Below, piece by piece: positions 1-64,000 of a DNA stretch of 64,000 nucleotides (positions are counted from its first letter, which is position 1; each line of letters starts with the position of its first letter). Made by a program: the position numbers and the translations under genes. Source of the DNA: Jiangella alkaliphila (GTDB taxonomy: Bacteria > Actinomycetota > Actinomycetes > Jiangellales > Jiangellaceae); contig NZ_LT629791.1 in assembly GCF_900105925.1 (NCBI RefSeq), forward strand, positions 2,577,278 to 2,641,277, read 5' to 3'. The notes beneath the pieces were generated by a model that was given only the letters and a program-made list of their open reading frames with translations, was not told the origin of the DNA and made no database searches.

Positions 1-219
1 ATCATCGTCGACCGGCAGCCCTCCCGGCCCGCCGGGGTACTCCCGCCGGCGGCCCAGATCTCAGGGTCCTGTCAGGGGAAATCCGGGTGATCGAGGGCAC
101 ATTGCCGGGCACTATGTGAAGCAGGCATAATCGGACTATAAAGAATGAGCCTTCGTTTTACGAGGACCGAGGGAGGGACGGGGCGGGCACACCCACTCCG
201 GACGTCGCCCCGGCACGAC
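1..219. other. upstream region of the first gene
   Basis: No gene can be supported here. A TATAAA box at 137-142, directly before an ATG at 145, looks like a -10 element. If it is, transcription starts near 148, so the ATG at 145 would not be in the message and the downstream ATG at 220 is the better start. The first 120 bases show nothing recognisable. Confidence 0.35.
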
Positions 220-1014
220 ATGGCCTTCGACATCCGCGACTACACCCGAACGTCCCGAGCCGTGGAGTGGCAGGATCTGCCGCTTGACGAGTTCCGGACC
301 AACCCGCTTCCGCCCGACACGTTGCGCAGCCTCCGCTACATGTGCGACGTCGAGTACCACACCGTCTGCTACCTGCGCGACATGCTCGTGACGCCGTCAC
401 ACAAGGACCCGCAGGTCACAGCGTTCATGACGATGTGGAACATGGAGGAGTTCTGGCACGGCGAGGCGCTCGCCGAGGTGCTGAACCTCCACGGCCTGCA
501 GATCGACTACGACCACCTCAAGGCGACCCGGCTGCGCATGGGCTGGCGCGACAAGCTCGATCCGATCAAGCAGTCGGTGCTGGCCAACGTGATCGGCCAG
601 GACTTCGTCGCCGTGCACATGATCTGGGGCGCGGCGAACGAGTGGTCGGCGATCACCGCGTACAACCGGCTGGCCCAGCTGGAGCAGCACCCCGTCCTCG
701 CCGAACTGCTGCAGCGCATCGCCAAGCAGGAGGCGCGGCACGTCGCCTTCTACGCCACCCAAGCCCGCGACCGGCTGGCCCGTAGCAAGAAGGCGCAGAA
801 GATCGCCCGGTTCGCGCTGCGCAAGTACTGGGGCCCGGTCGGCACCGGCGTCATGGCCGAGACCGAGGTGCGGCACGTGCTGCGCCACCTCATGAGTGGC
901 CCGGACGGACGGCACGCGGCTCGCACCATCGACGGCCACATCGCCAAGATGCCGGGCCTGGCCGGCCTGCACATCGTCGAGGACGCGCTGGACGCCCGCG
1001 GTATCCCGGCCTGA
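220..1014 (+). CDS. ferritin-like di-iron protein (acyl-ACP desaturase-like)
   Basis: This is a 264-residue, mostly helical soluble protein with two spaced ExxH-type motifs (EEFWHGEAL in the first third, KQEARHVAF near the middle) and an additional Glu helix (VEYHTV). That is the usual ligand pattern of a four-helix-bundle di-iron site such as ferritin-like or fatty-acyl desaturase folds. The substrate cannot be told. The frame is open back to an ATG at 145, but the extra 25 residues are polar and disordered and a -10-like TATAAA precedes 145, so 220 is preferred, although it has no clear Shine-Dalgarno sequence. It stands alone, convergent with the next gene. Confidence 0.6.
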   Translation: MAFDIRDYTRTSRAVEWQDLPLDEFRTNPLPPDTLRSLRYMCDVEYHTVCYLRDMLVTPSHKDPQVTAFMTMWNMEEFWHGEALAEVLNLHGLQIDYDHLKATRLRMGWRDKLDPIKQSVLANVIGQDFVAVHMIWGAANEWSAITAYNRLAQLEQHPVLAELLQRIAKQEARHVAFYATQARDRLARSKKAQKIARFALRKYWGPVGTGVMAETEVRHVLRHLMSGPDGRHAARTIDGHIAKMPGLAGLHIVEDALDARGIPA

Positions 1015-1032
1015 CGCCGTCGCCCCTTCGGC

Positions 1033-1710
1033 TCAGGGGCGGCGGGCGACGTAGACGTGGTAGTCGACGTCGCGGTTCCCGCGCCGGACCGTCCGCACCA
1101 CTTGTTCGACCGAGCCGACGGCGTCGGCCAGCACGCCGGCCAGGACCGGCGCCGGCGCCGCCGACCAGACCGCCAGCAGGCCGCCCGGGCGCAGCGCCCG
1201 GGCGGCGACGGCGAGCAGCGGCCGCTCGTACACTTCGGCGTTGGCCTCGTGGACGAGGAAGTGCGGCCCGTTGTCGACGTCGAGCAGGATGCCGTCGTAC
1301 GTCGACGGCGGCACCGACGGCAGCATGGCGCGGACGTCGTCGACCACCGTCCGCACGCGCGGATCGCCGACGACGGCCTCCAGGCCCGGCACGACGCCGC
1401 GCCGCAGCACGTCGACCAGCGTGGGCTCGATCTCGACGACGTCGACCCGCCGCACCCGGGCGTCGGCCAGCAGCGACCCGACGGTGAACCCGAAGCCGAG
1501 CCCGGCCACCAGCACCGTCGCCGGCTCCGGATGCCGGTCCAGCAGCAGCTCGCCCAGCAGCCGCTCCGTCGACGTCTCGGCGGTGTCCATGAGGAACGTG
1601 CCGTTGACGATCAGCTCGTAGACCGGGCCGCCGGACGCCGCCCGGCGGCGGACCACCACCTCGCCGTCGACGCCGTCGTGGCGGACCAGTGTCTGAGGGG
1701 TGTCGAACAC
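1033..1710 (-). CDS. spermidine-synthase-like SAM-dependent methyltransferase-fold protein
   Basis: The 225-residue protein shows the spermidine synthase/Rossmann methyltransferase layout: a short N-terminal beta domain ending in YELIVNGTFLMD, then the nucleotide-binding glycine motif VAGLGFGFTVG, acidic VVEIEP after strand 2 and LLDVDNG after strand 4. It lacks a polyamine operon, so aminopropyl transfer is not established and it may belong to the generic spermidine-synthase-like group. The frame extends upstream to 1794, but a TACGGT box six bases before the GTG at 1710 and the family's usual N-terminal length favour a leaderless start at 1710. This also leaves room for the divergent promoter of the importer operon. 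Confidence 0.65.
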   Translation of the reverse strand: MFDTPQTLVRHDGVDGEVVVRRRAASGGPVYELIVNGTFLMDTAETSTERLLGELLLDRHPEPATVLVAGLGFGFTVGSLLADARVRRVDVVEIEPTLVDVLRRGVVPGLEAVVGDPRVRTVVDDVRAMLPSVPPSTYDGILLDVDNGPHFLVHEANAEVYERPLLAVAARALRPGGLLAVWSAAPAPVLAGVLADAVGSVEQVVRTVRRGNRDVDYHVYVARRP

Positions 1711-1793
1711 GAGAACACCGTATGTCCTCGACCCACGGCACTCGATGTCGTAGGTTCGACTCACACCCTGACGCTCCGATGCCGTAGCGGTCA

Positions 1794-1814
1794 CTGGAGC
1801 GACACCCGCTCCAG
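1794..1814 (+). promoter_or_regulatory. perfect hairpin overlapping the lpqY ribosome binding site
   Basis: Arms CTGGAGCG (1794-1801) and CGCTCCAG (1807-1814) are perfectly complementary around a five-base loop. The right arm runs into the GGGAGG ribosome binding site (1814-1819) of the GTG start at 1824. It could be an operator palindrome for a repressor of the importer operon or an RNA hairpin limiting translation; the sequence alone does not decide. Confidence 0.5.
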
Positions 1815-1823
1815 GGAGGCGAT

Positions 1824-3110
1824 GTGGTCAGAAGGACCGTCAGCGTCGCGGCCGCCACCGCCCTATTGGCTGGGCTGACCGCGTGTGGCAGTGACGACTC
1901 CACCCCGACACTCACGTGGTACATCAATCCCGACAACGGCGGACAGGCCGAGCTGGCCAGCCGATGTACCGAAGCCGCCGACGGCGCCTACCGCATCGAG
2001 ACGTCGCTGCTGCCCCGCGAGGCGTCCTCGCAGCGTGAGCAGCTGGCCCGGCGGCTCGCGGCGAGTGACTCGTCCATCGACATCATCAGCCTCGACCCGC
2101 CGTTCATCCCGGAGCTGGCCGAGGCCGGGTTCCTCGCCGAGATCCCCGACGACGTCGCCGAGTCGGTCACCGAGAACGTCGTGCAGGGCGCCATCGACGG
2201 CGCCACCTGGCGCGACGAGCTGGTCGCGGTCCCGTTCTGGGCCAACACCCAGCTGCTCTGGTATCGCAGGTCGGTCGCCGAGGCCGCCGGCCTCGACCCC
2301 GAGAACGAGCCGGTCACCTGGCAGCAGATCATCGACGCCGCCCAGTCGCAGGACAAGTACCTCGGCGTCCAGGGCATCCGGGCCGAGGCGCTGACGGTGT
2401 GGATCAACGCGCTGGTCACGTCGGCCGGCGGCGAGATCCTCGAGAACCCCGAGGCGCCGGCCGACGAGGTCCAGCTGGGGCTCGACACCGACGCCGGCCG
2501 CTCCGCCGCTCAGATCATCGAGGACATCGCCCGCAACGGGCTGGGCGGGCCAGGGCTGGCGAACGAGGACGAGAACGCGTCGATGCTGCAGTTCCAGGGC
2601 GACCGCGGCTCGTTCATGGTCAACTGGCCGTTCGTGTGGGCCGCCACGCTGGCCGGCGTCGAAGGCGGCAACCTCGACCAGGCGCTGGTCGACGACATCG
2701 GCTGGGCGCTCTACCCCGAGGTCACCGAGGGTGAGGACTCTCGTCCACCGTACGGCGGCATCAACCTCGGCATCGGCGCGTTCAGCGACCACCCCGACCT
2801 CGCCATCGAGGCCGCCCAGTGCATCGTCCAGCCTGACAACCAGGCGTACTACATGGTCACCAACGGCAACCCGGCGTCGAACACCGAGGCCTACGACGAC
2901 CCGGACGTCCAGGAGGCCTTCCCGATGGCCGACCTCATCCGCGAGTCGCTGGAGGCGGCGGCGCCGCGGCCGCAGACCCCGTACTACAACGAGGTCTCGA
3001 CCGGCCTGCAGAACACCTGGCATCCACCGAACTCCGTCACACCCGACTCCTCACCCGAGGACGCCACGACGCTCATCACTGAGGTCTTGAAGGGGGAGAG
3101 GCTGCTATGA
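1824..3110 (+). CDS. lpqY: trehalose-type ABC transporter substrate-binding lipoprotein
   Basis: A 428-residue family-1 sugar-binding lipoprotein. The signal peptide ends in lipobox LTAC with Cys21 as the lipidation site. The segment SLDPPFIPELAEAGFLAEIP followed by VPFWANTQLLWYRRS strongly recalls LpqY, the trehalose-binding protein of mycobacterial LpqY-SugABC. The GTG start has a good GGGAGG site. It is the first gene of a four-gene operon in LpqY-SugA-SugB-SugC order, overlapping the next gene by four bases. It should capture trehalose or a related disaccharide outside the membrane. Substrate is inferred from family resemblance only. Confidence 0.8.
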   Translation: MVRRTVSVAAATALLAGLTACGSDDSTPTLTWYINPDNGGQAELASRCTEAADGAYRIETSLLPREASSQREQLARRLAASDSSIDIISLDPPFIPELAEAGFLAEIPDDVAESVTENVVQGAIDGATWRDELVAVPFWANTQLLWYRRSVAEAAGLDPENEPVTWQQIIDAAQSQDKYLGVQGIRAEALTVWINALVTSAGGEILENPEAPADEVQLGLDTDAGRSAAQIIEDIARNGLGGPGLANEDENASMLQFQGDRGSFMVNWPFVWAATLAGVEGGNLDQALVDDIGWALYPEVTEGEDSRPPYGGINLGIGAFSDHPDLAIEAAQCIVQPDNQAYYMVTNGNPASNTEAYDDPDVQEAFPMADLIRESLEAAAPRPQTPYYNEVSTGLQNTWHPPNSVTPDSSPEDATTLITEVLKGERLL

Positions 3111-4084
3111 GCGTGACGGAGACCGCGGGCGACACCGGCCGGTCGGCCGAAGGCGGCCGGCACGGGCGTGGCGGCAAGATCCCGCTCAGCGACCGGGCGC
3201 GGGCCGAGCGGCGGCTGGGCTGGTGGCTGGCCGGCCCGGCGTTCGTGGTGATGCTGCTGGTCACCGCGTACCCGATCCTGCAGGCGTTCTACGAGTCGCT
3301 GTTCAAGTTCCGCCTCACCGATCCCGATGCCCGCGAGTTCACCTGGCTGAACAACTACGTGGTGGTGCTGACCGACGGCGTCTGGTGGCGGGCGGTCGGC
3401 GTGACGGTGCTCATCACCGTCATCACGGTCGCCATCGAGGCGGTGCTGGGCTTCGCGCTGGCGCTGGTCATGCACCGGGCGCTGACGACGCTGCGGCCGA
3501 TCCTGCGCACGGCCATCCTCGTCCCGTATGCGATCATCACCGTCGTCTCGGCGTTCGCGTGGTTCTACGCCTTCAGCATCGACTCCGGGTTCGTGAACTC
3601 CTGGTTCAACTGGGCGCCAGGCATCAGCGAGAACACCAACTGGTTCGGCGAGTTCGGCACGTCGGTGTTCGTCATCATCGCGTCGGAGATCTGGAAGACG
3701 ACGCCGTTCATCTCGCTGCTGCTCCTGGCCGGCCTCGCGCAGGTGCCGGAGGACCTGCAGGAGGCGGCCAAGGTCGACGGCGCCACTTGGTGGCAGCGGT
3801 TGTACAAGGTGACCATCCCGAACATGAAGGCCGCCATCATGGTGGCGCTGCTGTTCCGGACCCTCGACGCGTTCCGCATCTTCGACAACGTCTTCATCAT
3901 GACCCAGGGCGCCAACAACACCGAGGTCGTCTCGTTCCTCGCCTATAGACAGACGATCAGCCGGCTAGAGATCGGCCTCGGCTCTGCGGTCTCCGTGCTG
4001 CTGTTCCTGTGTGTCGTGCTGATCAGCTTCCTCTTCATCAAGTTGTTCAAGGTCGATCTGGCCAGCGCGAGAGGGGAACGGTGA
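3107..4084 (+). CDS. sugA: trehalose-type ABC transporter permease SugA
   Basis: A 325-residue MalF-type permease with about six membrane helices, the first at residues 39-62. The cytoplasmic EAA loop, [20 protein letters not shown], lies near residue 219 and docks onto the ATPase. The hydrophilic N-terminal 35 residues are typical of MalF-type subunits. The start overlaps the lpqY stop (ATGA), indicating translational coupling. Together with the following permease it forms the membrane channel for the sugar bound by the lipoprotein. Confidence 0.8.
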
Positions 4085-4932
4085 TGGACGAACAGGAGCT
4101 CTCGCGCGGCACCAAGGCGTGGTGGTGGGTCGCCGGCATCGTCGTGATCGTCTACGCGCTGTTCCCGGTCGCGTGGATCGTGTCGCTGTCGTTCAAGACG
4201 CCCAGCGACCTCGCGAACCTGCAGTTCCTGCCGACGAACTGGGTCTGGGACAACTACGACAACATCCTCGCCGGCGACGCTCAGGACCTGTTCCTGTCGG
4301 CGCTGCGCAACTCCATCGGCATCTCGCTGATCGCCACGTTCATCTCGGTGGTGCTGGCGACGTTCTGCGCGTACGCCATCGCCAGGCTCGACTTCCCGGG
4401 CAAGCGGCTGATCCTGACGACGGCGCTCGCGGTGGCGATCTTCCCGGTCATCTCGATCGTCACGCCGCTGTTCAACCTGTGGCGCAACATCGGCCTGTAC
4501 GACACCTGGCCGGGCCTGATCATCCCGTACCTCTCGCTGACGCTGCCGATCTCGATCTGGACGCTGTCGGCGTTCTTCCGGCAGATCCCATGGGAGCTGG
4601 AGCAGGCCGCTCAGGTCGACGGCGCCACCACCTGGCAGGCCTTCCGCAAGGTGATCGTCCCGTTGGCCACGCCCGGCGTGTTCACGACAGCGATCATCTC
4701 GTTCTTCATCGCGTGGAACGACTTCGTGTACGGCATCTCGCTGACCTCGACCGAGGCGGCTCGGCCGGTCCCCGCGGCGCTGGCGTTCTTCACCGGCGCT
4801 TCGCAGTTCGAAGAGCCCACCGGGGCGATCGCGGCGGCCGCCGTGGTCGTCACCATCCCGGTCGTCATCCTCGTTCTGCTGTTCCAACGCCGGATCGTGT
4901 CCGGCCTGACTCAGGGCGCCGTCAAGGGCTGA
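4084..4932 (+). CDS. sugB: trehalose-type ABC transporter permease SugB
   Basis: A 282-residue MalG-type permease with six predicted membrane helices and an EAA loop, [21 protein letters not shown], near residue 173. The ATG shares one base with the sugA stop and is preceded by AGAGGGG as ribosome binding site. The longer frame from 4009 lies inside sugA and is rejected. It is the second half of the transmembrane channel of the LpqY-SugABC-type importer. Confidence 0.8.
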
Positions 4933-4957
4933 CCCCGCTGCGACTGGAGGAGATCCC

Positions 4958-6217
<1,260 letters not shown>

Positions 6218-6290
6218 TCCTTCTTCAGGGGTAGATCTCCGGGAATTCTCCTCCATCCGGACGGCCGGGTGGTTGCTAAGGTCGTCAGTT

Positions 6291-6935
6291 GTGGACGAGA
6301 CACGCGACCAGCGGGCGATGCGGGCGTCCGACGCCGACCGTGAACAGGTCGCCGACGTCCTGCGTCAGGCGGCCTCCGACGGCCGGCTGAGCCTCACCGA
6401 GCTGGAAGATCGTATCGAGGCGCTGTACGCCGCCAAGACGTACGCCGACTTCGAGCCGGTCATCCGCGACCTCCCCGGCGACCTCCCGCTGCCGCCGTCG
6501 GCCGTCATCGCGCGCCGGCCCGCCGCGGCGCCGATGCCCGCGCCGTCGGCGTCGTCGCCGGCCCGGGTCGGCGGCGTTCCCACGTCGCGCAGCGCGAAGG
6601 TCGTGTTCAGCGGCATCCAGCGCCGCGGCGACTGGGTCGTGCCGCAGCACTACCGCATCAAGGCCGTCTTCGGCGGCGCCGACCTCGACCTGCGCGACGC
6701 CTCGCTCGAGGCGGCCGAGGTCGAGATCGACATCAGGGCGGTCTTCGGCGGCGTGAACATCGTCGTGCCGCCCGACATCCGCGTGAGCGTCGACGGCGAC
6801 GGCATCTTCGGCGCGTTCAACGACGACGCCAGCCACCGCGGCCAGCCGGGCCCGGACGCGCCGCTCGTCCGCATCACCGGCAAGGCCGTCTTCGGCGGGG
6901 TCAACGTCCAGCGCAAGGCGGCAGGCGAGAAATGA
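6291..6935 (+). CDS. DUF1707 protein with LiaF-like C-terminal domain
   Basis: A 214-residue protein. Residues 5-62 form a DUF1707 domain (RASDADREQVADVLRQA ... LTELEDRIEALYAAKTYADF ... DLP). After a Pro/Ala linker comes a glycine-rich beta repeat domain (KAVFGG, RAVFGGVNIVVP, KAVFGGVNV) like the cell-wall-stress LiaF/DUF2154 C-terminal domain. The GTG start follows TAAGGT (6277-6282) by eight bases, so the transcript is probably leaderless. The next gene overlaps it by four bases and has the same design. Function is not known; an envelope-stress sensor role is inference from the LiaF-like part. Confidence 0.7.
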   Translation: MDETRDQRAMRASDADREQVADVLRQAASDGRLSLTELEDRIEALYAAKTYADFEPVIRDLPGDLPLPPSAVIARRPAAAPMPAPSASSPARVGGVPTSRSAKVVFSGIQRRGDWVVPQHYRIKAVFGGADLDLRDASLEAAEVEIDIRAVFGGVNIVVPPDIRVSVDGDGIFGAFNDDASHRGQPGPDAPLVRITGKAVFGGVNVQRKAAGEK

Positions 6936-7666
6936 GCGAGGTCCCCGACCAGCCCAAGCCGGCGCCGGCGCCTGGCGCCGACTTCCCCGACGTCCGCAGC
7001 CCGGCCGACCTGCGCTGCTCCGACGTCGACCGCGACCGCGTGGCCGAGGCGCTGCGCCAGGCCGCCGGCGACGGCCGGCTCACGCTCACCGAGCTGGAAG
7101 AGCGGCTGGAGGCGACCTTCAAGGCGCGCACCTACGGCGAGCTGCAGCCGATCACCCGCGACCTCCCGCAGGGGCCGTACCCGCTGCCCGGCGGTAACCC
7201 GGTGGCGAACTGGCAGCAGGGCCGGCCGGCGGCGGGTCCTGCTCGGGTCGCGCCCGCGGGCGCCCAGCCGCCACTGCCGCCGTCCGACGGCCCGGTCCGG
7301 CCGGCCGAGCGCATCACCAGCGTGCTCAGCAACGAGAAGCGCCTGGGCCGGTGGGAGGTGCCCGCCCGCATGGACGTCACGTCGATCCTGGGCGAGGTCG
7401 TGCTCGACTTCACCGAGGCCGTCGTGCGCACCCCAGAGGTCGAGATCCAGACCGCGATCGTGCTGGGCAGCCTCACGCTGATCGTGCCCGAGGGCATCGA
7501 CGTACGACTCGACGAGGGCACGAACATCCTCGGCGAGCGGAAGATGAAGCTGCGCGAGCCGGTCACCCCCGGCGCCCCGGTCTATCGGGTGCGCGGCTTC
7601 GTGCTGCTGGGCGAGGTCACCGTGCGCCCGCCGCGCGACAAGCGCCGTTCGCTTCTCGGCCACTGA
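6932..7666 (+). CDS. DUF1707 protein with LiaF-like C-terminal domain, second copy
   Basis: A 244-residue paralogue of the upstream gene. The DUF1707 domain spans residues 25-88 (LRCSDVDRDRVAEALRQAAG ... LTELEERLEATFKARTYGEL). A proline-rich linker and a beta-rich C-terminal domain follow (SVLSNEKRLGRWEVPARMDV ... LIVPEGIDVRLDEG). No membrane helix is seen. It is translationally coupled to the first copy through an ATGA overlap, so the pair probably acts as a complex or divides one task. The biochemical role of the domain is unestablished. Confidence 0.7.
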   Translation: MSEVPDQPKPAPAPGADFPDVRSPADLRCSDVDRDRVAEALRQAAGDGRLTLTELEERLEATFKARTYGELQPITRDLPQGPYPLPGGNPVANWQQGRPAAGPARVAPAGAQPPLPPSDGPVRPAERITSVLSNEKRLGRWEVPARMDVTSILGEVVLDFTEAVVRTPEVEIQTAIVLGSLTLIVPEGIDVRLDEGTNILGERKMKLREPVTPGAPVYRVRGFVLLGEVTVRPPRDKRRSLLGH

Positions 7667-7689
7667 CCAGCGTCACGGGATTCACCGAC

Positions 7690-8001
7690 GTGAGTGATCA
7701 TTCGCCGGTGAGCGCGTCCAGCCCATTACGCCGGCTGTTGCCGGTGCTCGTGCTGCTTGCCGTCCTCACGCTAGGCGCGTCCGCGTCCGCCGCTACGCCG
7801 GCAACCGTTCCCGTGCCGGTCGCGACGTCGGAACCCGCCGATCCCGCCGGTGCCCCCGCCGTCTCGCCGGACGGCGCCGACGACCACGACGGTGACTTCG
7901 GCTGGGGCCCGTCGCGCATCGTCTGGGGCGGCTTCGGTTGGCTCGGCCTCGTGCTGGTGACGGCCGTCCTGCTGCGCCGCCAAGCCTCCCGCCGCCGCTG
8001 A
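7690..8001 (+). CDS. small secreted, membrane-anchored protein of unknown function
   Basis: A 103-residue protein starting at a GTG. Residues 13-34 form an N-terminal signal or signal-anchor helix ending in ASASAAT. An acidic Pro/Ala-rich stretch (DGADDHDGDFGWG) follows, then a C-terminal membrane helix (WGGFGWLGLVLVTAVLL) and a basic tail RRQASRRR. The layout resembles a small surface protein retained in the membrane. No family is recognised. It lies 23 bases behind the DUF1707 pair on the same strand and may belong to the same transcript. Confidence 0.5.
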   Translation: MSDHSPVSASSPLRRLLPVLVLLAVLTLGASASAATPATVPVPVATSEPADPAGAPAVSPDGADDHDGDFGWGPSRIVWGGFGWLGLVLVTAVLLRRQASRRR

Positions 8002-8733
8002 CCAGCCTGAGGTCCGGCCTGGCGCTGCTCCGCTCACCCGAGGCCCCGTGATGGGCGACGTGACGGCCATCGGTCAGCGCCTACTCTCAGCGCCGCCTGA
8101 CTCCCCGGATCAGAAGGGCACCGCCTCGAGGCGCGGGTCGCCAGCCGGGGCGGGGTGCACCTGGTGCGCATGGTGCTCTGCTGGGGTGCGGATGGGTCCG
8201 ATGGCTTCGGGTTCGACCGGGTATCGGTGGCCGGCGGGGGTGGTCCACCAGGTGGTGCCGTGTGGGTCGGTGGTGATGGTGAAGCGGTGCCAGGTTTTGG
8301 CCTGGTGGTGGCCGGTGTGCAGTGCCCAGGTGTTGTCGGGGGCGGTGGTGCCGCCGTGGGCGTAGGGGGTCTGGTGGTCGATTTCGGCTTCGGTGGCGGT
8401 GCGGTGGCAGGTGGGGAACCGGCAGGTGCGGTCGCGGGTGATGACGTGTGCGGCCAGGGCGGCTGGTGGGGTGTAGGTGGTGTGCCCGTATTCGAGTAGG
8501 CGGCCGTCGGCGGGGTCGGTGAGCAGCCGGCGCAGGGTGGCGTCGGCGGTGATGCGGCGGGCGGTGGCGGCGGTGATGGGTCCGTATCCGTCGAGCTCGC
8601 CGGGCGTGTCGTCGTCGCCGAGCAGCGCGGTGATCGGCATGGTGATGTGCACCGTGGCGGCGCGTCCTCGGCGTCGCCCGAGGACCACCGGTCCGCCAGA
8701 ACGAGCTGGCCGGGTGGCGTGGTCCGGCGCGGC

Positions 8734-8758
8734 GGTGTCGCCGTGCCCGGCTGGGCTG
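8734..8758. repeat. 25-bp direct repeat in the split HNH gene
   Basis: This segment is repeated exactly at 10040-10064 on the other side of the insertion. After removing the IS and one target duplicate, the two copies lie 54 bases apart and encode the start of two 18-residue repeats of the interdomain linker. They therefore belong to the host gene and not to the element. Confidence 0.7.
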
Positions 8759-8784
8759 ACCGGTCGTGCGAGGTGGTCCGGCCC

Positions 8785-8809
8785 TGAGCTTCCCCCCAAA
8801 TCGTGGAGG
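8785..8809. repeat. IS terminal inverted repeat, orfB end
   Basis: Twenty-five bases beginning TGAGCTTCCCCCC and ending GTGGAGG. They match the opposite end of the element (10008-10032, inverted) at 21 positions. Confidence 0.8.
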
Positions 8810-8817
8810 GTTTCCCT

Positions 8818-9699
8818 TTACGCTGCTTCCAGCATAGCGGAGTTCTCGTAGTCGATGGGCGATTTCATGCCGCACGAACTGTGACGCCGACGACAATTAT
8901 AGAAATCTACGACCCAGTCGATAATGACGCGTTTCGCTTCGTCGCGGGTCGTAAAGTGGTGCCGCGACAATACCTCGTGTTCCAGGGTGGAGAAGAACGA
9001 TTCCGCGGCGGCGTTGTCGAAACACGACCCGACCCTTCCCATCGACTGGGTGATCTTCAGATCACGGCAGAGTTCGGTGAAGTCGTGCGCGGTGTAGGTG
9101 GACCCGCGGTCGGTGTGGAAGACCACCCCGGCCACGACCCCGCCACGGGCAGCGACGGCCATCTTGATGGTGTCAGCTGCCAGGACGGCATCCGGGTGCG
9201 GGCTGGTGGCGTAGCCGAGCAGCCGCCGGGAGAACAGGTCGATCGCCGTGGACAGATACAACTTGCCCTCGTCGGTGGGTATCTCGGTCATGTCGCCGAC
9301 CCACCGACAGTTCGGTGCTTCGGCGGTGAAGTCACGATTCACCAGATCAGCGAACGGGATCGCCCGCTTATCCGGGCGGGTGGTGTTCTTCCGCCGTTTC
9401 TTCGCCCGCGCGACCAGGCTCTGTCGTTTCATCGAATCGGCGACCGTCTTCTCACCCACCGTCCAGCCGGCCTCACGCAGATCGGCGTGAATACGCGGCG
9501 ATCCGTGCAATTCACGCGACTCGGTGAACGCCTTCTTCACGGCGGCGTCGAGCTCGTCGCGGCGCTGCTGCCTGGGTGTGGGTGGCCGGTCGTGCCACTT
9601 GTAGAACCACGACTGCGACACCTCCAACGCCCGGCACGTCACCGCGTGCGGTACCTGGTGGCTGGTCCTCTGGTCGGCGATGAACGCAGCCAGGCTCAC
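8818..9699 (-). CDS. IS3-family transposase OrfB (rve-type integrase core)
   Basis: About 293 residues from the GTG at 9699, which overlaps the orfA stop as GTGA; an earlier in-frame GTG lies at 9720. An N-terminal helical region with [11 protein letters not shown] precedes the DDE catalytic core: Asp in [10 protein letters not shown], Asp in [10 protein letters not shown] and Glu in NAAAESFFS, with the terminal YNCRRRHSS segment of IS3 transposases. All three catalytic acids are present. It makes the strand transfer protein, either through coupling to orfA or as a frameshift fusion. Confidence 0.9.
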
Positions 9700-9986
9700 C
9701 GCGTCGCCTCCTTCACCCACAGGACCACGGATCGCTTGAGCACGTCACGCTCCATCCGCAACTCCGCGACCTCGCTGCGCAACCGGGCCAGCTCGGCCCG
9801 ATCGTCGCTGGTCAGGCCATCGGCCTCGCCGCGCTCGACCCGGTCCTTCTTCACCCAGTTACGCAGCGTCTCCGACCCGATCCCCAGGTCACGAGCGACC
9901 TGCGCGATCGGCTTGTTCGTCTCCCGAACGATCCGAACAGCTCCCTCACGGAACTCCGGATCGAACTTTCGTCTCGTCTCAGGCAT
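9696..9986 (-). CDS. IS3-family transposase OrfA (HTH protein)
   Basis: A 96-residue protein. The N-terminal helix-turn-helix ([11 protein letters not shown] ... [19 protein letters not shown]) binds the element's ends. It is followed by a leucine-zipper-like coiled coil ([20 protein letters not shown]). The ATG at 9986 has AAGGAG six bases upstream. The stop overlaps the orfB start. No A-rich slippery heptamer was seen at the overlap, so translational coupling is at least as likely as a programmed frameshift. Confidence 0.88.
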
Positions 9987-10007
9987 CGCCACTCCTTATA
10001 GCCGATG

Positions 10008-10032
10008 CCTCCACACTTCGGGGGGAACCTCA
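10008..10032. repeat. IS terminal inverted repeat, orfA end
   Basis: Read on the minus strand it begins TGAGGTTCCCCCC and ends GTGGAGG, complementary to the repeat at 8785-8809. It precedes the orfA ribosome binding site and will contain or adjoin the transposase promoter. Confidence 0.8.
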
Positions 10033-11080
10033 GCCCGGTGGTGTCGCCGTGCCCGGCTGGGCTGGTCGGTCTGTCGGGGGCGGCGGGTCTGCTTGCGGGA
10101 GGGTGCTGGATCGGCACGGTGGGGTGGGCGTGGCCTGGCGGGCCGGTGGGGGTGGATCCGTTGAGGCTGTCTGGTTGGCGATCGGTGCCGTGTGCGTCGG
10201 GGTCGGGCGGGCGTGCGGGCGAGCTGGCCGGGGGTGCGACGGCGGCGGGGGTGTTGGTGCAGGTGGGGTTGCAGCAGCCGAGGTGGCCGGTGTCCAGCGC
10301 GGTCCAGGCCAGGCCGGTGAGCAGGTCGAAGCGGAGTTGGTCGAGGGTGCGCTGGTCGCCGCTGGTGCGGGTGTGGCGGGCGGCGGCGTCGGTGGCGACC
10401 CACAGCGCGGTCAGGTCCTCAGCCGGCCCGCACAGGGTGAGGGTGGCCATGCCGTCGTCGCCGCCGGGCGCGGCCGGCTCGGGCCGGGACACGTAGCGGC
10501 GGTCGGCGGCTCGGGTGCGGCGGGTTTCCGCGGCGGCGGGGTCGGCGGCGATGACCTCGCGACGCAGCCGCTGGTCCAGCGCCCAGCGGGTGCGGGTGGC
10601 GGCGTCGGGCAGCACGGTGGCCTCGACCCGCCGCCGCAGTGCGGGGTCGGTGAGGCAGCGGGTGCGCTCGGCGATCAGCCGTGCCTTGTCCGCGTCGATC
10701 AGGCCTGTCGCGAGGGCGGTGAAGGTGTCGGGGAGGTCCTCGAGCAGTTCGACGGCGAGCGCGACCCGCCCGGTCGCACGGCCCGGCGTCCACCGCAATG
10801 CCAGCGACACCTCGTCACCGGCGGCCTCGACCGCCCGATGCACATGCCCGCCAGACAGCTCGTCAGGGGCGCCGCAGCGCTGGTAGGGCGGCCGGGCGGC
10901 CAGCTCGGCGAACACCCGCAACAGTGCGGCCTCCTCGTGGGCGAGTTGACGTTGCCGCGCCAGCGCCACCACGATCAGCTCGTGCGGGGACAGCCGGGTG
11001 AGGTCGACCCGGGCGAGCAGGGCCGCCAGCTCGGCACCCGGTGGTGCGGTGGCCAGCCGGTCGATCGGATCGGACATCAC

Positions 11081-11445
11081 CCATCACCTTCTCGTCCACG
11101 ATGCGGCGCCCCTGTGTGAAGGGCGCGTGTCACCCCGTGGGCCCGGTCGGGCTGGGATGGACGACCGCAGGCACACTGACCGGCCTGCGACCGTGGACGA
11201 GGTGAGAGCACCTGGCGTGATGCCCTGCTTCAACGCCCGGGAACCCACTGCTACCGCTCCCGGTGACGGCTCGAACAACTGAAGATGATCTTATCGAACA
11301 GGTGTCCGGCCCGCAACTCGGAGTCCAGGGCCGCCGGCAGGCCGGCGAGCGTGTCTCGACCCGCGCCTAGCGACGCAGGGCCGAGTTCGCTGTCGCGGTC
11401 GCAACGAGACACCTACGCCGCAGTTGCGGGTCTATACTGTCCGAT
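11081..11445. other. intergenic region with the mod promoter
   Basis: 365 bases between the split nuclease gene and the molybdate locus. No convincing gene is present: the short open frames lack ribosome binding sites and family resemblance. The only clear signal is TATACT at 11433-11438, seven bases before the GTG at 11446, which fits a -10 box giving a leaderless message. No good -35 was found. Confidence 0.5.
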
Positions 11446-11850
11446 GTGCCGCAGTTTCGGATCGCTGACGCCGCTCGCCTCTTGGGGGTGAGCGACGACT
11501 CGTTGCGACGGTGGGCCGACGCCGGGCGGTTGCGGCTCGACCGCGACGACGCCGGGCGCATGGTCGTCGACGGTGTCGAGCTGGCGCGGGTGGCGCGCGA
11601 GATCGGCCCCGACGAGGCGGCACTGCCCACGCCGCGGGAGTCCGCGCGCAACCACTTCCCCGGCATCGTCATCTCGGTGAAGAAGGACGGAGTGATGGCT
11701 CAGGTGGAGATCCAGGCAGGTCCGCACCGTGTCGTGTCGCTGATGAGCCGCGAGGCCGCCGACGAGCTCGGGCTGGACGTCGGTGTCGCGGCCATCGCGT
11801 CGGTCAAGGCCACCACCGTCGTCGTCGACCTGCCGGCGGCCCGGGCATGA
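11446..11850 (+). CDS. HTH-Mop fusion, candidate molybdate-responsive regulator
   Basis: A 134-residue protein. Residues 1-50 form a MerR/excisionase-type helix-turn-helix (FRIADAARLLGVSDDSLRRW ... GRLRLDRDDAGRMVVDG). From residue 70 on there is a single Mop/TOBE molybdate-binding domain (NHFPGIVISVKKDGVMAQVE ... VAAIASVKATTVVVDLP). The start overlaps nothing upstream and follows a TATACT box by seven bases (leaderless). The next gene, modA, overlaps its stop by four bases. It is likely the molybdate sensor of the operon, functionally like ModE but built from a MerR-like domain; a molybdenum-storage role is the alternative. Confidence 0.75.
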   Translation: MPQFRIADAARLLGVSDDSLRRWADAGRLRLDRDDAGRMVVDGVELARVAREIGPDEAALPTPRESARNHFPGIVISVKKDGVMAQVEIQAGPHRVVSLMSREAADELGLDVGVAAIASVKATTVVVDLPAARA

Positions 11851-12662
11851 GGCGGGCCCGGCTCGCACTCGCGGTCGCGGCGGCCGCGCTGCTCACCATC
11901 GCCTGCGGGGGCGACGACGGCGACGACTCGGCGGCCCCGTCCGGCGAGGCGACGCAGGAGACCACCGAGCCGGCCGACGACGCGCCCGCCGGGACGGTGA
12001 CGGTGCTCGCGGCGGCGTCGCTGACGGAGTCGTTCGAGACGCTGGCCGACCAGCTCGGCGACGAGTACCCCGACCTCGAGATCGTCTACTCGTTCGGCCC
12101 CAGCTCCGGCCTGGTCGAGCAGCTGCTGTCCGGCGCGCCCGCCGACGTCCTCGCGACGGCCGACACGAACACGATGGACGACGCGGTCGCCGGCGGGGTC
12201 GTCGACGGCGAGCCGCGGATCTTCGCCCGCAACACGCTGGCCCTCGCGGTCCCGGCGGGCAACCCGGGCAACGTCACCGGCCTCGCCGACTTGGCGAACG
12301 AGGAGCTGCGGGTCGCGATCTGCGAGCCGCAGGTCCCGTGCGGCGGCGCGGCCCAGCGCCTCCTCGACGCCGCCGGGGTGGTGGCGGCGCCGGACACCCT
12401 GACCACGGACGTGAAGGAGGCGGCGTCGCTGATCGCGCTGGGTGAGGCCGACGCGGCGCTGATCTACCTGACCGACGCCGCGGCCGAGGGCGATGCCGTC
12501 GAGGTCGTTCCGGTCCCCGAGTCGGACGACGTGGTCAACGACTACCCGGTCGCCGTGCTGACGGACGCGCCGAACCCGGAGGGCGCCCAGGCGGTCGTCG
12601 ACGCGATCACCGGCGAGCCGGGCCAGACGATCCTCGGCGAGGCTGGTTTCCTGGAACCGTGA
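11847..12662 (+). CDS. modA: molybdate ABC transporter substrate-binding lipoprotein
   Basis: A 271-residue lipoprotein with lipobox LTIAC (Cys20) and an acidic linker. The ModA fold follows: LAAASLTESFE at the N-terminal oxyanion-binding loop, FGPSSGLVEQLLSGAPADV, and IYLTDA in the C-terminal lobe. It binds molybdate or tungstate outside the membrane. The ATG at 11847 overlaps the regulator stop (ATGA); the frame is open further upstream but that part lies inside the regulator. Its position directly before modB and modC confirms the role. Confidence 0.88.
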   Translation: MRRARLALAVAAAALLTIACGGDDGDDSAAPSGEATQETTEPADDAPAGTVTVLAAASLTESFETLADQLGDEYPDLEIVYSFGPSSGLVEQLLSGAPADVLATADTNTMDDAVAGGVVDGEPRIFARNTLALAVPAGNPGNVTGLADLANEELRVAICEPQVPCGGAAQRLLDAAGVVAAPDTLTTDVKEAASLIALGEADAALIYLTDAAAEGDAVEVVPVPESDDVVNDYPVAVLTDAPNPEGAQAVVDAITGEPGQTILGEAGFLEP

Positions 12663-13465
12663 GCCGCTCCCGTCGGACCGACGACCTGCGGGTTCCGGCG
12701 GGGCTGCTGATCCCCGCGGCGCTCGGCGTCGCGATCCTGGTCCTGCCGATGGTGGGCCTGATCGCGCGGGCGCCGTGGGGAGACCTGCCGTCCATCCTCT
12801 CCTCCGACGAGGTCCTGACGGCGCTGCGGTTGTCGCTGGTCACGGCCACGATCGCGACCGGGGTGGCGCTGGTGTGCGGGGTTCCGGTCGCGTGGCTGCT
12901 GGCCCGGACGGCCCTGCCCGGCCGGTCGGTGCTGCGCGGCCTGGTGACGGTGCCGCTGGTGCTGCCGCCGGTGGTCGGCGGCGTCGCACTGCTCATGGTG
13001 TTCGGCCGGCGCGGGCTGGTCGGCGGCTGGCTCTACGACACGTTCGGGATCAGCCTGCCGTTCACCACCGAGGCGGTCGTGCTGGCGCAGGTGTTCGTCG
13101 CGATGCCGTTCCTCATCGTCGCGGTCGAGGGGGCGCTGCGCACCGCCGACCGCCGCTACGACGACGTCGCGGCCACGCTCGGCGCCACCTCCTGGACGAC
13201 GTTCCGCCGGGTCACGCTGCCGGCCGTCGCGCCGGGCGTGCTGGCCGGGGCGGTGCTGTGCTGGGCGCGGGCGCTCGGCGAGTTCGGCGCGACAGTGACG
13301 TTCGCCGGCAGCTTCCCCGGCACCACCCGCACGCTGCCGCTGGAGGCGTACGTCGCGATCAACGCCGGCGACAGCGACGTCGCCATCGTGCTGAGCCTGC
13401 TGATGATCGCCGTGTCGGTGACGGTCCTGATCGGGCTGCGCGACCGCTGGATCGGGGCCACATGA
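12659..13465 (+). CDS. modB: molybdate ABC transporter permease
   Basis: A 268-residue permease with about six membrane helices and the ModB/CysT-type EAA loop (ATLGATSWTTFRRVTLPAVAPGV near residue 177), followed by ARALGEFGATVTFAGSFPG, a hallmark of ModB. The GTG start overlaps the modA stop by four bases. It forms the homodimeric channel for molybdate. Confidence 0.88.
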   Translation: MSRSRRTDDLRVPAGLLIPAALGVAILVLPMVGLIARAPWGDLPSILSSDEVLTALRLSLVTATIATGVALVCGVPVAWLLARTALPGRSVLRGLVTVPLVLPPVVGGVALLMVFGRRGLVGGWLYDTFGISLPFTTEAVVLAQVFVAMPFLIVAVEGALRTADRRYDDVAATLGATSWTTFRRVTLPAVAPGVLAGAVLCWARALGEFGATVTFAGSFPGTTRTLPLEAYVAINAGDSDVAIVLSLLMIAVSVTVLIGLRDRWIGAT

Positions 13466-14514
13466 GCCTCTACGCCGACCTCGCGCTGCGCCGCGGCGAC
13501 CTCGAGCTGCACGCCGGGCTCGCCGTGGCGCCCGGCGAGGTGGTGGCGCTGCTCGGCCCGAACGGCGCGGGCAAGTCGACCGCACTGCAGCTGCTGGCCG
13601 GGATCCTGCCGCTGGACGCCGGCCGGATCGAGCTGGACGGCGTCACGCTCGACGACCCCGCCGCGGGTGTGCACGTCCGGCCGCGCGACCGCCGCGTCGG
13701 CATGGTCGTCCAGGACTACCTGCTGTTCCCGAAGATGAGCGTGCTGGAGAACGTCGCGTTCGGGCTGCGCTCGCGCGGCCTGCACCGCGACCGCGCGCGA
13801 GCGGAGGCCCGCGACTGGCTCGGCCGCATGGGGCTGGCCGAGTACGAGCGGCGGCGTCCGGGCGAGCTCTCCGGCGGCCAGGCGCAGCGGGTCGCGCTGG
13901 CCCGCGCGCTGATCGTCGAGCCGCGGCTGCTGCTGCTCGACGAGCCGCTGGCCGCGCTCGACGCCGGCACCCGCCCGGCGGTCCGGGCCGAGCTGCGCCG
14001 CCACCTCGCCGGCTACGAGGGCTGCACGCTCGTCGTCACCCATGACCCATTGGAGGCGATGGTGCTCGGCGACCGCGTCGTCGTGCTGGAGCGCGGCCGC
14101 GTCGTCCAGCACGGCGCGCCGGCCGAGGTCGCGCGGCGGCCGCGCACCGACTACGTGGCCCGCCTGGTCGGCCTGAACCTGCTGACGGGCACTGCGACGG
14201 GCCGCAGCGCCGAGCTGCCGTCCGGCGCCGTCGTCGCGCTGGCCCACGACGCGAGCGGGCCGGTGCACATCGCGTTCTCGCCGGTCGCTGTGACGCTGAG
14301 CCCGCGCCGGCCGGAGGGCTCGGCCCGCAACGCCTGGCCGCTGGTCATCGTCGACCTCGAGGCGCACGGCGACCTCGTTCGGGTGACGGCGGACGGCGCG
14401 GTGCCGGTGCTCGCGGACGTCACGCCACTGGCCGTCGCGGATCTCGGCCTGGAGCCGGGCGGCGAGGTGTGGGCGTCGGTCAAGGCCAGCGAGATCAGCG
14501 TCTATCCCGCGTGA
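13462..14514 (+). CDS. modC: molybdate ABC transporter ATPase with C-terminal Mop domain
   Basis: A 350-residue ATPase. Walker A GPNGAGKST is near residue 33, with Q-loop VVQDYLLFP, signature LSGGQAQR, Walker B LLLLDEP and H-loop VTHDP. The C-terminal 100 residues form a TOBE/Mop domain (SPVAVTLSPRRPEG ... WASVKASEISVYPA), as in ModC proteins that sense molybdate and trans-inhibit transport. The ATG overlaps the modB stop. It closes the regulator-modABC operon. Confidence 0.88.
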   Translation: MSLYADLALRRGDLELHAGLAVAPGEVVALLGPNGAGKSTALQLLAGILPLDAGRIELDGVTLDDPAAGVHVRPRDRRVGMVVQDYLLFPKMSVLENVAFGLRSRGLHRDRARAEARDWLGRMGLAEYERRRPGELSGGQAQRVALARALIVEPRLLLLDEPLAALDAGTRPAVRAELRRHLAGYEGCTLVVTHDPLEAMVLGDRVVVLERGRVVQHGAPAEVARRPRTDYVARLVGLNLLTGTATGRSAELPSGAVVALAHDASGPVHIAFSPVAVTLSPRRPEGSARNAWPLVIVDLEAHGDLVRVTADGAVPVLADVTPLAVADLGLEPGGEVWASVKASEISVYPA

Positions 14515-14526
14515 CACCATGCTGGG

Positions 14527-15057
14527 GTGGCAACCTCGACCCGCGGCAACCCCTCGCTGGGCGACATCCTGCGCAGCGTCGGCGTGCTGGCCGGCGTCAT
14601 CGCCGCGATCGCGCTCGTGTTCAACCTGCTCAACGACTCCGAGCCGCGGCTGCCCGACCCCGTCGACTACGAGCCGGCGCTCGCCGTCGCCCGTGAGGAG
14701 TTCGGCTACGACGTGCTCGCGCCCGAGCCGGTCCCGGACGGCTGGCGCGCCACCAGCGTCGACTTCGCGCAGGAGGCGAGTGGCGACCTCTGGCGGCTCG
14801 GTTTCCTCATCGACGGCGAGCAGTTCATCGGCCTGGAACAGACCGACGGCGAGATCGAGAGCTACCGCGAGGACAGGCTGGCCGACTTCGCCCCCGACGG
14901 CGAGAGCACCATCGACGGCGCCGGCTGGGAGCGCCTCCTCGAGGACGACGACCAGCCCGACCGCGTCCTGGTGCGCATCGACGGCGGCGCGCTGACGATC
15001 GTGCGCGGCACCGTCTCCTACGAGCGACTCGAGGAGTTCGTGCGGCTGCTGCGCTGA
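14527..15057 (+). CDS. DUF4245 membrane protein
   Basis: A 176-residue protein with one N-terminal membrane helix (residues 14-36, RSVGVLAGVIAAIALVFNLL) and an extracytoplasmic beta-rich domain containing PVPDGWRATSVDFA. This is the DUF4245 pattern of actinobacteria, where the gene commonly sits beside xseB/xseA. Here two extra genes separate it from xseBA. The GTG start is 12 bases behind modC; a CACCAT box six bases ahead may drive a leaderless message. The function is unknown. Confidence 0.7.
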   Translation: MATSTRGNPSLGDILRSVGVLAGVIAAIALVFNLLNDSEPRLPDPVDYEPALAVAREEFGYDVLAPEPVPDGWRATSVDFAQEASGDLWRLGFLIDGEQFIGLEQTDGEIESYREDRLADFAPDGESTIDGAGWERLLEDDDQPDRVLVRIDGGALTIVRGTVSYERLEEFVRLLR

Positions 15058-15094
15058 TCGTCACAGCGGGCGGTCTGTACGCACCTTCGGTGGT

Positions 15095-16213
15095 GTGGCG
15101 GGCAACGACGGCAGCGGGCCGACCAGGCGGGCACTGACCGGCCTGCTCGACGCCTGGCTCGACCTCGACCGGCGCGGGGCGGAGGCGCTGGCCCAGGCTC
15201 GCGCCGACGCCATGGACGTCGCTCGGGCCGCCGGCGGTGCGCGCGTCGGCGGGGCGGCTGCCGCCGGGCAGGTGGTCGAGCACGCCGACGCCGGCGTGGC
15301 CGTCGCCGAGCGCGAGCTGGCCGGGCTCGCCGCCGTACTGGCCGACGAGTGCCGGGCGCTGGTGCAGCTGCTCACCGGCGTCGCCGGATCTGTCGCGCCG
15401 GTCGGCCTGGGTTCGGGGCCGGACGCCATCGTCGAGGCGTTCCCCGCGGGCGACGGCCGCGCCTACGTCGCCGACCTGGTCGCCGACGCCGCCGTCGACG
15501 AGCGGCAGCCGTCCGAGGCGGCCGAGCGGGCGCCGGCTGTCAACGCGATCCCGCTCTCGGTGGCCGCCGGGCTACGCGCGGCCTTCGACGAGTCCGTGCG
15601 CGAGGACGTCCTGGCCATGGTCTGCCATCCCCGCGGCCACGCCGTCCAGCTGCACGGTCCGGACGTCTCCGACGAGGCGTTGATGGCCCGAGTGAGCTGG
15701 AAGAAGGACCCGATGGGTCGCACGGACACGAAGAACTCCTGGCGCCGCGACCCCGACGACGGCACGGTCCACTCCAAGCACGGCATCGGCCATGTCGCCG
15801 GGAGGTTCACCACCGTGGAAGCGCTGGCCAAGCCGCTCCAGGCGCTGCTCGCCCACACCGGCGGCACCATCGAGAGCCTGCACGATCATCTGGATCGTCA
15901 CTATCCTGACGGCCTCGCGCTCATCTTCGTCGCAGCGGAGGACGCCAGGTTGGTGCCGGGCGACGCGACCGGGTTCCGGGGTGCGGGCACCTCGACCGCG
16001 AGGATGGCACAACACTGGACGCACGCGCGGCGCGACTCCATGGCGAACGGCGGCGGACCGATGCCGATCGTCCGCACTGACCAGATCGCCGACAACGACC
16101 GTCCAGGGGCTGCGATGATTCTCCGGAAGATCGACGGAGAGTGGGTACTCATCACCTGCTTTCCCGAGAGTGCCCAGGGCAACGACTTCACCCGAATGGG
16201 AGCCGAGGCGTGA
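15095..16213 (+). CDS. candidate polymorphic toxin with RNase-A-like (BECR) C-terminal domain
   Basis: A 372-residue protein in two parts. Residues 1-95 are Ala-rich helices (AEALAQARADAMDVARAAGG, VAVAERELAGLAAVLADECR) resembling a delivery or dimerisation domain. From about residue 180 on the sequence reads GHAVQLHGPDVSDEALMARV, then GRFTTVEALAKPLQALL, and ends with MILRKIDGEWVLITCFP. That order (His-His segment, Arg-Phe-Thr segment, basic strand ending in a T/C-F/Y-P tail) resembles the CdiA-CT RNase-A-like BECR toxins. No signal peptide is seen. The next gene overlaps by four bases and is acidic, as expected of an immunity protein. A non-toxic cytosolic role cannot be excluded. Confidence 0.5.
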   Translation: MAGNDGSGPTRRALTGLLDAWLDLDRRGAEALAQARADAMDVARAAGGARVGGAAAAGQVVEHADAGVAVAERELAGLAAVLADECRALVQLLTGVAGSVAPVGLGSGPDAIVEAFPAGDGRAYVADLVADAAVDERQPSEAAERAPAVNAIPLSVAAGLRAAFDESVREDVLAMVCHPRGHAVQLHGPDVSDEALMARVSWKKDPMGRTDTKNSWRRDPDDGTVHSKHGIGHVAGRFTTVEALAKPLQALLAHTGGTIESLHDHLDRHYPDGLALIFVAAEDARLVPGDATGFRGAGTSTARMAQHWTHARRDSMANGGGPMPIVRTDQIADNDRPGAAMILRKIDGEWVLITCFPESAQGNDFTRMGAEA

Positions 16214-16734
16214 CCGAGCGGACCGCGAACTTCAGGCGCTGGTACGGCAACTGGTTTGTCGGTGTTGACAGCTATCCCGACAGCTACACCGAAGGCTGCG
16301 AGTCGGTCGCGCAGTGGGAGAGCGATCCGGACCGGACCGACAGCTTCGCCGCCTTCAAGGAGGAGTTGGCGGCGCATGTCCGCGACTCGTCACTGAGGCC
16401 GAAGGGCGAGAGTGAGGACCAGTGGCTCAACGACGAATGGTTGCGCAACCTCTGGTACGACCTCTTCGGGCCCGACCCGGCGCCGGGCGACCCGTACCCC
16501 GTCCCGCCCGAGGAGTGGGGGCACCCGCGCGAGACGCCGTACCTCGAGTACGCCGTCGGGGACGAGGCCGACAGCACCGAGGCCGAGCGGGCCTGGCTGG
16601 CCCAGCGCGGCCTGACGCACGCCGAGATCCGGCGCGGCTACTCATGGCGCCTGCGTCCGCCTGAGGACTATCGCGACCGGCTTGCCCGGCTCACCGCCGA
16701 GGGCAAGCGTACGTCGTACGAGGGCGAGGTGTAG
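16210..16734 (+). CDS. candidate immunity protein paired with the upstream toxin
   Basis: A 174-residue, strongly acidic soluble protein rich in Trp, Tyr and Pro (FRRWYGNWFVGVDSYPDSYTE, WLRNLWYDLFGPDPAPGDPYP). The GTG start overlaps the stop of the candidate toxin (GTGA), so the two are made together. Acidic one-domain proteins encoded directly after an RNase-type toxin are usually cognate inhibitors. No specific immunity family is recognised with certainty. It ends one base before the convergent xseB. Confidence 0.45.
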   Translation: MTERTANFRRWYGNWFVGVDSYPDSYTEGCESVAQWESDPDRTDSFAAFKEELAAHVRDSSLRPKGESEDQWLNDEWLRNLWYDLFGPDPAPGDPYPVPPEEWGHPRETPYLEYAVGDEADSTEAERAWLAQRGLTHAEIRRGYSWRLRPPEDYRDRLARLTAEGKRTSYEGEV

Positions 16735-16947
16735 TCAGCCCTCGGCGTCGGTCGTGCCGGCCGCGCTCGCGGCGTCGAGCTTGGCGCGGGCGCCGTCGAG
16801 GTAGCGCTCGCACAGGGCGGCCAGCTCTTCACCGCGCTGCCACAGGGCCAGCGACTCCTCCAGCGTGGTGCCGCCGGCCTCGAGCTTCGCGACGATCTGG
16901 ATGAGCTCGTCGCGGGCCTGTTCGTAGGTGGGTTCGGCGGCCTGCAT
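16735..16947 (-). CDS. xseB: exodeoxyribonuclease VII small subunit
   Basis: A 70-residue helical hairpin protein with the XseB signature: YEQARDELIQIVAKLEAGGTTLEESLALWQRGEELAALCERYL. It binds the large subunit encoded just upstream on the same strand (11-base gap) to form ExoVII, which degrades single-stranded DNA in both directions. Length is normal for the family. Its stop abuts the convergent immunity-like gene. Confidence 0.93.
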   Translation of the reverse strand: MQAAEPTYEQARDELIQIVAKLEAGGTTLEESLALWQRGEELAALCERYLDGARAKLDAASAAGTTDAEG

Positions 16948-16958
16948 GGGAAGCCAAC

Positions 16959-18173
16959 CTACCGGATCTCGGCGGCGATCTCGCCGCCCGCGACCAGCAG
17001 CCGCACGTGGTCGCCGGTCGCGACGTCGGCGGGTTGCCGCACGACGGTGCCGTCGTCCTTCTGCACGACGGCGTAGCCGCGCTCCAGCGTCGCGGCGGGG
17101 GAGAGCGCCCGGATGCGGGCCTGGGTGTGGTCGACCTCGACGGCGGCGCGGTCGAGCGCGTGCCGGACCGTGCGCCGGGCTCGTTGCACGAGGGCGTCCA
17201 GCTCAGACGCGCGCAGCCGCAGGCCGTGCTGCGGGTCGGCCAGCGCGGGACGGGACCGCAGCGACTCCAGGCCGTGCCGCTCGCGGTCGAGCCGGTGCCT
17301 GACGGCGGAGCGGATGCGCTCGCGGGCGCGCCGGATCCGCTCGGCCTCCTCCAGGACGTCGGGCACCACCCGCTTGGCCGCGTCGGTCGGCGTCGACGCG
17401 CGGACGTCGGCCACCAGGTCCAGTAGCGGCGTGTCGGCCTCGTGCCCGATCGCGCTGACCACCGGCGTCGCGGCCGCGGCGACCGCGCGCACCAGCGCCT
17501 CGTCGGAGAACGGCAGCAGGTCCTCGACCGACCCGCCGCCGCGGGCGATGATGACGACGTCGACCTCCGGGTCGCGGTCGAGCACCCGCAGCGCGTCCAT
17601 GACCTGGCTGACGGCGTTCAGCCCCTGCACGGCGACCGGCTCGACCCGGAACCGGACGCCGGGCCAGCGCCGCCGGGCGTTCTCGAGCACGTCGTGCTCG
17701 GCCTTGGAGTCGCGCCCGCAGATCAGCCCGACCACGCGCGGCAGGAACGGCAGCGGCCGCTTGCGCGCGTCGGCGAAGACGCCCTCGGTGGCCAGGATCT
17801 TCCGCAGCCGCTCGATACGGGCCAGCAGGTCGCCCAGCCCGACGGTGCGTAGCTGGTCGGCGGCCAGCGACAGCGTCCCGCGGGTGAAGTACCAGGACGG
17901 TTTCGCGTGCACGACGACGCGGGCGCCGTCGGCCAGCGGGGCGTCCAGCGTGTCCAGCAGCCCGACCGGGCAGGTCACCGTCACCGACACCTCGGCGTGC
18001 GGGTCGCGCAGCGTGAGGAACGCCGTCGACGTGCCCGGACGGCGGGAGTACTGCGCCACCTGCCCCTCGACCCAGACCGGGCCGAGCCGGGCCACCCACT
18101 GGCCGATCAGCTGCGAGATGACGCGGACCGGGGCGGGCTTCTCCGGGGATGTGTCGAGGGCCACGATGGGCAC
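16959..18173 (-). CDS. xseA: exodeoxyribonuclease VII large subunit
   Basis: About 404 residues. The N-terminal OB-fold ([25 protein letters not shown]) binds ssDNA. The catalytic domain follows with [46 protein letters not shown] and [31 protein letters not shown] coiled-coil region then leads to the C-terminal [11 protein letters not shown] segment. The frame opens at 18203, but that would overlap the divergent ispH promoter; GTGs at 18173 and 18164 fit the family start better. It forms ExoVII with xseB. Confidence 0.92.
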
Positions 18174-18204
18174 CGTACCCGGTGGGACCGACGGTCGCGG
18201 CACC

Positions 18205-18210
18205 TACCAT
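18205..18210 (+). promoter_or_regulatory. -10 box of a leaderless ispH transcript
   Basis: TACCAT lies seven bases before the ispH ATG at 18218, the spacing expected when transcription starts at the initiation codon itself. Confidence 0.5.
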
Positions 18211-18217
18211 GGGAGAC

Positions 18218-19189
18218 ATGACTGCTGATGGCCGAGTCCTGCTCGCCGCACCCCGGGGCTACTGCGCGGGCGTCGACCGCGCCGTGGTCACGGTCGAGAA
18301 GGCGCTGGACCACTACGGCCCGCCGGTCTACGTCCGCAAGCAGATCGTGCACAACAAGCATGTCGTCGAGACGCTCGAGCAGCGCGGCGCGATCTTCGTC
18401 GAGGAGCTGTCCGAGGTGCCCGAGGGTGCGCTGGTCGTGTTCTCCGCGCACGGCGTGTCGCCCATGGTGCACACCGAGGCCGCCGACCGCGGCCTGCGCA
18501 CCATCGACGCGACGTGCCCGCTGGTCACCAAGGTGCACAACGAGGCCCGCCGATTCGCCAAGGACGACCTCGACATCGTGCTCATCGGCCACAACGGGCA
18601 CGAGGAGGTCGAGGGCACCGCGGGCGAGGCGCCCGAGCACATCCAGCTGGTCGAGAGCCCCGCCGACGTCGACAAGGTGCAGGTCCGCGACCCGTCCCGG
18701 GTGGTGTGGCTGTCGCAGACCACGCTGTCGGTCGACGAGACCTACGAGACCGTGGGCAAGCTGCGCGAACGGTTCCCGGCGCTGATCAGCCCGCCCAGCG
18801 ACGACATCTGCTACGCCACGCAGAACCGTCAGGTCGCGGTCAAGGAGATCGCCGCCGAGGCAGAGCTGGTGCTGGTGGTCGGCTCGGCCAACTCCTCCAA
18901 CTCGGTGCGGCTGGTCGAGGTCGCCCTCGACGCCGGAGCCGACGCGTCCTACCGCATCGACAACGCGTCCGAGATCGACGAGGGCTGGCTCTCCGGCGTC
19001 TCGACGGTCGGCGTGACCAGCGGCGCGTCGGTCCCCGAAGAGCTGGTGGCCGACGTCGTCGCATGGCTGGGGGAGCGCGGCTTCCCCACTGTCGAGGAGC
19101 ACCGCACCACCGAGGAGTCGCTGATCTTCTCGCTGCCGCGCGAGCTGCGCCGCGACCTCAAGGCGTCGGCGGCGCCGTCGGCCGACTGA
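18218..19189 (+). CDS. ispH: 4-hydroxy-3-methylbut-2-enyl diphosphate reductase
   Basis: A 323-residue enzyme of the MEP isoprenoid pathway that reduces HMBPP to IPP and DMAPP at an iron-sulfur cluster. The three cluster cysteines are present at residues 16 (PRGYCAGV), 100 (IDATCPLV) and 198 ([11 protein letters not shown]). The conserved HNKHVV, SAHGV, HNGHEE and [11 protein letters not shown] motifs are intact. ATG 18218 is chosen because of the -10 box seven bases ahead and normal family length. It is divergent from xseA, a common actinobacterial arrangement. Confidence 0.95.
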
Positions 19190-19194
19190 CCCCG

Positions 19195-19659
19195 TCAGTC
19201 GCTCTTGGGCTTGTCCTTGTCGGCCTTGCTGCCGCCGAGCGCGCCGACCAGCAGGATCAGCCCCCAGATGCCGAGCGGCCAGACCGGCCAGAAGTTCTGC
19301 GCCTCATTCGACGCGATGCTGCTGATGCCCCAGATGCCGATCATGATAACCGCCGCGCCGGCCCACGCCTGCCACTCGTCGAGGTACTCGCGCCACTCGC
19401 GCTTCTTCCGCTCCTCGACGACCTTCTGCTGCTTCTCCTCGGCCTGACGCCGCTCGCGCTGCAACGGCTGCGGCAGGTCGGCGGTGAGGCGGTCCAGCTC
19501 GCCGTAGGTGCGCGCCTCCCACACCGCCTGGAGGCGGCGCTCGTACTCGTCGTTGTCGAGCCGGCCCTCCCCGAAGGCGTCGCGCAGATCCTCGGCGACC
19601 AGGTCCCGATCGACGTCGCTCGCCCTCTGTTCCGGCCGCCGCGCGGGCAGATCGCTCAT
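19195..19659 (-). CDS. DUF1707 membrane protein
   Basis: A 154-residue protein. The N-terminal DUF1707 domain (RASDVDRDLVAEDLRDAFGEGRLDNDEYERRLQAVWEARTYGEL ... DLP) is followed by a charged coiled coil (RERRQAEEKQQKVVEERKKR). Two membrane helices then occur (WAGAAVIMIGIWGISSIA and WPLGIWGLILLVGALGG), with a Lys-rich tail. The ATG at 19659 has AAGGGAGAGG upstream; the longer frame from 19752 lacks one. It is the third DUF1707 protein in the window and the only one with membrane helices. It is convergent with ispH, separated by five bases. Confidence 0.75.
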   Translation of the reverse strand: MSDLPARRPEQRASDVDRDLVAEDLRDAFGEGRLDNDEYERRLQAVWEARTYGELDRLTADLPQPLQRERRQAEEKQQKVVEERKKREWREYLDEWQAWAGAAVIMIGIWGISSIASNEAQNFWPVWPLGIWGLILLVGALGGSKADKDKPKSD

Positions 19660-19807
19660 CTCGGCCTCTCCCTTCGCGTGTGCGAGCAAGAATACGACCG
19701 ACGGCGGGCCGGACCGGTCACGTGGAACGCCCGCGGCGGACTTCCGGCCCACGCGGCGGGACCTTGGTCCCTGGCCGCCCCGGTGCCGGGTGTGGAACCT
19801 GAAGGGT

Positions 19808-20239
19808 GTGGACGCGATCGCCCCGGCCGACCCGGCCGGCCTCGAGACCCTGGGCCGCTCGGACTGCTACATGCTGCTGCGGACGGTGCCGATCGGCCGC
19901 ATCGTCTTCACCGAGGCCGCGCTGCCGGCGATCCAGCCGGTGAACTTCGTCCTCGACGGCGACGACGTGATCATCCGGACCGGCATGGGCTCGAAGCTGG
20001 CCGCCGCGACGCGGTCCGCGGTCGTGGCGTTCGAGGCGGACCAGTACGACGAGGACGCGCTGGCCGGCTGGTCGGTGGTGCTGGTCGGCCGGGCCGAGGC
20101 GGTCGCTGACGACGCCGAGCGGCGGCGCCTGGCCCGGCTCGGGCTGACGCCGTGGGCGCTGGGGGACCGGCCGCACTACATCCGCGTCCGGCCCGAGATC
20201 GTCCGCGGCCGCCGGATCCGCCGTCCGGCCACGCTCTGA
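19808..20239 (+). CDS. pyridoxamine 5'-phosphate oxidase-like flavin protein
   Basis: A 143-residue split-barrel protein of the PNPOx-like (Pyridox_oxase_2) group. Conserved segments include LLRTVPIGRIVFTE, LPAIQPVNFVLDGDDVIIRTGMGSKLAAA, VAFEADQYDEDALAGWSVVLVGRAE and a terminal HYIRVRPEIVRGRRI. Such proteins bind FMN, F420 or heme. The cofactor and substrate here cannot be told. The GTG at 19808 follows GAAGGG at short spacing; a GTG at 19790 is an alternative start. Confidence 0.75.
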   Translation: MDAIAPADPAGLETLGRSDCYMLLRTVPIGRIVFTEAALPAIQPVNFVLDGDDVIIRTGMGSKLAAATRSAVVAFEADQYDEDALAGWSVVLVGRAEAVADDAERRRLARLGLTPWALGDRPHYIRVRPEIVRGRRIRRPATL

Positions 20240-20287
20240 CCTGTCCGTTTCGCCGGAGTGAGGACCAACGTCCCGCCCTCTGGCGAC

Positions 20288-20307
20288 CTTGGGCAGCAGC
20301 GCCCAGG
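20288..20307 (+). terminator. hairpin after the PNPOx-like gene
   Basis: CTTGGGC (20288-20294) and GCCCAGG (20301-20307) form a seven-pair stem (one G-T) with a six-base loop, 49 bases after the stop at 20239. There is no T-run, as is common in GC-rich actinomycetes, so a terminator role is likely but not certain. Confidence 0.4.
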
Positions 20308-20324
20308 AACCCCGCCGCGATGGA

Positions 20325-20360
20325 CTGGAGTCAGCGCCGGAGAAGCCGGCGAGACTCCAG
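20325..20360 (+). promoter_or_regulatory. long hairpin directly before the DoxX ribosome binding site
   Basis: CTGGAGTC (20325-20332) pairs with GACTCCAG (20353-20360). Inside, CGCCGG (20335-20340) pairs with CCGGCG (20346-20351), closing a five-base loop: fourteen pairs with only small bulges. The ribosome binding site AAAGGGCGG begins one base later. It is either a terminator read-through barrier or a leader structure controlling translation of the DoxX gene. Confidence 0.5.
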
Positions 20361-20373
20361 AAAGGGCGGAACG

Positions 20374-20952
20374 ATGACCACGTCCAGCAGCCATGACGTG
20401 CCGATCAGGAGCACCGGGCCTGACGTCGCCGAGCCCGCCGCCGTCGGCATCGGAACCCCCGACGTCCGTCCTGTCGCGCTCCAGTACGTCCTGGGCCTCC
20501 TGCGACTGGCGCTCGGCTGGACCTTCCTGTGGGCGTTCCTGGACAAGACGTTCGGCCTCGGCTATTCGACCCCGAGCGAGAGCGCCTGGATCGACGGCGG
20601 CAGCCCCACCACCGGCTATCTGTCCGGCGTCGAGGGTCCGTTCGAGGACGTCTTCAACGACCTCGCCGGCACCACCTGGGTGGACTGGCTGTTCATGATC
20701 GGCCTGCTCGGGATCGGGCTGGCACTGATCCTGGGCATCGGGATGCGGATCGCCGCGGTCGCCGGTGTGCTGATGCTCGCCATGATGTACCTGGCGTCGC
20801 TGCCGCTGGACACCAACCCGTTCCTCGATGAGCACCTCACCGAGGCGCTCATGCTGATCGTGCTGGCGCTGACCTCCTCGGGCCGGTACCTCGGGCTGGG
20901 CCGCCTCTGGGAGCGGATCCCCCTCGTTCAGAAGCACCGCTGGCTCGTCTGA
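20374..20952 (+). CDS. DoxX/DoxD-family membrane protein
   Basis: A 192-residue membrane protein. A polar N-terminus of about 35 residues precedes four hydrophobic segments: YVLGLLRLALGWTFLWAFLDK, WLFMIGLLGIGLALILGIG, RIAAVAGVLMLAMMYLAS and the C-terminal LTEALMLIVLALTSS. The FLDKTFGLGYSTP motif after the first helix is typical of the DoxX/DoxD superfamily. The family includes quinone-linked thiosulfate oxidation subunits and redox-stress proteins; which applies here is unknown. ATG 20374 has AAAGGGCGG upstream, itself preceded by a strong hairpin. Confidence 0.75.
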   Translation: MTTSSSHDVPIRSTGPDVAEPAAVGIGTPDVRPVALQYVLGLLRLALGWTFLWAFLDKTFGLGYSTPSESAWIDGGSPTTGYLSGVEGPFEDVFNDLAGTTWVDWLFMIGLLGIGLALILGIGMRIAAVAGVLMLAMMYLASLPLDTNPFLDEHLTEALMLIVLALTSSGRYLGLGRLWERIPLVQKHRWLV

Positions 20953-21301
20953 GCCGCCGGCCGTCACGTCCGCGCCGGGTCCCGCTGAGGGCTCGGTGCG
21001 GACTCATGTCATGGCCCCGGCGGACGGCCGCCGCCGTGACGTGGTCCTGACAACCGGTCACGGCCCCCTTGGCAGACCACAACGCTTCTGCTAACTTTCT
21101 TTCCAATTCGATTCGAGGTCATTCCGGCGCAATGTTCCGAAGGCTGTGAATCAGCCGATTCACCAGCCGCGTCGGCGAGTCATCCCCCTAGTCACCGATG
21201 CGCGCAGGCCTGCGTGCGCCCTCGTGGAGGTGATGTGTCACCGCGAGCCGATCGCGGGATCCGAGGCACTGTCACGGACACCTCTCGCAAGGAGTCAGCC
21301 C
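20953..21301 (+). promoter_or_regulatory. chitinase promoter and long leader
   Basis: 349 bases without a gene. TTGGCA at 21069-21074 and TAACTT at 21092-21097, with a 17-base spacer, make a good housekeeping-type promoter, leaving a leader of about 200 bases before the chitinase ATG. An open frame running in phase from 21146 has no ribosome binding site and adds only polar residues ahead of the signal peptide, so it is not used. No clear chitinase-type direct-repeat operator was identified. Confidence 0.45.
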
Positions 21302-24268
21302 ATGAAGACTCGATGGCGTACCGCGGTGGCGTATGGCGCCGCCGCAGGTCTGCTGGTCACGAGCGTCGCAGCGGCGTTCGCGGGCCAGGCACCGGAAGGG
21401 GCCGGCGATCCGGTCGCGGCGTCGGATCCGGCGCCGCAGGTGCGCGCCGCCGCCGCGGCCGAGAACGGCTACCGCAACGTCGGCTACTTCACCCAATGGG
21501 GAATCTACGGCCGCGACTTCCTGGTCCAGGATCTCGACCTCAGCGGCGCGGCGTCAGACCTCACCCACATCAACTACGCGTTCGCGAACATCCACCCGGA
21601 CACGCTCACCTGTTTCGAGGCCAACCGGCCGAACGGGCCGAAGGACTCGCCGGCCGAAGGCGACTACGCCGGTGACGCCTGGGCCGACTACGGCCGCGGG
21701 TTCGCCGCCGGCGACTCCGTCGACGGGGTCGGTGATACCTGGGACCAGCCGCTGGCCGGGAACTTCAACCAGATCAAGGAACTGAAGGCGAAGTACCCGC
21801 ACCTCAAGGCGCTGGTCTCGATCGGCGGCTGGACCTGGTCGCGGCACTTCTCCCGGGCCGCCGCCACGCCCGAGAGCCGGCAGCGGTTCGTGTCGTCCTG
21901 TATCGACACCTTCCTGCGCGGCAACCTGCCGGTGATCGACGGACGGGGCGGGCCGGGCTCGGCCGCCGGCGTCTTCGACGGGTTCGACATCGACTGGGAG
22001 TGGCCCGGCGTGCCGGAGGAGCTTCAGCACCCCGGCAACCACTGGTCGCCGAACGACAAGGAGAACTTCACCGCGCTGCTGGCCGAGTTCCGCCGTCAGC
22101 TCGACGCGCTGGGCGGCCAGACCGGCGAGACGTACGAACTGAGTGCCTTCCTGCCGGCCAACCCCGTCCTCATCGACGCGGGCTGGGACGTCACCCAGAT
22201 CTTCGACTACCTCGACTTCGGCAACGTGCAGGGCTACGACCTGCACGGCACCTGGCGGCCGGACCTTGCCGGTCACCAGGCCAACACCAACGACGACCCG
22301 GCGAACCCGCTCCCGGACGGCCAGCGGTTCAGCGTCGACGCGGCGATGAGCTACTACGTCGACCGTGGCGTGCCGCCGGCGCAGCTCACCATGGGCATCC
22401 CGCTGTACGGCCGTGGCTGGACCGGGGTCACGGACGGCGGGACACACGGAGCGTGGCAGCCGGCGACGGGCGCGGCGCCGGGCGAGTTCCCCGAGGAGCC
22501 GGGGACCGACCGCTACCGCAACCTGCGCGGCGGCCAGATCTACCACGACGAGGACGTCCTGGCGTCGTGGTCGTACGACGGCACCGAGTTCTGGTCCTTC
22601 GACGACCCGTGGCTGGTGGACAAGAAGGCCGACTACGTCACCGCCGGCGGCTTCGGCGGCGCGATGTGGTGGGACCTCGCCGGCGACTATCAGAACGAGC
22701 TGGTCGGCCTGATGGGGTCGCGGCTGGCGACCGGCGGCGATCCGGGCGGCGGCGACGAGAACGGCGACGTCTCCGGTGGTGACGTGTCTGGCGGCGACGA
22801 GTCAGGCGGCGACGTGACCGGCGGCGACGACGGCGGGCCGGGCGACTGCACGGCGCCGGCCTGGAGCGCGTCCACGGTCTACGTCGGCGGCAACCAGGTG
22901 TCGCACAACGGGCACCACTGGACCGCGCGGCACTGGACCCAGGGCGACACGCCCGCGGCCAGCGAGTGGGGTCCGTGGCGCGACGACGGAGCGTGCTCCG
23001 GTGAGGGCGGCACGACGGGCAACGCGTCCGGCTCGGACGACGGCACCGACGTGGGCACGGCGACCGGCACGGAGACCGGAGGCGACAACGGGGGGCCGAC
23101 GACGGCATGCACGGCGCCGGCCTGGAACGCCTCCACCGTCTACGTCGGCGGCAACCAGGTCTCGCACGGTGGCCACCACTGGACCGCCCGGCACTGGACC
23201 CAGGGCGACACGCCCGCACCCAGCGAGTGGGGACCCTGGCGCGACGACGGCCCCTGCTCCGGTGGCACGGACACCGGGACAGATACCGGCTCGGACACGG
23301 GCACCGACACCGGCACCGACACGGGGGCCGAGGCCGGCTCCGACACCGGCACCGAGGACGGCGATCCCGGCGACCCGGGCGATCCCGGTGACCGCTGGCT
23401 GACCGGCTACTGGCACAACTTCAACAACGGCTCGACCGTGCTGCGGGTGTCGCAGGTGCCGGCGGCGTACAACCTGCTGGCCATCGCGTTCGCCGACAAC
23501 CTGGCGGGCACCCCGGGCGGCATCACGTTCAACCTCGACTCCGGCGGGCTCGGCGGCTACACCGTCGCCCAGTTCAAGGCCGACGTCGCCGCCCGGCAGG
23601 CCGCCGGCGGCACCGTCGTCATCTCGGTCGGCGGCCAGAACGGCAACGTCAGCGTCACCAACGCGACCGAGGCGGCCAACTTCGCGCAGAGCACCCACGC
23701 GCTGATGCAGGAGTACGGCTTCGACGGCGTCGACATCGACCTGGAGCACGGGATCAACGCGACGTACATGGAGCAGGCGCTACGGCAACTGCGCAACCTG
23801 GCCGGGCCGGGGCTGATCATCACCATGGCGCCGCAGACGATCGACTTCCAGGCGCCGACGTTCGAGTACTACAAGCTGGCGCTGGCGATCCGGGACATCC
23901 TCACGATCGTCAACATGCAGTACTACAACTCCGGCACGATGCTGGGTTGCAACCAGCAGGTCTACGCCCAGGGCACGGTCGACTTCCTGACCGCGCTCGC
24001 CTGTATCCAGCTCGAGGCCGGACTGGCGCCGCACCAGGTCGGGCTCGGCCTGCCGGCGACCTCGCAGGCCGCTGGCGGCGGCTACCAGTCGCCGTCGAAC
24101 GTCACGGCCGCCCTGGACTGCCTGGCGACCGCGACACGGTGCGGCAGCTTCGTCCCGTCAGATCCCTGGGGACCGATCGGCGGGGCGATGACCTGGTCGG
24201 TCAACTGGGACGCGACGAACGGCTACCAGTTCGCGAACACGCTGGGCGCCTATCTCGGGACCGGCTGA
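21302..24268 (+). CDS. secreted chitinase with two GH18 domains and two CBM5/12 modules
   Basis: 988 residues in the order signal peptide (residues 1-28), GH18-A (about 50-480), two chitin-binding CBM5/12 modules (516-565 and 603-652), Gly/Asp/Thr-rich linkers, and GH18-B (about 698-988). Both catalytic domains keep DxxDxDxE: DGFDIDWE with Glu233, and DGVDIDLE with Glu815. GH18-A resembles the large processive ChiA-like group (YFTQWGIYGRDF, GGWTWSRHF); GH18-B resembles the smaller Streptomyces-type group (GYWHNFNNGS). The ATG at 21302 has AAGGAG upstream. It should hydrolyse chitin outside the cell, perhaps with exo and endo activities in one chain. Confidence 0.92.
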   Translation: MKTRWRTAVAYGAAAGLLVTSVAAAFAGQAPEGAGDPVAASDPAPQVRAAAAAENGYRNVGYFTQWGIYGRDFLVQDLDLSGAASDLTHINYAFANIHPDTLTCFEANRPNGPKDSPAEGDYAGDAWADYGRGFAAGDSVDGVGDTWDQPLAGNFNQIKELKAKYPHLKALVSIGGWTWSRHFSRAAATPESRQRFVSSCIDTFLRGNLPVIDGRGGPGSAAGVFDGFDIDWEWPGVPEELQHPGNHWSPNDKENFTALLAEFRRQLDALGGQTGETYELSAFLPANPVLIDAGWDVTQIFDYLDFGNVQGYDLHGTWRPDLAGHQANTNDDPANPLPDGQRFSVDAAMSYYVDRGVPPAQLTMGIPLYGRGWTGVTDGGTHGAWQPATGAAPGEFPEEPGTDRYRNLRGGQIYHDEDVLASWSYDGTEFWSFDDPWLVDKKADYVTAGGFGGAMWWDLAGDYQNELVGLMGSRLATGGDPGGGDENGDVSGGDVSGGDESGGDVTGGDDGGPGDCTAPAWSASTVYVGGNQVSHNGHHWTARHWTQGDTPAASEWGPWRDDGACSGEGGTTGNASGSDDGTDVGTATGTETGGDNGGPTTACTAPAWNASTVYVGGNQVSHGGHHWTARHWTQGDTPAPSEWGPWRDDGPCSGGTDTGTDTGSDTGTDTGTDTGAEAGSDTGTEDGDPGDPGDPGDRWLTGYWHNFNNGSTVLRVSQVPAAYNLLAIAFADNLAGTPGGITFNLDSGGLGGYTVAQFKADVAARQAAGGTVVISVGGQNGNVSVTNATEAANFAQSTHALMQEYGFDGVDIDLEHGINATYMEQALRQLRNLAGPGLIITMAPQTIDFQAPTFEYYKLALAIRDILTIVNMQYYNSGTMLGCNQQVYAQGTVDFLTALACIQLEAGLAPHQVGLGLPATSQAAGGGYQSPSNVTAALDCLATATRCGSFVPSDPWGPIGGAMTWSVNWDATNGYQFANTLGAYLGTG
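22847..22996 (+). repeat. CBM5/12-encoding repeat, unit 1
   Basis: This 150-base unit encodes a 50-residue Cys-to-Cys chitin-binding module with aromatic residues W, Y, W and W. It is almost identical in DNA and protein to the unit at 23108-23257, indicating a fairly recent internal duplication. Confidence 0.8.
23108..23257 (+). repeat. CBM5/12-encoding repeat, unit 2
   Basis: Second copy of the module at 22847-22996, with only a handful of residue changes. It is followed by a repetitive Asp/Thr/Gly linker (units of TDTG) that joins it to the second catalytic domain. Confidence 0.8.
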
Positions 24269-24279
24269 CCCGGTCACGG

Positions 24280-24329
24280 GATGGGTGAGCGTCTGCTGTC
24301 GCTATAGCCACACCAGACGCTCACCCATC
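24280..24329. terminator. bidirectional terminator hairpin
   Basis: GATGGGTGAGCGTCTG (24280-24295) and CAGACGCTCACCCATC (24314-24329) are perfectly complementary over 16 bases around an 18-base loop. The hairpin lies between the convergent chitinase and Nudix-like genes; its right arm contains the stop codon of the minus-strand gene (24321-24323). Confidence 0.8.
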
Positions 24330-25313
24330 GCCGTCGCCGGTGGCTCTCACCTCACAGGCTCGGCTCGGCGCCCAGTCGAGCGAGAAGATGCTCGACGCTG
24401 TCATGGTGTCGGCCGTCATCAGCGCGGTCAGCTCGCGCCCGTCGAGCGGGGCGAACTCGATGCGCGGTCCGCCGGCGGTGGCCGACTCCCAACTGCCGCG
24501 CGCGGTCAGCTTGAGCTCGTCGGCGTAGGCGGGCGAGGTGAAGTGGGTGAGAACCGCCAGGACGACGCTGCCGTCGCTGATGTCGATGGCCGCACCCGTG
24601 CAGCGCAGCCGCAACCGGCCGGCGTCGAGCTCGGCGACAAGGCGGCGGCCGTGTTCACTGTGGAAGACCCAGTCGGGGTGCGCGGCGACTGGCTGGTCGG
24701 CGGCCCGCGACAACTCCTCCTCGTCGAAGAACTCCTCCAGGATCTCCTTGAGCACGTTGTACGTGACCAGCCCGAACCGACTGCGCGACCAGCCGAGCAC
24801 GTTTGGCTCGAGCCCGAACACAGGGGCGACGGCGTACATACCGCGCGGGGTGACGACGCGGTCGGACCGGCGTTGGAGCGCAACCTCGCGGCCACCGTCG
24901 GCGTGCTCGAAGACGCAGGCGGCGGTCGCGGAGATCACGACCGGGCGCAGCGGACCGGCGACGGCCTCGTCGAAGCCGCGGAACGTGCCGAGCAGCAGTG
25001 GCTTGTCGCCGTCGGCGGCGTCGGACTCGTGCAGGATCCGGTCGCCGACGAACCGGTCGTCGCGGTCGACGACCAGCGGCAGTAGGGCCGGCACGCGCGT
25101 CGTCGTGGTGCGGACGAGCTGGTCGGACAGGTCGTTCGCGCGGAAGATCTCGAGCAGGTGCGCCGTATGCCGGACCGGGTCGGCGGCCTGCTCGAGCCGC
25201 TGGCGCAGCCGTCCCGTCCGGCGGGCGGCCACGCGCGACTTGACGTACGAGTAGCCCTCGTCGCCGGCGATGCCGAGGACCACGCCGAGCAGGATCAGCG
25301 CGACCTCACCCAT
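24321..25313 (-). CDS. membrane-anchored protein with a Nudix-like domain
   Basis: A 330-residue protein. Residues 3-18 form an N-terminal membrane anchor (EVALILLGVVLGIAGD) followed by a basic helical stretch. A central beta-alpha region (ISATAACVFEHADGGREVALQRRSDRVVTPRGMYAVAPVFGLEPN) leads into KEILEEFFDEEEL, which resembles the REUxEExGU half of a Nudix box. The first half of the box (GxxxxxE) is not clear, so hydrolase activity is doubtful. No named family is recognised. It is separated from rmuC by 44 bases on the same strand and may be cotranscribed. Confidence 0.45.
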   Translation of the reverse strand: MGEVALILLGVVLGIAGDEGYSYVKSRVAARRTGRLRQRLEQAADPVRHTAHLLEIFRANDLSDQLVRTTTTRVPALLPLVVDRDDRFVGDRILHESDAADGDKPLLLGTFRGFDEAVAGPLRPVVISATAACVFEHADGGREVALQRRSDRVVTPRGMYAVAPVFGLEPNVLGWSRSRFGLVTYNVLKEILEEFFDEEELSRAADQPVAAHPDWVFHSEHGRRLVAELDAGRLRLRCTGAAIDISDGSVVLAVLTHFTSPAYADELKLTARGSWESATAGGPRIEFAPLDGRELTALMTADTMTASSIFSLDWAPSRACEVRATGDGDG

Positions 25314-25357
25314 GCCGCTGCCCGTCCTCCGCCCGCGCCTCGGCCCGCCGTCGAGTC

Positions 25358-26839
25358 TCAGCCGTCGGTGCCGCTGCGCCGCCGCCGGGAGCCGCCGCCG
25401 GGGCCCTTGCCCGGGCCGATGCCGAACCGTGGATCGACCTGGATGTCCTCGAGCGCGATGAGGGCGTCGTCGACCATCTCAGGGGCTTGGAGCTGCCGGG
25501 CGGCCCGTTCGACCTGCGGCGGGGCCTCGATCTCTTCGTCGACCACCTTGAGGTCGGCCATCTTGCGGGCGCTGACCAGGACCCGGCTCTCCAGTGAGCT
25601 GACGCCGTCGTTGTAGGCCTTGACCGCGCCGTCGAGCTGGCGGCCGAGTCGGCCGAGGTGACCGCCCATGGTGGACAGGCGCGAGTGCAGCTCGCGGCCG
25701 AGCGTGAGCACCTCCTGCGCGTTCTGCGCCAGCGCCTCCTGCCGCCAGGTGTAGCCGACCGTCCGCAACAGCGCGACCAGCGTCGACGGCGTCGCGATGA
25801 CGACGTTGCGCTCGAAGGCGTGCTCGAACAGCGTGGGGTCCTGCTCCATGGCGGCGTTCAGGAACACGTCGGACGGCACGAACATGACCACGAACTCGGG
25901 CGTCGGGGCGAACTGCTCCCAGTACTGCTTGCCGGCCAGCTGGTCGATGTGCGTCTTGAGGTGCCGGGCGTGCGCCGCCAGCCGCTTGTCGCGCGTCGCA
26001 TCGTCGCGGGCCTCCATCGCCTCGAGGTAGCCGTTGAACGACACCTTCGCGTCGACGACCACCTTCTTGCCGCCCGCGAGGCTGACGACGAGGTCGGGCC
26101 GGAGCTTGCCGTCGGAGGTGTCGGCGCTGGCCTGCTCGGCGAAGTCGACGTGCTCGACCATGCCGGCCGCCTCGACCACCCGGCGCAGCTGCAGCTCGCC
26201 CCACCGGCCGCGCACCTGAGGCGCCCGCAACGCCGTGACCAGCTGCTGGGTCTCGACGCGCAGCTGCTCGGAGCTTTTGCCCATGGTCTCGAGCGTGGTT
26301 CGTATCTCGCCGTATGCCGTCGCGCGCGCCTTCTCCAGCTGGTTGGCGTGGTCGGTGACCTTCTCGAGCTGGTCGTTCAGCGGCTTGACCATGGCCTCGA
26401 CGGCCAGGCGGCGGTGTTCGAGCTCGGTCTTCACCCGCTCTTCGGAGCCCTTGAACTGCTCGGTGGCCAGCTCGAGGAACTCGGCGCGGTTCTGTCGCAG
26501 CGCGTCGGCGGACAGCCGCTGGAACTCCTGCGTCAGCCGCTCCTGCTCGGCGCGGAGCATGGCCAGCTTCTCCTCGCCGCTCGTGCGTGCGTGGGACAGC
26601 TCGGTCTCCAGCCTGGACTGCTCGGCCTGGGCGTCGAGCATGCGCTCGCGGTCGACCTCACGCTCGCTCTGCAGGTCCTGCCGCTCGCGCCGGACGGTGT
26701 CGAGCTCGGCTCGCGCGGCGTCGCGCTCGGCGGCCACCGTGGCGGCGAGGCCGGCCGTGCGGACGCGGACGAGCAGTGCGCCCACGACGCCGCCCAGAAG
26801 CAGGGCGACGAGGGCGGCGAGGACGGTGGAGACGTTCAT
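25358..26839 (-). CDS. rmuC: DNA recombination protein RmuC
   Basis: A 493-residue protein. An N-terminal membrane helix (VLAALVALLLGGVVGALLV) is followed by a long coiled coil (residues 35-160). The RmuC nuclease-like domain follows, with VRGRWGELQLRRVVEAAGM, VVDAKVSFNGYLEAME, HIDQLAGKQYW, FVVMFVPSDVFLNAAME and VIATPSTLVALLRTV. The family limits DNA rearrangement and has a restriction-endonuclease-like core (the D and K of VVDAK). The ATG at 26839 is chosen because it places the membrane helix at the N-terminus; a GTG/ATG ten codons earlier is possible. It has a charged C-terminal tail with RRRR. Confidence 0.88.
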   Translation of the reverse strand: MNVSTVLAALVALLLGGVVGALLVRVRTAGLAATVAAERDAARAELDTVRRERQDLQSEREVDRERMLDAQAEQSRLETELSHARTSGEEKLAMLRAEQERLTQEFQRLSADALRQNRAEFLELATEQFKGSEERVKTELEHRRLAVEAMVKPLNDQLEKVTDHANQLEKARATAYGEIRTTLETMGKSSEQLRVETQQLVTALRAPQVRGRWGELQLRRVVEAAGMVEHVDFAEQASADTSDGKLRPDLVVSLAGGKKVVVDAKVSFNGYLEAMEARDDATRDKRLAAHARHLKTHIDQLAGKQYWEQFAPTPEFVVMFVPSDVFLNAAMEQDPTLFEHAFERNVVIATPSTLVALLRTVGYTWRQEALAQNAQEVLTLGRELHSRLSTMGGHLGRLGRQLDGAVKAYNDGVSSLESRVLVSARKMADLKVVDEEIEAPPQVERAARQLQAPEMVDDALIALEDIQVDPRFGIGPGKGPGGGSRRRRSGTDG

Positions 26840-26955
26840 GGGGGCTACTTTGCCGGGGACCTCCGACAAAGTCGGGGAGGCGCGGCGAGAACAGGCCCGG
26901 AACAGGTGTTTCGTCCCAAATCAAGATCCGCTTCGTCGGCGGCCGCCGGGCCACG

Positions 26956-26961
26956 TACCCT
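26956..26961 (+). promoter_or_regulatory. -10 box of a leaderless ychF transcript
   Basis: TACCCT lies six bases before the GTG at 26968, consistent with transcription starting at the start codon. No Shine-Dalgarno sequence is present. Confidence 0.5.
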
Positions 26962-26967
26962 TCACCT

Positions 26968-28041
<1,074 letters not shown>

Positions 28042-28050
28042 GCAGGCCGT

Positions 28051-28085
28051 GCTGGGTGAGTGGTACCGCCGTACCACTCACCAGC
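28051..28085 (+). terminator. terminator hairpin after ychF
   Basis: GCTGGGTGAGTGGTAC (28051-28066) pairs with GTACCACTCACCAGC (28071-28085) with one bulged G and a four-base CGCC loop, ten bases after the ychF stop. The tight loop and long stem fit a strong intrinsic or pause-type terminator. Confidence 0.75.
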
Positions 28086-28187
28086 CGATGATTCCCCCTG
28101 GGGCCCACGGTCCGGGTCCGCGCCGCTCCTAGCGTCGGAAGCAGACACCGCGGCGTATCCGCGGCCGAGCTCCACGCGGGAGGCCCC

Positions 28188-29117
28188 ATGATCGAGGCAC
28201 GTCAGCTGACGAAGCGGTACGGCGACAAGACGGTCGTCGACCATCTGAGCTTCACTGTGAAGCCCGGTGAGGTGACAGGCTTCCTCGGACCCAACGGCGC
28301 GGGCAAGTCCACCACCATGCGCATGGTCGTCGGCCTGGACGCGGCCGACGAAGGCTCGGTCACCGTGAACGGCCGCCCCTACGCCCGGCACGAGGCGCCC
28401 CTGCACGAGATCGGCAGCCTGCTGGAGGCCAAGTCCGTCCATCCCGGGCGCACCGCGTTCAACCACCTGATGGCGCTCGCGTACACCCACGGCATCGCCC
28501 GTAGCCGGGTGGACGAGGTCATCGAGCTGGCGGGGCTGGCCAGCGTGGCCGGCCAGCGGGTGGGTGCCTTCTCCCTCGGCATGGGCCAGCGGCTCGGCAT
28601 CGCCGCGGCCCTGCTCGGTGACCCGGCGATCGTCATGCTCGACGAACCGGTCAACGGACTCGACCCCGAGGGCGTGCTGTGGGTGCGCAACCTGCTGCGT
28701 CAGCTGGCCGACGAGGGCCGCGCCGTCATGCTCTCCTCGCATCTGATGAGCGAGACCGCGCAGATCGCCGACCATCTGGTGATCATCGGACGCGGCCGGC
28801 TGCTCGCCGACACCACGGTCGACGACTTCATCAGCGACGCCGGCAGCGGGGCCGTGAAGGTGGCCACTGCCGACGCCGCCGGGCTGCGCCCCCTGCTGGT
28901 CGGCCCCGATGTCACGATCACGTCCTCCTCCGCCGACGAGCTCATGGTTCGCGGCCGCGATGCCCGGGAGATCGGCGCCATCGCGGCCAGGCACGGGGTG
29001 GCGCTCTACGAACTCACCCCGCAGGCCGTCTCGCTGGAGGAGGCGTTCATGGACCTCACCCGCGATGCCGTCGAGTACCACAGCGCGCAGGCCGGCACCA
29101 CGCGAAAGGCGGCATGA
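28188..29117 (+). CDS. ABC-2 type exporter ATPase
   Basis: A 309-residue drug/lantibiotic-type ABC ATPase: Walker A GPNGAGKST at residues 34-42, signature FSLGMGQRLGIAAALL, Walker B AIVMLDEP, NGLDPEG D-loop, H-loop LSSHLMSE, and a C-terminal extension of about 85 residues typical of BcrA/CcmA-like exporters. The ribosome binding site is GGGAGG. It pairs with the permease that overlaps it by four bases and is followed by a two-component system that probably controls it. Confidence 0.88.
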   Translation: MIEARQLTKRYGDKTVVDHLSFTVKPGEVTGFLGPNGAGKSTTMRMVVGLDAADEGSVTVNGRPYARHEAPLHEIGSLLEAKSVHPGRTAFNHLMALAYTHGIARSRVDEVIELAGLASVAGQRVGAFSLGMGQRLGIAAALLGDPAIVMLDEPVNGLDPEGVLWVRNLLRQLADEGRAVMLSSHLMSETAQIADHLVIIGRGRLLADTTVDDFISDAGSGAVKVATADAAGLRPLLVGPDVTITSSSADELMVRGRDAREIGAIAARHGVALYELTPQAVSLEEAFMDLTRDAVEYHSAQAGTTRKAA

Positions 29118-29950
29118 TGACCGCCATCGACCTGTCCCCGGCCCCGGCCCCCACGATCGTGCACAAGGTGACCGGCGCGCGTGTCCTGCGCTCGGAGTGG
29201 GCCAAGTTCTGGACCCTGCGCTCCAGCTGGATCACTCTGGGCGTCGCGGTGTTCCTGCTGCTCCTCCTCGGGACGATCGCCGCCTACGCCTACAGTCCCG
29301 AGCAGGCCGGCGACGGCGGGGGACCGCTCGGCGCCGAGGGCGGCTCCGACGCCGTGAGCCTGGCCCTGACCGGTGTGACCTTCGGGTCGCTGGCCATCGG
29401 CGTGCTCGGCGTGCTGCTCTCCGCGGGCGAGTACAGCACCGGCCTGATCCGCTCCACGCTCACCGCGGTACCCCGCCGGCTGCCGGTCCTGTGGGCCAAG
29501 GTCGCCGTGATCGGGCCGGTCGCCCTGGTCCTCACCACCATGGGCGTCCTGGCCGCGTTCCTGCTCGGGGCACCGGGCCTGGACGGCGAGCAGTTCGCCC
29601 TGTCTCTGAGCGACGACGGCGTGCTGCGCAGCCTGGCCGGCGCGGGCGGGTATCTCGCGCTGGTCGCCGTGTTCGGCGTCGCCCTGGGCATGCTGATCCG
29701 CTCCACCGCCGGGGCCATCGCGACCCTGGTGGGCGTCCTGCTGATCCTGCCCGGCCTGGCCGGCCTGCTGCCCGAATCGCTGAACGACACGCTCAGCCCG
29801 TACTTCCCCAGTACCGCGGGTCAGGCCGTCTACGCCCTGGACCAGTCCTCCGGTTCCCTCTCGCCGGGGGCGGGGCTCGCCGTCTTCGCCGGCTGGGTGG
29901 CCCTGGCCCTGGCCGGGGCGGCTTGGCGGCTCGTCAGAACCGACGCCTGA
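29114..29950 (+). CDS. ABC-2 type exporter permease
   Basis: A 278-residue integral membrane protein with about six helices, starting after ARVLRSEWAKFWTLRSSW, the usual ABC-2 permease cytoplasmic segment. Helices include ITLGVAVFLLLLLGTIAAYAY, VALVLTTMGVLAAFLLGA and the terminal LAVFAGWVALALAGAAWRLV. EYSTGLIRSTLTAVPRR is a conserved cytosolic loop. The start (ATG 29114 or 29117) overlaps the ATPase stop. The substrate is unknown; peptide antibiotics or lipids are usual for the family. Confidence 0.85.
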   Translation: MMTAIDLSPAPAPTIVHKVTGARVLRSEWAKFWTLRSSWITLGVAVFLLLLLGTIAAYAYSPEQAGDGGGPLGAEGGSDAVSLALTGVTFGSLAIGVLGVLLSAGEYSTGLIRSTLTAVPRRLPVLWAKVAVIGPVALVLTTMGVLAAFLLGAPGLDGEQFALSLSDDGVLRSLAGAGGYLALVAVFGVALGMLIRSTAGAIATLVGVLLILPGLAGLLPESLNDTLSPYFPSTAGQAVYALDQSSGSLSPGAGLAVFAGWVALALAGAAWRLVRTDA

Positions 29951-29972
29951 TCGGGTACTGGACACTGGTGGT

Positions 29973-31322
29973 ATGAGCGCGCACCACGCGGCAGCCGCCG
30001 CGGACACCGGCCGGAGGGCGGCGCAGACGCCGCTCTCCGGGTCCGACGCCGTGTGGGCGCAGCCGTTCCTGAACCGGCTGCTGGGCGACGGGCGGCCGCG
30101 GCTGGGCGGCCGGTACCCGTGGCTGCTCGACACCGCGGTGGTGCTGGGCATCCTGGCCATCTCCCTGCCCAGGCTGCTCCAGGACGACACGGCCCCGACC
30201 TCCCCCTTCGGCGACACCGAACCCGGTCCCGAGCTGTCGACCGGCATCCTCTGGCTACTGGTCGCCGCGTACCTCGTTCCTCTGTGGTGGCGCCGCAAGG
30301 CCCCGACGATCACGTTCCTCGTGATCGCGGTGGTGTCCGTCGTGCAGTGGTCGTTGGGGGTGTGGCTTCCCACCGGGATCGCCGGGCTCGTCGCCCTCTA
30401 CACCGTGGCCCGCTACGGGTCGCTGCGGGTGCTGGGCTGGGTCGTTGCCCTGGCGGCCGCCGTACTGCTGCTGGCCGCCTTCGTGCTGGCGCCCGGTTCC
30501 GCGGATCACCCCGTGATCGGCGGCTTCTTCCTGCTGGGCGCCGCGACGGCGGCCGTCGCCGTGGGCCTGGCGCTACGGATCCTCCGGATGTACCAGGAGG
30601 CGCTGGAGGACCGGGCCAGACGAATGGAGATCGAGCAGGAGCAGCGGGTCCGGCTCACCGCCGCCGCCGAGCGGTCCCGGGTCGCCCGGGAGATGCACGA
30701 CATCGTCGGCCACAACCTCTCGGTCATGGTCAGCGTCGCCGACGGCGCCGCGACGCTCGCCGCCAACCGCAGCGAGCGGTCCGTCGAGGCGCTGCGCGTC
30801 CTCGGCGACACCGGCCGCCAGGCCATGAGCGAACTGCGCCGGGTGCTGGGCGTGTTGCGCGAGGAGCAGGAGGACGAACGCCTGCTCGGCCCGCAGCCCA
30901 GGATCCGGGACCTGGACCCGCTCATCTCACGCGTGCGCACGGCCGGACTGCCCGTGACCTACCGGACGGTGGGTGACCTCGACGCCCTGGGTGACGGCGT
31001 GCAGCTCACCGTGTACCGCGTCGTCCAGGAGTCGCTGACCAACACCCTCAAACACGCGGGGATCGGCACGTCCGCCGAGGTCACCATCGTGGTCGAGGAA
31101 GGACGGGTCCGGATCAGGACCGCCGACACCGGCGTTCCGCCGGGCTCACCTCCACGCGCGAGGCCGGGAGGACCCGACGACGCTCCCGGCCACGGCCTCG
31201 TCGGCATCCGTCAGCGGGCCGCCATGTACGGCGGGACCGTCGTCCTGGGTCCGGGCGACACGGGCCATGGCTGGACGGTGGACGTCGTGCTCGACGTACC
31301 GCCAGGAGAGCAGCTGCCATGA
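29973..31322 (+). CDS. sensor histidine kinase, NarL/DesK type
   Basis: A 449-residue kinase with four to six membrane helices between residues 48 and 205 and almost no extracellular loops (intramembrane-sensing style). HisKA_3 dimerisation domain with phospho-acceptor His242 in AREMHDIVGHNLS follows, then an HATPase_c domain (N box VQESLTNTLKHAG, G box GLVGIRQRAAMYGG). It lies 22 bases behind the ABC exporter and overlaps its response regulator by four bases, so it likely senses the compound the exporter removes. Confidence 0.88.
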   Translation: MSAHHAAAAADTGRRAAQTPLSGSDAVWAQPFLNRLLGDGRPRLGGRYPWLLDTAVVLGILAISLPRLLQDDTAPTSPFGDTEPGPELSTGILWLLVAAYLVPLWWRRKAPTITFLVIAVVSVVQWSLGVWLPTGIAGLVALYTVARYGSLRVLGWVVALAAAVLLLAAFVLAPGSADHPVIGGFFLLGAATAAVAVGLALRILRMYQEALEDRARRMEIEQEQRVRLTAAAERSRVAREMHDIVGHNLSVMVSVADGAATLAANRSERSVEALRVLGDTGRQAMSELRRVLGVLREEQEDERLLGPQPRIRDLDPLISRVRTAGLPVTYRTVGDLDALGDGVQLTVYRVVQESLTNTLKHAGIGTSAEVTIVVEEGRVRIRTADTGVPPGSPPRARPGGPDDAPGHGLVGIRQRAAMYGGTVVLGPGDTGHGWTVDVVLDVPPGEQLP

Positions 31323-31987
31323 CCACCGTGCTCATCGCCGACGACCAGCCGCTCCAACGCATGGGCGTGCGCATGCTCATCGAGGGGACGCCGGGCCTGC
31401 GCGCGGTCGGCGAGTCCGAGCACGGCGCCGAGGCCGTCCGGATGTCCGCCGAGCTCCGCCCGGACGTCGTCCTCATGGACATCCGCATGCCCGGCATGGA
31501 CGGCCTGGAGGCCACGCGCCGCATCGTCGCCGCCGGCGGTCGCACGCGCGTGCTCATCGTGACCACCTTCGACCTCGACGAGTACGCCTACGAAGGTCTG
31601 CGAGCCGGCGCCAGCGGCTTCCTGCTCAAGGACGCCCGCCCCGAGGAACTCGTCGCCGGCATCCGCGCAGTCGCCACCGGCGACGCCGTCGTGGCCCCGC
31701 GGCTGACCCGCCGCCTGCTGGACGCCTACGCCCACCAGGTCCTCGCGCCGGCCGGCCCGCCCGGCCCGGACGATCCGCTGCTGCGGACCCTCAGCGACCG
31801 CGAACGCGAGGTGCTGGTCGCGATCGCCCAAGGCTGGACGAACACGGAGATCGCCGATCACCTCGTCCTCACCGAGTCGACCGTCAAGAAGCACGTCGGC
31901 CGTGTCCTCGCCAAGATCGGCGCTCGCGACCGCATCCGGGCCGTGATCATGGCGTACGACGCCGGGCTGGTCAGAGCGAAGCCGTAG
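31319..31987 (+). CDS. LuxR-type response regulator of the exporter operon
   Basis: A 222-residue NarL/FixJ-family regulator. Receiver domain has acidic pocket DD at residues 8-9, phospho-acceptor Asp54 (VVLMDIRMPGMDG) and conserved Lys in FLLKDA. C-terminal LuxR helix-turn-helix reads LSDREREVLVAIAQGWTNTEIADHLVLTESTVKKHVGRVLAKIG. The start overlaps the kinase stop (ATGA). Its 3' end overlaps the convergent HNH gene by 17 bases. It probably activates the promoter before 28188. Confidence 0.9.
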   Translation: MTTVLIADDQPLQRMGVRMLIEGTPGLRAVGESEHGAEAVRMSAELRPDVVLMDIRMPGMDGLEATRRIVAAGGRTRVLIVTTFDLDEYAYEGLRAGASGFLLKDARPEELVAGIRAVATGDAVVAPRLTRRLLDAYAHQVLAPAGPPGPDDPLLRTLSDREREVLVAIAQGWTNTEIADHLVLTESTVKKHVGRVLAKIGARDRIRAVIMAYDAGLVRAKP

Positions 31988-32312
31988 CTCCGGCGATCTC
32001 GGCCTGGCGGACGAGGAAGGCCTGCTCGTCCAGCTTCTTGCGCCGCATCCAGGTGGTGACCTCGGCATTGCACTTGCTGGCGTTGCACGAGCGGCAGGCC
32101 GGCACGACGTTGGCCAGGGTGTAGCGGCCGCCGCGGGAGATGGGGAGCATGCAGTCCTTCTGCAGGTCCGGCGGGTCGGCGCCGCAGTAGGCGCAGCCGC
32201 CCCAGGCCTCGATGAGCGCCGCCCACTGGGTGTCGGTCAGGTCGTGCTCGACCTCGCCCATGCGACGCTTCCGGCGACGCGCATAGGTCGCGGCTCGGCT
32301 GCGGGACGGCAC
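31971..32312 (-). CDS. small HNH-type zinc nuclease-like protein
   Basis: A 113-residue protein with paired CxxC motifs (CAYC and CRSC) around an HNH-like core (DCMLPISRGGRYTLANVVPACRSCNASK). The position of the usual first catalytic His (normally DH) is Cys here, while the glycine pair, Asn and CNASK are kept. The sequence TDTQWAALIEAWGGCAYCG is typical of an actinobacterial HNH group. GTG 32312 follows TACGCT by six bases (leaderless); an internal ATG at 32261 is an alternative. Whether it cleaves DNA is open. Confidence 0.7.
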   Translation of the reverse strand: MPSRSRAATYARRRKRRMGEVEHDLTDTQWAALIEAWGGCAYCGADPPDLQKDCMLPISRGGRYTLANVVPACRSCNASKCNAEVTTWMRRKKLDEQAFLVRQAEIAGATASL

Positions 32313-32508
32313 GATCCGAGCGTACGGCCGGAGACCGCCTCGACCTGGGAGCACGCGCTGACGGCTGCCTGAGCAGAGAAAGGACCGCGACACAGCACCG
32401 GTGTGGGACTGCGTCGCGGCCGACCGGCATCACTGGTGGTGGAAGCACCTCCGCCGGCAGCACCCAGCATAGCCCCAACGGCATGCCATGGCGCGCCGCG
32501 ATCCGCCG

Positions 32509-33075
32509 TCACGCGCGCTGACGATGGGCGCGCACCTTCGCGATGTTGCCGCACCGCTGCATCGAGCACCACCGCCGCTTGCCGGGACGGGAGGTGTCGA
32601 CGAGCAGCAGGCCGCAGGTCTCGGAGGCGCAGATGCGGATCCGCTCGGCCAGCGGGCCGCCGAACAGGTCGATCGCGTCGCGGGCGATGGTCGACAGCGC
32701 GGCGGCCGGGGTCGGCGCGGCGAACCCGACGCCCGCTCCGGCGGCGCCCAGCCGGGGCACCAGCGGGGGCACCTCCGCCGCGGCGTTGATCGTCGCGACG
32801 TCGGCGGCCCGAACTCCGCCGCCCACGGCCAGCGACCGGGCGGCCGTGGTGATCGCGGTGCGCAGCGGGCGCATCGCCGCCAGATCGGCCGGCCCGGCGG
32901 ACAACCCGTCGACGGACAGGATGACGCCGAGCCAGCGCGCGAGGTCGGCCGGCGTGTGGACGATCTCCCACCGCGCGGACTCGCCCTCGCCGCCGGTGTG
33001 GGTGAAGTCGAGCGAGACGCGCCCGGTGAGGAACCGGATGCGATCGGAGAAGGGGAGGTCCTCGCGGCGTTGCAT
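32509..33075 (-). CDS. CGNR zinc-finger (ABATE-domain) putative transcription factor
   Basis: A 188-residue protein. The N-terminal ABATE/DUF1470 domain (FLTGRVSLDFTHTGGEGESARWE ... PADLARWLGVILS) ends in a CGNR-type zinc finger near the C-terminus (ICASETCGLLLVDTSRPGKRRWCSMQRCGNIAKVRAHRQR). These proteins act as stress-linked regulators in actinomycetes. The ATG at 33075 follows TATAGT by six bases, so its message is probably leaderless. It is divergent from the RidA gene with only 31 bases between starts, and probably controls it and itself. Confidence 0.8.
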   Translation of the reverse strand: MQRREDLPFSDRIRFLTGRVSLDFTHTGGEGESARWEIVHTPADLARWLGVILSVDGLSAGPADLAAMRPLRTAITTAARSLAVGGGVRAADVATINAAAEVPPLVPRLGAAGAGVGFAAPTPAAALSTIARDAIDLFGGPLAERIRICASETCGLLLVDTSRPGKRRWCSMQRCGNIAKVRAHRQRA

Positions 33076-33081
33076 GAAACT

Positions 33082-33099
33082 ACTATAACTGGTTACGGT
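33082..33099. promoter_or_regulatory. face-to-face leaderless promoters with a central palindrome
   Basis: TATAGT (minus strand, 33087-33082) serves the CGNR gene and TACGGT (plus strand, 33094-33099) serves the RidA gene, each six or seven bases from its ATG. Between and touching them is TAAC-TG-GTTA (33086-33095), a short inverted repeat that could be the CGNR protein's operator. Confidence 0.5.
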
Positions 33100-33106
33100 A
33101 AGACGC

Positions 33107-33511
33107 ATGACACTCACGCACATCAACCCCGAGTCCATGCACAGCAACCCCGCGTTCACCTGGGCCGTCCGGGTCGCCGCGGGCTCCGACCTCGTCTTCG
33201 TCGGCGGCCAGAACGGCGTCGACGCGAGCGGCGAGGTGGTCGGCGACGACATCGCGAGCCAGACCCGCCAGGCGCTCACGAACCTGCTGACGGTGCTCGA
33301 CGCGGCCGGCGCCCAGCCCGAGGACGTCGTGAAGTGGACGATCCTCATCAAGGAGGGTGCGTCGCTGCAGGAGGGCTTCGCCGCGTTCGGCGAGGTCTGG
33401 GGGCAGCGGCCGAACCCGCCGGCCATCACGGGGGCGTTCGTCTCCGGTCTCGCGGTCCCGGGCGCCCTCGTCGAGATCGAGGCCGTCGCCGCGGTGCCGC
33501 CCGCCGGCTGA
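33107..33511 (+). CDS. RidA/YjgF-family protein
   Basis: A 134-residue protein of the Rid superfamily: DLVFVGGQNGVDASGEVVGDDIASQTRQALTNLLTVLDAAGA, then VKWTILIKEGAS and a C-terminal ITGAFVSGLAVPGALVEIEAVAAVP. The archetypal RidA arginine (in PRPAR/xR) is replaced around VSGLAVPG, so it is more like a non-RidA Rid subgroup and need not be an enamine/imine deaminase. It is expressed divergently from the CGNR regulator. Confidence 0.75.
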   Translation: MTLTHINPESMHSNPAFTWAVRVAAGSDLVFVGGQNGVDASGEVVGDDIASQTRQALTNLLTVLDAAGAQPEDVVKWTILIKEGASLQEGFAAFGEVWGQRPNPPAITGAFVSGLAVPGALVEIEAVAAVPPAG

Positions 33512-33536
33512 CGGCGACCCTGTCGGCGCCGGCGGG

Positions 33537-33542
33537 TAGCGT
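33537..33542 (+). promoter_or_regulatory. -10 box of a leaderless DinB-like gene
   Basis: TAGCGT lies seven bases before the ATG at 33550. Confidence 0.45.
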
Positions 33543-33549
33543 CGCGACC

Positions 33550-34137
33550 ATGCCGGACGAGAAGGACACCCTCAAGCGCTACCTGCAGGCCCAGCGCGAC
33601 GGGCTGCTGTGGAAGCTGGACGGGCTGGGCGAACGCGACGCCCGGTGGCCGATGACGCCGACGGGCACCAACCTGCTCGGCCTGATCAAGCACGTCGGCA
33701 GCATGGAGTACGACTACTTCGGGCTGGTGTTCGACCGGCCGAAACCGGAGCCGATGCCGTGGCTCGACGAGGACGCGGAGATGAATGCCGACCTGTGGGC
33801 GACGGCGGACCAGTCGCTCGAGTGGGTGACCGCCTTCTACCGCCGGGCCACCGCGCACGCCGACGCCACCATCGACGCACTCGGGCTGGACGACACCGGC
33901 ACCGTGCCGTGGTGGCCGCCGGAGCGGAATCCGGTCACGCTGCACCAGATCCTCGTGCACATGATCGCCGAGACCGCCCGGCACGCCGGCCACGCCGACA
34001 TCGTCCGCGAGCTGACCGATGGCGCGGCCGGCCTCCGCCCGGGCAACAGCAACCTGCCCGACGAGGACGCCCGGTGGTGGGCCGACTACGTCGACCGGCT
34101 CAAGCGCACCGCCGACGAGGCCGACACGCGCGGCTGA
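33550..34137 (+). CDS. DinB-like (DUF664) metal-binding protein
   Basis: A 195-residue four-helix-bundle protein of the DinB/DUF664 superfamily. TLKRYLQAQRDGLLWKLDGLGERDARWPMTPTGTNLLGLIKHVGSMEYDYFG contains the first conserved His; LHQILVHMIAETARHAGHADIVREL carries the later HxxxH region. Members include mycothiol-dependent S-transferases and maleylpyruvate isomerase relatives; the substrate here is unknown. The gap to the convergent ABC gene is seven bases. Confidence 0.8.
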   Translation: MPDEKDTLKRYLQAQRDGLLWKLDGLGERDARWPMTPTGTNLLGLIKHVGSMEYDYFGLVFDRPKPEPMPWLDEDAEMNADLWATADQSLEWVTAFYRRATAHADATIDALGLDDTGTVPWWPPERNPVTLHQILVHMIAETARHAGHADIVRELTDGAAGLRPGNSNLPDEDARWWADYVDRLKRTADEADTRG

Positions 34138-34144
34138 CGAAGCC

Positions 34145-35935
34145 TCAGCCGCTCTGGCCGTGCCACGACCGCCAGAGCGACGCGTACGCCCCGCCCGCCG
34201 CGACCAGCTCGTCGTGCGAGCCGAGCTCGATGATTCGACCGGCCTCCATGACGGCGATCCGGTCGGCGTCGTGGGCGGTGTGCAGCCGGTGCGCGATCGC
34301 GACGACCGTCCGGCCGGCCAGCACGGCGGCCAGCGACCGCTCCAGATGCCGGGCCGCGCTCGGGTCGAGCAGCGACGTCGCCTCGTCGAGGATCAGCGTG
34401 TGCGGGTCGGCCAGCACCAGCCGGGCCAGCGCGAGCTGCTGCGCCTGCGCCGGCGACAGCTCCGCGCCACCCGACCCGACCGCGGCCGCCAGCCCCAGCG
34501 ACGACGCCCACGCCCAGGCGTCGACCGCTCGCAGCGCGGCCTCGACCGCGGCGTCGTCGGCGGACGGACGGCCGAGGACGACGTTGTCGCGCAGCGTGCC
34601 ACGGAAGACGTGGTGCTCCTGGGTGACCAGGGCGACCTCGGTGCGCAGCCGGTCCAGCGGCAGGTCGGCCACGGGGATGCCGCCGACGGTGATGGCGCCG
34701 GCGCGCGGGGCGTGGATGCCGGCGAGCAGCTTGCCGAGGGTGGACTTGCCGGCGCCGGACGGCCCGACGACGGCCAGCCGCTCACCGGGCGCGATCGTCA
34801 GGGAGACGTCATGGAGGACGTCGTGGCCGGGCCGGTAGGCATGGCTCACCCCGCGCACCTCGAACCCTCCGGAATTGACGGTATCGGCGCGAGGCGCTGC
34901 CCGCTCACCCTCGAAGACAGCCGGATCGCGCCGTACTCCCCGCAACCGTGCCATCGCCGCCCCGCCGATCTGCAGTTCGTTCAGCCAGAACAGCAGCGTG
35001 TCGACCGGGATCAGTAGTTGCTGCGTGTACAGCGTCGCCGCCGTCACCGCGGCCAGCGACGCCATGCCGTCGAGGTACAACAGCCCGCCGATGACCAGCG
35101 TCGCGAACACCGGCAGCACGAACGCCACGTCGATCGTCGGCAGGTACACCGTGCGCAGCCGCATCGTCGCCCGCTCCGCGGCGTACGACGTCGCGATGTC
35201 CCGGTTGACCCGCTCGAAGCGACGTCCGCCCAGCCGCAGCGCCTCGACCGTCCGCGCGCCGTCGACCGTCTCGGCCAGACCCTCGGCGAGCTGCGAGTAC
35301 GACGCGTTCTCCCGCAGGTAGGCGTCGCGGGCCCGGCGCAGGTACCAGCGCGACGCCACCCACAGCACCGGCACGCCGACCAGCGCCGGCAGCGCCAGCA
35401 ACGGCCCGAGCAGCATCAGCCCGCCGAACGTCAGCACGATGGTGACGGAGCTGATCAGCGTGTCCGGGATCGCGTACCGCACCGCCCGGGCCAGCAGGTC
35501 GACGTCGCGGGTGGTGCGGGTGATGAGGTCGCCGGTGCCGGCCTCCTCGACGGTACCGAGGGGCAGCGCCAGCACGCTGTCGACGAACTCCTCGCGCAGC
35601 TGGGCCAGCACCTTCTCGCCGAGCCGCGCCGACACGAACATCGCCAGCGCGGTCAGCCCGGCCTGCACCACGATGAACAGGCAGATCAGCAGCGTGACGC
35701 GGGTGACGTGGTCGACGCCGGCGTTGACGTCCTCGACCAGCCGGCCGATCAGCCAGGGCCCGGCCAGACCGGACGCCGCGCCGAGCGCGTGCAATGCGAC
35801 GGCGCCGGCCACCTCGCGGCGGTGCCCCAGCGCGAGCCTCCGGGCGTGCCGGCGCACCTCGCGCACCGACGCGACCGGCAACCCACCCGGCAACCCATCC
35901 GGCAGCCCGGCGGACGGCTCACCCAGCCCGGTCAT
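34145..35935 (-). CDS. heterodimeric ABC exporter, catalytically competent half
   Basis: A 596-residue fused membrane-ATPase half-exporter. Six membrane helices fill residues 30-310. The ATPase domain has intact Walker A GPSGAGKST, Walker B LILDEATS and H-loop IAHRL, but its signature is LSPAQ instead of LSGGQ. The partner half has the opposite defects, so the dimer would own one complete ATP site: this Walker A/B plus the partner's FSGGQ. The start overlaps the partner's stop (ATGA), so both are made together. Exported substrate is unknown; multidrug or peptide export is typical. Confidence 0.88.
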   Translation of the reverse strand: MTGLGEPSAGLPDGLPGGLPVASVREVRRHARRLALGHRREVAGAVALHALGAASGLAGPWLIGRLVEDVNAGVDHVTRVTLLICLFIVVQAGLTALAMFVSARLGEKVLAQLREEFVDSVLALPLGTVEEAGTGDLITRTTRDVDLLARAVRYAIPDTLISSVTIVLTFGGLMLLGPLLALPALVGVPVLWVASRWYLRRARDAYLRENASYSQLAEGLAETVDGARTVEALRLGGRRFERVNRDIATSYAAERATMRLRTVYLPTIDVAFVLPVFATLVIGGLLYLDGMASLAAVTAATLYTQQLLIPVDTLLFWLNELQIGGAAMARLRGVRRDPAVFEGERAAPRADTVNSGGFEVRGVSHAYRPGHDVLHDVSLTIAPGERLAVVGPSGAGKSTLGKLLAGIHAPRAGAITVGGIPVADLPLDRLRTEVALVTQEHHVFRGTLRDNVVLGRPSADDAAVEAALRAVDAWAWASSLGLAAAVGSGGAELSPAQAQQLALARLVLADPHTLILDEATSLLDPSAARHLERSLAAVLAGRTVVAIAHRLHTAHDADRIAVMEAGRIIELGSHDELVAAGGAYASLWRSWHGQSG

Positions 35936-37638
35936 GCCGCACCACCCTCCTCGCGGGCGACCAGCGCCCGGTAGCGCGGATCGTCCAGCAGCGACGCGTG
36001 CGTGCCGGTGGCGACGACGGCGCCGTCGTCGACCAGCACGACCTGGTCGGCGTGGTCCAGCAGGATCGGGCTGGTCGCGAACACGACGGTGGTCCGGCCG
36101 GCTCGGGCGGTGGCGAGGCGCTCGGCGATCCGGGCCTCGGTGTGCGCGTCGACGGCGCTGGTCGGCTCCACCAGCATCAGCACGTCCGGCGCCGCCAGCA
36201 CGGCCCGGGCCAGCCGGAGCCGCTGCAGCTGGCCGCCGGAGAACTCCTTGCCGCCCGAGGTCACGACGGTGTCCAGCCCGTCGGGTAGCGCTTCCAGGAC
36301 GTCGGCGGCCGACGCGACCTCCAGCGCCGCCAGCAGCCGGGCGTCGTCGACCACCCCGTCGGCCGCCAGTTCCGTCCGCAGCGGACCGGCGAACAGCCGC
36401 GCGTCGTTGCCGGCCACGAGGATGCCCCGCCGCACGTCGTCCACGTCGGCCGAGCGCAGCGGCACCCCGCCATACGTGACATCAGACTCGGCGTACCGGC
36501 CCAGCCGGTCGGCCAGCACGGCGGCGTCACCGGGCGACGCGCACGCGACGGCGGTGAACCGGCCGCCGGCGGCGACCAGCCCCGACGCCGGATCCGCGAG
36601 CGCACCCAGACGCCCGTCCAGCCGCGCCGACCCGCCCGGATCGATCTCCGGCTCCAACGCCAGCAGCGTCACCACCCGCCGGGCCGCGACGTACGCCTTC
36701 ATGATCGCGCCGGTGCCGACGACCAGCCGTCGCACCGGCGTGCCCAGGAACACCGCGTACCCGTAGAACGCGACCAGCTGGCCGCCGGTGAGCTCGCCGG
36801 CCAGCACCTGACGGGCGCCGAGGAACACGATCAGCGCGACCAGCAGGCCGGGGAGCAGCATGCGGGCGGCCTCCAGCGCGGCCTCCGTCGCGGCCAGGTG
36901 CACGCCGCCGCGCCGGACCCGCTGCGACTCGGCGTCGTAGCGGCGGCCGAACAGCTCCTCGCCGCCGATCCCGCGCAGCACCCGCAGCCCGCCCACGATG
37001 TCGACCGCCTGGGCGGTCAGTTCCGCCTGCTGGTCGCGCAACCGCGCCTGACGGTCGTGCAGCGGCCGCAGCAGCAGCGCGACCGCCCACACCATCACCG
37101 GCACGCCGGCCAGCACGACCAACCCGAGCTGCCACGACGTCGCCAGCATGATCGCCGCGATCACGGCGATCGACGCGGCCGCGCCGATCGTCCGCGAGCT
37201 CAGATCCAGCGCCCGCCCGATCTGCGTGACGTCGGCGACGCCCACGCTCAGCACCTCGCCGGCCGACGTCTTGCGCGGCAGCGTCGCGCCGAGCCGGGCC
37301 GCCTGCCGCGTGACCAGCTGCAACGTTCGGTACCGCGCCCCGAGCGCGTTCGTCAGCGCGCACCGGTCCTGCAGGATGGCGGCGGCCGCCTGGACGACGC
37401 CGAGCGCCAGCACAACGCCGGCCCAGAACAGCAGGTCGCCGCGGTCGTGCCCAGTCAGCCCGTCGTCGATGGCCCGGCCCACGCCGAACGGCATGAGTGC
37501 CTGAGAGGTCGGCCAGAGGATGCCGTAGAACGCCCCGAGCAGAACCATGGGCAGCTGGGTGCGGACCAGCCAGAGCAGGTAGCGGCCGGGCGCTAGCTGG
37601 CGCGGCTCACCGGGATCCGCATCGGGAAAGCGCCGCAC
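35932..37638 (-). CDS. heterodimeric ABC exporter, degenerate-ATPase half
   Basis: A 568-residue half-exporter with a normal six-helix membrane domain (residues 20-300). Its ATPase domain is badly degenerate: Walker A is replaced by ACASPGDAA with no GK[S/T], the Walker B Asp is Val (VLMLVEP), and the H-loop reads FATSP. The signature FSGGQLQR and D-loop SAVD are intact. It can supply the signature for the partner's site but probably cannot hydrolyse, and may not bind, ATP itself. It is first in the two-gene operon. Confidence 0.88.
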   Translation of the reverse strand: MRRFPDADPGEPRQLAPGRYLLWLVRTQLPMVLLGAFYGILWPTSQALMPFGVGRAIDDGLTGHDRGDLLFWAGVVLALGVVQAAAAILQDRCALTNALGARYRTLQLVTRQAARLGATLPRKTSAGEVLSVGVADVTQIGRALDLSSRTIGAAASIAVIAAIMLATSWQLGLVVLAGVPVMVWAVALLLRPLHDRQARLRDQQAELTAQAVDIVGGLRVLRGIGGEELFGRRYDAESQRVRRGGVHLAATEAALEAARMLLPGLLVALIVFLGARQVLAGELTGGQLVAFYGYAVFLGTPVRRLVVGTGAIMKAYVAARRVVTLLALEPEIDPGGSARLDGRLGALADPASGLVAAGGRFTAVACASPGDAAVLADRLGRYAESDVTYGGVPLRSADVDDVRRGILVAGNDARLFAGPLRTELAADGVVDDARLLAALEVASAADVLEALPDGLDTVVTSGGKEFSGGQLQRLRLARAVLAAPDVLMLVEPTSAVDAHTEARIAERLATARAGRTTVVFATSPILLDHADQVVLVDDGAVVATGTHASLLDDPRYRALVAREEGGAA

Positions 37639-37703
37639 AAGACACGGGACCTTAGCCGCCCGCGGCGCTCGGCGGCAATCTATTTTGGACTGGGCTCGCG
37701 CCG

Positions 37704-37737
37704 GACCGCTGAACGGCAGCGGTATTATTCAGCGGTC
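37704..37737. promoter_or_regulatory. 10-bp inverted repeat in a divergent promoter region
   Basis: GACCGCTGAA (37704-37713) and TTCAGCGGTC (37728-37737) are perfect inverted copies separated by 14 bases, in the 117-base space between the divergent ABC exporter and KTSC genes. It fits an operator for a dimeric repressor of the exporter; a hairpin in the KTSC leader is the alternative. Confidence 0.5.
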
Positions 37738-37755
37738 TCTTGACCGGCCCCCGCC

Positions 37756-38001
37756 GTGGCGCCGACGATCGACTCGATGGGCAGGATCAGACGCTGGCCG
37801 GTGTCGTCGTCCGCGCTGCGTTCCGTCGGCTATGACCCGCAGACGTGGACGCTCGAGGTCGAGTTCGAGTCCGGCGCGGTCTACCGCTACCTCGACGTCG
37901 ACCCGCTGGACGTCGAGGCGATGATGGCGGCCGACAGCATGGGCGCCTACCTCAACGAGGAGATCAAGCCGCACCACGAGGTCGAGCAGGTCGACCCCTA
38001 G
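37756..38001 (+). CDS. KTSC-domain protein
   Basis: An 81-residue protein consisting almost wholly of a KTSC domain (PVSSSALRSVGYDPQTWTLEVEFESGAVYRYLDVDPLDVEAMMAADSMGAYLNEEIKPHHEVEQV). KTSC domains are small, often found beside lysyl-tRNA synthetase or in phage-type proteins, and have no settled function. The GTG at 37756 has a weak context; an ATG at 37777 is an alternative. The stop codon shares the sequence CTAG with the stop of the convergent AraC gene. Confidence 0.75.
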   Translation: MAPTIDSMGRIRRWPVSSSALRSVGYDPQTWTLEVEFESGAVYRYLDVDPLDVEAMMAADSMGAYLNEEIKPHHEVEQVDP

Positions 38002-38939
38002 AGCGACGGCGTCAGCGGCTCCAGCGCGGCCAGGCCGGAGGCGACCAGCGGCGACGGGGGAGCGGTCTGCGGCGGAGTAGCGCGGAAGGCGCTCGGCGCC
38101 ACGCCGTACACCGCGCGGAACCGCCGGGAGAAGTGGTACGCGTCGGCGAAGCCGCACTGCACGGCGATGGCCTGCAGCGACAGGTTGCTCATCCACAGCA
38201 GCGGCTCGGCCCGGGCCAGTCGCAGCCGCTCCAGCGCGGCCACCGGCCCGAGCCCGAACCGGCGCTGGAAAGCGCGGCACAGCGTCGACACCGACACCCC
38301 GGCCGTGGCCGCCAGCCGCTCCAGGCCGACCGGCCGGGCGACGCCGTCGGACCAGGCGGAGCGGACGGCGGACATCGCGGCGACGACGGGCTCCGGCAGC
38401 CCGCCGGATGCGTCGCCCGGCGACGCCGGCGGCGGGGCGAGGAACGTCAGCACCAGGAGCCGCAGCGTCTCGGCCGCCTGCTCGCGCCACCCCGGCGGGC
38501 AGCTCGCGCCGAGCCACAGCAGGTACTGGCACAGCGCGCCCATCGGGTCCGGGCGCCCGCCGAGATCCCGCACGATCGGCCAGGCCGCCCCGCTCGCGGC
38601 GGCGACCCCGCCCGCGGCGGCGCCGCCGTCGCCCCCGCCGTCGCCCCCGCCGCGGAGCGTGAAGTGCACGTATGCATGCCGCGTGGACCGGCGCGGGTCC
38701 CAGTGGAACGAGTCGCGCATGCCCGGCCGGACCAGCAGCAACGTCCCCGGCGTCAACGGCACGCGCAGGTCGTCCCAGAGCCAGGTCGCGCTGCCGGACA
38801 GCAGCCAGACGAACTCGTAGGTGCGGGCGTCGCGTGGCCCGAACGTGGAGCCCGGCGGGTAGTCGGCGACGGCCGGCCCGAGGCGGGGCATCAGCTCCAC
38901 CTCGAACGCAGCCGTCGGCATCGCGACCTCAGCGGTCAC
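37998..38939 (-). CDS. AraC-family transcriptional regulator
   Basis: A 313-residue regulator. The cupin-like N-terminal sensor (TYEFVWLLSGSATWLWDDLRVPLTPGTLLLVRPGMRDSFHWDP) is followed by an Ala/Gly-rich linker (GGGDGGGDGGAAAGG) and a C-terminal HTH_18 domain (LERLAATAGVSVSTLCRAFQRRFGLGPVAALERLRLARAEPLL ... IAVQCGFADAYHFSRRFRAVYGVAPSAFR). Its start overlaps the end of the upstream dioxygenase gene by 11 bases, so both are cotranscribed and it probably regulates that gene. Confidence 0.88.
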   Translation of the reverse strand: MTAEVAMPTAAFEVELMPRLGPAVADYPPGSTFGPRDARTYEFVWLLSGSATWLWDDLRVPLTPGTLLLVRPGMRDSFHWDPRRSTRHAYVHFTLRGGGDGGGDGGAAAGGVAAASGAAWPIVRDLGGRPDPMGALCQYLLWLGASCPPGWREQAAETLRLLVLTFLAPPPASPGDASGGLPEPVVAAMSAVRSAWSDGVARPVGLERLAATAGVSVSTLCRAFQRRFGLGPVAALERLRLARAEPLLWMSNLSLQAIAVQCGFADAYHFSRRFRAVYGVAPSAFRATPPQTAPPSPLVASGLAALEPLTPSL

Positions 38940-39819
38940 AGCCGCCGTCGCGATCGGGCCGGATCCGAGGCGTCCGCAGCTGCTCGACGCCCTTGTAGGC
39001 GTACGGGTCGCGCCCTGCCACCAGGACGACGTCGCGGAAGTCGGCCTGCGCCATGTTCTGGCCCTCGTACGGCAGCGCCCAGGGCAGCAGCGATTCCGCG
39101 CTCATGTAGTGGTTGGCCAGCGCCCGCCGGTAGCCGTGCTGTCCGGTGTTCGGCAGCGACTTGTGCAGCAGATAGCCGTTGAACAGCAGCACCGACCCGG
39201 CGGTCAGCTCGACGGGGAGGGCGTCGGCGTCGGTCCAGGGGAAGTCGTAGGACTCGACGGTGCAGTCGTAGCGCGGGTCCTCGTGCTCGCGGTTGGGGTA
39301 GACGACGCCGTCGCGGTGCGAGCCGGGCAGCACCCAGAGGCAGCCGTTCTCGACGGTGGCGTCGTCGAGCGCGATCCACGCGGCGGTGAGCGAGCGGTCG
39401 CGGGTCGGGATGAACATCTCGTCCTGGTGCCAGGCCTGGCCGGGCTTCCCCTCGGCCTTGACGAACAGCATGGACTGCATCGCCTTGACGTTCGCCCCGA
39501 TGATGCGGGTGAGCGGCTCGACGATCGCGGGATGGCGCATCGTGTCGAGCATCAGCGACGACAGCTTGTGCGGGTAGTGGATGCAGAGGAACCGGCGGAT
39601 CACCTCGTCGTCGGTCTCGTCCGGCGACGACGCGACCGCGCCCTCGATCTCGCCCAGCTCGCCGCGGCAGATCCGGGCCGTCTCCGCGAGCAGCGCGTCG
39701 AGCTCCGCGCGGTTCAGGGCGTCCTTCAGGATGACGAATCCGTCCTGCTCGAAGCGGTCTTCGAGGAATCCTGGGGTGGAGACATCGGTGGCGGACGGTG
39801 CGACGGGCGTGACGGTCAC
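38929..39819 (-). CDS. phytanoyl-CoA dioxygenase-family Fe(II)/2-oxoglutarate enzyme
   Basis: A 296-residue double-stranded beta-helix oxygenase. The metal triad is visible: HxD in WHQDEMFIP, and the distal His in NGYLLHKSLPNTG, with a 2-oxoglutarate-binding Arg likely in GYRRALANHYM. The conserved ENGCLWVLPGSHRDG loop lies between them. Family members hydroxylate small molecules such as ectoine or fatty acyl-CoA; no partner gene indicates which. GTG 39819 is chosen for the GGAGG five bases ahead; the frame opens at 39849. Confidence 0.82.
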   Translation of the reverse strand: MTVTPVAPSATDVSTPGFLEDRFEQDGFVILKDALNRAELDALLAETARICRGELGEIEGAVASSPDETDDEVIRRFLCIHYPHKLSSLMLDTMRHPAIVEPLTRIIGANVKAMQSMLFVKAEGKPGQAWHQDEMFIPTRDRSLTAAWIALDDATVENGCLWVLPGSHRDGVVYPNREHEDPRYDCTVESYDFPWTDADALPVELTAGSVLLFNGYLLHKSLPNTGQHGYRRALANHYMSAESLLPWALPYEGQNMAQADFRDVVLVAGRDPYAYKGVEQLRTPRIRPDRDGGCDR

Positions 39820-39910
39820 GGCAACCTCCAGGCGGCGACGAGCGAACACCCACCAGCGTGCTGCCGCCCGCCCCGGCGCGCCATGGCTTCACGATGCAGC
39901 ATGATGGCGA

Positions 39911-39953
39911 ATCCTGTCACGTCTCACCGAATCGTGCGCAGAGCTGACAGGAT
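39911..39953. promoter_or_regulatory. 9-bp inverted repeat before the propeller lipoprotein gene
   Basis: ATCCTGTCA (39911-39919) and TGACAGGAT (39945-39953) are perfect inverted copies with a 25-base spacer, ending eight bases before the ATG at 39962. They could be paired operator half-sites or a leader hairpin. Confidence 0.4.
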
Positions 39954-39961
39954 CGGGCACC

Positions 39962-42442
39962 ATGCGTCGAGCGTTGCGACCGATTGTCGCCGGTCTTGTC
40001 ATGCTGCCGTTGGTCGCCTGCTCGGGCGAGCAGGAGGACTGCTGTTCGCCGGATCCGAACGATGTGCCGCGCGTCCTCACGGCCAACGTCGAACGGGTGC
40101 TCCCGGCCGACGGCAGCCCGCTGATCCCCGGCCCGGGCGACGAGCGGCTGGAGCTCGCCGCCGCCACCTCGGCCGGTGGCGAGGTCGTCGCGGTCGGCCG
40201 GCGCCGTGACGCTGGCGACCAGTCCGAGGCGGCGCTGCTGCGCTCCGCCGACGGCCGCGAGTGGACCGCAACCTACCTGCCCGGCCCAGTCGCCGGCGGC
40301 ACGCTCGCCGCCGTCGCGCCGGCCGGTGACGACGTCCTGGCGTTCGGCAACGACGCCGACGGCGCGCCGGTCGCCGTGCGGGTCACCGCCGACGCGGCCG
40401 AACCGGCCGAACCGGTCGAGCTGCCGTTGCCGGCGACGGAGGACGGGGACCGGCCGGCCCGGGTTCGCGCCGCCGTCACCACCGGCGACCGCGTCGTCCT
40501 CGCCGCCGTGAGCGTCGAGGGCGGCGACGATCCGCAGAACGCGTCCGCCGTGCTGCACGTCCTGGCGTCGGAGGACGACGGGGCGACCTGGACCGCACTG
40601 GAGCTGCCGGACGAATTGCGGGTCGTCGGCACCGGCCCGGCCATGCTCGAGCAGGCGACGCCCGGCGAGATCGGGCTGGCCGCCTACGACGGCGCCCCGG
40701 TGCTGTCGGTCGGTCTGCCCGGCGCCGACGGCGTCGTCACGACCCTCTGGCGGGGCGACGAGGCCGGCGCGGAGTGGACGTCGCTCGGCACGGCCGCCGA
40801 CCTCTTCGAGGGCGAGGCTCTCGACCTGCTGCACGGCCATGGCGACACGCTGCTGGCCTTCACCCGTGCCGGCACCGACGCGTCGGCGTGGCGCAGCGAC
40901 GACGGCGGCGGCACGTTCGCTCGGGTCGACGCCGGCCCGGCGGCGTTCGGCGGTGGCGGCCGGCAGATCGTCGACGCCGCGGTCACCCTGGAGTCCGGCG
41001 TTCTGGTGGTCGCCGGCCGGACCGAGGGAGAGGTGTTCAACGGTCGTCGCCCCAGCGCCCTCGAGCTCTGGGTGACCGACGACCTGGAGACGTGGCGGCG
41101 CTCGCTCGACGACCCGGAGCTGGCCGGCGGCGGACGCCAGCAGACGGCCGGGCTGGCCGCGGTCGGCGACGAGGTGGTCGTCGTGGGGAGCGACCAGCGC
41201 CGGCCGGCGGACGACGAGGCGGAGGTCGCGGCCGCGCCATTGGCCACGCACGGCGCGAGCTGGATCGTCGTCATCGCCGACGGCCCCGCCGAGCCGCCGG
41301 TCGAGGTCACACCGCTCGAGGTCACCGGGTTCGCCGCCGGCGCCACTGTCACGAGGGTCGTCGCGGCCGCTGACGGCCTCATCGCCGCCGGCTCCACGAG
41401 CACCGGCGACGACCACGACGTGCCCGCGGTCTGGACCTCGCCCGACGGTGTCGCCTGGACGCCCGTCGAGGCGCCGGCGCTCCAGGACGTCACCGGCACG
41501 ATCGAGGGCCTCACGGTCACCGAGGACGGCGGCGTGGTCGCCGTCGGCCAGGTGACCGGCCCGGATCCCGATGACGACGCCGACGACCGGCTCGGCGTCT
41601 GGACCTCGCCCGACGGCGCCGAATGGGCCCGCGTCGACCTCACCGACCTGGTCTACGCGGGCGCCGTCGGCTACTCCGTCACCCAGGCCGGCGACGCGAT
41701 CGTGGCCGTCGGCACCAGCGAGCCCGAGGGCCGCGGCTACCGCGACGTGGGCATCTGGCGCTCCACGGACCTGGGCGCGACCTGGGCCGCCGTCCCGACC
41801 GCCGAGGAGCCGTTCCGGGCCCAGGAGATCGAGGTGCTGTTCGGCGTCGGCGTGCGCTTGGACGGCACCATCGTCGCGGTCGGGCACACCGGTGAACCCC
41901 TGCAGTCTCCGGGCGGGGGCTACTCGTACTCGCCGCAGGCGTATGCGCTGGAGTCCGCCGACGGCCAGACGTGGGAGACGGTGCCGGCGCCGTTCGACGG
42001 CGCCGACTTCGCCGAGCTGTACCTGGCCCAGCGGATCGGCGACGACTTCCTGGTCGCCGGCACCGCCGGTCTGCCGCTGGACCTGCCGAACGAGGACGAC
42101 ACGGTGTCGACGTCCGGCGCCGCGCGCGCCGACGGCGACGGTGACGACTGGGCGGTCTCCGAGCAGCGGTTCCGGAGCCGCCCGGTGGTCCGGGCCGCCG
42201 TGCCGAGCACCACCGCCGGCACCGTCGTCGTCGGGGAGTGGTGGCGGGGCGGGGCCGGGCAGGACCCGCTGATCGCGGTCGAGCGCGAGGGCGCGCTGTT
42301 CCCGGTCGACGGCGACCTCCTCGACGAGCGCGAGACCGCCGCCGTCGGCGCCGCCGAGCTGGGCGAACAGGTGGTCGTCCTGGGCATGGACACCACCGAC
42401 GACGCACCCGCCGTCGTCGGCTGGTCGCTGGCCTTCCCATGA
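39962..42442 (+). CDS. large beta-propeller lipoprotein
   Basis: An 826-residue lipoprotein with lipobox LVAC (Cys20) and a Cys-rich start (CSGEQEDCCSPD). The rest is made of repeating beta segments of the type LLRSADGREWTATYLPG, LASEDDGATWTALELPD, WRSDDGGGTFARVD, VWTSPDGVAWTPVEAP, VWTSPDGAEWARVDL, WRSTDLGATWAAVP and ALESADGQTWETVPAP. These are BNR/Asp-box-like blades of beta-propellers; two propellers may be present. No catalytic residues of sialidases are apparent. It is probably a surface-exposed binding or scaffold protein. The stop codon lies inside a 22-bp perfect palindrome. Confidence 0.7.
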   Translation: MRRALRPIVAGLVMLPLVACSGEQEDCCSPDPNDVPRVLTANVERVLPADGSPLIPGPGDERLELAAATSAGGEVVAVGRRRDAGDQSEAALLRSADGREWTATYLPGPVAGGTLAAVAPAGDDVLAFGNDADGAPVAVRVTADAAEPAEPVELPLPATEDGDRPARVRAAVTTGDRVVLAAVSVEGGDDPQNASAVLHVLASEDDGATWTALELPDELRVVGTGPAMLEQATPGEIGLAAYDGAPVLSVGLPGADGVVTTLWRGDEAGAEWTSLGTAADLFEGEALDLLHGHGDTLLAFTRAGTDASAWRSDDGGGTFARVDAGPAAFGGGGRQIVDAAVTLESGVLVVAGRTEGEVFNGRRPSALELWVTDDLETWRRSLDDPELAGGGRQQTAGLAAVGDEVVVVGSDQRRPADDEAEVAAAPLATHGASWIVVIADGPAEPPVEVTPLEVTGFAAGATVTRVVAAADGLIAAGSTSTGDDHDVPAVWTSPDGVAWTPVEAPALQDVTGTIEGLTVTEDGGVVAVGQVTGPDPDDDADDRLGVWTSPDGAEWARVDLTDLVYAGAVGYSVTQAGDAIVAVGTSEPEGRGYRDVGIWRSTDLGATWAAVPTAEEPFRAQEIEVLFGVGVRLDGTIVAVGHTGEPLQSPGGGYSYSPQAYALESADGQTWETVPAPFDGADFAELYLAQRIGDDFLVAGTAGLPLDLPNEDDTVSTSGAARADGDGDDWAVSEQRFRSRPVVRAAVPSTTAGTVVVGEWWRGGAGQDPLIAVEREGALFPVDGDLLDERETAAVGAAELGEQVVVLGMDTTDDAPAVVGWSLAFP

Positions 42443-42492
42443 TCATCAACCTTTTGCGTCATCATGCCAGCGCAAAAGGTTGATGATCATGG
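42437..42492. repeat. 22-bp perfect intergenic palindrome overlapping a stop codon
   Basis: The arms 42437-42458 and 42471-42492 are perfect inverted copies around a 12-base loop. The left arm includes the TGA of the propeller lipoprotein gene (42440-42442) and the core TGATCATCAACCTTTTGCG. It would make a very stable hairpin able to end transcription, but the AT-richer arms differ from the neighbouring sequence and suggest a dispersed palindromic element. Confidence 0.75.
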
Positions 42493-42530
42493 TCGGGAAA
42501 TCTGGGGTTGACGCCGCCGAAACCTCGGCC

Positions 42531-42560
42531 TTACAGTCGTGCTTCGTCAGGCACTTATAC
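42531..42560 (+). promoter_or_regulatory. possible promoter of the glycan-catabolism operon
   Basis: TTACAG (42531-42536) and TTATAC (42555-42560) with an 18-base spacer resemble a housekeeping promoter just before the LacI-type gene (start 42579). Confidence 0.35.
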
Positions 42561-42578
42561 GTATTAGTGGAGCCTCTC

Positions 42579-43655
42579 GTGACCGATCGACCGCGGCGCC
42601 GGCGCCCCACCCAGGTGGACATCGCCCGGCGCGCCGGCGTCTCGCAGGCCACCGTCTCGCTGGTCATCAGCGGCGGCGCGGCCAGCGACCAGATCGCCGA
42701 GACGACGCGGCAGGCCGTCCTCGCCGCGGCCGCGGAGCTGGGCTACTCGGCCAACGTGGCGGCGCGCAGCCTCAAGGGCGGGCGCAACCACCTGCTCGGG
42801 CTCTACACGTTCGAGCCGGTCTTCCCGACCGACCAGCGCGACTTCTACTACCCGTTCCTGCTCGGCGTCGAGGAGGAGACCGCGGCCCAGGGCTACGACC
42901 TGCTGCTGTTCAGCTCGGTCACCTCGGCGGCCGACCGGTCGATCTACGGCGGCGGCGCCAACCGGCTCAAGCTCGCCGACGGCTGCGTGCTGCTCGGCCG
43001 CAACGTCCGCCGCGAGGAGCTGAACGCGCTGGTCCAGGAGGACTTCCCGTTCGTCTTCATCGGCCGCCGCGAGGTCGACCAGGGTGAGGTCAGCTACGTC
43101 GGGGCGGACTACGTCGCCGCCACCAGTGCCATGGTCGCCGAGCTGCACCGGCAGGGGCACCAGCGCATCCTGTACCTGCGCGCCATCGAGGACACCGAGC
43201 CGACCCGCGACCGCGAGCAGGGCTACCGCGAGGGCCTGGCCGCCGCCGGGCTCGAGGTCGACGAGCGGCTCATCCAGGGCCTGGCCGACCCCGCCGACCT
43301 GTCCGCCGAGCACGTCCAGCACTGGATCGGCTCCTACGGCGTCACCGCGATCCTGGTCGAGCCGACCGAGGACAACCGGCTGGTCGACGCGCTGACGGCG
43401 ATGACCGACAACGAGCGGGTGCGGTTCCCGGAGGACTGCTCGATCGCGCTGCTCGGCGAGCCGCCGTCGTGGACGCCTGAGCTGCGCGACTGGTCCCGGT
43501 TCTCGCTGCCGCGCGCCGAGATGGGCCGCGAGGCGGTGCGGATGCTGGTCGACCTGCTCGGCGACGCCCAGCCGGCCGCGCGGCAGGTCACCCTGCCGTG
43601 CACGTTCGTGCCGGGCGACTCCATCGGCCCGGCGCCCCGAGGCGGGCGGACATGA
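42579..43655 (+). CDS. LacI-family transcriptional regulator
   Basis: A 358-residue regulator. The N-terminal LacI helix-turn-helix (TQVDIARRAGVSQATVSLVISGG) with hinge helix NVAARSLKGG is followed by a periplasmic-binding-protein-like sensor domain. It is first in a ten-gene operon; the next gene overlaps its stop (ATGA), so it should control that locus and respond to a catabolite of the imported glycan. The GTG at 42579 follows GGAG by seven bases; GTG 42567 is an alternative. The hinge lacks the usual ALxxxxS spacing only slightly. Confidence 0.88.
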   Translation: MTDRPRRRRPTQVDIARRAGVSQATVSLVISGGAASDQIAETTRQAVLAAAAELGYSANVAARSLKGGRNHLLGLYTFEPVFPTDQRDFYYPFLLGVEEETAAQGYDLLLFSSVTSAADRSIYGGGANRLKLADGCVLLGRNVRREELNALVQEDFPFVFIGRREVDQGEVSYVGADYVAATSAMVAELHRQGHQRILYLRAIEDTEPTRDREQGYREGLAAAGLEVDERLIQGLADPADLSAEHVQHWIGSYGVTAILVEPTEDNRLVDALTAMTDNERVRFPEDCSIALLGEPPSWTPELRDWSRFSLPRAEMGREAVRMLVDLLGDAQPAARQVTLPCTFVPGDSIGPAPRGGRT

Positions 43656-44581
43656 TCAAGATCATCCTGCGCCGCCTGCTCATCGGCCTGTTCGTCATGT
43701 GGGGCGCCGCCTCGCTGATCTTCGTCATCGTCCGCGTCGCGCCGGGCGACCCGGCCACCGTCATGCTCGGGCCGGACGCCGACCCGGAGCAGATCGCCCG
43801 GCTGCACGAGACCCTCGGCCTGGACCGGCCGATGTTCGCGCAGTACCTGAGCTTCCTCGGCGACGCGGTCCGGCTGGACTTCGGCGACTCGCACCGGCTC
43901 GGCCGGCCCGCGATGGACGCGGTGTTCGACCGGCTGCCGGCGACCCTCGAGCTGACCCTCGCGGCCACCGCGATCGCCGTCGTCGTCGGCCTGACGCTCG
44001 GCCTGGTGGCCGGCGGCAAGCCGGGCGGCGTGGTCGACAGGGTCGTGTCGGCGGCCACCATCGCGCTGCAGTCGTTCCCGACGTTCTGGGTCGGCATCAT
44101 GCTGATCCTGGTGTTCGCGCTCGGGCTGCGGCTGCTGCCCAGCGCCGGGGTCGGCACGCCGCAGCACATGATCCTGCCCGCGGTGACGCTGGCGCTGCCG
44201 TTCACGGCGATCGTCGCCCGGCTGACCCGCAGCTCCGTCGCCGAGGCGATGCGCGAGCCGTACGTCCAGACCGCGCGGTCCAAGGGGCTGACCGAGCCGC
44301 AGGTGCTGCTCGGCCACGCGCTGCGCAACTCGCTGATCCCGGTCGTGACGGTGGTCGGGCTGCAGATGGGTGCGCTCATGGGCGGCGCCGTCATCGTCGA
44401 GAACGTGTTCGCCTGGCCCGGTCTCGGGTCGCTCGTGGTCGACGCCGTAGCCAACCGCGACTACGCCGTCGTCCAGGCCGTGACGCTGCTGATCGCCGGC
44501 ATCGTCATGGTGCTCAACCTCGTCGCGGACCTGCTGTACACCCAGCTCGATCCGCGCATCCGGATGGAGGGGGTGTCATGA
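43652..44581 (+). CDS. Dpp/Opp-type ABC permease, first subunit
   Basis: A 309-residue DppB-like permease. IILRRLLIGLFVMWGAASLIFVIVRVAPGDP is the classic first helix and GDP motif. The EAA loop reads EPYVQTARSKGLTEPQVLLGHALRNSLIPVVTVVG, and the C-terminal segment VENVFAWPGLGSLVVDAVANRDYAVVQAVTLL is diagnostic. It forms the channel with the next gene. Although the family is named for peptides, members also import sialic acid, nickel and oligosaccharides; context here favours a glycan. Confidence 0.88.
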   Translation: MIKIILRRLLIGLFVMWGAASLIFVIVRVAPGDPATVMLGPDADPEQIARLHETLGLDRPMFAQYLSFLGDAVRLDFGDSHRLGRPAMDAVFDRLPATLELTLAATAIAVVVGLTLGLVAGGKPGGVVDRVVSAATIALQSFPTFWVGIMLILVFALGLRLLPSAGVGTPQHMILPAVTLALPFTAIVARLTRSSVAEAMREPYVQTARSKGLTEPQVLLGHALRNSLIPVVTVVGLQMGALMGGAVIVENVFAWPGLGSLVVDAVANRDYAVVQAVTLLIAGIVMVLNLVADLLYTQLDPRIRMEGVS

Positions 44582-45456
44582 CGGCCGCCGTCACCCTGGA
44601 CACGCCGCTGGCGACCACCCGGCGCCGCCGCGGCGGCTGGCTGAGCAGGGTGCCCTACGTCGTCATCGGGCTGTACGTGCTGGTCGGGCTGGTCGGCCCG
44701 CTGCTGATCGACTACGACCCGGTGCACACGCCGCTGGAGGACCGGCTGCTCTCGCCGGGCTCGACGACGGCGGACGGCGGCACCGCCTGGCTCGGCACCG
44801 ACGACCTCGGCCGCGACATCCTGGCCCAGATCGTCTACGGCGCCCGCACGTCGGTGCTCATCGGCGTCGCGACGGTGGGCGTGTCCAGTGTCGTCGGGCT
44901 GCTGCTCGGCGCCGTCGCCGGCTACGCACGCGGCTGGCTCGACGCCGTCCTGGCCCGCATCTTCGACGTGCTCCTGGCGTTCCCCGCGATCCTGCTGGCC
45001 ATCGTCATCGCCGGGGCGTTCCAGCGCAGCGTCCTGCTGGTGGTGGTCGCGCTGTCGGCCACCGCGTGGATCTCGTTCGCCCGGGTCACCCGCAGCGTGG
45101 CCCTGTCGCTGCGGGAACGGGCCTGGGTCGACGCGGCCCGGGTGCTCGGCGTGCCGCAGCGCTCCATCCTGTGGCGGCACATCCTCCCCTTCACCGCCGG
45201 ACCGATCGTGGCGCTGGCCACGCTCGAGTTCGCCCTGGTCGTGCTGGCCGAGGCGGGCCTGAGCTTCCTCGGCATCGGACTGCCCTCGTCGACGGTGTCG
45301 TGGGGGCAGACCATCGCGAACGGCAAGGCCTATCTCGAGACCGCGTGGTGGATCTCCACCCTCCCGGGCATCGCGCTGTCCCTGCTGATCATCAACGTCG
45401 GGATCCTCGGCGACCAGCTGACCGCCCGGTACGGGCGCGGCCGCCGTGACCCATGA
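44578..45456 (+). CDS. Dpp/Opp-type ABC permease, second subunit
   Basis: A 292-residue DppC-like permease. HTPLEDRLLSPGST...WLGTDDLGRDILAQIVYGARTSVLIGV is the family hallmark, with EAA loop RERAWVDAARVLGVPQRSILWRHILPFT and ending LSFLGIGLPSSTVSWGQTIANG...ALSLLIINVGILGDQL. The ATG overlaps the first permease stop. It is the second channel subunit. Confidence 0.88.
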   Translation: MTAAVTLDTPLATTRRRRGGWLSRVPYVVIGLYVLVGLVGPLLIDYDPVHTPLEDRLLSPGSTTADGGTAWLGTDDLGRDILAQIVYGARTSVLIGVATVGVSSVVGLLLGAVAGYARGWLDAVLARIFDVLLAFPAILLAIVIAGAFQRSVLLVVVALSATAWISFARVTRSVALSLRERAWVDAARVLGVPQRSILWRHILPFTAGPIVALATLEFALVVLAEAGLSFLGIGLPSSTVSWGQTIANGKAYLETAWWISTLPGIALSLLIINVGILGDQLTARYGRGRRDP

Positions 45457-45476
45457 GGCACATGAAGGAGCCATCC

Positions 45477-47018
45477 ATGACCCGATTCAGGGGCCGCCGC
45501 CTCGCGACGACCGTCGCCGCGGCCGCCGCGCTGCTGCTGGCGGCGTGTTCGACGACGTCCGGCGGTGACGACACGGCCGACGCCGGTGAGTCCGGCGAGG
45601 CGACCGGCGGCGACGTCGTCGCGGCCGGGACGTACCCGATCGAGAGCCTCGACCCGCACGGCGCCCAAGGCGCCTCGACCGGCACCCAGTTCGCCGGTCA
45701 GGCGATCTTCAGCCGCCTGGTCCGCCCGGCACCCGACGGCTCGCTGGTCGGCGACCTCGCGGAGTCGTGGGAGGCCAGCGCCGACGTCACACAGTGGACG
45801 TTCACGCTGCGCGCCGACGCCACGTTCAGCGACGGCGAGCCGGTGACGGCCGAGGACGTCGTCGCCTCGTTCGACCGGATGATCGCGCTGGACGGACCCA
45901 ACGCCGGCAACTTCCCCGAGTACACGATGACCGCCGCGTCGGACACCGAGGTGACCATCACCTCGCCCGCGCCGGACGCCGCCGTGCCGGGCAAGCTGCT
46001 GATCTTCTACGTGATCCCGGCCGGCGTCGCGCCCGACGACACCGCGTTCTTCGCCGAGCCGGTCGGCTCCGGCCCGTTCACCGTCGGCGCGTTCACGCCG
46101 GGCGACTCGCTCGAGCTGGTGCCGAACGAGAGCTACTGGGGCGACGTGCCGCAGGTCGACAGCGTCACCGTCCGCAACATCCCGGAGCTGTCCGCGCGCC
46201 TCACCGCGCTGCGCACCGGCGAGGTCGACGTCGTCTGGGGCATCCCGGACGACCAGCTCGGCGCGCTGCAGGGCGAGGACTCGCTGACGGTCGAGACGGT
46301 GGCCAGCACGGCCGTCTACACGATGTGGTTCAACTCGTCGATCCCGGCGCTGTCGACGCCGGAGGTCCGCCGGGCGCTGTGGCAGGCGGTCGACTTCGAG
46401 ACGATCATCTCCACGCTCTACCCGGAGACCGGTGAGCTGGCCGACGCGCCCGTCTCGCCGCTGGTGCTCGGGTACTCGCCGCAGGAGCCGGTCGGCTACG
46501 ACCCCGACGCGGCCCAGGCGGCACTGACGGCGGCCGGCTTCGACTTCTCGCAGACGCTGCGGCTGCAGTTCGCCAACGCCGAGTTCCGCCCGTTCATCCA
46601 GGCCGTCGTGTCCGACCTCGCCGAGATCGGCGTCACCGTCGAGCCGCTGGAGAAGGAGCAGGCCGTCTTCACCGAGGACCTGCTGGCGCTGAACTGGGAC
46701 GTCAACTTCCAGCAGCTGGCCACCCCGACGTACGACGCGGCCAGCAACCTCGGCCGCCTCTACACCTGCGCGGCCGGCCGCAACGGCTACTGCAACCCGG
46801 AGCTGGACGCCCTGCTCGCCGCGGCGAGCGCCACCAGCGACGAGGCCGAGCGGACCGAGCTGTACGGCCAGGCCAGCGAGATCATCTGGCGCGACGCCGT
46901 CGGCATGTACCCGATGGCGGTCAGCCTGGCCTACGCCTGGAACAGCGACCTGGCCGGCTTCACCCCCGACCCGAGCGGCCTGCCCGACTTCTCGACGGTG
47001 ACGGTCTCGGGCTCGTGA
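45477..47018 (+). CDS. family-5 (Dpp/Opp-type) substrate-binding lipoprotein
   Basis: A 513-residue SBP_bac_5 lipoprotein. Signal peptide with lipobox LLAAC is followed by a Gly/Asp-rich linker, then YPIESLDPHGA, LAESWEASADVTQWTFTLRADATFSDGEPVTAEDVVASFDRM, and GSGPFTVGAFTPGDSLELVPNESYWG. It binds the imported molecule outside the cell. Three in-frame ATGs exist (45453, 45462, 45477); 45477 is chosen because AAGGAG lies six bases before it. Ligand specificity cannot be read from the sequence. Confidence 0.87.
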   Translation: MTRFRGRRLATTVAAAAALLLAACSTTSGGDDTADAGESGEATGGDVVAAGTYPIESLDPHGAQGASTGTQFAGQAIFSRLVRPAPDGSLVGDLAESWEASADVTQWTFTLRADATFSDGEPVTAEDVVASFDRMIALDGPNAGNFPEYTMTAASDTEVTITSPAPDAAVPGKLLIFYVIPAGVAPDDTAFFAEPVGSGPFTVGAFTPGDSLELVPNESYWGDVPQVDSVTVRNIPELSARLTALRTGEVDVVWGIPDDQLGALQGEDSLTVETVASTAVYTMWFNSSIPALSTPEVRRALWQAVDFETIISTLYPETGELADAPVSPLVLGYSPQEPVGYDPDAAQAALTAAGFDFSQTLRLQFANAEFRPFIQAVVSDLAEIGVTVEPLEKEQAVFTEDLLALNWDVNFQQLATPTYDAASNLGRLYTCAAGRNGYCNPELDALLAAASATSDEAERTELYGQASEIIWRDAVGMYPMAVSLAYAWNSDLAGFTPDPSGLPDFSTVTVSGS

Positions 47019-48034
47019 GCGAGGTACGGACGGCGCGAACCGGCGGCTCCCCGGTGGCCCAGCACGAGGCGTTGCTGCAGGTCGACGGGCTGACCGTCGA
47101 CCTGCCGGGGACGCGGGGCGACGTGCGGGTGGTCGACGGCGTGTCGTTCGACGTCCCGGCCGGCAGCACGGTCGGGTTGATCGGGGAGTCCGGCAGCGGC
47201 AAGACGATGACCGCCAACGCGATCATCGGGCTGCTGCCGGACGGCGCCCGCACCGGCGGCCGGCTGCTGTGGCGGGGCGAGGACCTGCTGCACGCCGACG
47301 TCGCCCGCCGGCGGAAGGCCCGCGGCCACGAGATCTCGATGATCTTCCAGGACCCGCTGGCCGCGCTGAATCCCACGCAGCGGATCGGCCGCCAGGTCGG
47401 CGAGATCCTCCGCCGCGACGGTGTCGGCCGGGCCGAGGTGCGCCGTCGCGTGGTCGAGCTGCTGGACCGTGCCGGCGTGCCGGACCCGGCCGAGCGGGCG
47501 AACCGCTACCCGCACGAGTTCTCCGGTGGCCTGCGGCAGCGGGCGATGATCGCGCTGGCGCTGGCCGGCAACCCGTCGCTGCTGCTCGCCGACGAGCCGA
47601 CGACGGCGCTGGACGTCACCGTCCAGGGCCGGATCCTGCGGCTGCTGCGGTCCATCCAGGAGTCCGACGGTCTCTCGGTCCTACTGGTCAGCCACGACCT
47701 GCGCGTGGTCGCGAACGTCGCGCAGCAGGTCGTCGTCATGTACGCCGGCCGGGTCGCCGAGCGCGGCCCGGCCCCGCAGGTGCTGCGCCGCCCGGCGCAC
47801 CCGTATACGAAGGCGCTGGTCCGCAGCGTGCCGGCGGTCCGGACGAAGACCGCCCTGGCCGACCCGCTGCCCGGCGCTCCGGCCACCCCCGCGAACCGGC
47901 CGGCCGGCTGCCCGTTCCACCCGCGCTGCCCGATCGCCCAGGACCGCTGCCGGGTGGACGTCCCGCCCGTCCGCGAGGTGGCGCCGGGCCGGTTCAGCGC
48001 CTGCCACTTCGCCGAGGAGGTGCTCGCCCCGTGA
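47015..48034 (+). CDS. Dpp/Opp-type ABC ATPase, DppD-like
   Basis: A 339-residue ATPase: Walker A GESGSGKTM, Q-loop IFQDPLAALNP, signature FSGGLRQR, Walker B LLLADEPTTALD and H-loop VSHDL. A C-terminal oligopeptide-type extension carries four cysteines (CPFHPRCPIAQDRC ... CHF) that may hold an iron-sulfur cluster. The GTG start overlaps the binding-protein stop. It pairs with the second ATPase after a 217-base gap containing palindromic repeats. Confidence 0.87.
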   Translation: MSEVRTARTGGSPVAQHEALLQVDGLTVDLPGTRGDVRVVDGVSFDVPAGSTVGLIGESGSGKTMTANAIIGLLPDGARTGGRLLWRGEDLLHADVARRRKARGHEISMIFQDPLAALNPTQRIGRQVGEILRRDGVGRAEVRRRVVELLDRAGVPDPAERANRYPHEFSGGLRQRAMIALALAGNPSLLLADEPTTALDVTVQGRILRLLRSIQESDGLSVLLVSHDLRVVANVAQQVVVMYAGRVAERGPAPQVLRRPAHPYTKALVRSVPAVRTKTALADPLPGAPATPANRPAGCPFHPRCPIAQDRCRVDVPPVREVAPGRFSACHFAEEVLAP

Positions 48035-48071
48035 CCCGTCCAGCGCGAGAACGTCGCCCCGGCGCCGTTGT

Positions 48072-48107
48072 GTCACCTGATCATCTTCTCGAAAACGATC
48101 AGGTGAC
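48072..48107. repeat. palindromic element copy 1
   Basis: GTCACCTGATC (48072-48082) and its inverse GATCAGGTGAC (48097-48107) enclose a 14-base loop. Arms and the first and last loop bases match the element at 48132-48177. Confidence 0.75.
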
Positions 48108-48131
48108 GTGGAGCCCGGCGGCGGGCGTTTG

Positions 48132-48177
48132 GTCACCTGATCATCTCCAGCATGTGGACCGGAAACGATCAGGTGAC
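48132..48177. repeat. palindromic element copy 2
   Basis: GTCACCTGATC (48132-48142) and GATCAGGTGAC (48167-48177) enclose a 24-base loop that begins ATCT and ends GAAAC, as in copy 1. A third, unpaired half element GTCACCTGATC lies at 48204-48214. The three occupy most of the 217-base space between the two ATPase genes. Confidence 0.75.
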
Positions 48178-48203
48178 AAAGGCGCGGTGCAGCGGGTGGG
48201 TTC

Positions 48204-48214
48204 GTCACCTGATC
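48204..48214. repeat. unpaired half of the palindromic element
   Basis: An exact GTCACCTGATC with no inverse partner nearby, 38 bases before the start of the second ATPase gene. It looks like a truncated third copy. Confidence 0.55.
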
Positions 48215-48251
48215 GTCGTCGCGCCGCCGCGTCGTGCAGAGGAGGACGGTC

Positions 48252-49046
48252 GTGACCGGGGCGTTGCTGGAGATCCGCGACCTGCGGGTGACGTTCGGCC
48301 GGCGGCGCGACCCGTTCGTGGCCGTCGACGGGGTCAGTCTCGACGTCGGCGCCGAGGAGACCGTCGGGCTGGTCGGCGAGTCGGGGTCGGGCAAGACCAC
48401 CGTGGCGCGGTGCGTCGCCGGCTTGCAGCGGCCCGACGCGGGCACCGTCACGTTCGAGGGCCGGCCGCTGGAGCGGGCCGGCCGTCGCCCGGCCGAGCTG
48501 CAGCGGGCCGTCCAGATGGTGTTCCAGGACCCGCGCTCGTCGCTGAACCCGCGGATGAGCGTCGCCGGGATCATCGGCGAGGCGTGGCGCACCCACCCGT
48601 CCACCGCGCCGGACGGCGATCGCACCCAGGCGCTGCACGCGCTGCTGGCCGACGTGGGCATGGACGCCGACGTCGCCGACCGGCGGCCCGGCGACCTGTC
48701 CGGCGGGCAGTGCCAGCGGGTCAGCATCGCCCGCGCGCTGGCGGTCCGGCCGCGGCTGCTGGTCTGCGACGAGGCGGTGTCGGCGCTGGACGTGAGCGTG
48801 CAGGCACAGATCCTGCGGCTGCTCGTCGACCTGCGCAGTACGCACCACCTGGCCATGCTGTTCATCTCGCACGACCTCGGCGTCGTGCACCAGATCGCCG
48901 ACCGCGTCGCCGTCATGCGTCGCGGCGAGGTTGTGGAGGAGGGCCTGGCCACCGACGTCCTCGGCAGCCCGCGGCACGAATACACGCAGGCGCTGCTTGA
49001 CGCCGCCCTCGACCTCGACGACGCCGGCCCGGCGGTGACGGCATGA
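48252..49046 (+). CDS. Dpp/Opp-type ABC ATPase, DppF-like
   Basis: A 264-residue ATPase: Walker A GESGSGKTT, Q-loop VFQDPRSSLNP, signature LSGGQCQR, Walker B LLVCDEAVSALD and H-loop ISHDLGVV. It ends shortly after the H-loop region and lacks the Cys-rich C-terminal extension present in its partner. The GTG at 48252 has GGAGG seven bases ahead. It completes the importer; the next gene overlaps its stop by four bases. Confidence 0.87.
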   Translation: MTGALLEIRDLRVTFGRRRDPFVAVDGVSLDVGAEETVGLVGESGSGKTTVARCVAGLQRPDAGTVTFEGRPLERAGRRPAELQRAVQMVFQDPRSSLNPRMSVAGIIGEAWRTHPSTAPDGDRTQALHALLADVGMDADVADRRPGDLSGGQCQRVSIARALAVRPRLLVCDEAVSALDVSVQAQILRLLVDLRSTHHLAMLFISHDLGVVHQIADRVAVMRRGEVVEEGLATDVLGSPRHEYTQALLDAALDLDDAGPAVTA

Positions 49047-51013
49047 CCGTCCCCGAACCACGAGGCTGGAACACCTGGGACGTCCGCACCCACACCGGCA
49101 TGACGCACCTGCCGTCCGGGCTGCGGGTCCGGTTCGGCCTGCTCGACGCCGCCGGGGCGCCCGTGCTCGACGGGTTCACCTGGCGGCACGGGCTGGTCCG
49201 GCTCGGGCACCACACTGTCGACGGCGCGTTCGCCGAGGTCACGGTGCAGGTCGACGGCGTCGAGCTGCGGCTGACGATGGCCGGAGGCCCCGGCGACGAG
49301 CTGTACGTGCGCGCGGAGTCGGCCGGCACCGTCGTGGTCGACTGGCCGGGGGAGACCGGCTGGCGGCTCAACCGCGACGGCGACGACTTCCTGATCGCCC
49401 CGGCCGGCTCGACCGCGACGGCAGCCGACGTCGGCGCCGTGGTCGAGGAGCACCGGGCCACCGCGGACGCCGTCCGTCCCCGGTCCGGCGGCTGGTACCG
49501 CGACGCCGCCGACGCGCTGAGCCGGGCCGTCACCTGGAACACCATCCACGCGCCCGACCTGGACCGGGTCCTCACCCCGACGTCGCGCGACTTCGTCTCC
49601 GTCGAGCGGCAGGGGTTCTACGGCAGCTGGGCGCTGCACGCGTGGGACACGTTCTTCACCGGGCTGGTCGCGAGCGTCGTCGACCGCGACTACGCGCGCG
49701 GCATCCTGGGCCAGATCCTGCCGTTCGCCGACGCAGCCGGGATGATCCCGAACCGGGTCAGCGATGAGCGCGGCACCACGTGGGACCGGTCGCAGCCGCC
49801 GGTGGGCGCGATGACGGTGCTGTCGGCGTACCTCGCCGGCGGGCTGTCCGACGACACCCGCGACCGGCGGCTGCTGGAGGAGACCTTCCCCGCCCTGCTG
49901 GCCTGGCACGACTGGTGGCCCGAGCACCGCACCGGGCCGCACGGCGTGCTGACCTGGGGGTCGGACCCGGTCGACGGCGACGCCGAGTCGGCCACGCTGG
50001 ACCGCACCAAGCGCGAGTCCGGCCTCGACGACTCGCCGATGTACGACGAGGCCAGGTACGACCCGGCGACGCACACGATGGACCTCGCCGACGCCGGCCT
50101 CAACGCGCTGCACGTCGCCGACGCCGAGGCGCTGGCCACCATGGCGAGCATCCTGCGCGACGACGCCACCGCCGCCCGGCTGACCGACGAGGCCGAGCAG
50201 GCCCGGGCCACGGCGGCGAAGCTGTTCTGGGACGACGACGCCCACGGCTACCGCAATGTCCGCGCCGACGGCAGCCACGACCCGCACGTCTCGCCGACGC
50301 TGCTCTACCCGCTGCTCGGCGGCTTCCCCACGGCCGACGCCGCCCGAGACATCGCCGACGCGCTGCTCGCGCCCGGCGTGCTCGGCGGCGAACGCCCGCT
50401 GCCCAGCGTCGCCCGCAACGACGCCGGGTTCGCCGCCACCTACTGGCGCGGCCGCATCTGGGCGCCGATGGCCTACCTCGCGGTCCAGGGGCTGCGCCGC
50501 TACGACCTGCGCGCCCACAGCCTGGCCGTCAGTGGCGCGCTGCTGGAGCTGTTCCTCGCCGAGTGGGAGACGCACAGCGCGGTCCGGGAGAACTACCCGG
50601 CGTTCGACGGCGAGGACCTCACCGGGTTCCAGCAGCGGTCGGACGGGCTGATGGCGTGGGGCGGGCTGCTGGCCCACCTCGCGTTCGGCGAGCTGGCCGA
50701 GGCCCGCGCCGACGGCTGGCGGTTCGCCCACCCGGGGCAACCGGCCGAGCTGCGCAACCTGCCGCTCGGCGACGGCCGGCTGACGGTGACGGCGGGCGAC
50801 CGGCTGGTCGTGACGCTGGACGGCGCCGTCCTGCTGGACGCCGCGCCGGGCGTCGTCGTCACCGCGTACCGGCGCACCGCCGACGCCGTCAGCTGCACCG
50901 TCACCGGCACGGGTGACGTTCGCATCACAGGCACTCAAGGCGAGCCGGAAGCCGTCACCGTCGACGGCGGCACCCGGCACGTCCAGTTCGTCAGAGAGGG
51001 ATCCCCCGCGTGA
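49043..51013 (+). CDS. GH63/MGH1-like glycoside hydrolase
   Basis: A 656-residue cytoplasmic enzyme without signal peptide. The N-terminal beta-sandwich (residues 1-140) precedes an (alpha/alpha)6 barrel with SWALHAWDTFFTGLVAS, GMIPNRVSDERGTTWDRSQPP, YWRGRIWAPMAYLAVQGLRRY and ENYPAFDGEDLTGFQQRSDGLMAWGGLL. These are hallmarks of the glucosidase I/mannosylglycerate-hydrolase clan. Acidic residues in WDTFF and the ENY...GED region are candidate catalysts. It probably cleaves the imported glycoside inside the cell. It overlaps both neighbours by four bases. Confidence 0.75.
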   Translation: MTVPEPRGWNTWDVRTHTGMTHLPSGLRVRFGLLDAAGAPVLDGFTWRHGLVRLGHHTVDGAFAEVTVQVDGVELRLTMAGGPGDELYVRAESAGTVVVDWPGETGWRLNRDGDDFLIAPAGSTATAADVGAVVEEHRATADAVRPRSGGWYRDAADALSRAVTWNTIHAPDLDRVLTPTSRDFVSVERQGFYGSWALHAWDTFFTGLVASVVDRDYARGILGQILPFADAAGMIPNRVSDERGTTWDRSQPPVGAMTVLSAYLAGGLSDDTRDRRLLEETFPALLAWHDWWPEHRTGPHGVLTWGSDPVDGDAESATLDRTKRESGLDDSPMYDEARYDPATHTMDLADAGLNALHVADAEALATMASILRDDATAARLTDEAEQARATAAKLFWDDDAHGYRNVRADGSHDPHVSPTLLYPLLGGFPTADAARDIADALLAPGVLGGERPLPSVARNDAGFAATYWRGRIWAPMAYLAVQGLRRYDLRAHSLAVSGALLELFLAEWETHSAVRENYPAFDGEDLTGFQQRSDGLMAWGGLLAHLAFGELAEARADGWRFAHPGQPAELRNLPLGDGRLTVTAGDRLVVTLDGAVLLDAAPGVVVTAYRRTADAVSCTVTGTGDVRITGTQGEPEAVTVDGGTRHVQFVREGSPA

Positions 51014-52623
51014 GCAGTGAGACGGCAACGACGACCGACATCCTCGTGGTGGGCGGCGGGCTGGGCGGCGTCGCCGCGGCCCTCGCGGCGCTGCGGCGGG
51101 GCCGGTCGGTCCTGCTCACCGAGGAGACCGACTGGATCGGCGGCCAGCTGACCAGCCAGGGCGTCCCGCCCGACGAGCACGCCTGGATCGAGCAGTTCGG
51201 CAGCACCCGCAACTACCGCGAGCTGCGCGAGAACGTCCGTGCCTACTACCGCACGTGGTACCCGCTGGCCGACTGGGCCCGCGAGGCCCGTGACCTCAAC
51301 CCCGGCCAGGGTCGGGTCAGCCGGCTCTGCCTCGAGCCGCGGGTCGGCGCCGCCGTGCTCGAGGCGATGGTGGCGCCCTGGATCGCGGCCGGCCGGCTGC
51401 GCGTCGTGTACCGGCACCGCCCGGTGGCCGCGAGCGTCGACGGCGACCGCGTCACCGCCGTGGTGGTCGAGGGCCCGGACGGCGACCGGCTGGAGGTCCG
51501 CGCGCCGTACGTCCTCGACGCCACCGAGCTGGGCGACCTGCTGCCGCTCACCGGCACCGAGCACGTCACCGGGTTCGAGTCGCGGCACGACACCGGCGAG
51601 CCGAGCGCTCCGGACGAGGCGCAGCCGGACAACATGCAGGCGTTCTCGTGGGTGTTCGCCGTCGACCACCGGGCGGGCGAGGACCACACCGTCGACCGCC
51701 CGGCCGGCTACGCCGCCTGGCGCGACTACCAGCCGCCGAAGTGGCCGAACCCGCTGATCAGCCTCAGCGGCCCGGACCCGCGGACGCTGGAGACGTTCGA
51801 GCGGGCGTTCCTGCCCAACGGCGACGCCGGCCCGGTCGTGGCCGACCAGAGCAAGGATCCCGGCGACCGCGAGCTGTGGGCGTTCCGGCGCATCGTCGCG
51901 CGGTCGGTGTTCCGGCCCGGGTTCGCCGACAGCGACGTCACCGTCGTCAACTGGCCGATGATCGACTACCTGCCCGGACCGTTGATCGGCGTCAGCAACG
52001 AGGAGCGCGAGAAGCACCTCGCCGGCGCCCGCGAGCTGTCCATGTCGATGCTGTACTGGCTGCAGACCGAGGCGCCGCGGCCCGACGGCGGCACCGGCTG
52101 GCCCGGGCTGCGGCTGCGCGGCGACGTCATGGGCACCACCGACGGGCTGGCGAAGGCGCCCTACATCCGCGAGTCACGCCGCATCGTGGCCCGCCGCCGC
52201 GTCGTCGAGCAGGACCTGTCGCTGGCGGTCCGCGGCGACGCCGGCGCGGTGCAGTACTCGGACAGCGTCGGCGTCGGCATGTACCGCATCGACCTGCACC
52301 CCTCGACCGGCGGCGACACCTATATCGACGTCGCCAGCAGCCCGTTCCAGATCCCGCTCGGCGCGCTGCTGCCGGTGCGGCTGCGCAACCTGCTGCCGGC
52401 CGGCAAGAACATCGGGACGACGCACATCACCAACGGCTGCTACCGGCTGCACCCGGTGGAGTGGAACGTCGGCGAGGTCGCGGGCGCGCTGGCGGCGCAC
52501 TGCCTCGCCGGCGGGCTGGAGCCGGGGCAGGTGCACGAGGACGGCGCTCGGCTGACGGCGTTCCAGGACGAGCTGGCCGCGGACGGCGTCGAGCTGGCCT
52601 GGCCGGAGATCAGGGGGTACTGA
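51010..52623 (+). CDS. FAD-dependent oxidoreductase (FAD_oxidored family)
   Basis: A 537-residue flavoprotein. N-terminal dinucleotide fold GGGLGGVAAALAALRRGRSVLLTEE is followed by DWIGGQLTSQGVPPDEH; the C-terminal FAD-binding part is NLLPAGKNIGTTHITNGCYRLHPVEWNVGEVAGALAA. This PF12831-type family often accompanies glycoside-catabolism genes in soil bacteria but has no generally assigned reaction. It might oxidise a sugar hydroxyl or modify the aglycone. No signal peptide is present. Start and stop overlap its neighbours. Confidence 0.78.
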   Translation: MSSETATTTDILVVGGGLGGVAAALAALRRGRSVLLTEETDWIGGQLTSQGVPPDEHAWIEQFGSTRNYRELRENVRAYYRTWYPLADWAREARDLNPGQGRVSRLCLEPRVGAAVLEAMVAPWIAAGRLRVVYRHRPVAASVDGDRVTAVVVEGPDGDRLEVRAPYVLDATELGDLLPLTGTEHVTGFESRHDTGEPSAPDEAQPDNMQAFSWVFAVDHRAGEDHTVDRPAGYAAWRDYQPPKWPNPLISLSGPDPRTLETFERAFLPNGDAGPVVADQSKDPGDRELWAFRRIVARSVFRPGFADSDVTVVNWPMIDYLPGPLIGVSNEEREKHLAGARELSMSMLYWLQTEAPRPDGGTGWPGLRLRGDVMGTTDGLAKAPYIRESRRIVARRRVVEQDLSLAVRGDAGAVQYSDSVGVGMYRIDLHPSTGGDTYIDVASSPFQIPLGALLPVRLRNLLPAGKNIGTTHITNGCYRLHPVEWNVGEVAGALAAHCLAGGLEPGQVHEDGARLTAFQDELAADGVELAWPEIRGY

Positions 52624-53540
52624 TGACGGACGGTCGCGCCCTGCTGAGCGGGGTCATGGTGCCGCTGGTGACGCCGATGAGCAGGCCCGGGGTCCCGTCG
52701 GCCGGCGCCGCGGAGGACCTGCTGGCGGCGCTGGCGCAGGCCGGTGTGCGCAGCCTCATGTTGTTCGGCAGCAACGGCGAGGGCCCGCTGCTGCCGACGG
52801 GGGCACTGACGGAGTTCGCGGCCGGCGTCGCGGCCCAGTGGCGCCAGCTCACCGGCGACGGGCCGGTGCTGGTCAACGTCACGGCCGCCGGTACCGCGGA
52901 GGCGCTGGAGCGGGCCGCGGCCGTCCGCCTGGCCGAGCCCGACGCCGTCGTCGTCAGCCCGCCGATCTACTACCGGCACCGCGACGATGAGGTGGTCGCG
53001 CACTTCGCCGCGTTCGCCGCCGCGGGCGTGCCGGTGGTCGCCTACAACGTCCCGCGCTACAGCGTGCCGATGACGCCGGCGGTGCTCGACGAGGTGCTGG
53101 CGATGCCGCACGTCGTGGGCCTCAAGGACAGCTCCGGCGACCTCGCGCTGTTCGGCGAGGTGGTGGCCGCCGCCCGGCGCCGCGACGACGTCGGCGTCAG
53201 CCAAGGCTCGGAGACGCAGCTGGTGGCCGGGCTGGAGGCGGGCGCCGACGGCATCGTGCCGGGCATCGCGAACCTCGCCCCGGTGCCGAGCGTGGAACTG
53301 TACGACGCGTTCCGGTCCGGGCGGCTGGCCGACGCCGACGCCGCGCAGGAGATCGCCGACCAGGTGGTCAAGCTGCACACCGTCCGGCCCGGCGTGCCGT
53401 CGGTCAAGGCCGTCCTCGACTCCCGCGGGCTCTGCCCGCCGCACGTCGCCGCCCCGTTCGCGCCGGTCACCCCGGCCGAGCGGATCGCGCTGCTGGACCT
53501 GCTCCGCCCGCTCGACGCGCACCTGATCACCCCCCATTGA
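52623..53540 (+). CDS. DHDPS/N-acetylneuraminate lyase-family aldolase
   Basis: A 305-residue TIM-barrel Schiff-base aldolase. LFGSNGEGPLL carries the substrate carboxylate-binding GSNGE loop, YNVPRYS the catalytic Tyr, and VGLKDSSGD the Schiff-base Lys. Being beside a sialidase-like gene and an importer, a sialic-acid or 2-keto-3-deoxy-acid lyase is plausible. The GSNGE loop, however, is closer to 4-hydroxy-2-oxoglutarate or 2-keto-3-deoxysugar aldolases than to classic NanA (usually GSTGE). The start shares a base with the upstream stop. Confidence 0.8.
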   Translation: MTDGRALLSGVMVPLVTPMSRPGVPSAGAAEDLLAALAQAGVRSLMLFGSNGEGPLLPTGALTEFAAGVAAQWRQLTGDGPVLVNVTAAGTAEALERAAAVRLAEPDAVVVSPPIYYRHRDDEVVAHFAAFAAAGVPVVAYNVPRYSVPMTPAVLDEVLAMPHVVGLKDSSGDLALFGEVVAAARRRDDVGVSQGSETQLVAGLEAGADGIVPGIANLAPVPSVELYDAFRSGRLADADAAQEIADQVVKLHTVRPGVPSVKAVLDSRGLCPPHVAAPFAPVTPAERIALLDLLRPLDAHLITPH

Positions 53541-53554
53541 TCTAAGGAGAGCTC

Positions 53555-55186
53555 GTGGAAGGCACCTCGATCAGTCGTCGCACCCTCGTTCTCGGCAGCG
53601 CCGCCGTCGGTGTGCTGGCCTCGGCCACGCCGGTGTTCGCCGCCGACTCGGCCGAGGGCGACTTCCAGGAGTCGCTGGTGTTCCGCGCCGGCGATGACGG
53701 CCTGGCGGTCTTCCATGTCTTCGGCCTGACGACGACAGTGGCCGGCTCGGTGCTGGCGTTCGCCGAGGCCCGCATCACCCAGCACGACGCCGACCCGCAC
53801 CACCTCGCCGTCCGCCGCAGCCGCGACGGCGGGCGCACCTGGGAGCCGCTGCGCTACGTGCGCCGCTCCGACGGCGTCCAGTCGTTCATCAACCCGACGC
53901 CCCTGGTCGACCGGGAGTCCGGCCGGATCTTCCTGTTCCACGCCGAGTGCTTCCGCGACGCGGGCAACACCGGCGGCTCGCCGGACAGCTCCCGGTTGTA
54001 CGTCGTCACCAGCGACGACGACGGCCAGACCTGGTCCGAACCGCAGGATCTGACCCAGCTGTTCGACGGCGACCCGAACGGGCAGACGCTGCACATGCCC
54101 GGGCCGGGGCACGGCCTGCAGCTCGCCGACGGCCGGCTCGTGCTGCAGGTCTGGCACCGCCGGGCGATCGCGTTCCCGGTCGCCGAGCGGCGCTACGGCG
54201 TCACCGTCATCCACAGCGACGACGGCGGCGCGACGTGGCAGGCGGGCGGCGGCGTCCCGCTGGACGGCGCCTACCCGCTGAACGAGGCCCGGCTGGTCGA
54301 GCGGCCGGACGGCGCGCTGGTCGTGCTCGGCCGGTACGCGTCCGGCGGCACCCACCCGCGGATCGTCTCCGTCAGCACCGACCGCGGCGCCACCTGGTCG
54401 CCGCCGGTGCTGGACGCGGCGGCCCGGCCGGTCAACGCGATCGACACCGGCATCGTCAGGCTCACCGGCCTGGGGGAGCGCGAGGACAGCCGGCTGGTGT
54501 TCTCGCGCACCGACTCGCCGACCCGCCGGAACATGACCGTCTCGATCTCCTACGACGAGGGCATGAGCTGGCCGTACAGCCGGGTCCTCACCGAGGGCCC
54601 GGCGTCGTACTCCGACACCGTCGCCCTGCCGGACGGCCGGATCGGCGTGCTGTACGGCCGCGAGCACGTGCCGGGCGTCACGACGAGCTTCTCCCGCGAC
54701 ATCGTGTTCGCGACGTTCGACCTCGCCTGGCTGACGTCCGGCGCCGACACCGGCCGCCGCGGTCCGGCCACCCGGCTGTCCTTCGAGGTCGAGTCGCTGC
54801 CGGTGACGTCGACGGCCGGCGTGACGGTGAACCGCCCGGCCGACGCCGCGGCCAGCGGCGGCGCCCGCGTCGAGGTGCTGGCGACCGACTACGGCCAGTA
54901 CCTCGAGGCGACGATCGAGATCACCCGTGGCGGCCAGTACGACCTGTACGCGCGGTTCCGGCACCTGCCCAACGGCGGCGTCGTCGCCATTGACGTCGAC
55001 GGGTCGCGGCTGGGCGGTCAGTTCGACACGTCGACGCTGTCGGTGCGGTCGTTCCGGACCGAGCTCGTCGGCCGGGTGGCGCTCGGCCGCGGCCGGCACA
55101 CCGTCCGCTTCACCGTCGTCGACAAGCAGGTCGACTCGACCGGGGTCCGGTTCAGCCCGGACCTCATCGGGCTGGTGCTCGCGTGA
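53555..55186 (+). CDS. Tat-exported sialidase-superfamily glycosidase
   Basis: A 543-residue secreted protein. The N-terminal ISRRTLVLGSAAVGVLASATPVFA is a twin-arginine signal. Five Asp boxes (SRDGGRTW, SDDDGQTW, SDDGGATW, STDRGATW, SYDEGMSW) mark a six-bladed GH33-like propeller; catalytic-type residues are suggested by FAEAR near residue 71, NEARLVE and the tyrosine/arginine in TRRNM and SYSDT. A C-terminal jelly-roll domain (residues 410-543) resembles a carbohydrate-binding module. GTG 53555 follows AAGGAG. It should act outside the cell, releasing the sugar the operon imports. Confidence 0.78.
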   Translation: MEGTSISRRTLVLGSAAVGVLASATPVFAADSAEGDFQESLVFRAGDDGLAVFHVFGLTTTVAGSVLAFAEARITQHDADPHHLAVRRSRDGGRTWEPLRYVRRSDGVQSFINPTPLVDRESGRIFLFHAECFRDAGNTGGSPDSSRLYVVTSDDDGQTWSEPQDLTQLFDGDPNGQTLHMPGPGHGLQLADGRLVLQVWHRRAIAFPVAERRYGVTVIHSDDGGATWQAGGGVPLDGAYPLNEARLVERPDGALVVLGRYASGGTHPRIVSVSTDRGATWSPPVLDAAARPVNAIDTGIVRLTGLGEREDSRLVFSRTDSPTRRNMTVSISYDEGMSWPYSRVLTEGPASYSDTVALPDGRIGVLYGREHVPGVTTSFSRDIVFATFDLAWLTSGADTGRRGPATRLSFEVESLPVTSTAGVTVNRPADAAASGGARVEVLATDYGQYLEATIEITRGGQYDLYARFRHLPNGGVVAIDVDGSRLGGQFDTSTLSVRSFRTELVGRVALGRGRHTVRFTVVDKQVDSTGVRFSPDLIGLVLA

Positions 55187-55198
55187 TGTGATGGTCGG

Positions 55199-55783
55199 GT
55201 GGCGAAGCCGACGCGCTGGGTGACCGACACCAAGGCCGGTCACTCGCAGTGGTACATCGAGCGGTTCCGGACCATGGCGGCCGACGGCACCGACCTCGGC
55301 GGCGAGGCCCGGCTGGTCGACGCCATGGTCGCGCCGGGGTCGAGGGTCCTCGACGCCGGGTGCGGCACCGGCCGGGTGGCCGCCGTCCTGCACGAGCGCG
55401 GCCACACCGCCGTCGGCGTCGATGCCGACCCGGAGCTGATCGCGGCCGCCCGCGCCGACCACCCCGGCCCGCGGTTCGTCGTCGCCGACCTGTCCGAGGT
55501 GGACCTCGGCGAGACGTTCGACGCCGCGGTGCTGGCCGGCAACGTCATGGTGTTCGTGGCGCCCGGTACGGAGACCGAGGTACTGCGGCGGGTGGCGGCG
55601 CACGTCGTGCCGGACGGCTTCGTGGTCGTCGGCTTCCACACGAACCGCCACCTCGTCCTCGACGACTTCGACCGCTCCGTGGCCGAGGCCGGCCTGCGGC
55701 TGGAGCACCGGTTCGCCACCTGGGACCTGCGCCGCTGGCACGACGACGCCGACTTCGCCGTCAGCGTGCTCCGCCACCGCTGA
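55199..55783 (+). CDS. class I SAM-dependent methyltransferase
   Basis: A 194-residue enzyme with the class I motif order: VLDAGCGTGRVAAVLHERG (motif I), VGVDADPELI, FVVADLSEVDL, and VLAGNVMVFVAPGTE before a GFVVVGFHTNR strand. A short N-terminal segment (KAGHSQWYIERFRTMAADG) is typical of small-molecule methyltransferases. Substrate is unknown. The GTG at 55199 sits 13 bases after the sialidase stop, so it may be cotranscribed, but it has no clear ribosome binding site. Confidence 0.8.
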   Translation: MAKPTRWVTDTKAGHSQWYIERFRTMAADGTDLGGEARLVDAMVAPGSRVLDAGCGTGRVAAVLHERGHTAVGVDADPELIAAARADHPGPRFVVADLSEVDLGETFDAAVLAGNVMVFVAPGTETEVLRRVAAHVVPDGFVVVGFHTNRHLVLDDFDRSVAEAGLRLEHRFATWDLRRWHDDADFAVSVLRHR

Positions 55784-55796
55784 CCCGCCCTCCTCC

Positions 55797-55874
55797 GAAG
55801 TTGATCTTGGAGTAGTGCGGCCATCTATCGGACATTTCACCCCGCAATTCCGGCTTTACTCCAAGATCAACTTC
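55797..55874. repeat. 18-bp perfect palindrome between convergent genes
   Basis: GAAGTTGATCTTGGAGTA (55797-55814) and its inverse (55857-55874) are separated by 42 bases. The right arm lies inside the kinase gene and includes its TAA stop. It may act as a bidirectional terminator between the methyltransferase and kinase genes. The arms are AT-richer than the surroundings, and the last five codons of the kinase are made of the element. Confidence 0.75.
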
Positions 55875-57055
55875 TGGGTGGTGGCGGCGAGGAAGCCGCC
55901 GACGAAGGTGTCGCCGAGGCCGATACTGGTCGGAACCGAGGTGTCCAGGACGTACGCCGGCACCCCGGCGGCGCGCGCGCCGAACGCCGTCCGCACCGCC
56001 GCGACCACGGCGGCGCCGCCCGGGTGCACCGGCCGCGTCGCCACCGCTCGCACCGAGTCGGCCGTCAGCCCGTCGCCGGCCAGGTAGCGGGCGCTGGCCA
56101 GCGCTATGCCGCCACTCAGCGCGTCCTCGAACCGGCCGGCGTCGGCGCCCAGCGCCACCGACCAGTACTTCGTGTGCACGACGACGACCGGTGCGGGCAC
56201 CAGCCCGGTCAGCGCGCGCAAGGCGGACACCACCGCCGTCGGGTCCAGCAGGTCGACGCTCCGGCCGAGGCGCTCGCCCAGCTCGTCCTCGTTCATCGAG
56301 TAGACGTCGGCCAGCTCCAGCACGCCGGCCCGGGCGGCCGCCGCGATCGACGGCACGTGGTAGCCGGCGTCCTCGTAGAACGTCAGCGCACCGGCCGGCA
56401 GCCGGTCGACGGCCGCACGCAACTCGCCCAGCCGCCGCGCCAGGACGGCCGGGGACTGGATCGAGTTCAGGCCGGACACCAGGAACACGTCCGCCCGGCT
56501 CAGCGCCTCGCCGAGACCGGGGTGCAGCCGCAGCTCCCGGTTCGGCGGGTCGTGCACGTAGATGAGCCGGTTGGCGTGCGGCGCGTGCAGGTCCAGGTCG
56601 CCGGCCCGGATGCGCGTGCCGGCCGGGTACTGGACGATCAGGTGCGGGTCGAGTGAGTCGGCGTCGGCACTGCACAGGTAGTCGACCGACGGCGGCAGCA
56701 GCCGGCGCACGTGGTCGTCGATGCTGACCAGGTGCACCGTGCTGCCGACGCCGACAGCCGCCAGACCCAGCGCGGCGCGCACGCAGGTGCCGCCCAGGGT
56801 GACCCGGGTGTCGAATCGCGCCGCGAGGCCGGTGACGACGTCGGAGGAGGCGACGAAGCGCTCCCCGCCCGCACCGTCGCGGACGAACGCCAGCAGCGTG
56901 ACCAGCAGCGACCGCTCACTGTCCACCGGGATGCCGGTGGACAGCTCCGCGGCGCGGATGTCGTGCTCGACGACCAGCCGCTCGATGGTCGCGGCGTCCC
57001 AGCTGATCTCGTAGTCGACGGTCCCGCCCAGGCCCAGTACCAGCCGTCCGGTCAT
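55856..57055 (-). CDS. ADP-dependent phosphofructokinase/glucokinase-family sugar kinase
   Basis: A 399-residue ribokinase-fold kinase. LGGTCVRAALGLAAVG corresponds to the substrate GG region, VYSMNEDELGERLG carries the NxxE magnesium motif, VVVHTKYWSVALG follows, and GLGDTFVGGFLAA is the GxGD catalytic-base motif. This combination is the ADP_PFK_GK family rather than ordinary PfkB. It follows the class II aldolase (gap 11 bases), consistent with phosphorylation of a hexose phosphate before aldol cleavage. Its C-terminal codons come from the palindrome at 55857-55874. Confidence 0.75.
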   Translation of the reverse strand: MTGRLVLGLGGTVDYEISWDAATIERLVVEHDIRAAELSTGIPVDSERSLLVTLLAFVRDGAGGERFVASSDVVTGLAARFDTRVTLGGTCVRAALGLAAVGVGSTVHLVSIDDHVRRLLPPSVDYLCSADADSLDPHLIVQYPAGTRIRAGDLDLHAPHANRLIYVHDPPNRELRLHPGLGEALSRADVFLVSGLNSIQSPAVLARRLGELRAAVDRLPAGALTFYEDAGYHVPSIAAAARAGVLELADVYSMNEDELGERLGRSVDLLDPTAVVSALRALTGLVPAPVVVVHTKYWSVALGADAGRFEDALSGGIALASARYLAGDGLTADSVRAVATRPVHPGGAAVVAAVRTAFGARAAGVPAYVLDTSVPTSIGLGDTFVGGFLAATTQKLILE

Positions 57056-57066
57056 GAACGACGTCC

Positions 57067-57927
57067 TCAGTAGAGCGCGGCCTTGCCGGCGGCGTCGAAC
57101 AGCTCGATCTTCTGCGCCGCCGTCAGCTTCATCGCGTCGACGGCCGGCGGCTGGATGGTGTTCGGCTCGCGCAGCGACGTGTCGGCCAGCACCTCGCGCA
57201 GCTTCAGGTGGTAGGCGACCTTGATGTCGGAGGAGATGTTGATCTTGTTGATGCCCAGCTTCACCGAGCGGGCGATCTCGTCGTCGGGGTTGCCGGAGCC
57301 GCCGTGCAGCACCAGCGGCACGTCGACCTTTGCGGCGATGTCCTGCAGCAGGTCCAGCTTCAGTTCGGGCTTCATGTGCGCCGGGTAGATGCCGTGGCTG
57401 GTGCCGATGGCGATGGCGAGGGAGTCGACGCCGGTCTCGGCGACGAACGTGACGGCGTCGTCGGGGACGGTGTAGATGATCGCGTCGGTGCCGTCCTCGG
57501 CCTCGGAATCGGTCTTGCCGATGGTGCCCAGCTCGCCCTCGACGGAGATACCGAGCGTGTGCGCCGCCTCGACGACCCGCTGGGTGATGGCGACGTTCTC
57601 GGCGAACGGCAGCGTCGAGCCGTCGATCATCACCGACGTGAACCCGGTGCGGATGGCCAGCAGGATCTGCTCGAACGTGGCCCCGTGGTCGAAGTGGACC
57701 GCCACCGGCACCGTCGCCCGGTGCGCCCGGGCGATGACCGACTCCATCATGTCCACCCCGGTGTGGCGCAGCTCGTCCGGGTGGATCGCGACGATGAGCG
57801 GTGCCTGCAGCTCCTCGCTGATCTCGACGATGCCGTTCAGCATCGCGTGGTCACTGATGTTGAACGCGGGCACGGCGAAGTCGTTGTCGTGTGCGACGGC
57901 GAGCAGGTCTCGGCCATTCACCAGCAT
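57067..57927 (-). CDS. class II fructose/tagatose-bisphosphate aldolase family protein
   Basis: A 286-residue zinc aldolase of the FbaA/KbaY/GatY group. FAVPAFNISDHAMLNGIVE opens the barrel; HFDHGATFEQI has the catalytic Asp and zinc His, VEGELG and AIGTSHG follow, LVLHGGSGNPDDEI carries the phosphate-binding loop and the zinc His in VLHGG, and INISSDIKVAY closes it. It should cleave a ketose bisphosphate (fructose or tagatose type) into triose phosphates. It is in one operon with a kinase and a sugar importer. Confidence 0.85.
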   Translation of the reverse strand: MLVNGRDLLAVAHDNDFAVPAFNISDHAMLNGIVEISEELQAPLIVAIHPDELRHTGVDMMESVIARAHRATVPVAVHFDHGATFEQILLAIRTGFTSVMIDGSTLPFAENVAITQRVVEAAHTLGISVEGELGTIGKTDSEAEDGTDAIIYTVPDDAVTFVAETGVDSLAIAIGTSHGIYPAHMKPELKLDLLQDIAAKVDVPLVLHGGSGNPDDEIARSVKLGINKINISSDIKVAYHLKLREVLADTSLREPNTIQPPAVDAMKLTAAQKIELFDAAGKAALY

Positions 57928-57978
57928 GTTCCAGGTCTCCTCGGTCGTTCGGGGGTGTGCGTGTTCGTCGGAAAGGGA

Positions 57979-58824
57979 TCAGATCTTCACGGCGCCGGCA
58001 CTCATACCTCCGATGAAGAACCGCTGGAAGAAGAGGAAGAGCACGAGAATGGGGACGCAGCCCAGGACGCTCATCGCCATCATCTCGTTCCATTCGTACG
58101 AGTGCTGGCCCATGAGCAACTGGATGCCGATGGGGACCGTGCGCATGTCCTCGGTGCGGGTCAGCGTCAAGGCGAACAGGAACTCGTTCCACGCGATCAT
58201 GAACGTGTAGAGGCCCACCGACACCAGTCCGGGCACCGAGATCGGCACCAGAATGCGCCACAACGCGGTGAGCGGCCCGGCGCCGTCGACCTTGACGGCC
58301 TCGTCGAGCTCCTTCGGCAGCGTGTTGAAGTAGCCGGTCATCATGATGATCGCGTAGGGCAGGGTGAACACCAGATAGGTGAGGATCAGCCCCGGATACG
58401 TGTTGTAGAGGCCGAGCGTCACCATCAGCCCGAAATAGGGGATCAGCAACGTGATCGGCGGCACCGCCTGCACGCTGATGACCACCACGTTGAGCACCCG
58501 CTTCAACGGGAAGTCGTACCGGCTGAACGCGTACGCGGCGAAGATCGCCACCACCAGCGTCAGCGCCACCACCGACAGGCCGATGACGTAGCTGTTGACG
58601 AAGAACCGCAGCTTGGCCGGGTCGGTGAGGATGGTCGTGTAGGCGTCGAAGGAGAAGTTGTCGGTGATGAGCCGCGGCGGGTACTCGAAGATCTCGCTGT
58701 TCGACTTGAACGAGCTCAGTGCCATCCAGAGCACCGGGAGCCCGGCGAACAGCGCGCCGAGCACGAGGCCGGCATAGACGCCGGTCCGCTTGAGGCCGCG
58801 ATGGCGGACGTTGGGCAGGTTCAT
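57979..58824 (-). CDS. sugar ABC transporter permease, MalG type
   Basis: A 281-residue permease with six membrane helices. TGVYAGLVLGALFAGLPVLWMALSSFKS forms the first, and the EAA loop reads ELDEAVKVDGAGPLTALWRILVPISVPG. It forms the channel with the upstream permease, whose stop abuts its start. About 51 untranslated bases separate it from the aldolase gene downstream. Confidence 0.85.
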   Translation of the reverse strand: MNLPNVRHRGLKRTGVYAGLVLGALFAGLPVLWMALSSFKSNSEIFEYPPRLITDNFSFDAYTTILTDPAKLRFFVNSYVIGLSVVALTLVVAIFAAYAFSRYDFPLKRVLNVVVISVQAVPPITLLIPYFGLMVTLGLYNTYPGLILTYLVFTLPYAIIMMTGYFNTLPKELDEAVKVDGAGPLTALWRILVPISVPGLVSVGLYTFMIAWNEFLFALTLTRTEDMRTVPIGIQLLMGQHSYEWNEMMAMSVLGCVPILVLFLFFQRFFIGGMSAGAVKI

Positions 58825-59775
58825 TCAGTCCCGCACTCTCTGGTGCCTGACGTAGAAGAACGCCAGCACCATGGACAGGACGAGGATGATGACCGCGCTG
58901 GTGGAGGCCATCGAGAACTCGTACTTGCTGAACGCCAGCTTGTAGGTGAACGTGCTGAGCATCTCGGTGACGTTGATCGGGCCGCCGCCGGTGGTCATCC
59001 AGATCAGCGCGAACTGCTGCGTCGTCCAGATGAAGTCGAGCAGCGCCATGGCGATGATGATCGGCTTCAGCTGGGGGATGGTGACGTGCCAGAACTGCTT
59101 GATCGCGCCGGCGCCGTCGACCCTCGCCGCCTCGTAGAGGTCCTTCGGGATGCCCTGCAACCCGGCCAGCAGGCTGATCATGAAGAACGGGTAGCCGCAC
59201 CAGATGTTGATGAACGTGACGGCGTGCAGCGCGGTGTCCGGGTCGGCCAGCCACTCGACGTTGCCGTCGATGAAGCCGGTGACGTCGAGCAGGTAATTGA
59301 CCACGCCGTTCGGGTTGAGCAGCAGCCGCCACAGCACGGCCACGACGGCGATGGTGAACAGCCACGGCAGCACGTAGATCGCCCGGAACAGCGCCTTGGC
59401 CCACCGGCCCACGAACGCGCTGTTCAGCATCAGCGCGAACGCCAGCCCCAGCACGAGGTGGGCGAGCACGCTGACGACGGTGAAGTACAGCGTGTTGCGG
59501 ATCGCCGTGTGGAACACCGGGTCGGTGACGACCTCGACGTAGTTGTCCAGCCCGACCGTCTCGGAGCTGCGCGTGGTGATGACGTTGTCCATCAGCGAGT
59601 AGCCGATGACCATGACGATCGGCAGCACCATGAGCGCGACCAGCAGCAGCACGGTCGGCAGCAGGTACAGGTAGGGCGTCAGCGACCGCCGCAGGCGTCC
59701 GGGCCGGGGGCCGGGACGGCGGGCGTCGGGCCCGCCGTCGCCGGCCTCGGCCGGTCGTAGCGTCAGCTGGGACAA
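58825..59775 (-). CDS. sugar ABC transporter permease, MalF type
   Basis: A 316-residue permease. A Pro/Arg-rich cytoplasmic N-terminus precedes six membrane helices starting with LTPYLYLLPTVLLLVALMVLPIVMVIGYSLMD. The EAA loop is DLYEAARVDGAGAIKQFWHVTIPQLKPI. It lies four bases after the binding-protein stop. No ATPase gene follows in this operon, so a shared MsiK/SugC-type ATPase must energise it. Confidence 0.85.
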   Translation of the reverse strand: MSQLTLRPAEAGDGGPDARRPGPRPGRLRRSLTPYLYLLPTVLLLVALMVLPIVMVIGYSLMDNVITTRSSETVGLDNYVEVVTDPVFHTAIRNTLYFTVVSVLAHLVLGLAFALMLNSAFVGRWAKALFRAIYVLPWLFTIAVVAVLWRLLLNPNGVVNYLLDVTGFIDGNVEWLADPDTALHAVTFINIWCGYPFFMISLLAGLQGIPKDLYEAARVDGAGAIKQFWHVTIPQLKPIIIAMALLDFIWTTQQFALIWMTTGGGPINVTEMLSTFTYKLAFSKYEFSMASTSAVIILVLSMVLAFFYVRHQRVRD

Positions 59776-59779
59776 GGTG

Positions 59780-61063
59780 TCAGAACTCCTCGAGCCAGCG
59801 GTTCTGTGCTGTGTCGAGGGCGTCGTCGACGGACTGGTCGCCGTCGAGGGCCCGCTGCAGCTCCTCGCTGAACATGCGCATCAGCTCCTCGGCGACCGGG
59901 AGGCCGGTGAACTCGTTGGCCGGGTAGCCGCTCTGGTAGATGTCGAAGGCCGCCGAGAACAACTCGTCGCCCTCGACGAAGTCGGGCACCGACGCGGTGT
60001 TGCCGGGGAACGCGTTGGCCAGCGTCGACAGTTCGGCGTTGACGTCCTGGCCGAGCAGGAACTCGACCAGCTTCCAGGCCTCTTCCTTGTGCTCGCTGTT
60101 CTCGGCGACGCCGATGCCCCAGGAGGCGTAGGGGATGCCGCGATCGCCGGTGTAGGAGTCCTCGGCGGGGATGGCGGAGATGCTGAAGCTCAGCTCCGGG
60201 TTCGCCTCGCGGATCGTGTTGACGTGGGCGAGCGAGCTGATCACCATGCCGACCCGGCCATTGGTGAACTCTTCGACCTTGTCCTGCTCTTTCATCGTGA
60301 ACGAGCCCGGCGCGATGGCGCCGTCGTCCCAGAGTCCCTTGATGTACTCGACCGCGCTCTTGACGTCGTCGTTGGTGACGTCGGGCTGGCCGTCGGCGAG
60401 CATGCTGCCGCCGGAGGCCCAGACCCACGACATGACGTCGTTCTGGACGCCGTTCGGCGTCTCCAGCGAGAGCGGGAGCGCCCAGCCGCTGACGTTCTCG
60501 CCCAGGCCGGACAGCGCCGTGGCGGCGGCCTCGAACTCGGTGCGGTTCGTGGGCGGCGCGGTGACGCCGGCCTGCGCGAGCAGGTCGTCGTTGGTGAAGA
60601 GCGGATAGACGAAGTTGACCACCGGGATCATGTACGTGGCGCCCTCGAGCTCGACCTGCGAGGCGAGCGCGCTGTCGTCGAAGCCGGCGTCGTCCATGAG
60701 GTCGGTGAGGCTGGCGATGGAGCCCTGGTCGACGAAGTCGCTCACCCAGGCACCGTCGAGGCCGACGACGTCGGACATCGTGCCGGCGGCCGCACCGGCG
60801 ACGACCTGTTCCTTCGTCGACGCGTACGGCCCGCTGAGCAGCTCGACCCGGATGCCGGGGTTCTCCTCCTCGAACTGGTCCATGAGCGCGCGGAGCGACC
60901 CGTCGGGCAGCTCGGGCTCCCACCACTGGCTGAACTCCAGGGTCACCTCGCCGCCGGCGGAGTCGTCGCCGGAGTCGCCGCCACCGCACGCGGCGGTCAG
61001 CGCGATGGCCGATGCACCGAGGACGGCGACGACTCGTCGTCTCGCGATGGCGCCGTTGCTCAT
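59780..61063 (-). CDS. sugar ABC transporter substrate-binding lipoprotein
   Basis: A 427-residue family-1 binding lipoprotein. The signal ARRRVVAVLGASAIALTAAC ends in lipobox LTAAC. Then come LEFSQWWEPELPDGSLRALMDQFEEENPGIRVELLSGPYASTKEQ and MISSLAHVNTIREANPELSFSISAIP. It is the first gene of the operon binding protein - two permeases - aldolase - kinase, and lies divergently from a DeoR regulator. The sugar bound is unknown; the downstream enzymes suggest a ketohexose or a sugar converted to one. Confidence 0.86.
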   Translation of the reverse strand: MSNGAIARRRVVAVLGASAIALTAACGGGDSGDDSAGGEVTLEFSQWWEPELPDGSLRALMDQFEEENPGIRVELLSGPYASTKEQVVAGAAAGTMSDVVGLDGAWVSDFVDQGSIASLTDLMDDAGFDDSALASQVELEGATYMIPVVNFVYPLFTNDDLLAQAGVTAPPTNRTEFEAAATALSGLGENVSGWALPLSLETPNGVQNDVMSWVWASGGSMLADGQPDVTNDDVKSAVEYIKGLWDDGAIAPGSFTMKEQDKVEEFTNGRVGMVISSLAHVNTIREANPELSFSISAIPAEDSYTGDRGIPYASWGIGVAENSEHKEEAWKLVEFLLGQDVNAELSTLANAFPGNTASVPDFVEGDELFSAAFDIYQSGYPANEFTGLPVAEELMRMFSEELQRALDGDQSVDDALDTAQNRWLEEF

Positions 61064-61208
61064 CTCGTCACTCTCCTTCAGAGCTCTGTATGCGAGATAG
61101 TGCGACTTAGTGCAGCTTTATGCTGGTGCTCGGACGATAGTCGGCACTGCGCTGCACGTCAAGACGCCGGATCTCGCGCGTTGTGCGGTTCTGTGCTAGA
61201 AATCTCGC
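61064..61208. promoter_or_regulatory. divergent control region of the DeoR-linked sugar operon
   Basis: The 145 bases between the divergent starts hold ATGCGAGAT (61090-61098) and its exact inverse ATCTCGCAT (61202-61210), the latter covering the DeoR start codon. Nearby is a run of TAGTGCGAC and TTAGTGCAGC direct repeats (61097-61116), and TAGAAA lies six bases before the regulator's ATG. These are good candidates for DeoR operators placed over both promoters. Confidence 0.5.
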
Positions 61209-62048
61209 ATGGCCGCGCAGACACCCACCGGCGGCGACGCGATCGGTCAGCCCCGCCGGCTGCCGGCCGGGCGGAAGGCCGAGCTGGCGTCATACGTGAC
61301 CGAGCTCGGGCAGGTCACGGTCGCCCAGCTGGCCGAACGCTTCGACGTCTCCCTCGACACCATCCGGCGCGACCTCGACCAGCTCGACTCCGAGGGCGTG
61401 CTCATCCGGACGCACGGCGGCGCGGTCGGCCTGTCCGCCGTCCCGCGGCCCGACACCGGCCTGGACGTGCGCATGCGCATGCAGGCGTCGGCCAAGGAGC
61501 AGATCGGCGCGCTGGCCGCCGGGCTGGTCACCGACGGCGCCGCGATCATCGTCAACGCCGGCACCACGACGCTGGCCGTCGTCCGGCACTTGCGCGACCA
61601 GCGCGACCTCACGATCGCCACGAACAGCCTGCAGCTACCGGCGGAGATCTCGCCTGACGTCGTCCGCGACCTCTACGTGTTCGGCGGCCAGGTGCGCTTC
61701 AGCGCGCAGGCCACCGTCGGGCCGGTCAGCTTCCATCGCATGTCACCCGGCGACGACCTGCAGATCCAGTGCGACCTCGCGCTGATCGCCGTCGGCGCGG
61801 TCGACGCGGCCAGCGGTTACACCACCAGCAACCTCGGCGAGGCCACCATGATGGCCGAGATGATGGACCGCGCCACGCAGGTCGCGGTGCTGGCCGACTC
61901 GTCCAAGTTCGACCGCCGGCTGTTCGCCCGGGTGGCCGAGCTGGGCCGGGCCCACTACCTCGTCACCGACGCCGCGCCGCCGGCGGCGCTCGGCCGTGTG
62001 CTCGAGGAGGCCGGGGTCAAGGTCCTGGTGGCCGGCGACAACGCCTGA
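61209..62048 (+). CDS. DeoR-family sugar-phosphate-responsive repressor
   Basis: A 279-residue regulator. N-terminal DeoR helix-turn-helix (LASYVTELGQVTVAQLAERFDVSLDTIRRDLDQLDSEGVLIRTHGGAV) is followed by a DeoRC effector domain (KEQIGALAAGLVTDGAAIIVNAGTTTLAVVRHL ... GAVDAASGYTTSNLGEATMMAEMMDRATQVAVLADSSKF). Family members sense phosphorylated sugars, such as the kinase product of the divergent operon. It is transcribed away from that operon across a shared control region. Confidence 0.9.
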   Translation: MAAQTPTGGDAIGQPRRLPAGRKAELASYVTELGQVTVAQLAERFDVSLDTIRRDLDQLDSEGVLIRTHGGAVGLSAVPRPDTGLDVRMRMQASAKEQIGALAAGLVTDGAAIIVNAGTTTLAVVRHLRDQRDLTIATNSLQLPAEISPDVVRDLYVFGGQVRFSAQATVGPVSFHRMSPGDDLQIQCDLALIAVGAVDAASGYTTSNLGEATMMAEMMDRATQVAVLADSSKFDRRLFARVAELGRAHYLVTDAAPPAALGRVLEEAGVKVLVAGDNA

Positions 62049-62060
62049 GCGCTCGCTCAG
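62045..62060. terminator. short hairpin shared by convergent stop codons
   Basis: CTGAGC (62045-62050) and GCTCAG (62055-62060) form a six-pair stem with a four-base loop. The left arm contains the DeoR gene's TGA and the right arm the stop of the convergent pterin dehydratase gene. It likely serves as a minimal bidirectional terminator. Confidence 0.45.
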
Positions 62061-62353
62061 CCCGCCGCGTGCCGGCCGGCGATCTCGTCGATGGTGCCGG
62101 CGAGGTCGATGTCCTTCTGCGTGACGCCACCCTCGGAGTACGTGAGCAGCGTGAACGTCACCTTGGTCCAGCGGATGTCGATGTCCGGGTGGTGATCGGC
62201 CGCCTCGGCCGCCTCCGCGACGTCGTCGACGATGCGGATGCCGGTGGGGAAGTCCGGCGCCTCGACGCTGCGGGTGATGGCCGACGTGTCACCCGACCAG
62301 CCGGGCAGCCCCGCGAGTGCGGTACGGACGCCGTCGTCGTCGAGCAGGGTCAT
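62057..62353 (-). CDS. pterin-4a-carbinolamine dehydratase-family protein
   Basis: A 98-residue PCD/DCoH-fold protein. LPGWSGDTSAITRSVEAPDFPTGIRIVDDVAEAAEAADHHPDIDIRWTKVTFTLLTYSEGGVTQKDIDLAGTIDEIA shows the conserved ADHHPD catalytic histidines and TYSEGGVTxKD. It recycles pterin cofactors after aromatic hydroxylation, but no hydroxylase gene is nearby. The ATG has GGAGG upstream. It is 12 bases downstream of the SDR gene and probably cotranscribed. Confidence 0.88.
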   Translation of the reverse strand: MTLLDDDGVRTALAGLPGWSGDTSAITRSVEAPDFPTGIRIVDDVAEAAEAADHHPDIDIRWTKVTFTLLTYSEGGVTQKDIDLAGTIDEIAGRHAAG

Positions 62354-62365
62354 GATCTACCTCCG

Positions 62366-63124
62366 TCACACCTGGACGCCGCGGGTCAGCGCGCCGTCCA
62401 CGACGAGATTGGTGCCGCTGATGCGGCTGGCCACGGGGCTGGCGAGGAAGACGACGGGAGCCGCGACCTCCTGGGGCGTGCCCATGTGGCCGGTGGGGTT
62501 GAGGTCCACCGCGGTCCGGTACAGGTCGGGGTCGCCGCTCTCGATGCTCGCCCAGACGCCGCCCTCGAAGTAGGTGTTGCCCGGCGACACGGTGTTGGCG
62601 CGGATGCCCTTCTCGGCCAGCTGCATGGCCAGCCCGTTGATGTACCCGATGATGGCGGTCTTGGCCGTCCCGTACGGCCCGGAGGCGAAGTCGGACTCGC
62701 GTCCGGACACGCTCGAGATCGCGATGATCGACGGCGCCGGGGCCTGCTCGAGGTGCGGGAGGGCGGCGCGGACCAGCCGGACGGTGTGCATGAGGTCGAC
62801 GTTCAGGCTCGCCAGCCAGTTCTCCTCGGTGTCCGGGATCGCCAGAGCGCTGACGCTGGCCACCACCGTGTCGAGGCCGCCGAACGATGCGGCCGACCGG
62901 TCCACCCAGGCGGCGATGGCGTCGCCGTCGCCGACGTCGACCACCGTGCCGGTGACGGCGCCGCGCTGGCTGAGCGCGTCCTGGGTCGCGCTGACCGCGT
63001 CGGCGTTGCGCGCGCAGAAGCCGACCGTGGCTCCCTCGTCGAGGAACGCCTCGACGATGGCCCGTCCGATGCCGCGGGTGCCGCCGGTGACGAGGACGCG
63101 GGTGCCGCTGAGCTGCAGGTCCAT
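62366..63124 (-). CDS. short-chain dehydrogenase/reductase
   Basis: A 252-residue classical SDR. The NAD(P)-binding motif is VTGGTRGIGRA, with Asp in VVDVGDGDAI, the NAG-like segment VVASVSAL, catalytic Ser in AISSVSGRE, YxxxK as YGTAK, and the PG motif SPGNTYFEGG. The Arg after the glycine motif region (CARN) suggests NADP(H). It has GGAAAGGG before the ATG at 63124. Likely partner is the acetamidase-like gene 38 bases upstream; substrate is unknown. Confidence 0.86.
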   Translation of the reverse strand: MDLQLSGTRVLVTGGTRGIGRAIVEAFLDEGATVGFCARNADAVSATQDALSQRGAVTGTVVDVGDGDAIAAWVDRSAASFGGLDTVVASVSALAIPDTEENWLASLNVDLMHTVRLVRAALPHLEQAPAPSIIAISSVSGRESDFASGPYGTAKTAIIGYINGLAMQLAEKGIRANTVSPGNTYFEGGVWASIESGDPDLYRTAVDLNPTGHMGTPQEVAAPVVFLASPVASRISGTNLVVDGALTRGVQV

Positions 63125-63162
63125 GGCCGGCCCTTTCCAAGGGGAGTGAAGGGAGAGCAGGG

Positions 63163-64000
63163 TCAGATCGTGGCGGCCCGGGCGCGCAGGTCGGCGTGGA
63201 TGCCGCCGAACGCGTCGGCGGCCGGGAGCAGCGACTTCGCCGCCTTGACCACGACGCTGTAGTTGGCGTCGACGACGTTCGCGACCGGTACCTCGGCGAT
63301 CTGCGAGCACAGCTGATACGCGTCCATCGTGTGCAGGCCGTAGAGCTCGGCGACCCAATGGACGAGCTCGGCGTTGCCGATGCGCCAGGAGTCCTCCATC
63401 GGGCGGCTCGAACCGACCGTCATCCAGTGCGAGTCGTCCTCGAGGCGGGGCCAGCCCGGAGCCCCGCCCTTGACGAGGTCGACGATGAGCGTGGTGGTCA
63501 TAGCGCCCTCGACGGCGGTGCCGCAGGCCTCGCCCTCGCCCTGGCGGTAGTGGCCGTCGCCGACGGAGAACAGCGCCCCCTCGACGTTGACGCCGAGGAA
63601 GACCGTCGTCCCGGCGCGCATCTGCGGGGTGTCCATGTTGCCGCCGAAGCGGTCGGGCACCAGGGACGAGCGCACCTCGCCGCCGGCGGGCGCCACCCCG
63701 ACCGTGCCGAGCATCGGGGCGACGGGCAGCTCGATGCGGTGGTCGCTGTGCCGGGCCGCGAAGGCGACCGTGTTGCGGTCGCGGTCCAGCTCGTAGATCC
63801 ACGTGGTGTCGGCCAGCGGATCCTGCAACGTGACGACGCGGTCCGTGCTGGTCATGCCGCCGAAGAACGGGATGGCCGCCGACGCTCCCCAGTCGCGGGC
63901 CGGCTCCAGCGCCGCCAGGTGCAGCACCAGGGTGTCACCGGGCTCGGCGCCCTCGACGTAGAACGGCCCGGTCTGCGGGTTGACGAACCGGAGGTCGACC
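63163..64000 (-). CDS. acetamidase/formamidase family protein, 5' end cut by the window
   Basis: 279 codons of the C-terminal part are present and the frame stays open to the window edge. The visible start reads FVNPQTGPFYVEGAEPGDTLVLHL, a core FmdA/AmdA motif. PMLGTVGVAPAGGEV, RFGGNMDTPQM, TVFLGVNVEGALFSVGDGHYRQGEGEACGTAVE and DDSHWMTVGSS follow, all typical. The enzyme hydrolyses short amides to ammonia and acid in the cytosol. About the first 40-60 residues lie outside the window. Confidence 0.85.
   Translation of the reverse strand, partial: VDLRFVNPQTGPFYVEGAEPGDTLVLHLAALEPARDWGASAAIPFFGGMTSTDRVVTLQDPLADTTWIYELDRDRNTVAFAARHSDHRIELPVAPMLGTVGVAPAGGEVRSSLVPDRFGGNMDTPQMRAGTTVFLGVNVEGALFSVGDGHYRQGEGEACGTAVEGAMTTTLIVDLVKGGAPGWPRLEDDSHWMTVGSSRPMEDSWRIGNAELVHWVAELYGLHTMDAYQLCSQIAEVPVANVVDANYSVVVKAAKSLLPAADAFGGIHADLRARAATI

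Follow-up and report, generated by a model that had tools for sequence, protein, structure and literature searches.

The DNA analysed here is a 64,000-nucleotide stretch of the Jiangella alkaliphila genome (the window). The locus of interest encodes a LacI-type regulator, two permeases, a solute-binding protein, two ATPases and a glycoside hydrolase as neighbours. The two ATPase genes, of the oppD and oppF types, are separated by a gap of 217 bases (oppD stop at 48034, GTG start of oppF at 48252), and the gap holds five exact copies of the half-site GTCACCTGATC in the order + - + - + (Table 1), both as the first-pass annotation had described. That annotation had also called the cluster denser than chance, and this was borne out: in 100 dinucleotide shuffles of the window we found a mean of 0.03 and a maximum of 1 exact copy of GTCACCTGATC. 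With up to two mismatches the window total is 20, against 20.4 expected, which is no more than chance gives, so the signal lies in the exact cluster.

Table 1. Features of the oppD–oppF junction, in window positions. Spacing counts refer to 83 distinct elements; the scripts sought nearby spacings, so the tightness of the counts is partly built in.
Feature	Position	Strand	Remark
oppD-type ABC ATPase gene	47015..48034	+	ABC_tran, oligo_HPY
Gap DNA	48035..48251	+	no counterpart in four relatives, which have an ATGA/GTGA stop/start overlap
H0, eroded sixth half-site GTCGCCCCGGC	48053..48063	+	6 of 11 bases; 8 nt 5' of H1; placed from intact H0 in Haloactinopolyspora and Phytoactinopolyspora copies and the column profile
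H1 half-site GTCACCTGATC	48072..48082	+	exact
First-hairpin spacer, 14 nt	48083..48096	+	14 nt in 76 of 83
H2 half-site	48097..48107	-	exact
H2-H3 linker, 24 nt in this copy	48108..48131	+	26 or 27 nt in 75 of 83
H3 half-site	48132..48142	+	exact
Second-hairpin spacer, 24 nt, with partly conserved CTCCAGCATGTGGAC	48143..48166	+	24 or 25 nt in 80 of 83
H4 half-site	48167..48177	-	exact
H4-H5 linker, 26 nt	48178..48203	+	26 nt in 63 of 83
H5 half-site and last conserved bases	48204..48217	+	exact half-site 48204-48214; conservation falls off beyond about 48217
AGGAGG, ribosome-binding-like site for the uncoupled oppF start	48240..48245	+	
oppF-type ABC ATPase gene	48252..49046	+	ABC_tran

Plan and distribution of the repeat

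The J. alkaliphila genome (one contig, 7,716,500 bases) contains 41 exact half-sites, 29 of them in seven alternating arrays and 12 elsewhere. A mobile palindrome of the REP type had been among the first-pass suggestions, with a genome-wide search for the motif as a check on it, and with seven arrays in the genome the idea survives. A covariance model built from 36 elements and used at E<=0.001 gave 14 matches in this genome, which fall at the same seven places (best per place E 2.8e-34 to 1.3e-13); a fifteenth match with an E of 0.083 was left out of the count.

Full copies share the plan H1-14-H2-26/27-H3-24/25-H4-26-H5, about 167 bp. H0 lies 8 nt before H1. It is mostly eroded in Jiangella, and many copies from Haloactinopolyspora and Phytoactinopolyspora have it as an exact half-site. 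Conservation drops to the left of H0 and about 3 nt past H5. The unit consists of six 11-mer half-sites, H0-H5, in a fixed order of orientations, with near-fixed spacings and freely varying spacers. Of the earlier description of the gap as two and a half hairpin copies, the half-sites stand and the grouping does not; one element of five half-sites is preferred. One J. alkaliphila array (L043, C1:3802200-3806700) is broken by a MITE-like insert of about 220 bp with ends like AGCCTGTTGCT / AGCAACAGGCT, which lies between half-sites at 3804338 and 3804570.

Model matches were found in 13 of the 22 genomes of the family. They number at least 130 in G019, 115 in G001, 113 in G016, 85 in G012, 78 in G010 and 40 in G006, and 15, 14 (J. 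alkaliphila), 12, 6, 3, 2 and 1 in the remaining carriers; these are not element counts, because near-palindromic elements can match on both strands. Exact hairpins occur in nine of the 22 family genomes and in none of the 371 other genomes of the class (393 searched). A scan of named genomes gave at least 120 stretches with exact hairpins, and the 80 matches listed are mainly from Jiangella, Haloactinopolyspora and Phytoactinopolyspora, all Jiangellaceae. The repeat family is thus seen mainly in the Jiangellaceae.

Single hairpins among the matches listed came from three Photobacterium species and from one Saccharibacteria, one Modestobacter and one Blastococcus genome. The three Photobacterium species have one exact hairpin each, with a 10-nt loop, at related loci (L066, L114, L115); these are probably unrelated to the Jiangellaceae element and possibly a terminator. 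The bare 11-mer has 33 exact copies in G389, 36 in Blastococcus (L111/G393) and 20 in Modestobacter (L106/G394). The repeat of these two Geodermatophilaceae genera uses the same 11-mer, and several of its copies lie at gene ends (judged by eye). It is built differently, as a GATCAGGTSACCTGATC palindrome beside a CCTCCCTCACC-type hairpin.

Insertion sites and gene context

An orthologous opp operon, at 85% DNA identity or more, was found in six relatives; the other 15 genomes gave weaker matches. In four of the six (G013, G014, G005 and G011) the two ATPase genes overlap by their stop and start codons, and G012 has the element at the same place. In G010 the junction holds a different, unrelated palindromic insert. 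A 14-mer of this insert belongs to a separate repeat, with 101 exact copies in J. alkaliphila and matches in 11 of the 22 family genomes. A copy of this second family also lies in the window at 55797-55874, with arms GAAGTTGATCTTGGAGTA / TACTCCAAGATCAACTTC set 42 nt apart. Precise loss of the element that restored the stop/start overlap in four species is unlikely. Insertion at the overlap is therefore the better reading of the oppD–oppF copy. With copies elsewhere in the genome and the family and an empty site in four relatives, the proposal of a REP-like mobile palindrome is supported.

We found further indications of movement at other loci. G005 lacks a second J. alkaliphila array (3232611) and has two overlapping convergent stop codons at that position; at the array locus, the stop codon of the upstream gene is now a TGA resembling part of a worn H0. 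The elements of L052, L054 and L089 are 94-96% alike over H2-H5 and have unrelated flanks. In G019 a composite of about 530 bp, made of two inverted elements, occurs at four loci in copies that are 83-94% alike, one of them without the left end (L218, L219, L220 and L222; ends CCCCGTGTG / CACACGGGG).

The right flank of the opp site resembles the end of oppD in local alignment (p=0.005 in the window, 0.002 in G012). The AGGAGG region may thus belong to a copy of the oppD 3' end that has since diverged, and the need for a ribosome-binding site can also explain the likeness. At the second J. alkaliphila site no such flank likeness was seen (p 0.32).

Copies lie mostly at the 3' ends of genes. 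Genes were called with a simple purpose-made caller, which missed at least one gene. In a first set of 50 entries, four of which are second readings of the same arrays, 20 elements lie in convergent gaps, 24 in same-direction gaps, 5 in divergent gaps and 1 in an undetermined one. The corresponding numbers for a further 46, five of which are elements that also belong to the first set, are 18, 23, 1 and 4. As a background, the fetched loci have 215 gaps of 150 bp or longer, element-bearing ones included, of which 54 are convergent, 111 same-direction and 50 divergent. Divergent gaps are avoided: they account for 5 of 49 and 1 of 42 elements in the two sets, compared with 50 of 215 in the background. 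The H0 side faces a gene end in 35 of 46 entries, at a median of 19 nt behind the stop (range -2 to 337), and some predicted gene ends reach into H0. Same-direction gaps hold the element in both orientations (16 and 8 in the first set, 14 and 9 in the second). No predicted gene crosses the element in 50 of 50 and 45 of 46 entries, the exception being an overlapping prediction at L233.

Directly behind a gene assigned by eye as sdhB-like, an element is present in three genera: J. alkaliphila (L047), H. alba (L296) and P. alkaliphila (L051/L231). The J. muralis locus L123 lacks an exact half-site behind sdhB. The copies in the three genera look old and retained in place. They would reflect either an early insertion or insertions that hit one site repeatedly, and their presence behind sdhB slightly lowered our confidence in a mobile repeat.

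We looked for an enzyme linked to the element. The 666 predicted proteins of the neighbouring genes were clustered, and inspection by eye of the 25 most recurrent clusters revealed no transposase-like family. A glyoxalase-like protein lies between the paired elements of L231, and L297 has one element and ordinary-looking reading frames (by eye). Between two inverted elements of H. alba lies a gene for a 359-aa protein (L296:857-1933, minus strand) with no match in Pfam or NCBIfam. Its sole close relative in the searched loci adjoins the J. alkaliphila array L047 (65% over 262 aa) and has an apparently broken reading frame. This candidate was rejected, because both copies are behind sdhB and shared synteny explains the association.

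Alternative roles of the half-sites

The mean pairwise identity of the 83 elements is 0.86 in the half-sites and 0.45 in the spacers, a contrast inflated by the way in which the loci were found, by half-sites or exact hairpins. In seven orthologous pairs of copies, 299 of 330 half-site positions and 311 of 490 spacer positions are identical. In the five pairs that align cleanly the numbers are 186 of 187 and 177 of 245; this subset was chosen post hoc, with L049/L084 and L065/L249, in which some half-sites have no partner, set aside. The better conservation of the half-sites between orthologous copies suggests use by the cell, beyond purely selfish spread.

This raises the possibility, which we regard as open to doubt, that the half-sites are bound by a chromosomal protein, whether a nucleoid, topology or regulatory factor, and are kept for this at a set spacing, and that their spread is secondary. 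Both half-site contrasts would fit such a role, the first with the inflation noted above, as would the elements 3' of sdhB and the joint change of H3, H4 and H5 in G019. Mismatches within H1:H2 are more often G-T than A-C and within H3:H4 are about equal, so there is no clear strand preference overall, which also fits. However, copying to unrelated places is observed, and nine of the 22 family genomes (two of these incomplete) have no model match, so the sites look dispensable.

We consider it unlikely that the array is a 3'-end RNA element, either a partial terminator or a processing site, as in a further first-pass suggestion, or a set of mRNA-stabilising hairpins. Its copies do lie just 3' of stop codons, mostly in convergent or tandem gaps, but this location can be explained by the survival of harmless insertions. 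The gap folds more stably than its shuffles (z -3.4), and strong hairpins are possible. An intrinsic terminator was rejected, as no GC hairpin with a T-run was found across 42400-55200, and Rfam gave nothing above its cut-off in 47000-49300; the sole match, to a miRNA model, is outside the gap and far under the cut-off (28.7 of 78 bits).

Covariation was examined in three sets of elements. In 36 sequences, pairing of H1:H2 and H3:H4 is favoured over H2:H3 and H4:H5, with 3 versus 1 double-changed pairs (9 of 500 and 250 of 500 in shuffles for the two schemes), and there is some compensatory change in H1:H2. In the larger set of 83, however, the competing H4:H5 pairing co-varies as strongly as H3:H4, a comparison confounded by species. 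Longer stems, with pairing inside the loops and linkers, were not convincingly supported by covariation in 42 elements (lowest p 0.017, many positions compared), and outward extensions of H1:H2 and H3:H4 in the 83 gave scattered p values down to 0.0035 over 18 positions, from which we claim nothing. An example of compensatory change is TGCATCTGATC with GATCAGATGCA in G019. Because H3, H4 and H5 change together, pairing and protein recognition are inseparable here; we lean towards the half-sites acting at the level of DNA rather than RNA.

It is improbable that the array is a miniature inverted-repeat element (MITE) of a DDE transposase. The two inverted elements of the G019 composite do give it inverted ends, and at L083 in J. 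muralis a 268-bp MITE encloses an array; its ends are like AGGGTGTCNCCCGGGTC, and such ends were found at six loci. However, at the L083 locus G005 has the same MITE, of 160 bp, without the array, which indicates that array and MITE are separate things. MITEs with AGGGTGTCNCCCGGGTC-like ends were seen at L053, L081, L083, L089, L090 and L121 in J. muralis and at L270 in G005. Single units of the array have no terminal inverted repeats, since H0 and H5 point the same way, and there is in general no target-site duplication (matched flanks 13.16, mismatched 12.81, sd 0.33).

The palindromic motif shares an operon with the LacI-type gene (42480-43655), and the first-pass idea that the half-sites are its operators was rejected as having almost no chance of being right. 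By the first-pass criterion an operator motif would occur only here, and this one is also present in six other arrays and as lone copies elsewhere in the genome. Near the regulator gene itself, no site with up to two mismatches starts within 42301-43700. Of six relatives, one has kept the motif alongside regulator and operon, whereas G005, G014, G011, G013 and G010 keep the LacI protein (89-95% identity) and the operon (87–97% identity for regulator and operon together) in 10-kb stretches without an exact half-site.

Comparison with known repeats and meaning for the family

The reading that we prefer, and hold to be likely, is that the oppD–oppF array is a copy of a dispersed, apparently non-autonomous, REP/BIME-like palindromic repeat of the Jiangellaceae. 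In the parts of two papers on which we draw (PMC2817692, PMC3733652), REPs and BIMEs are alternating extragenic palindromes behind ORF ends, known chiefly from Proteobacteria; GTAG or CGTC tags are described, with RAYT transposases as the explanation of the GTAG class. In common with the RAYT-linked REPs and BIMEs, so far as PMC2817692 was available to us, the Jiangellaceae element has regularly spaced alternating palindromes that are extragenic and, in some genomes, numerous. Unlike them, it has six half-sites in a set plan, no GTAG head and no Y1_Tnp. Counting GTAG up to 6 nt outside each half-site gives 0, 0, 1, 0 and 1 of 83 elements for H1 to H5, and Y1_Tnp (RAYT) was found in none of the 22 family genomes; 5 of 14 control genomes were positive, E. 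coli among them. REPs and BIMEs usually exceed 100 copies per genome, and the element ranges from 0 to at least 130 model matches on both strands, with seven places in J. alkaliphila. It also belongs to Actinobacteria, a word absent from the main text of PMC2817692.

The comparison with CGTC-tagged REPs rests on the available part of PMC3733652. That superfamily is said to lack a dedicated transposase; here, neither Y1_Tnp in the family genomes nor a transposase-like family among the neighbour clusters inspected was found. Its members follow ORF ends closely, where the adjoining genes converge or run in the same direction, and spacers of similar length and differing sequence are known, as in the element. 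Unlike them, the element has no constant C before GTC (23, 38, 26, 23 and 22 of 83 for H1-H5, minus-strand sites being read as the complement). CGTC REPs are 20-40 bp long and often occur as dimers, compared with a unit of about 167 bp here, and Actinobacteria are not among the phyla named for them in that part of the paper. MITEs are likewise short, non-coding and dispersed; unlike them, the single unit lacks terminal inverted repeats and a general target duplication. The element works like REPs and BIMEs but stands outside both tagged families, since the tags and the RAYT are missing. No description of this repeat was found in the literature searched (titles and abstract openings, with subscription journals and preprints outside the scope), and the letters of the motif, searched as literature text, gave no bacterial paper by title among the matches listed.

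A half-site-recognising enzyme or a replication process, acting in trans, would spread copies of the repeat. The copies would persist where no gene is broken, and so right behind stop codons. At oppD–oppF the insert would have uncoupled oppF from oppD by separating their stop and start codons and would place two strong hairpins in the opp transcript. Judging from the DNA, the inserted element probably reduces expression of oppF and the genes behind it, an effect that the ribosome-binding-like site of the right flank may offset in part. More tentatively, the Jiangellaceae may have a REP-like system with an origin separate from that of the GTAG/RAYT repeats. In it, an undescribed enzyme or other protein would recognise and spread the element of six half-sites and co-evolve with the half-site between species (TGCATCTGATC in G019, for example), and the half-site would also be used in the Geodermatophilaceae repeat.

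A repeat family that reaches high copy in high-GC Actinobacteria, follows a set plan and lacks a RAYT raises the question of what other machinery can produce repeats of the REP type. Since related species range from zero to at least 130 matches, comparing which genes they have and lack offers a way to look for the responsible gene. The opp operon offers a case of a repeat that entered an operon at a stop/start overlap, with a different repeat at the same junction in another species.
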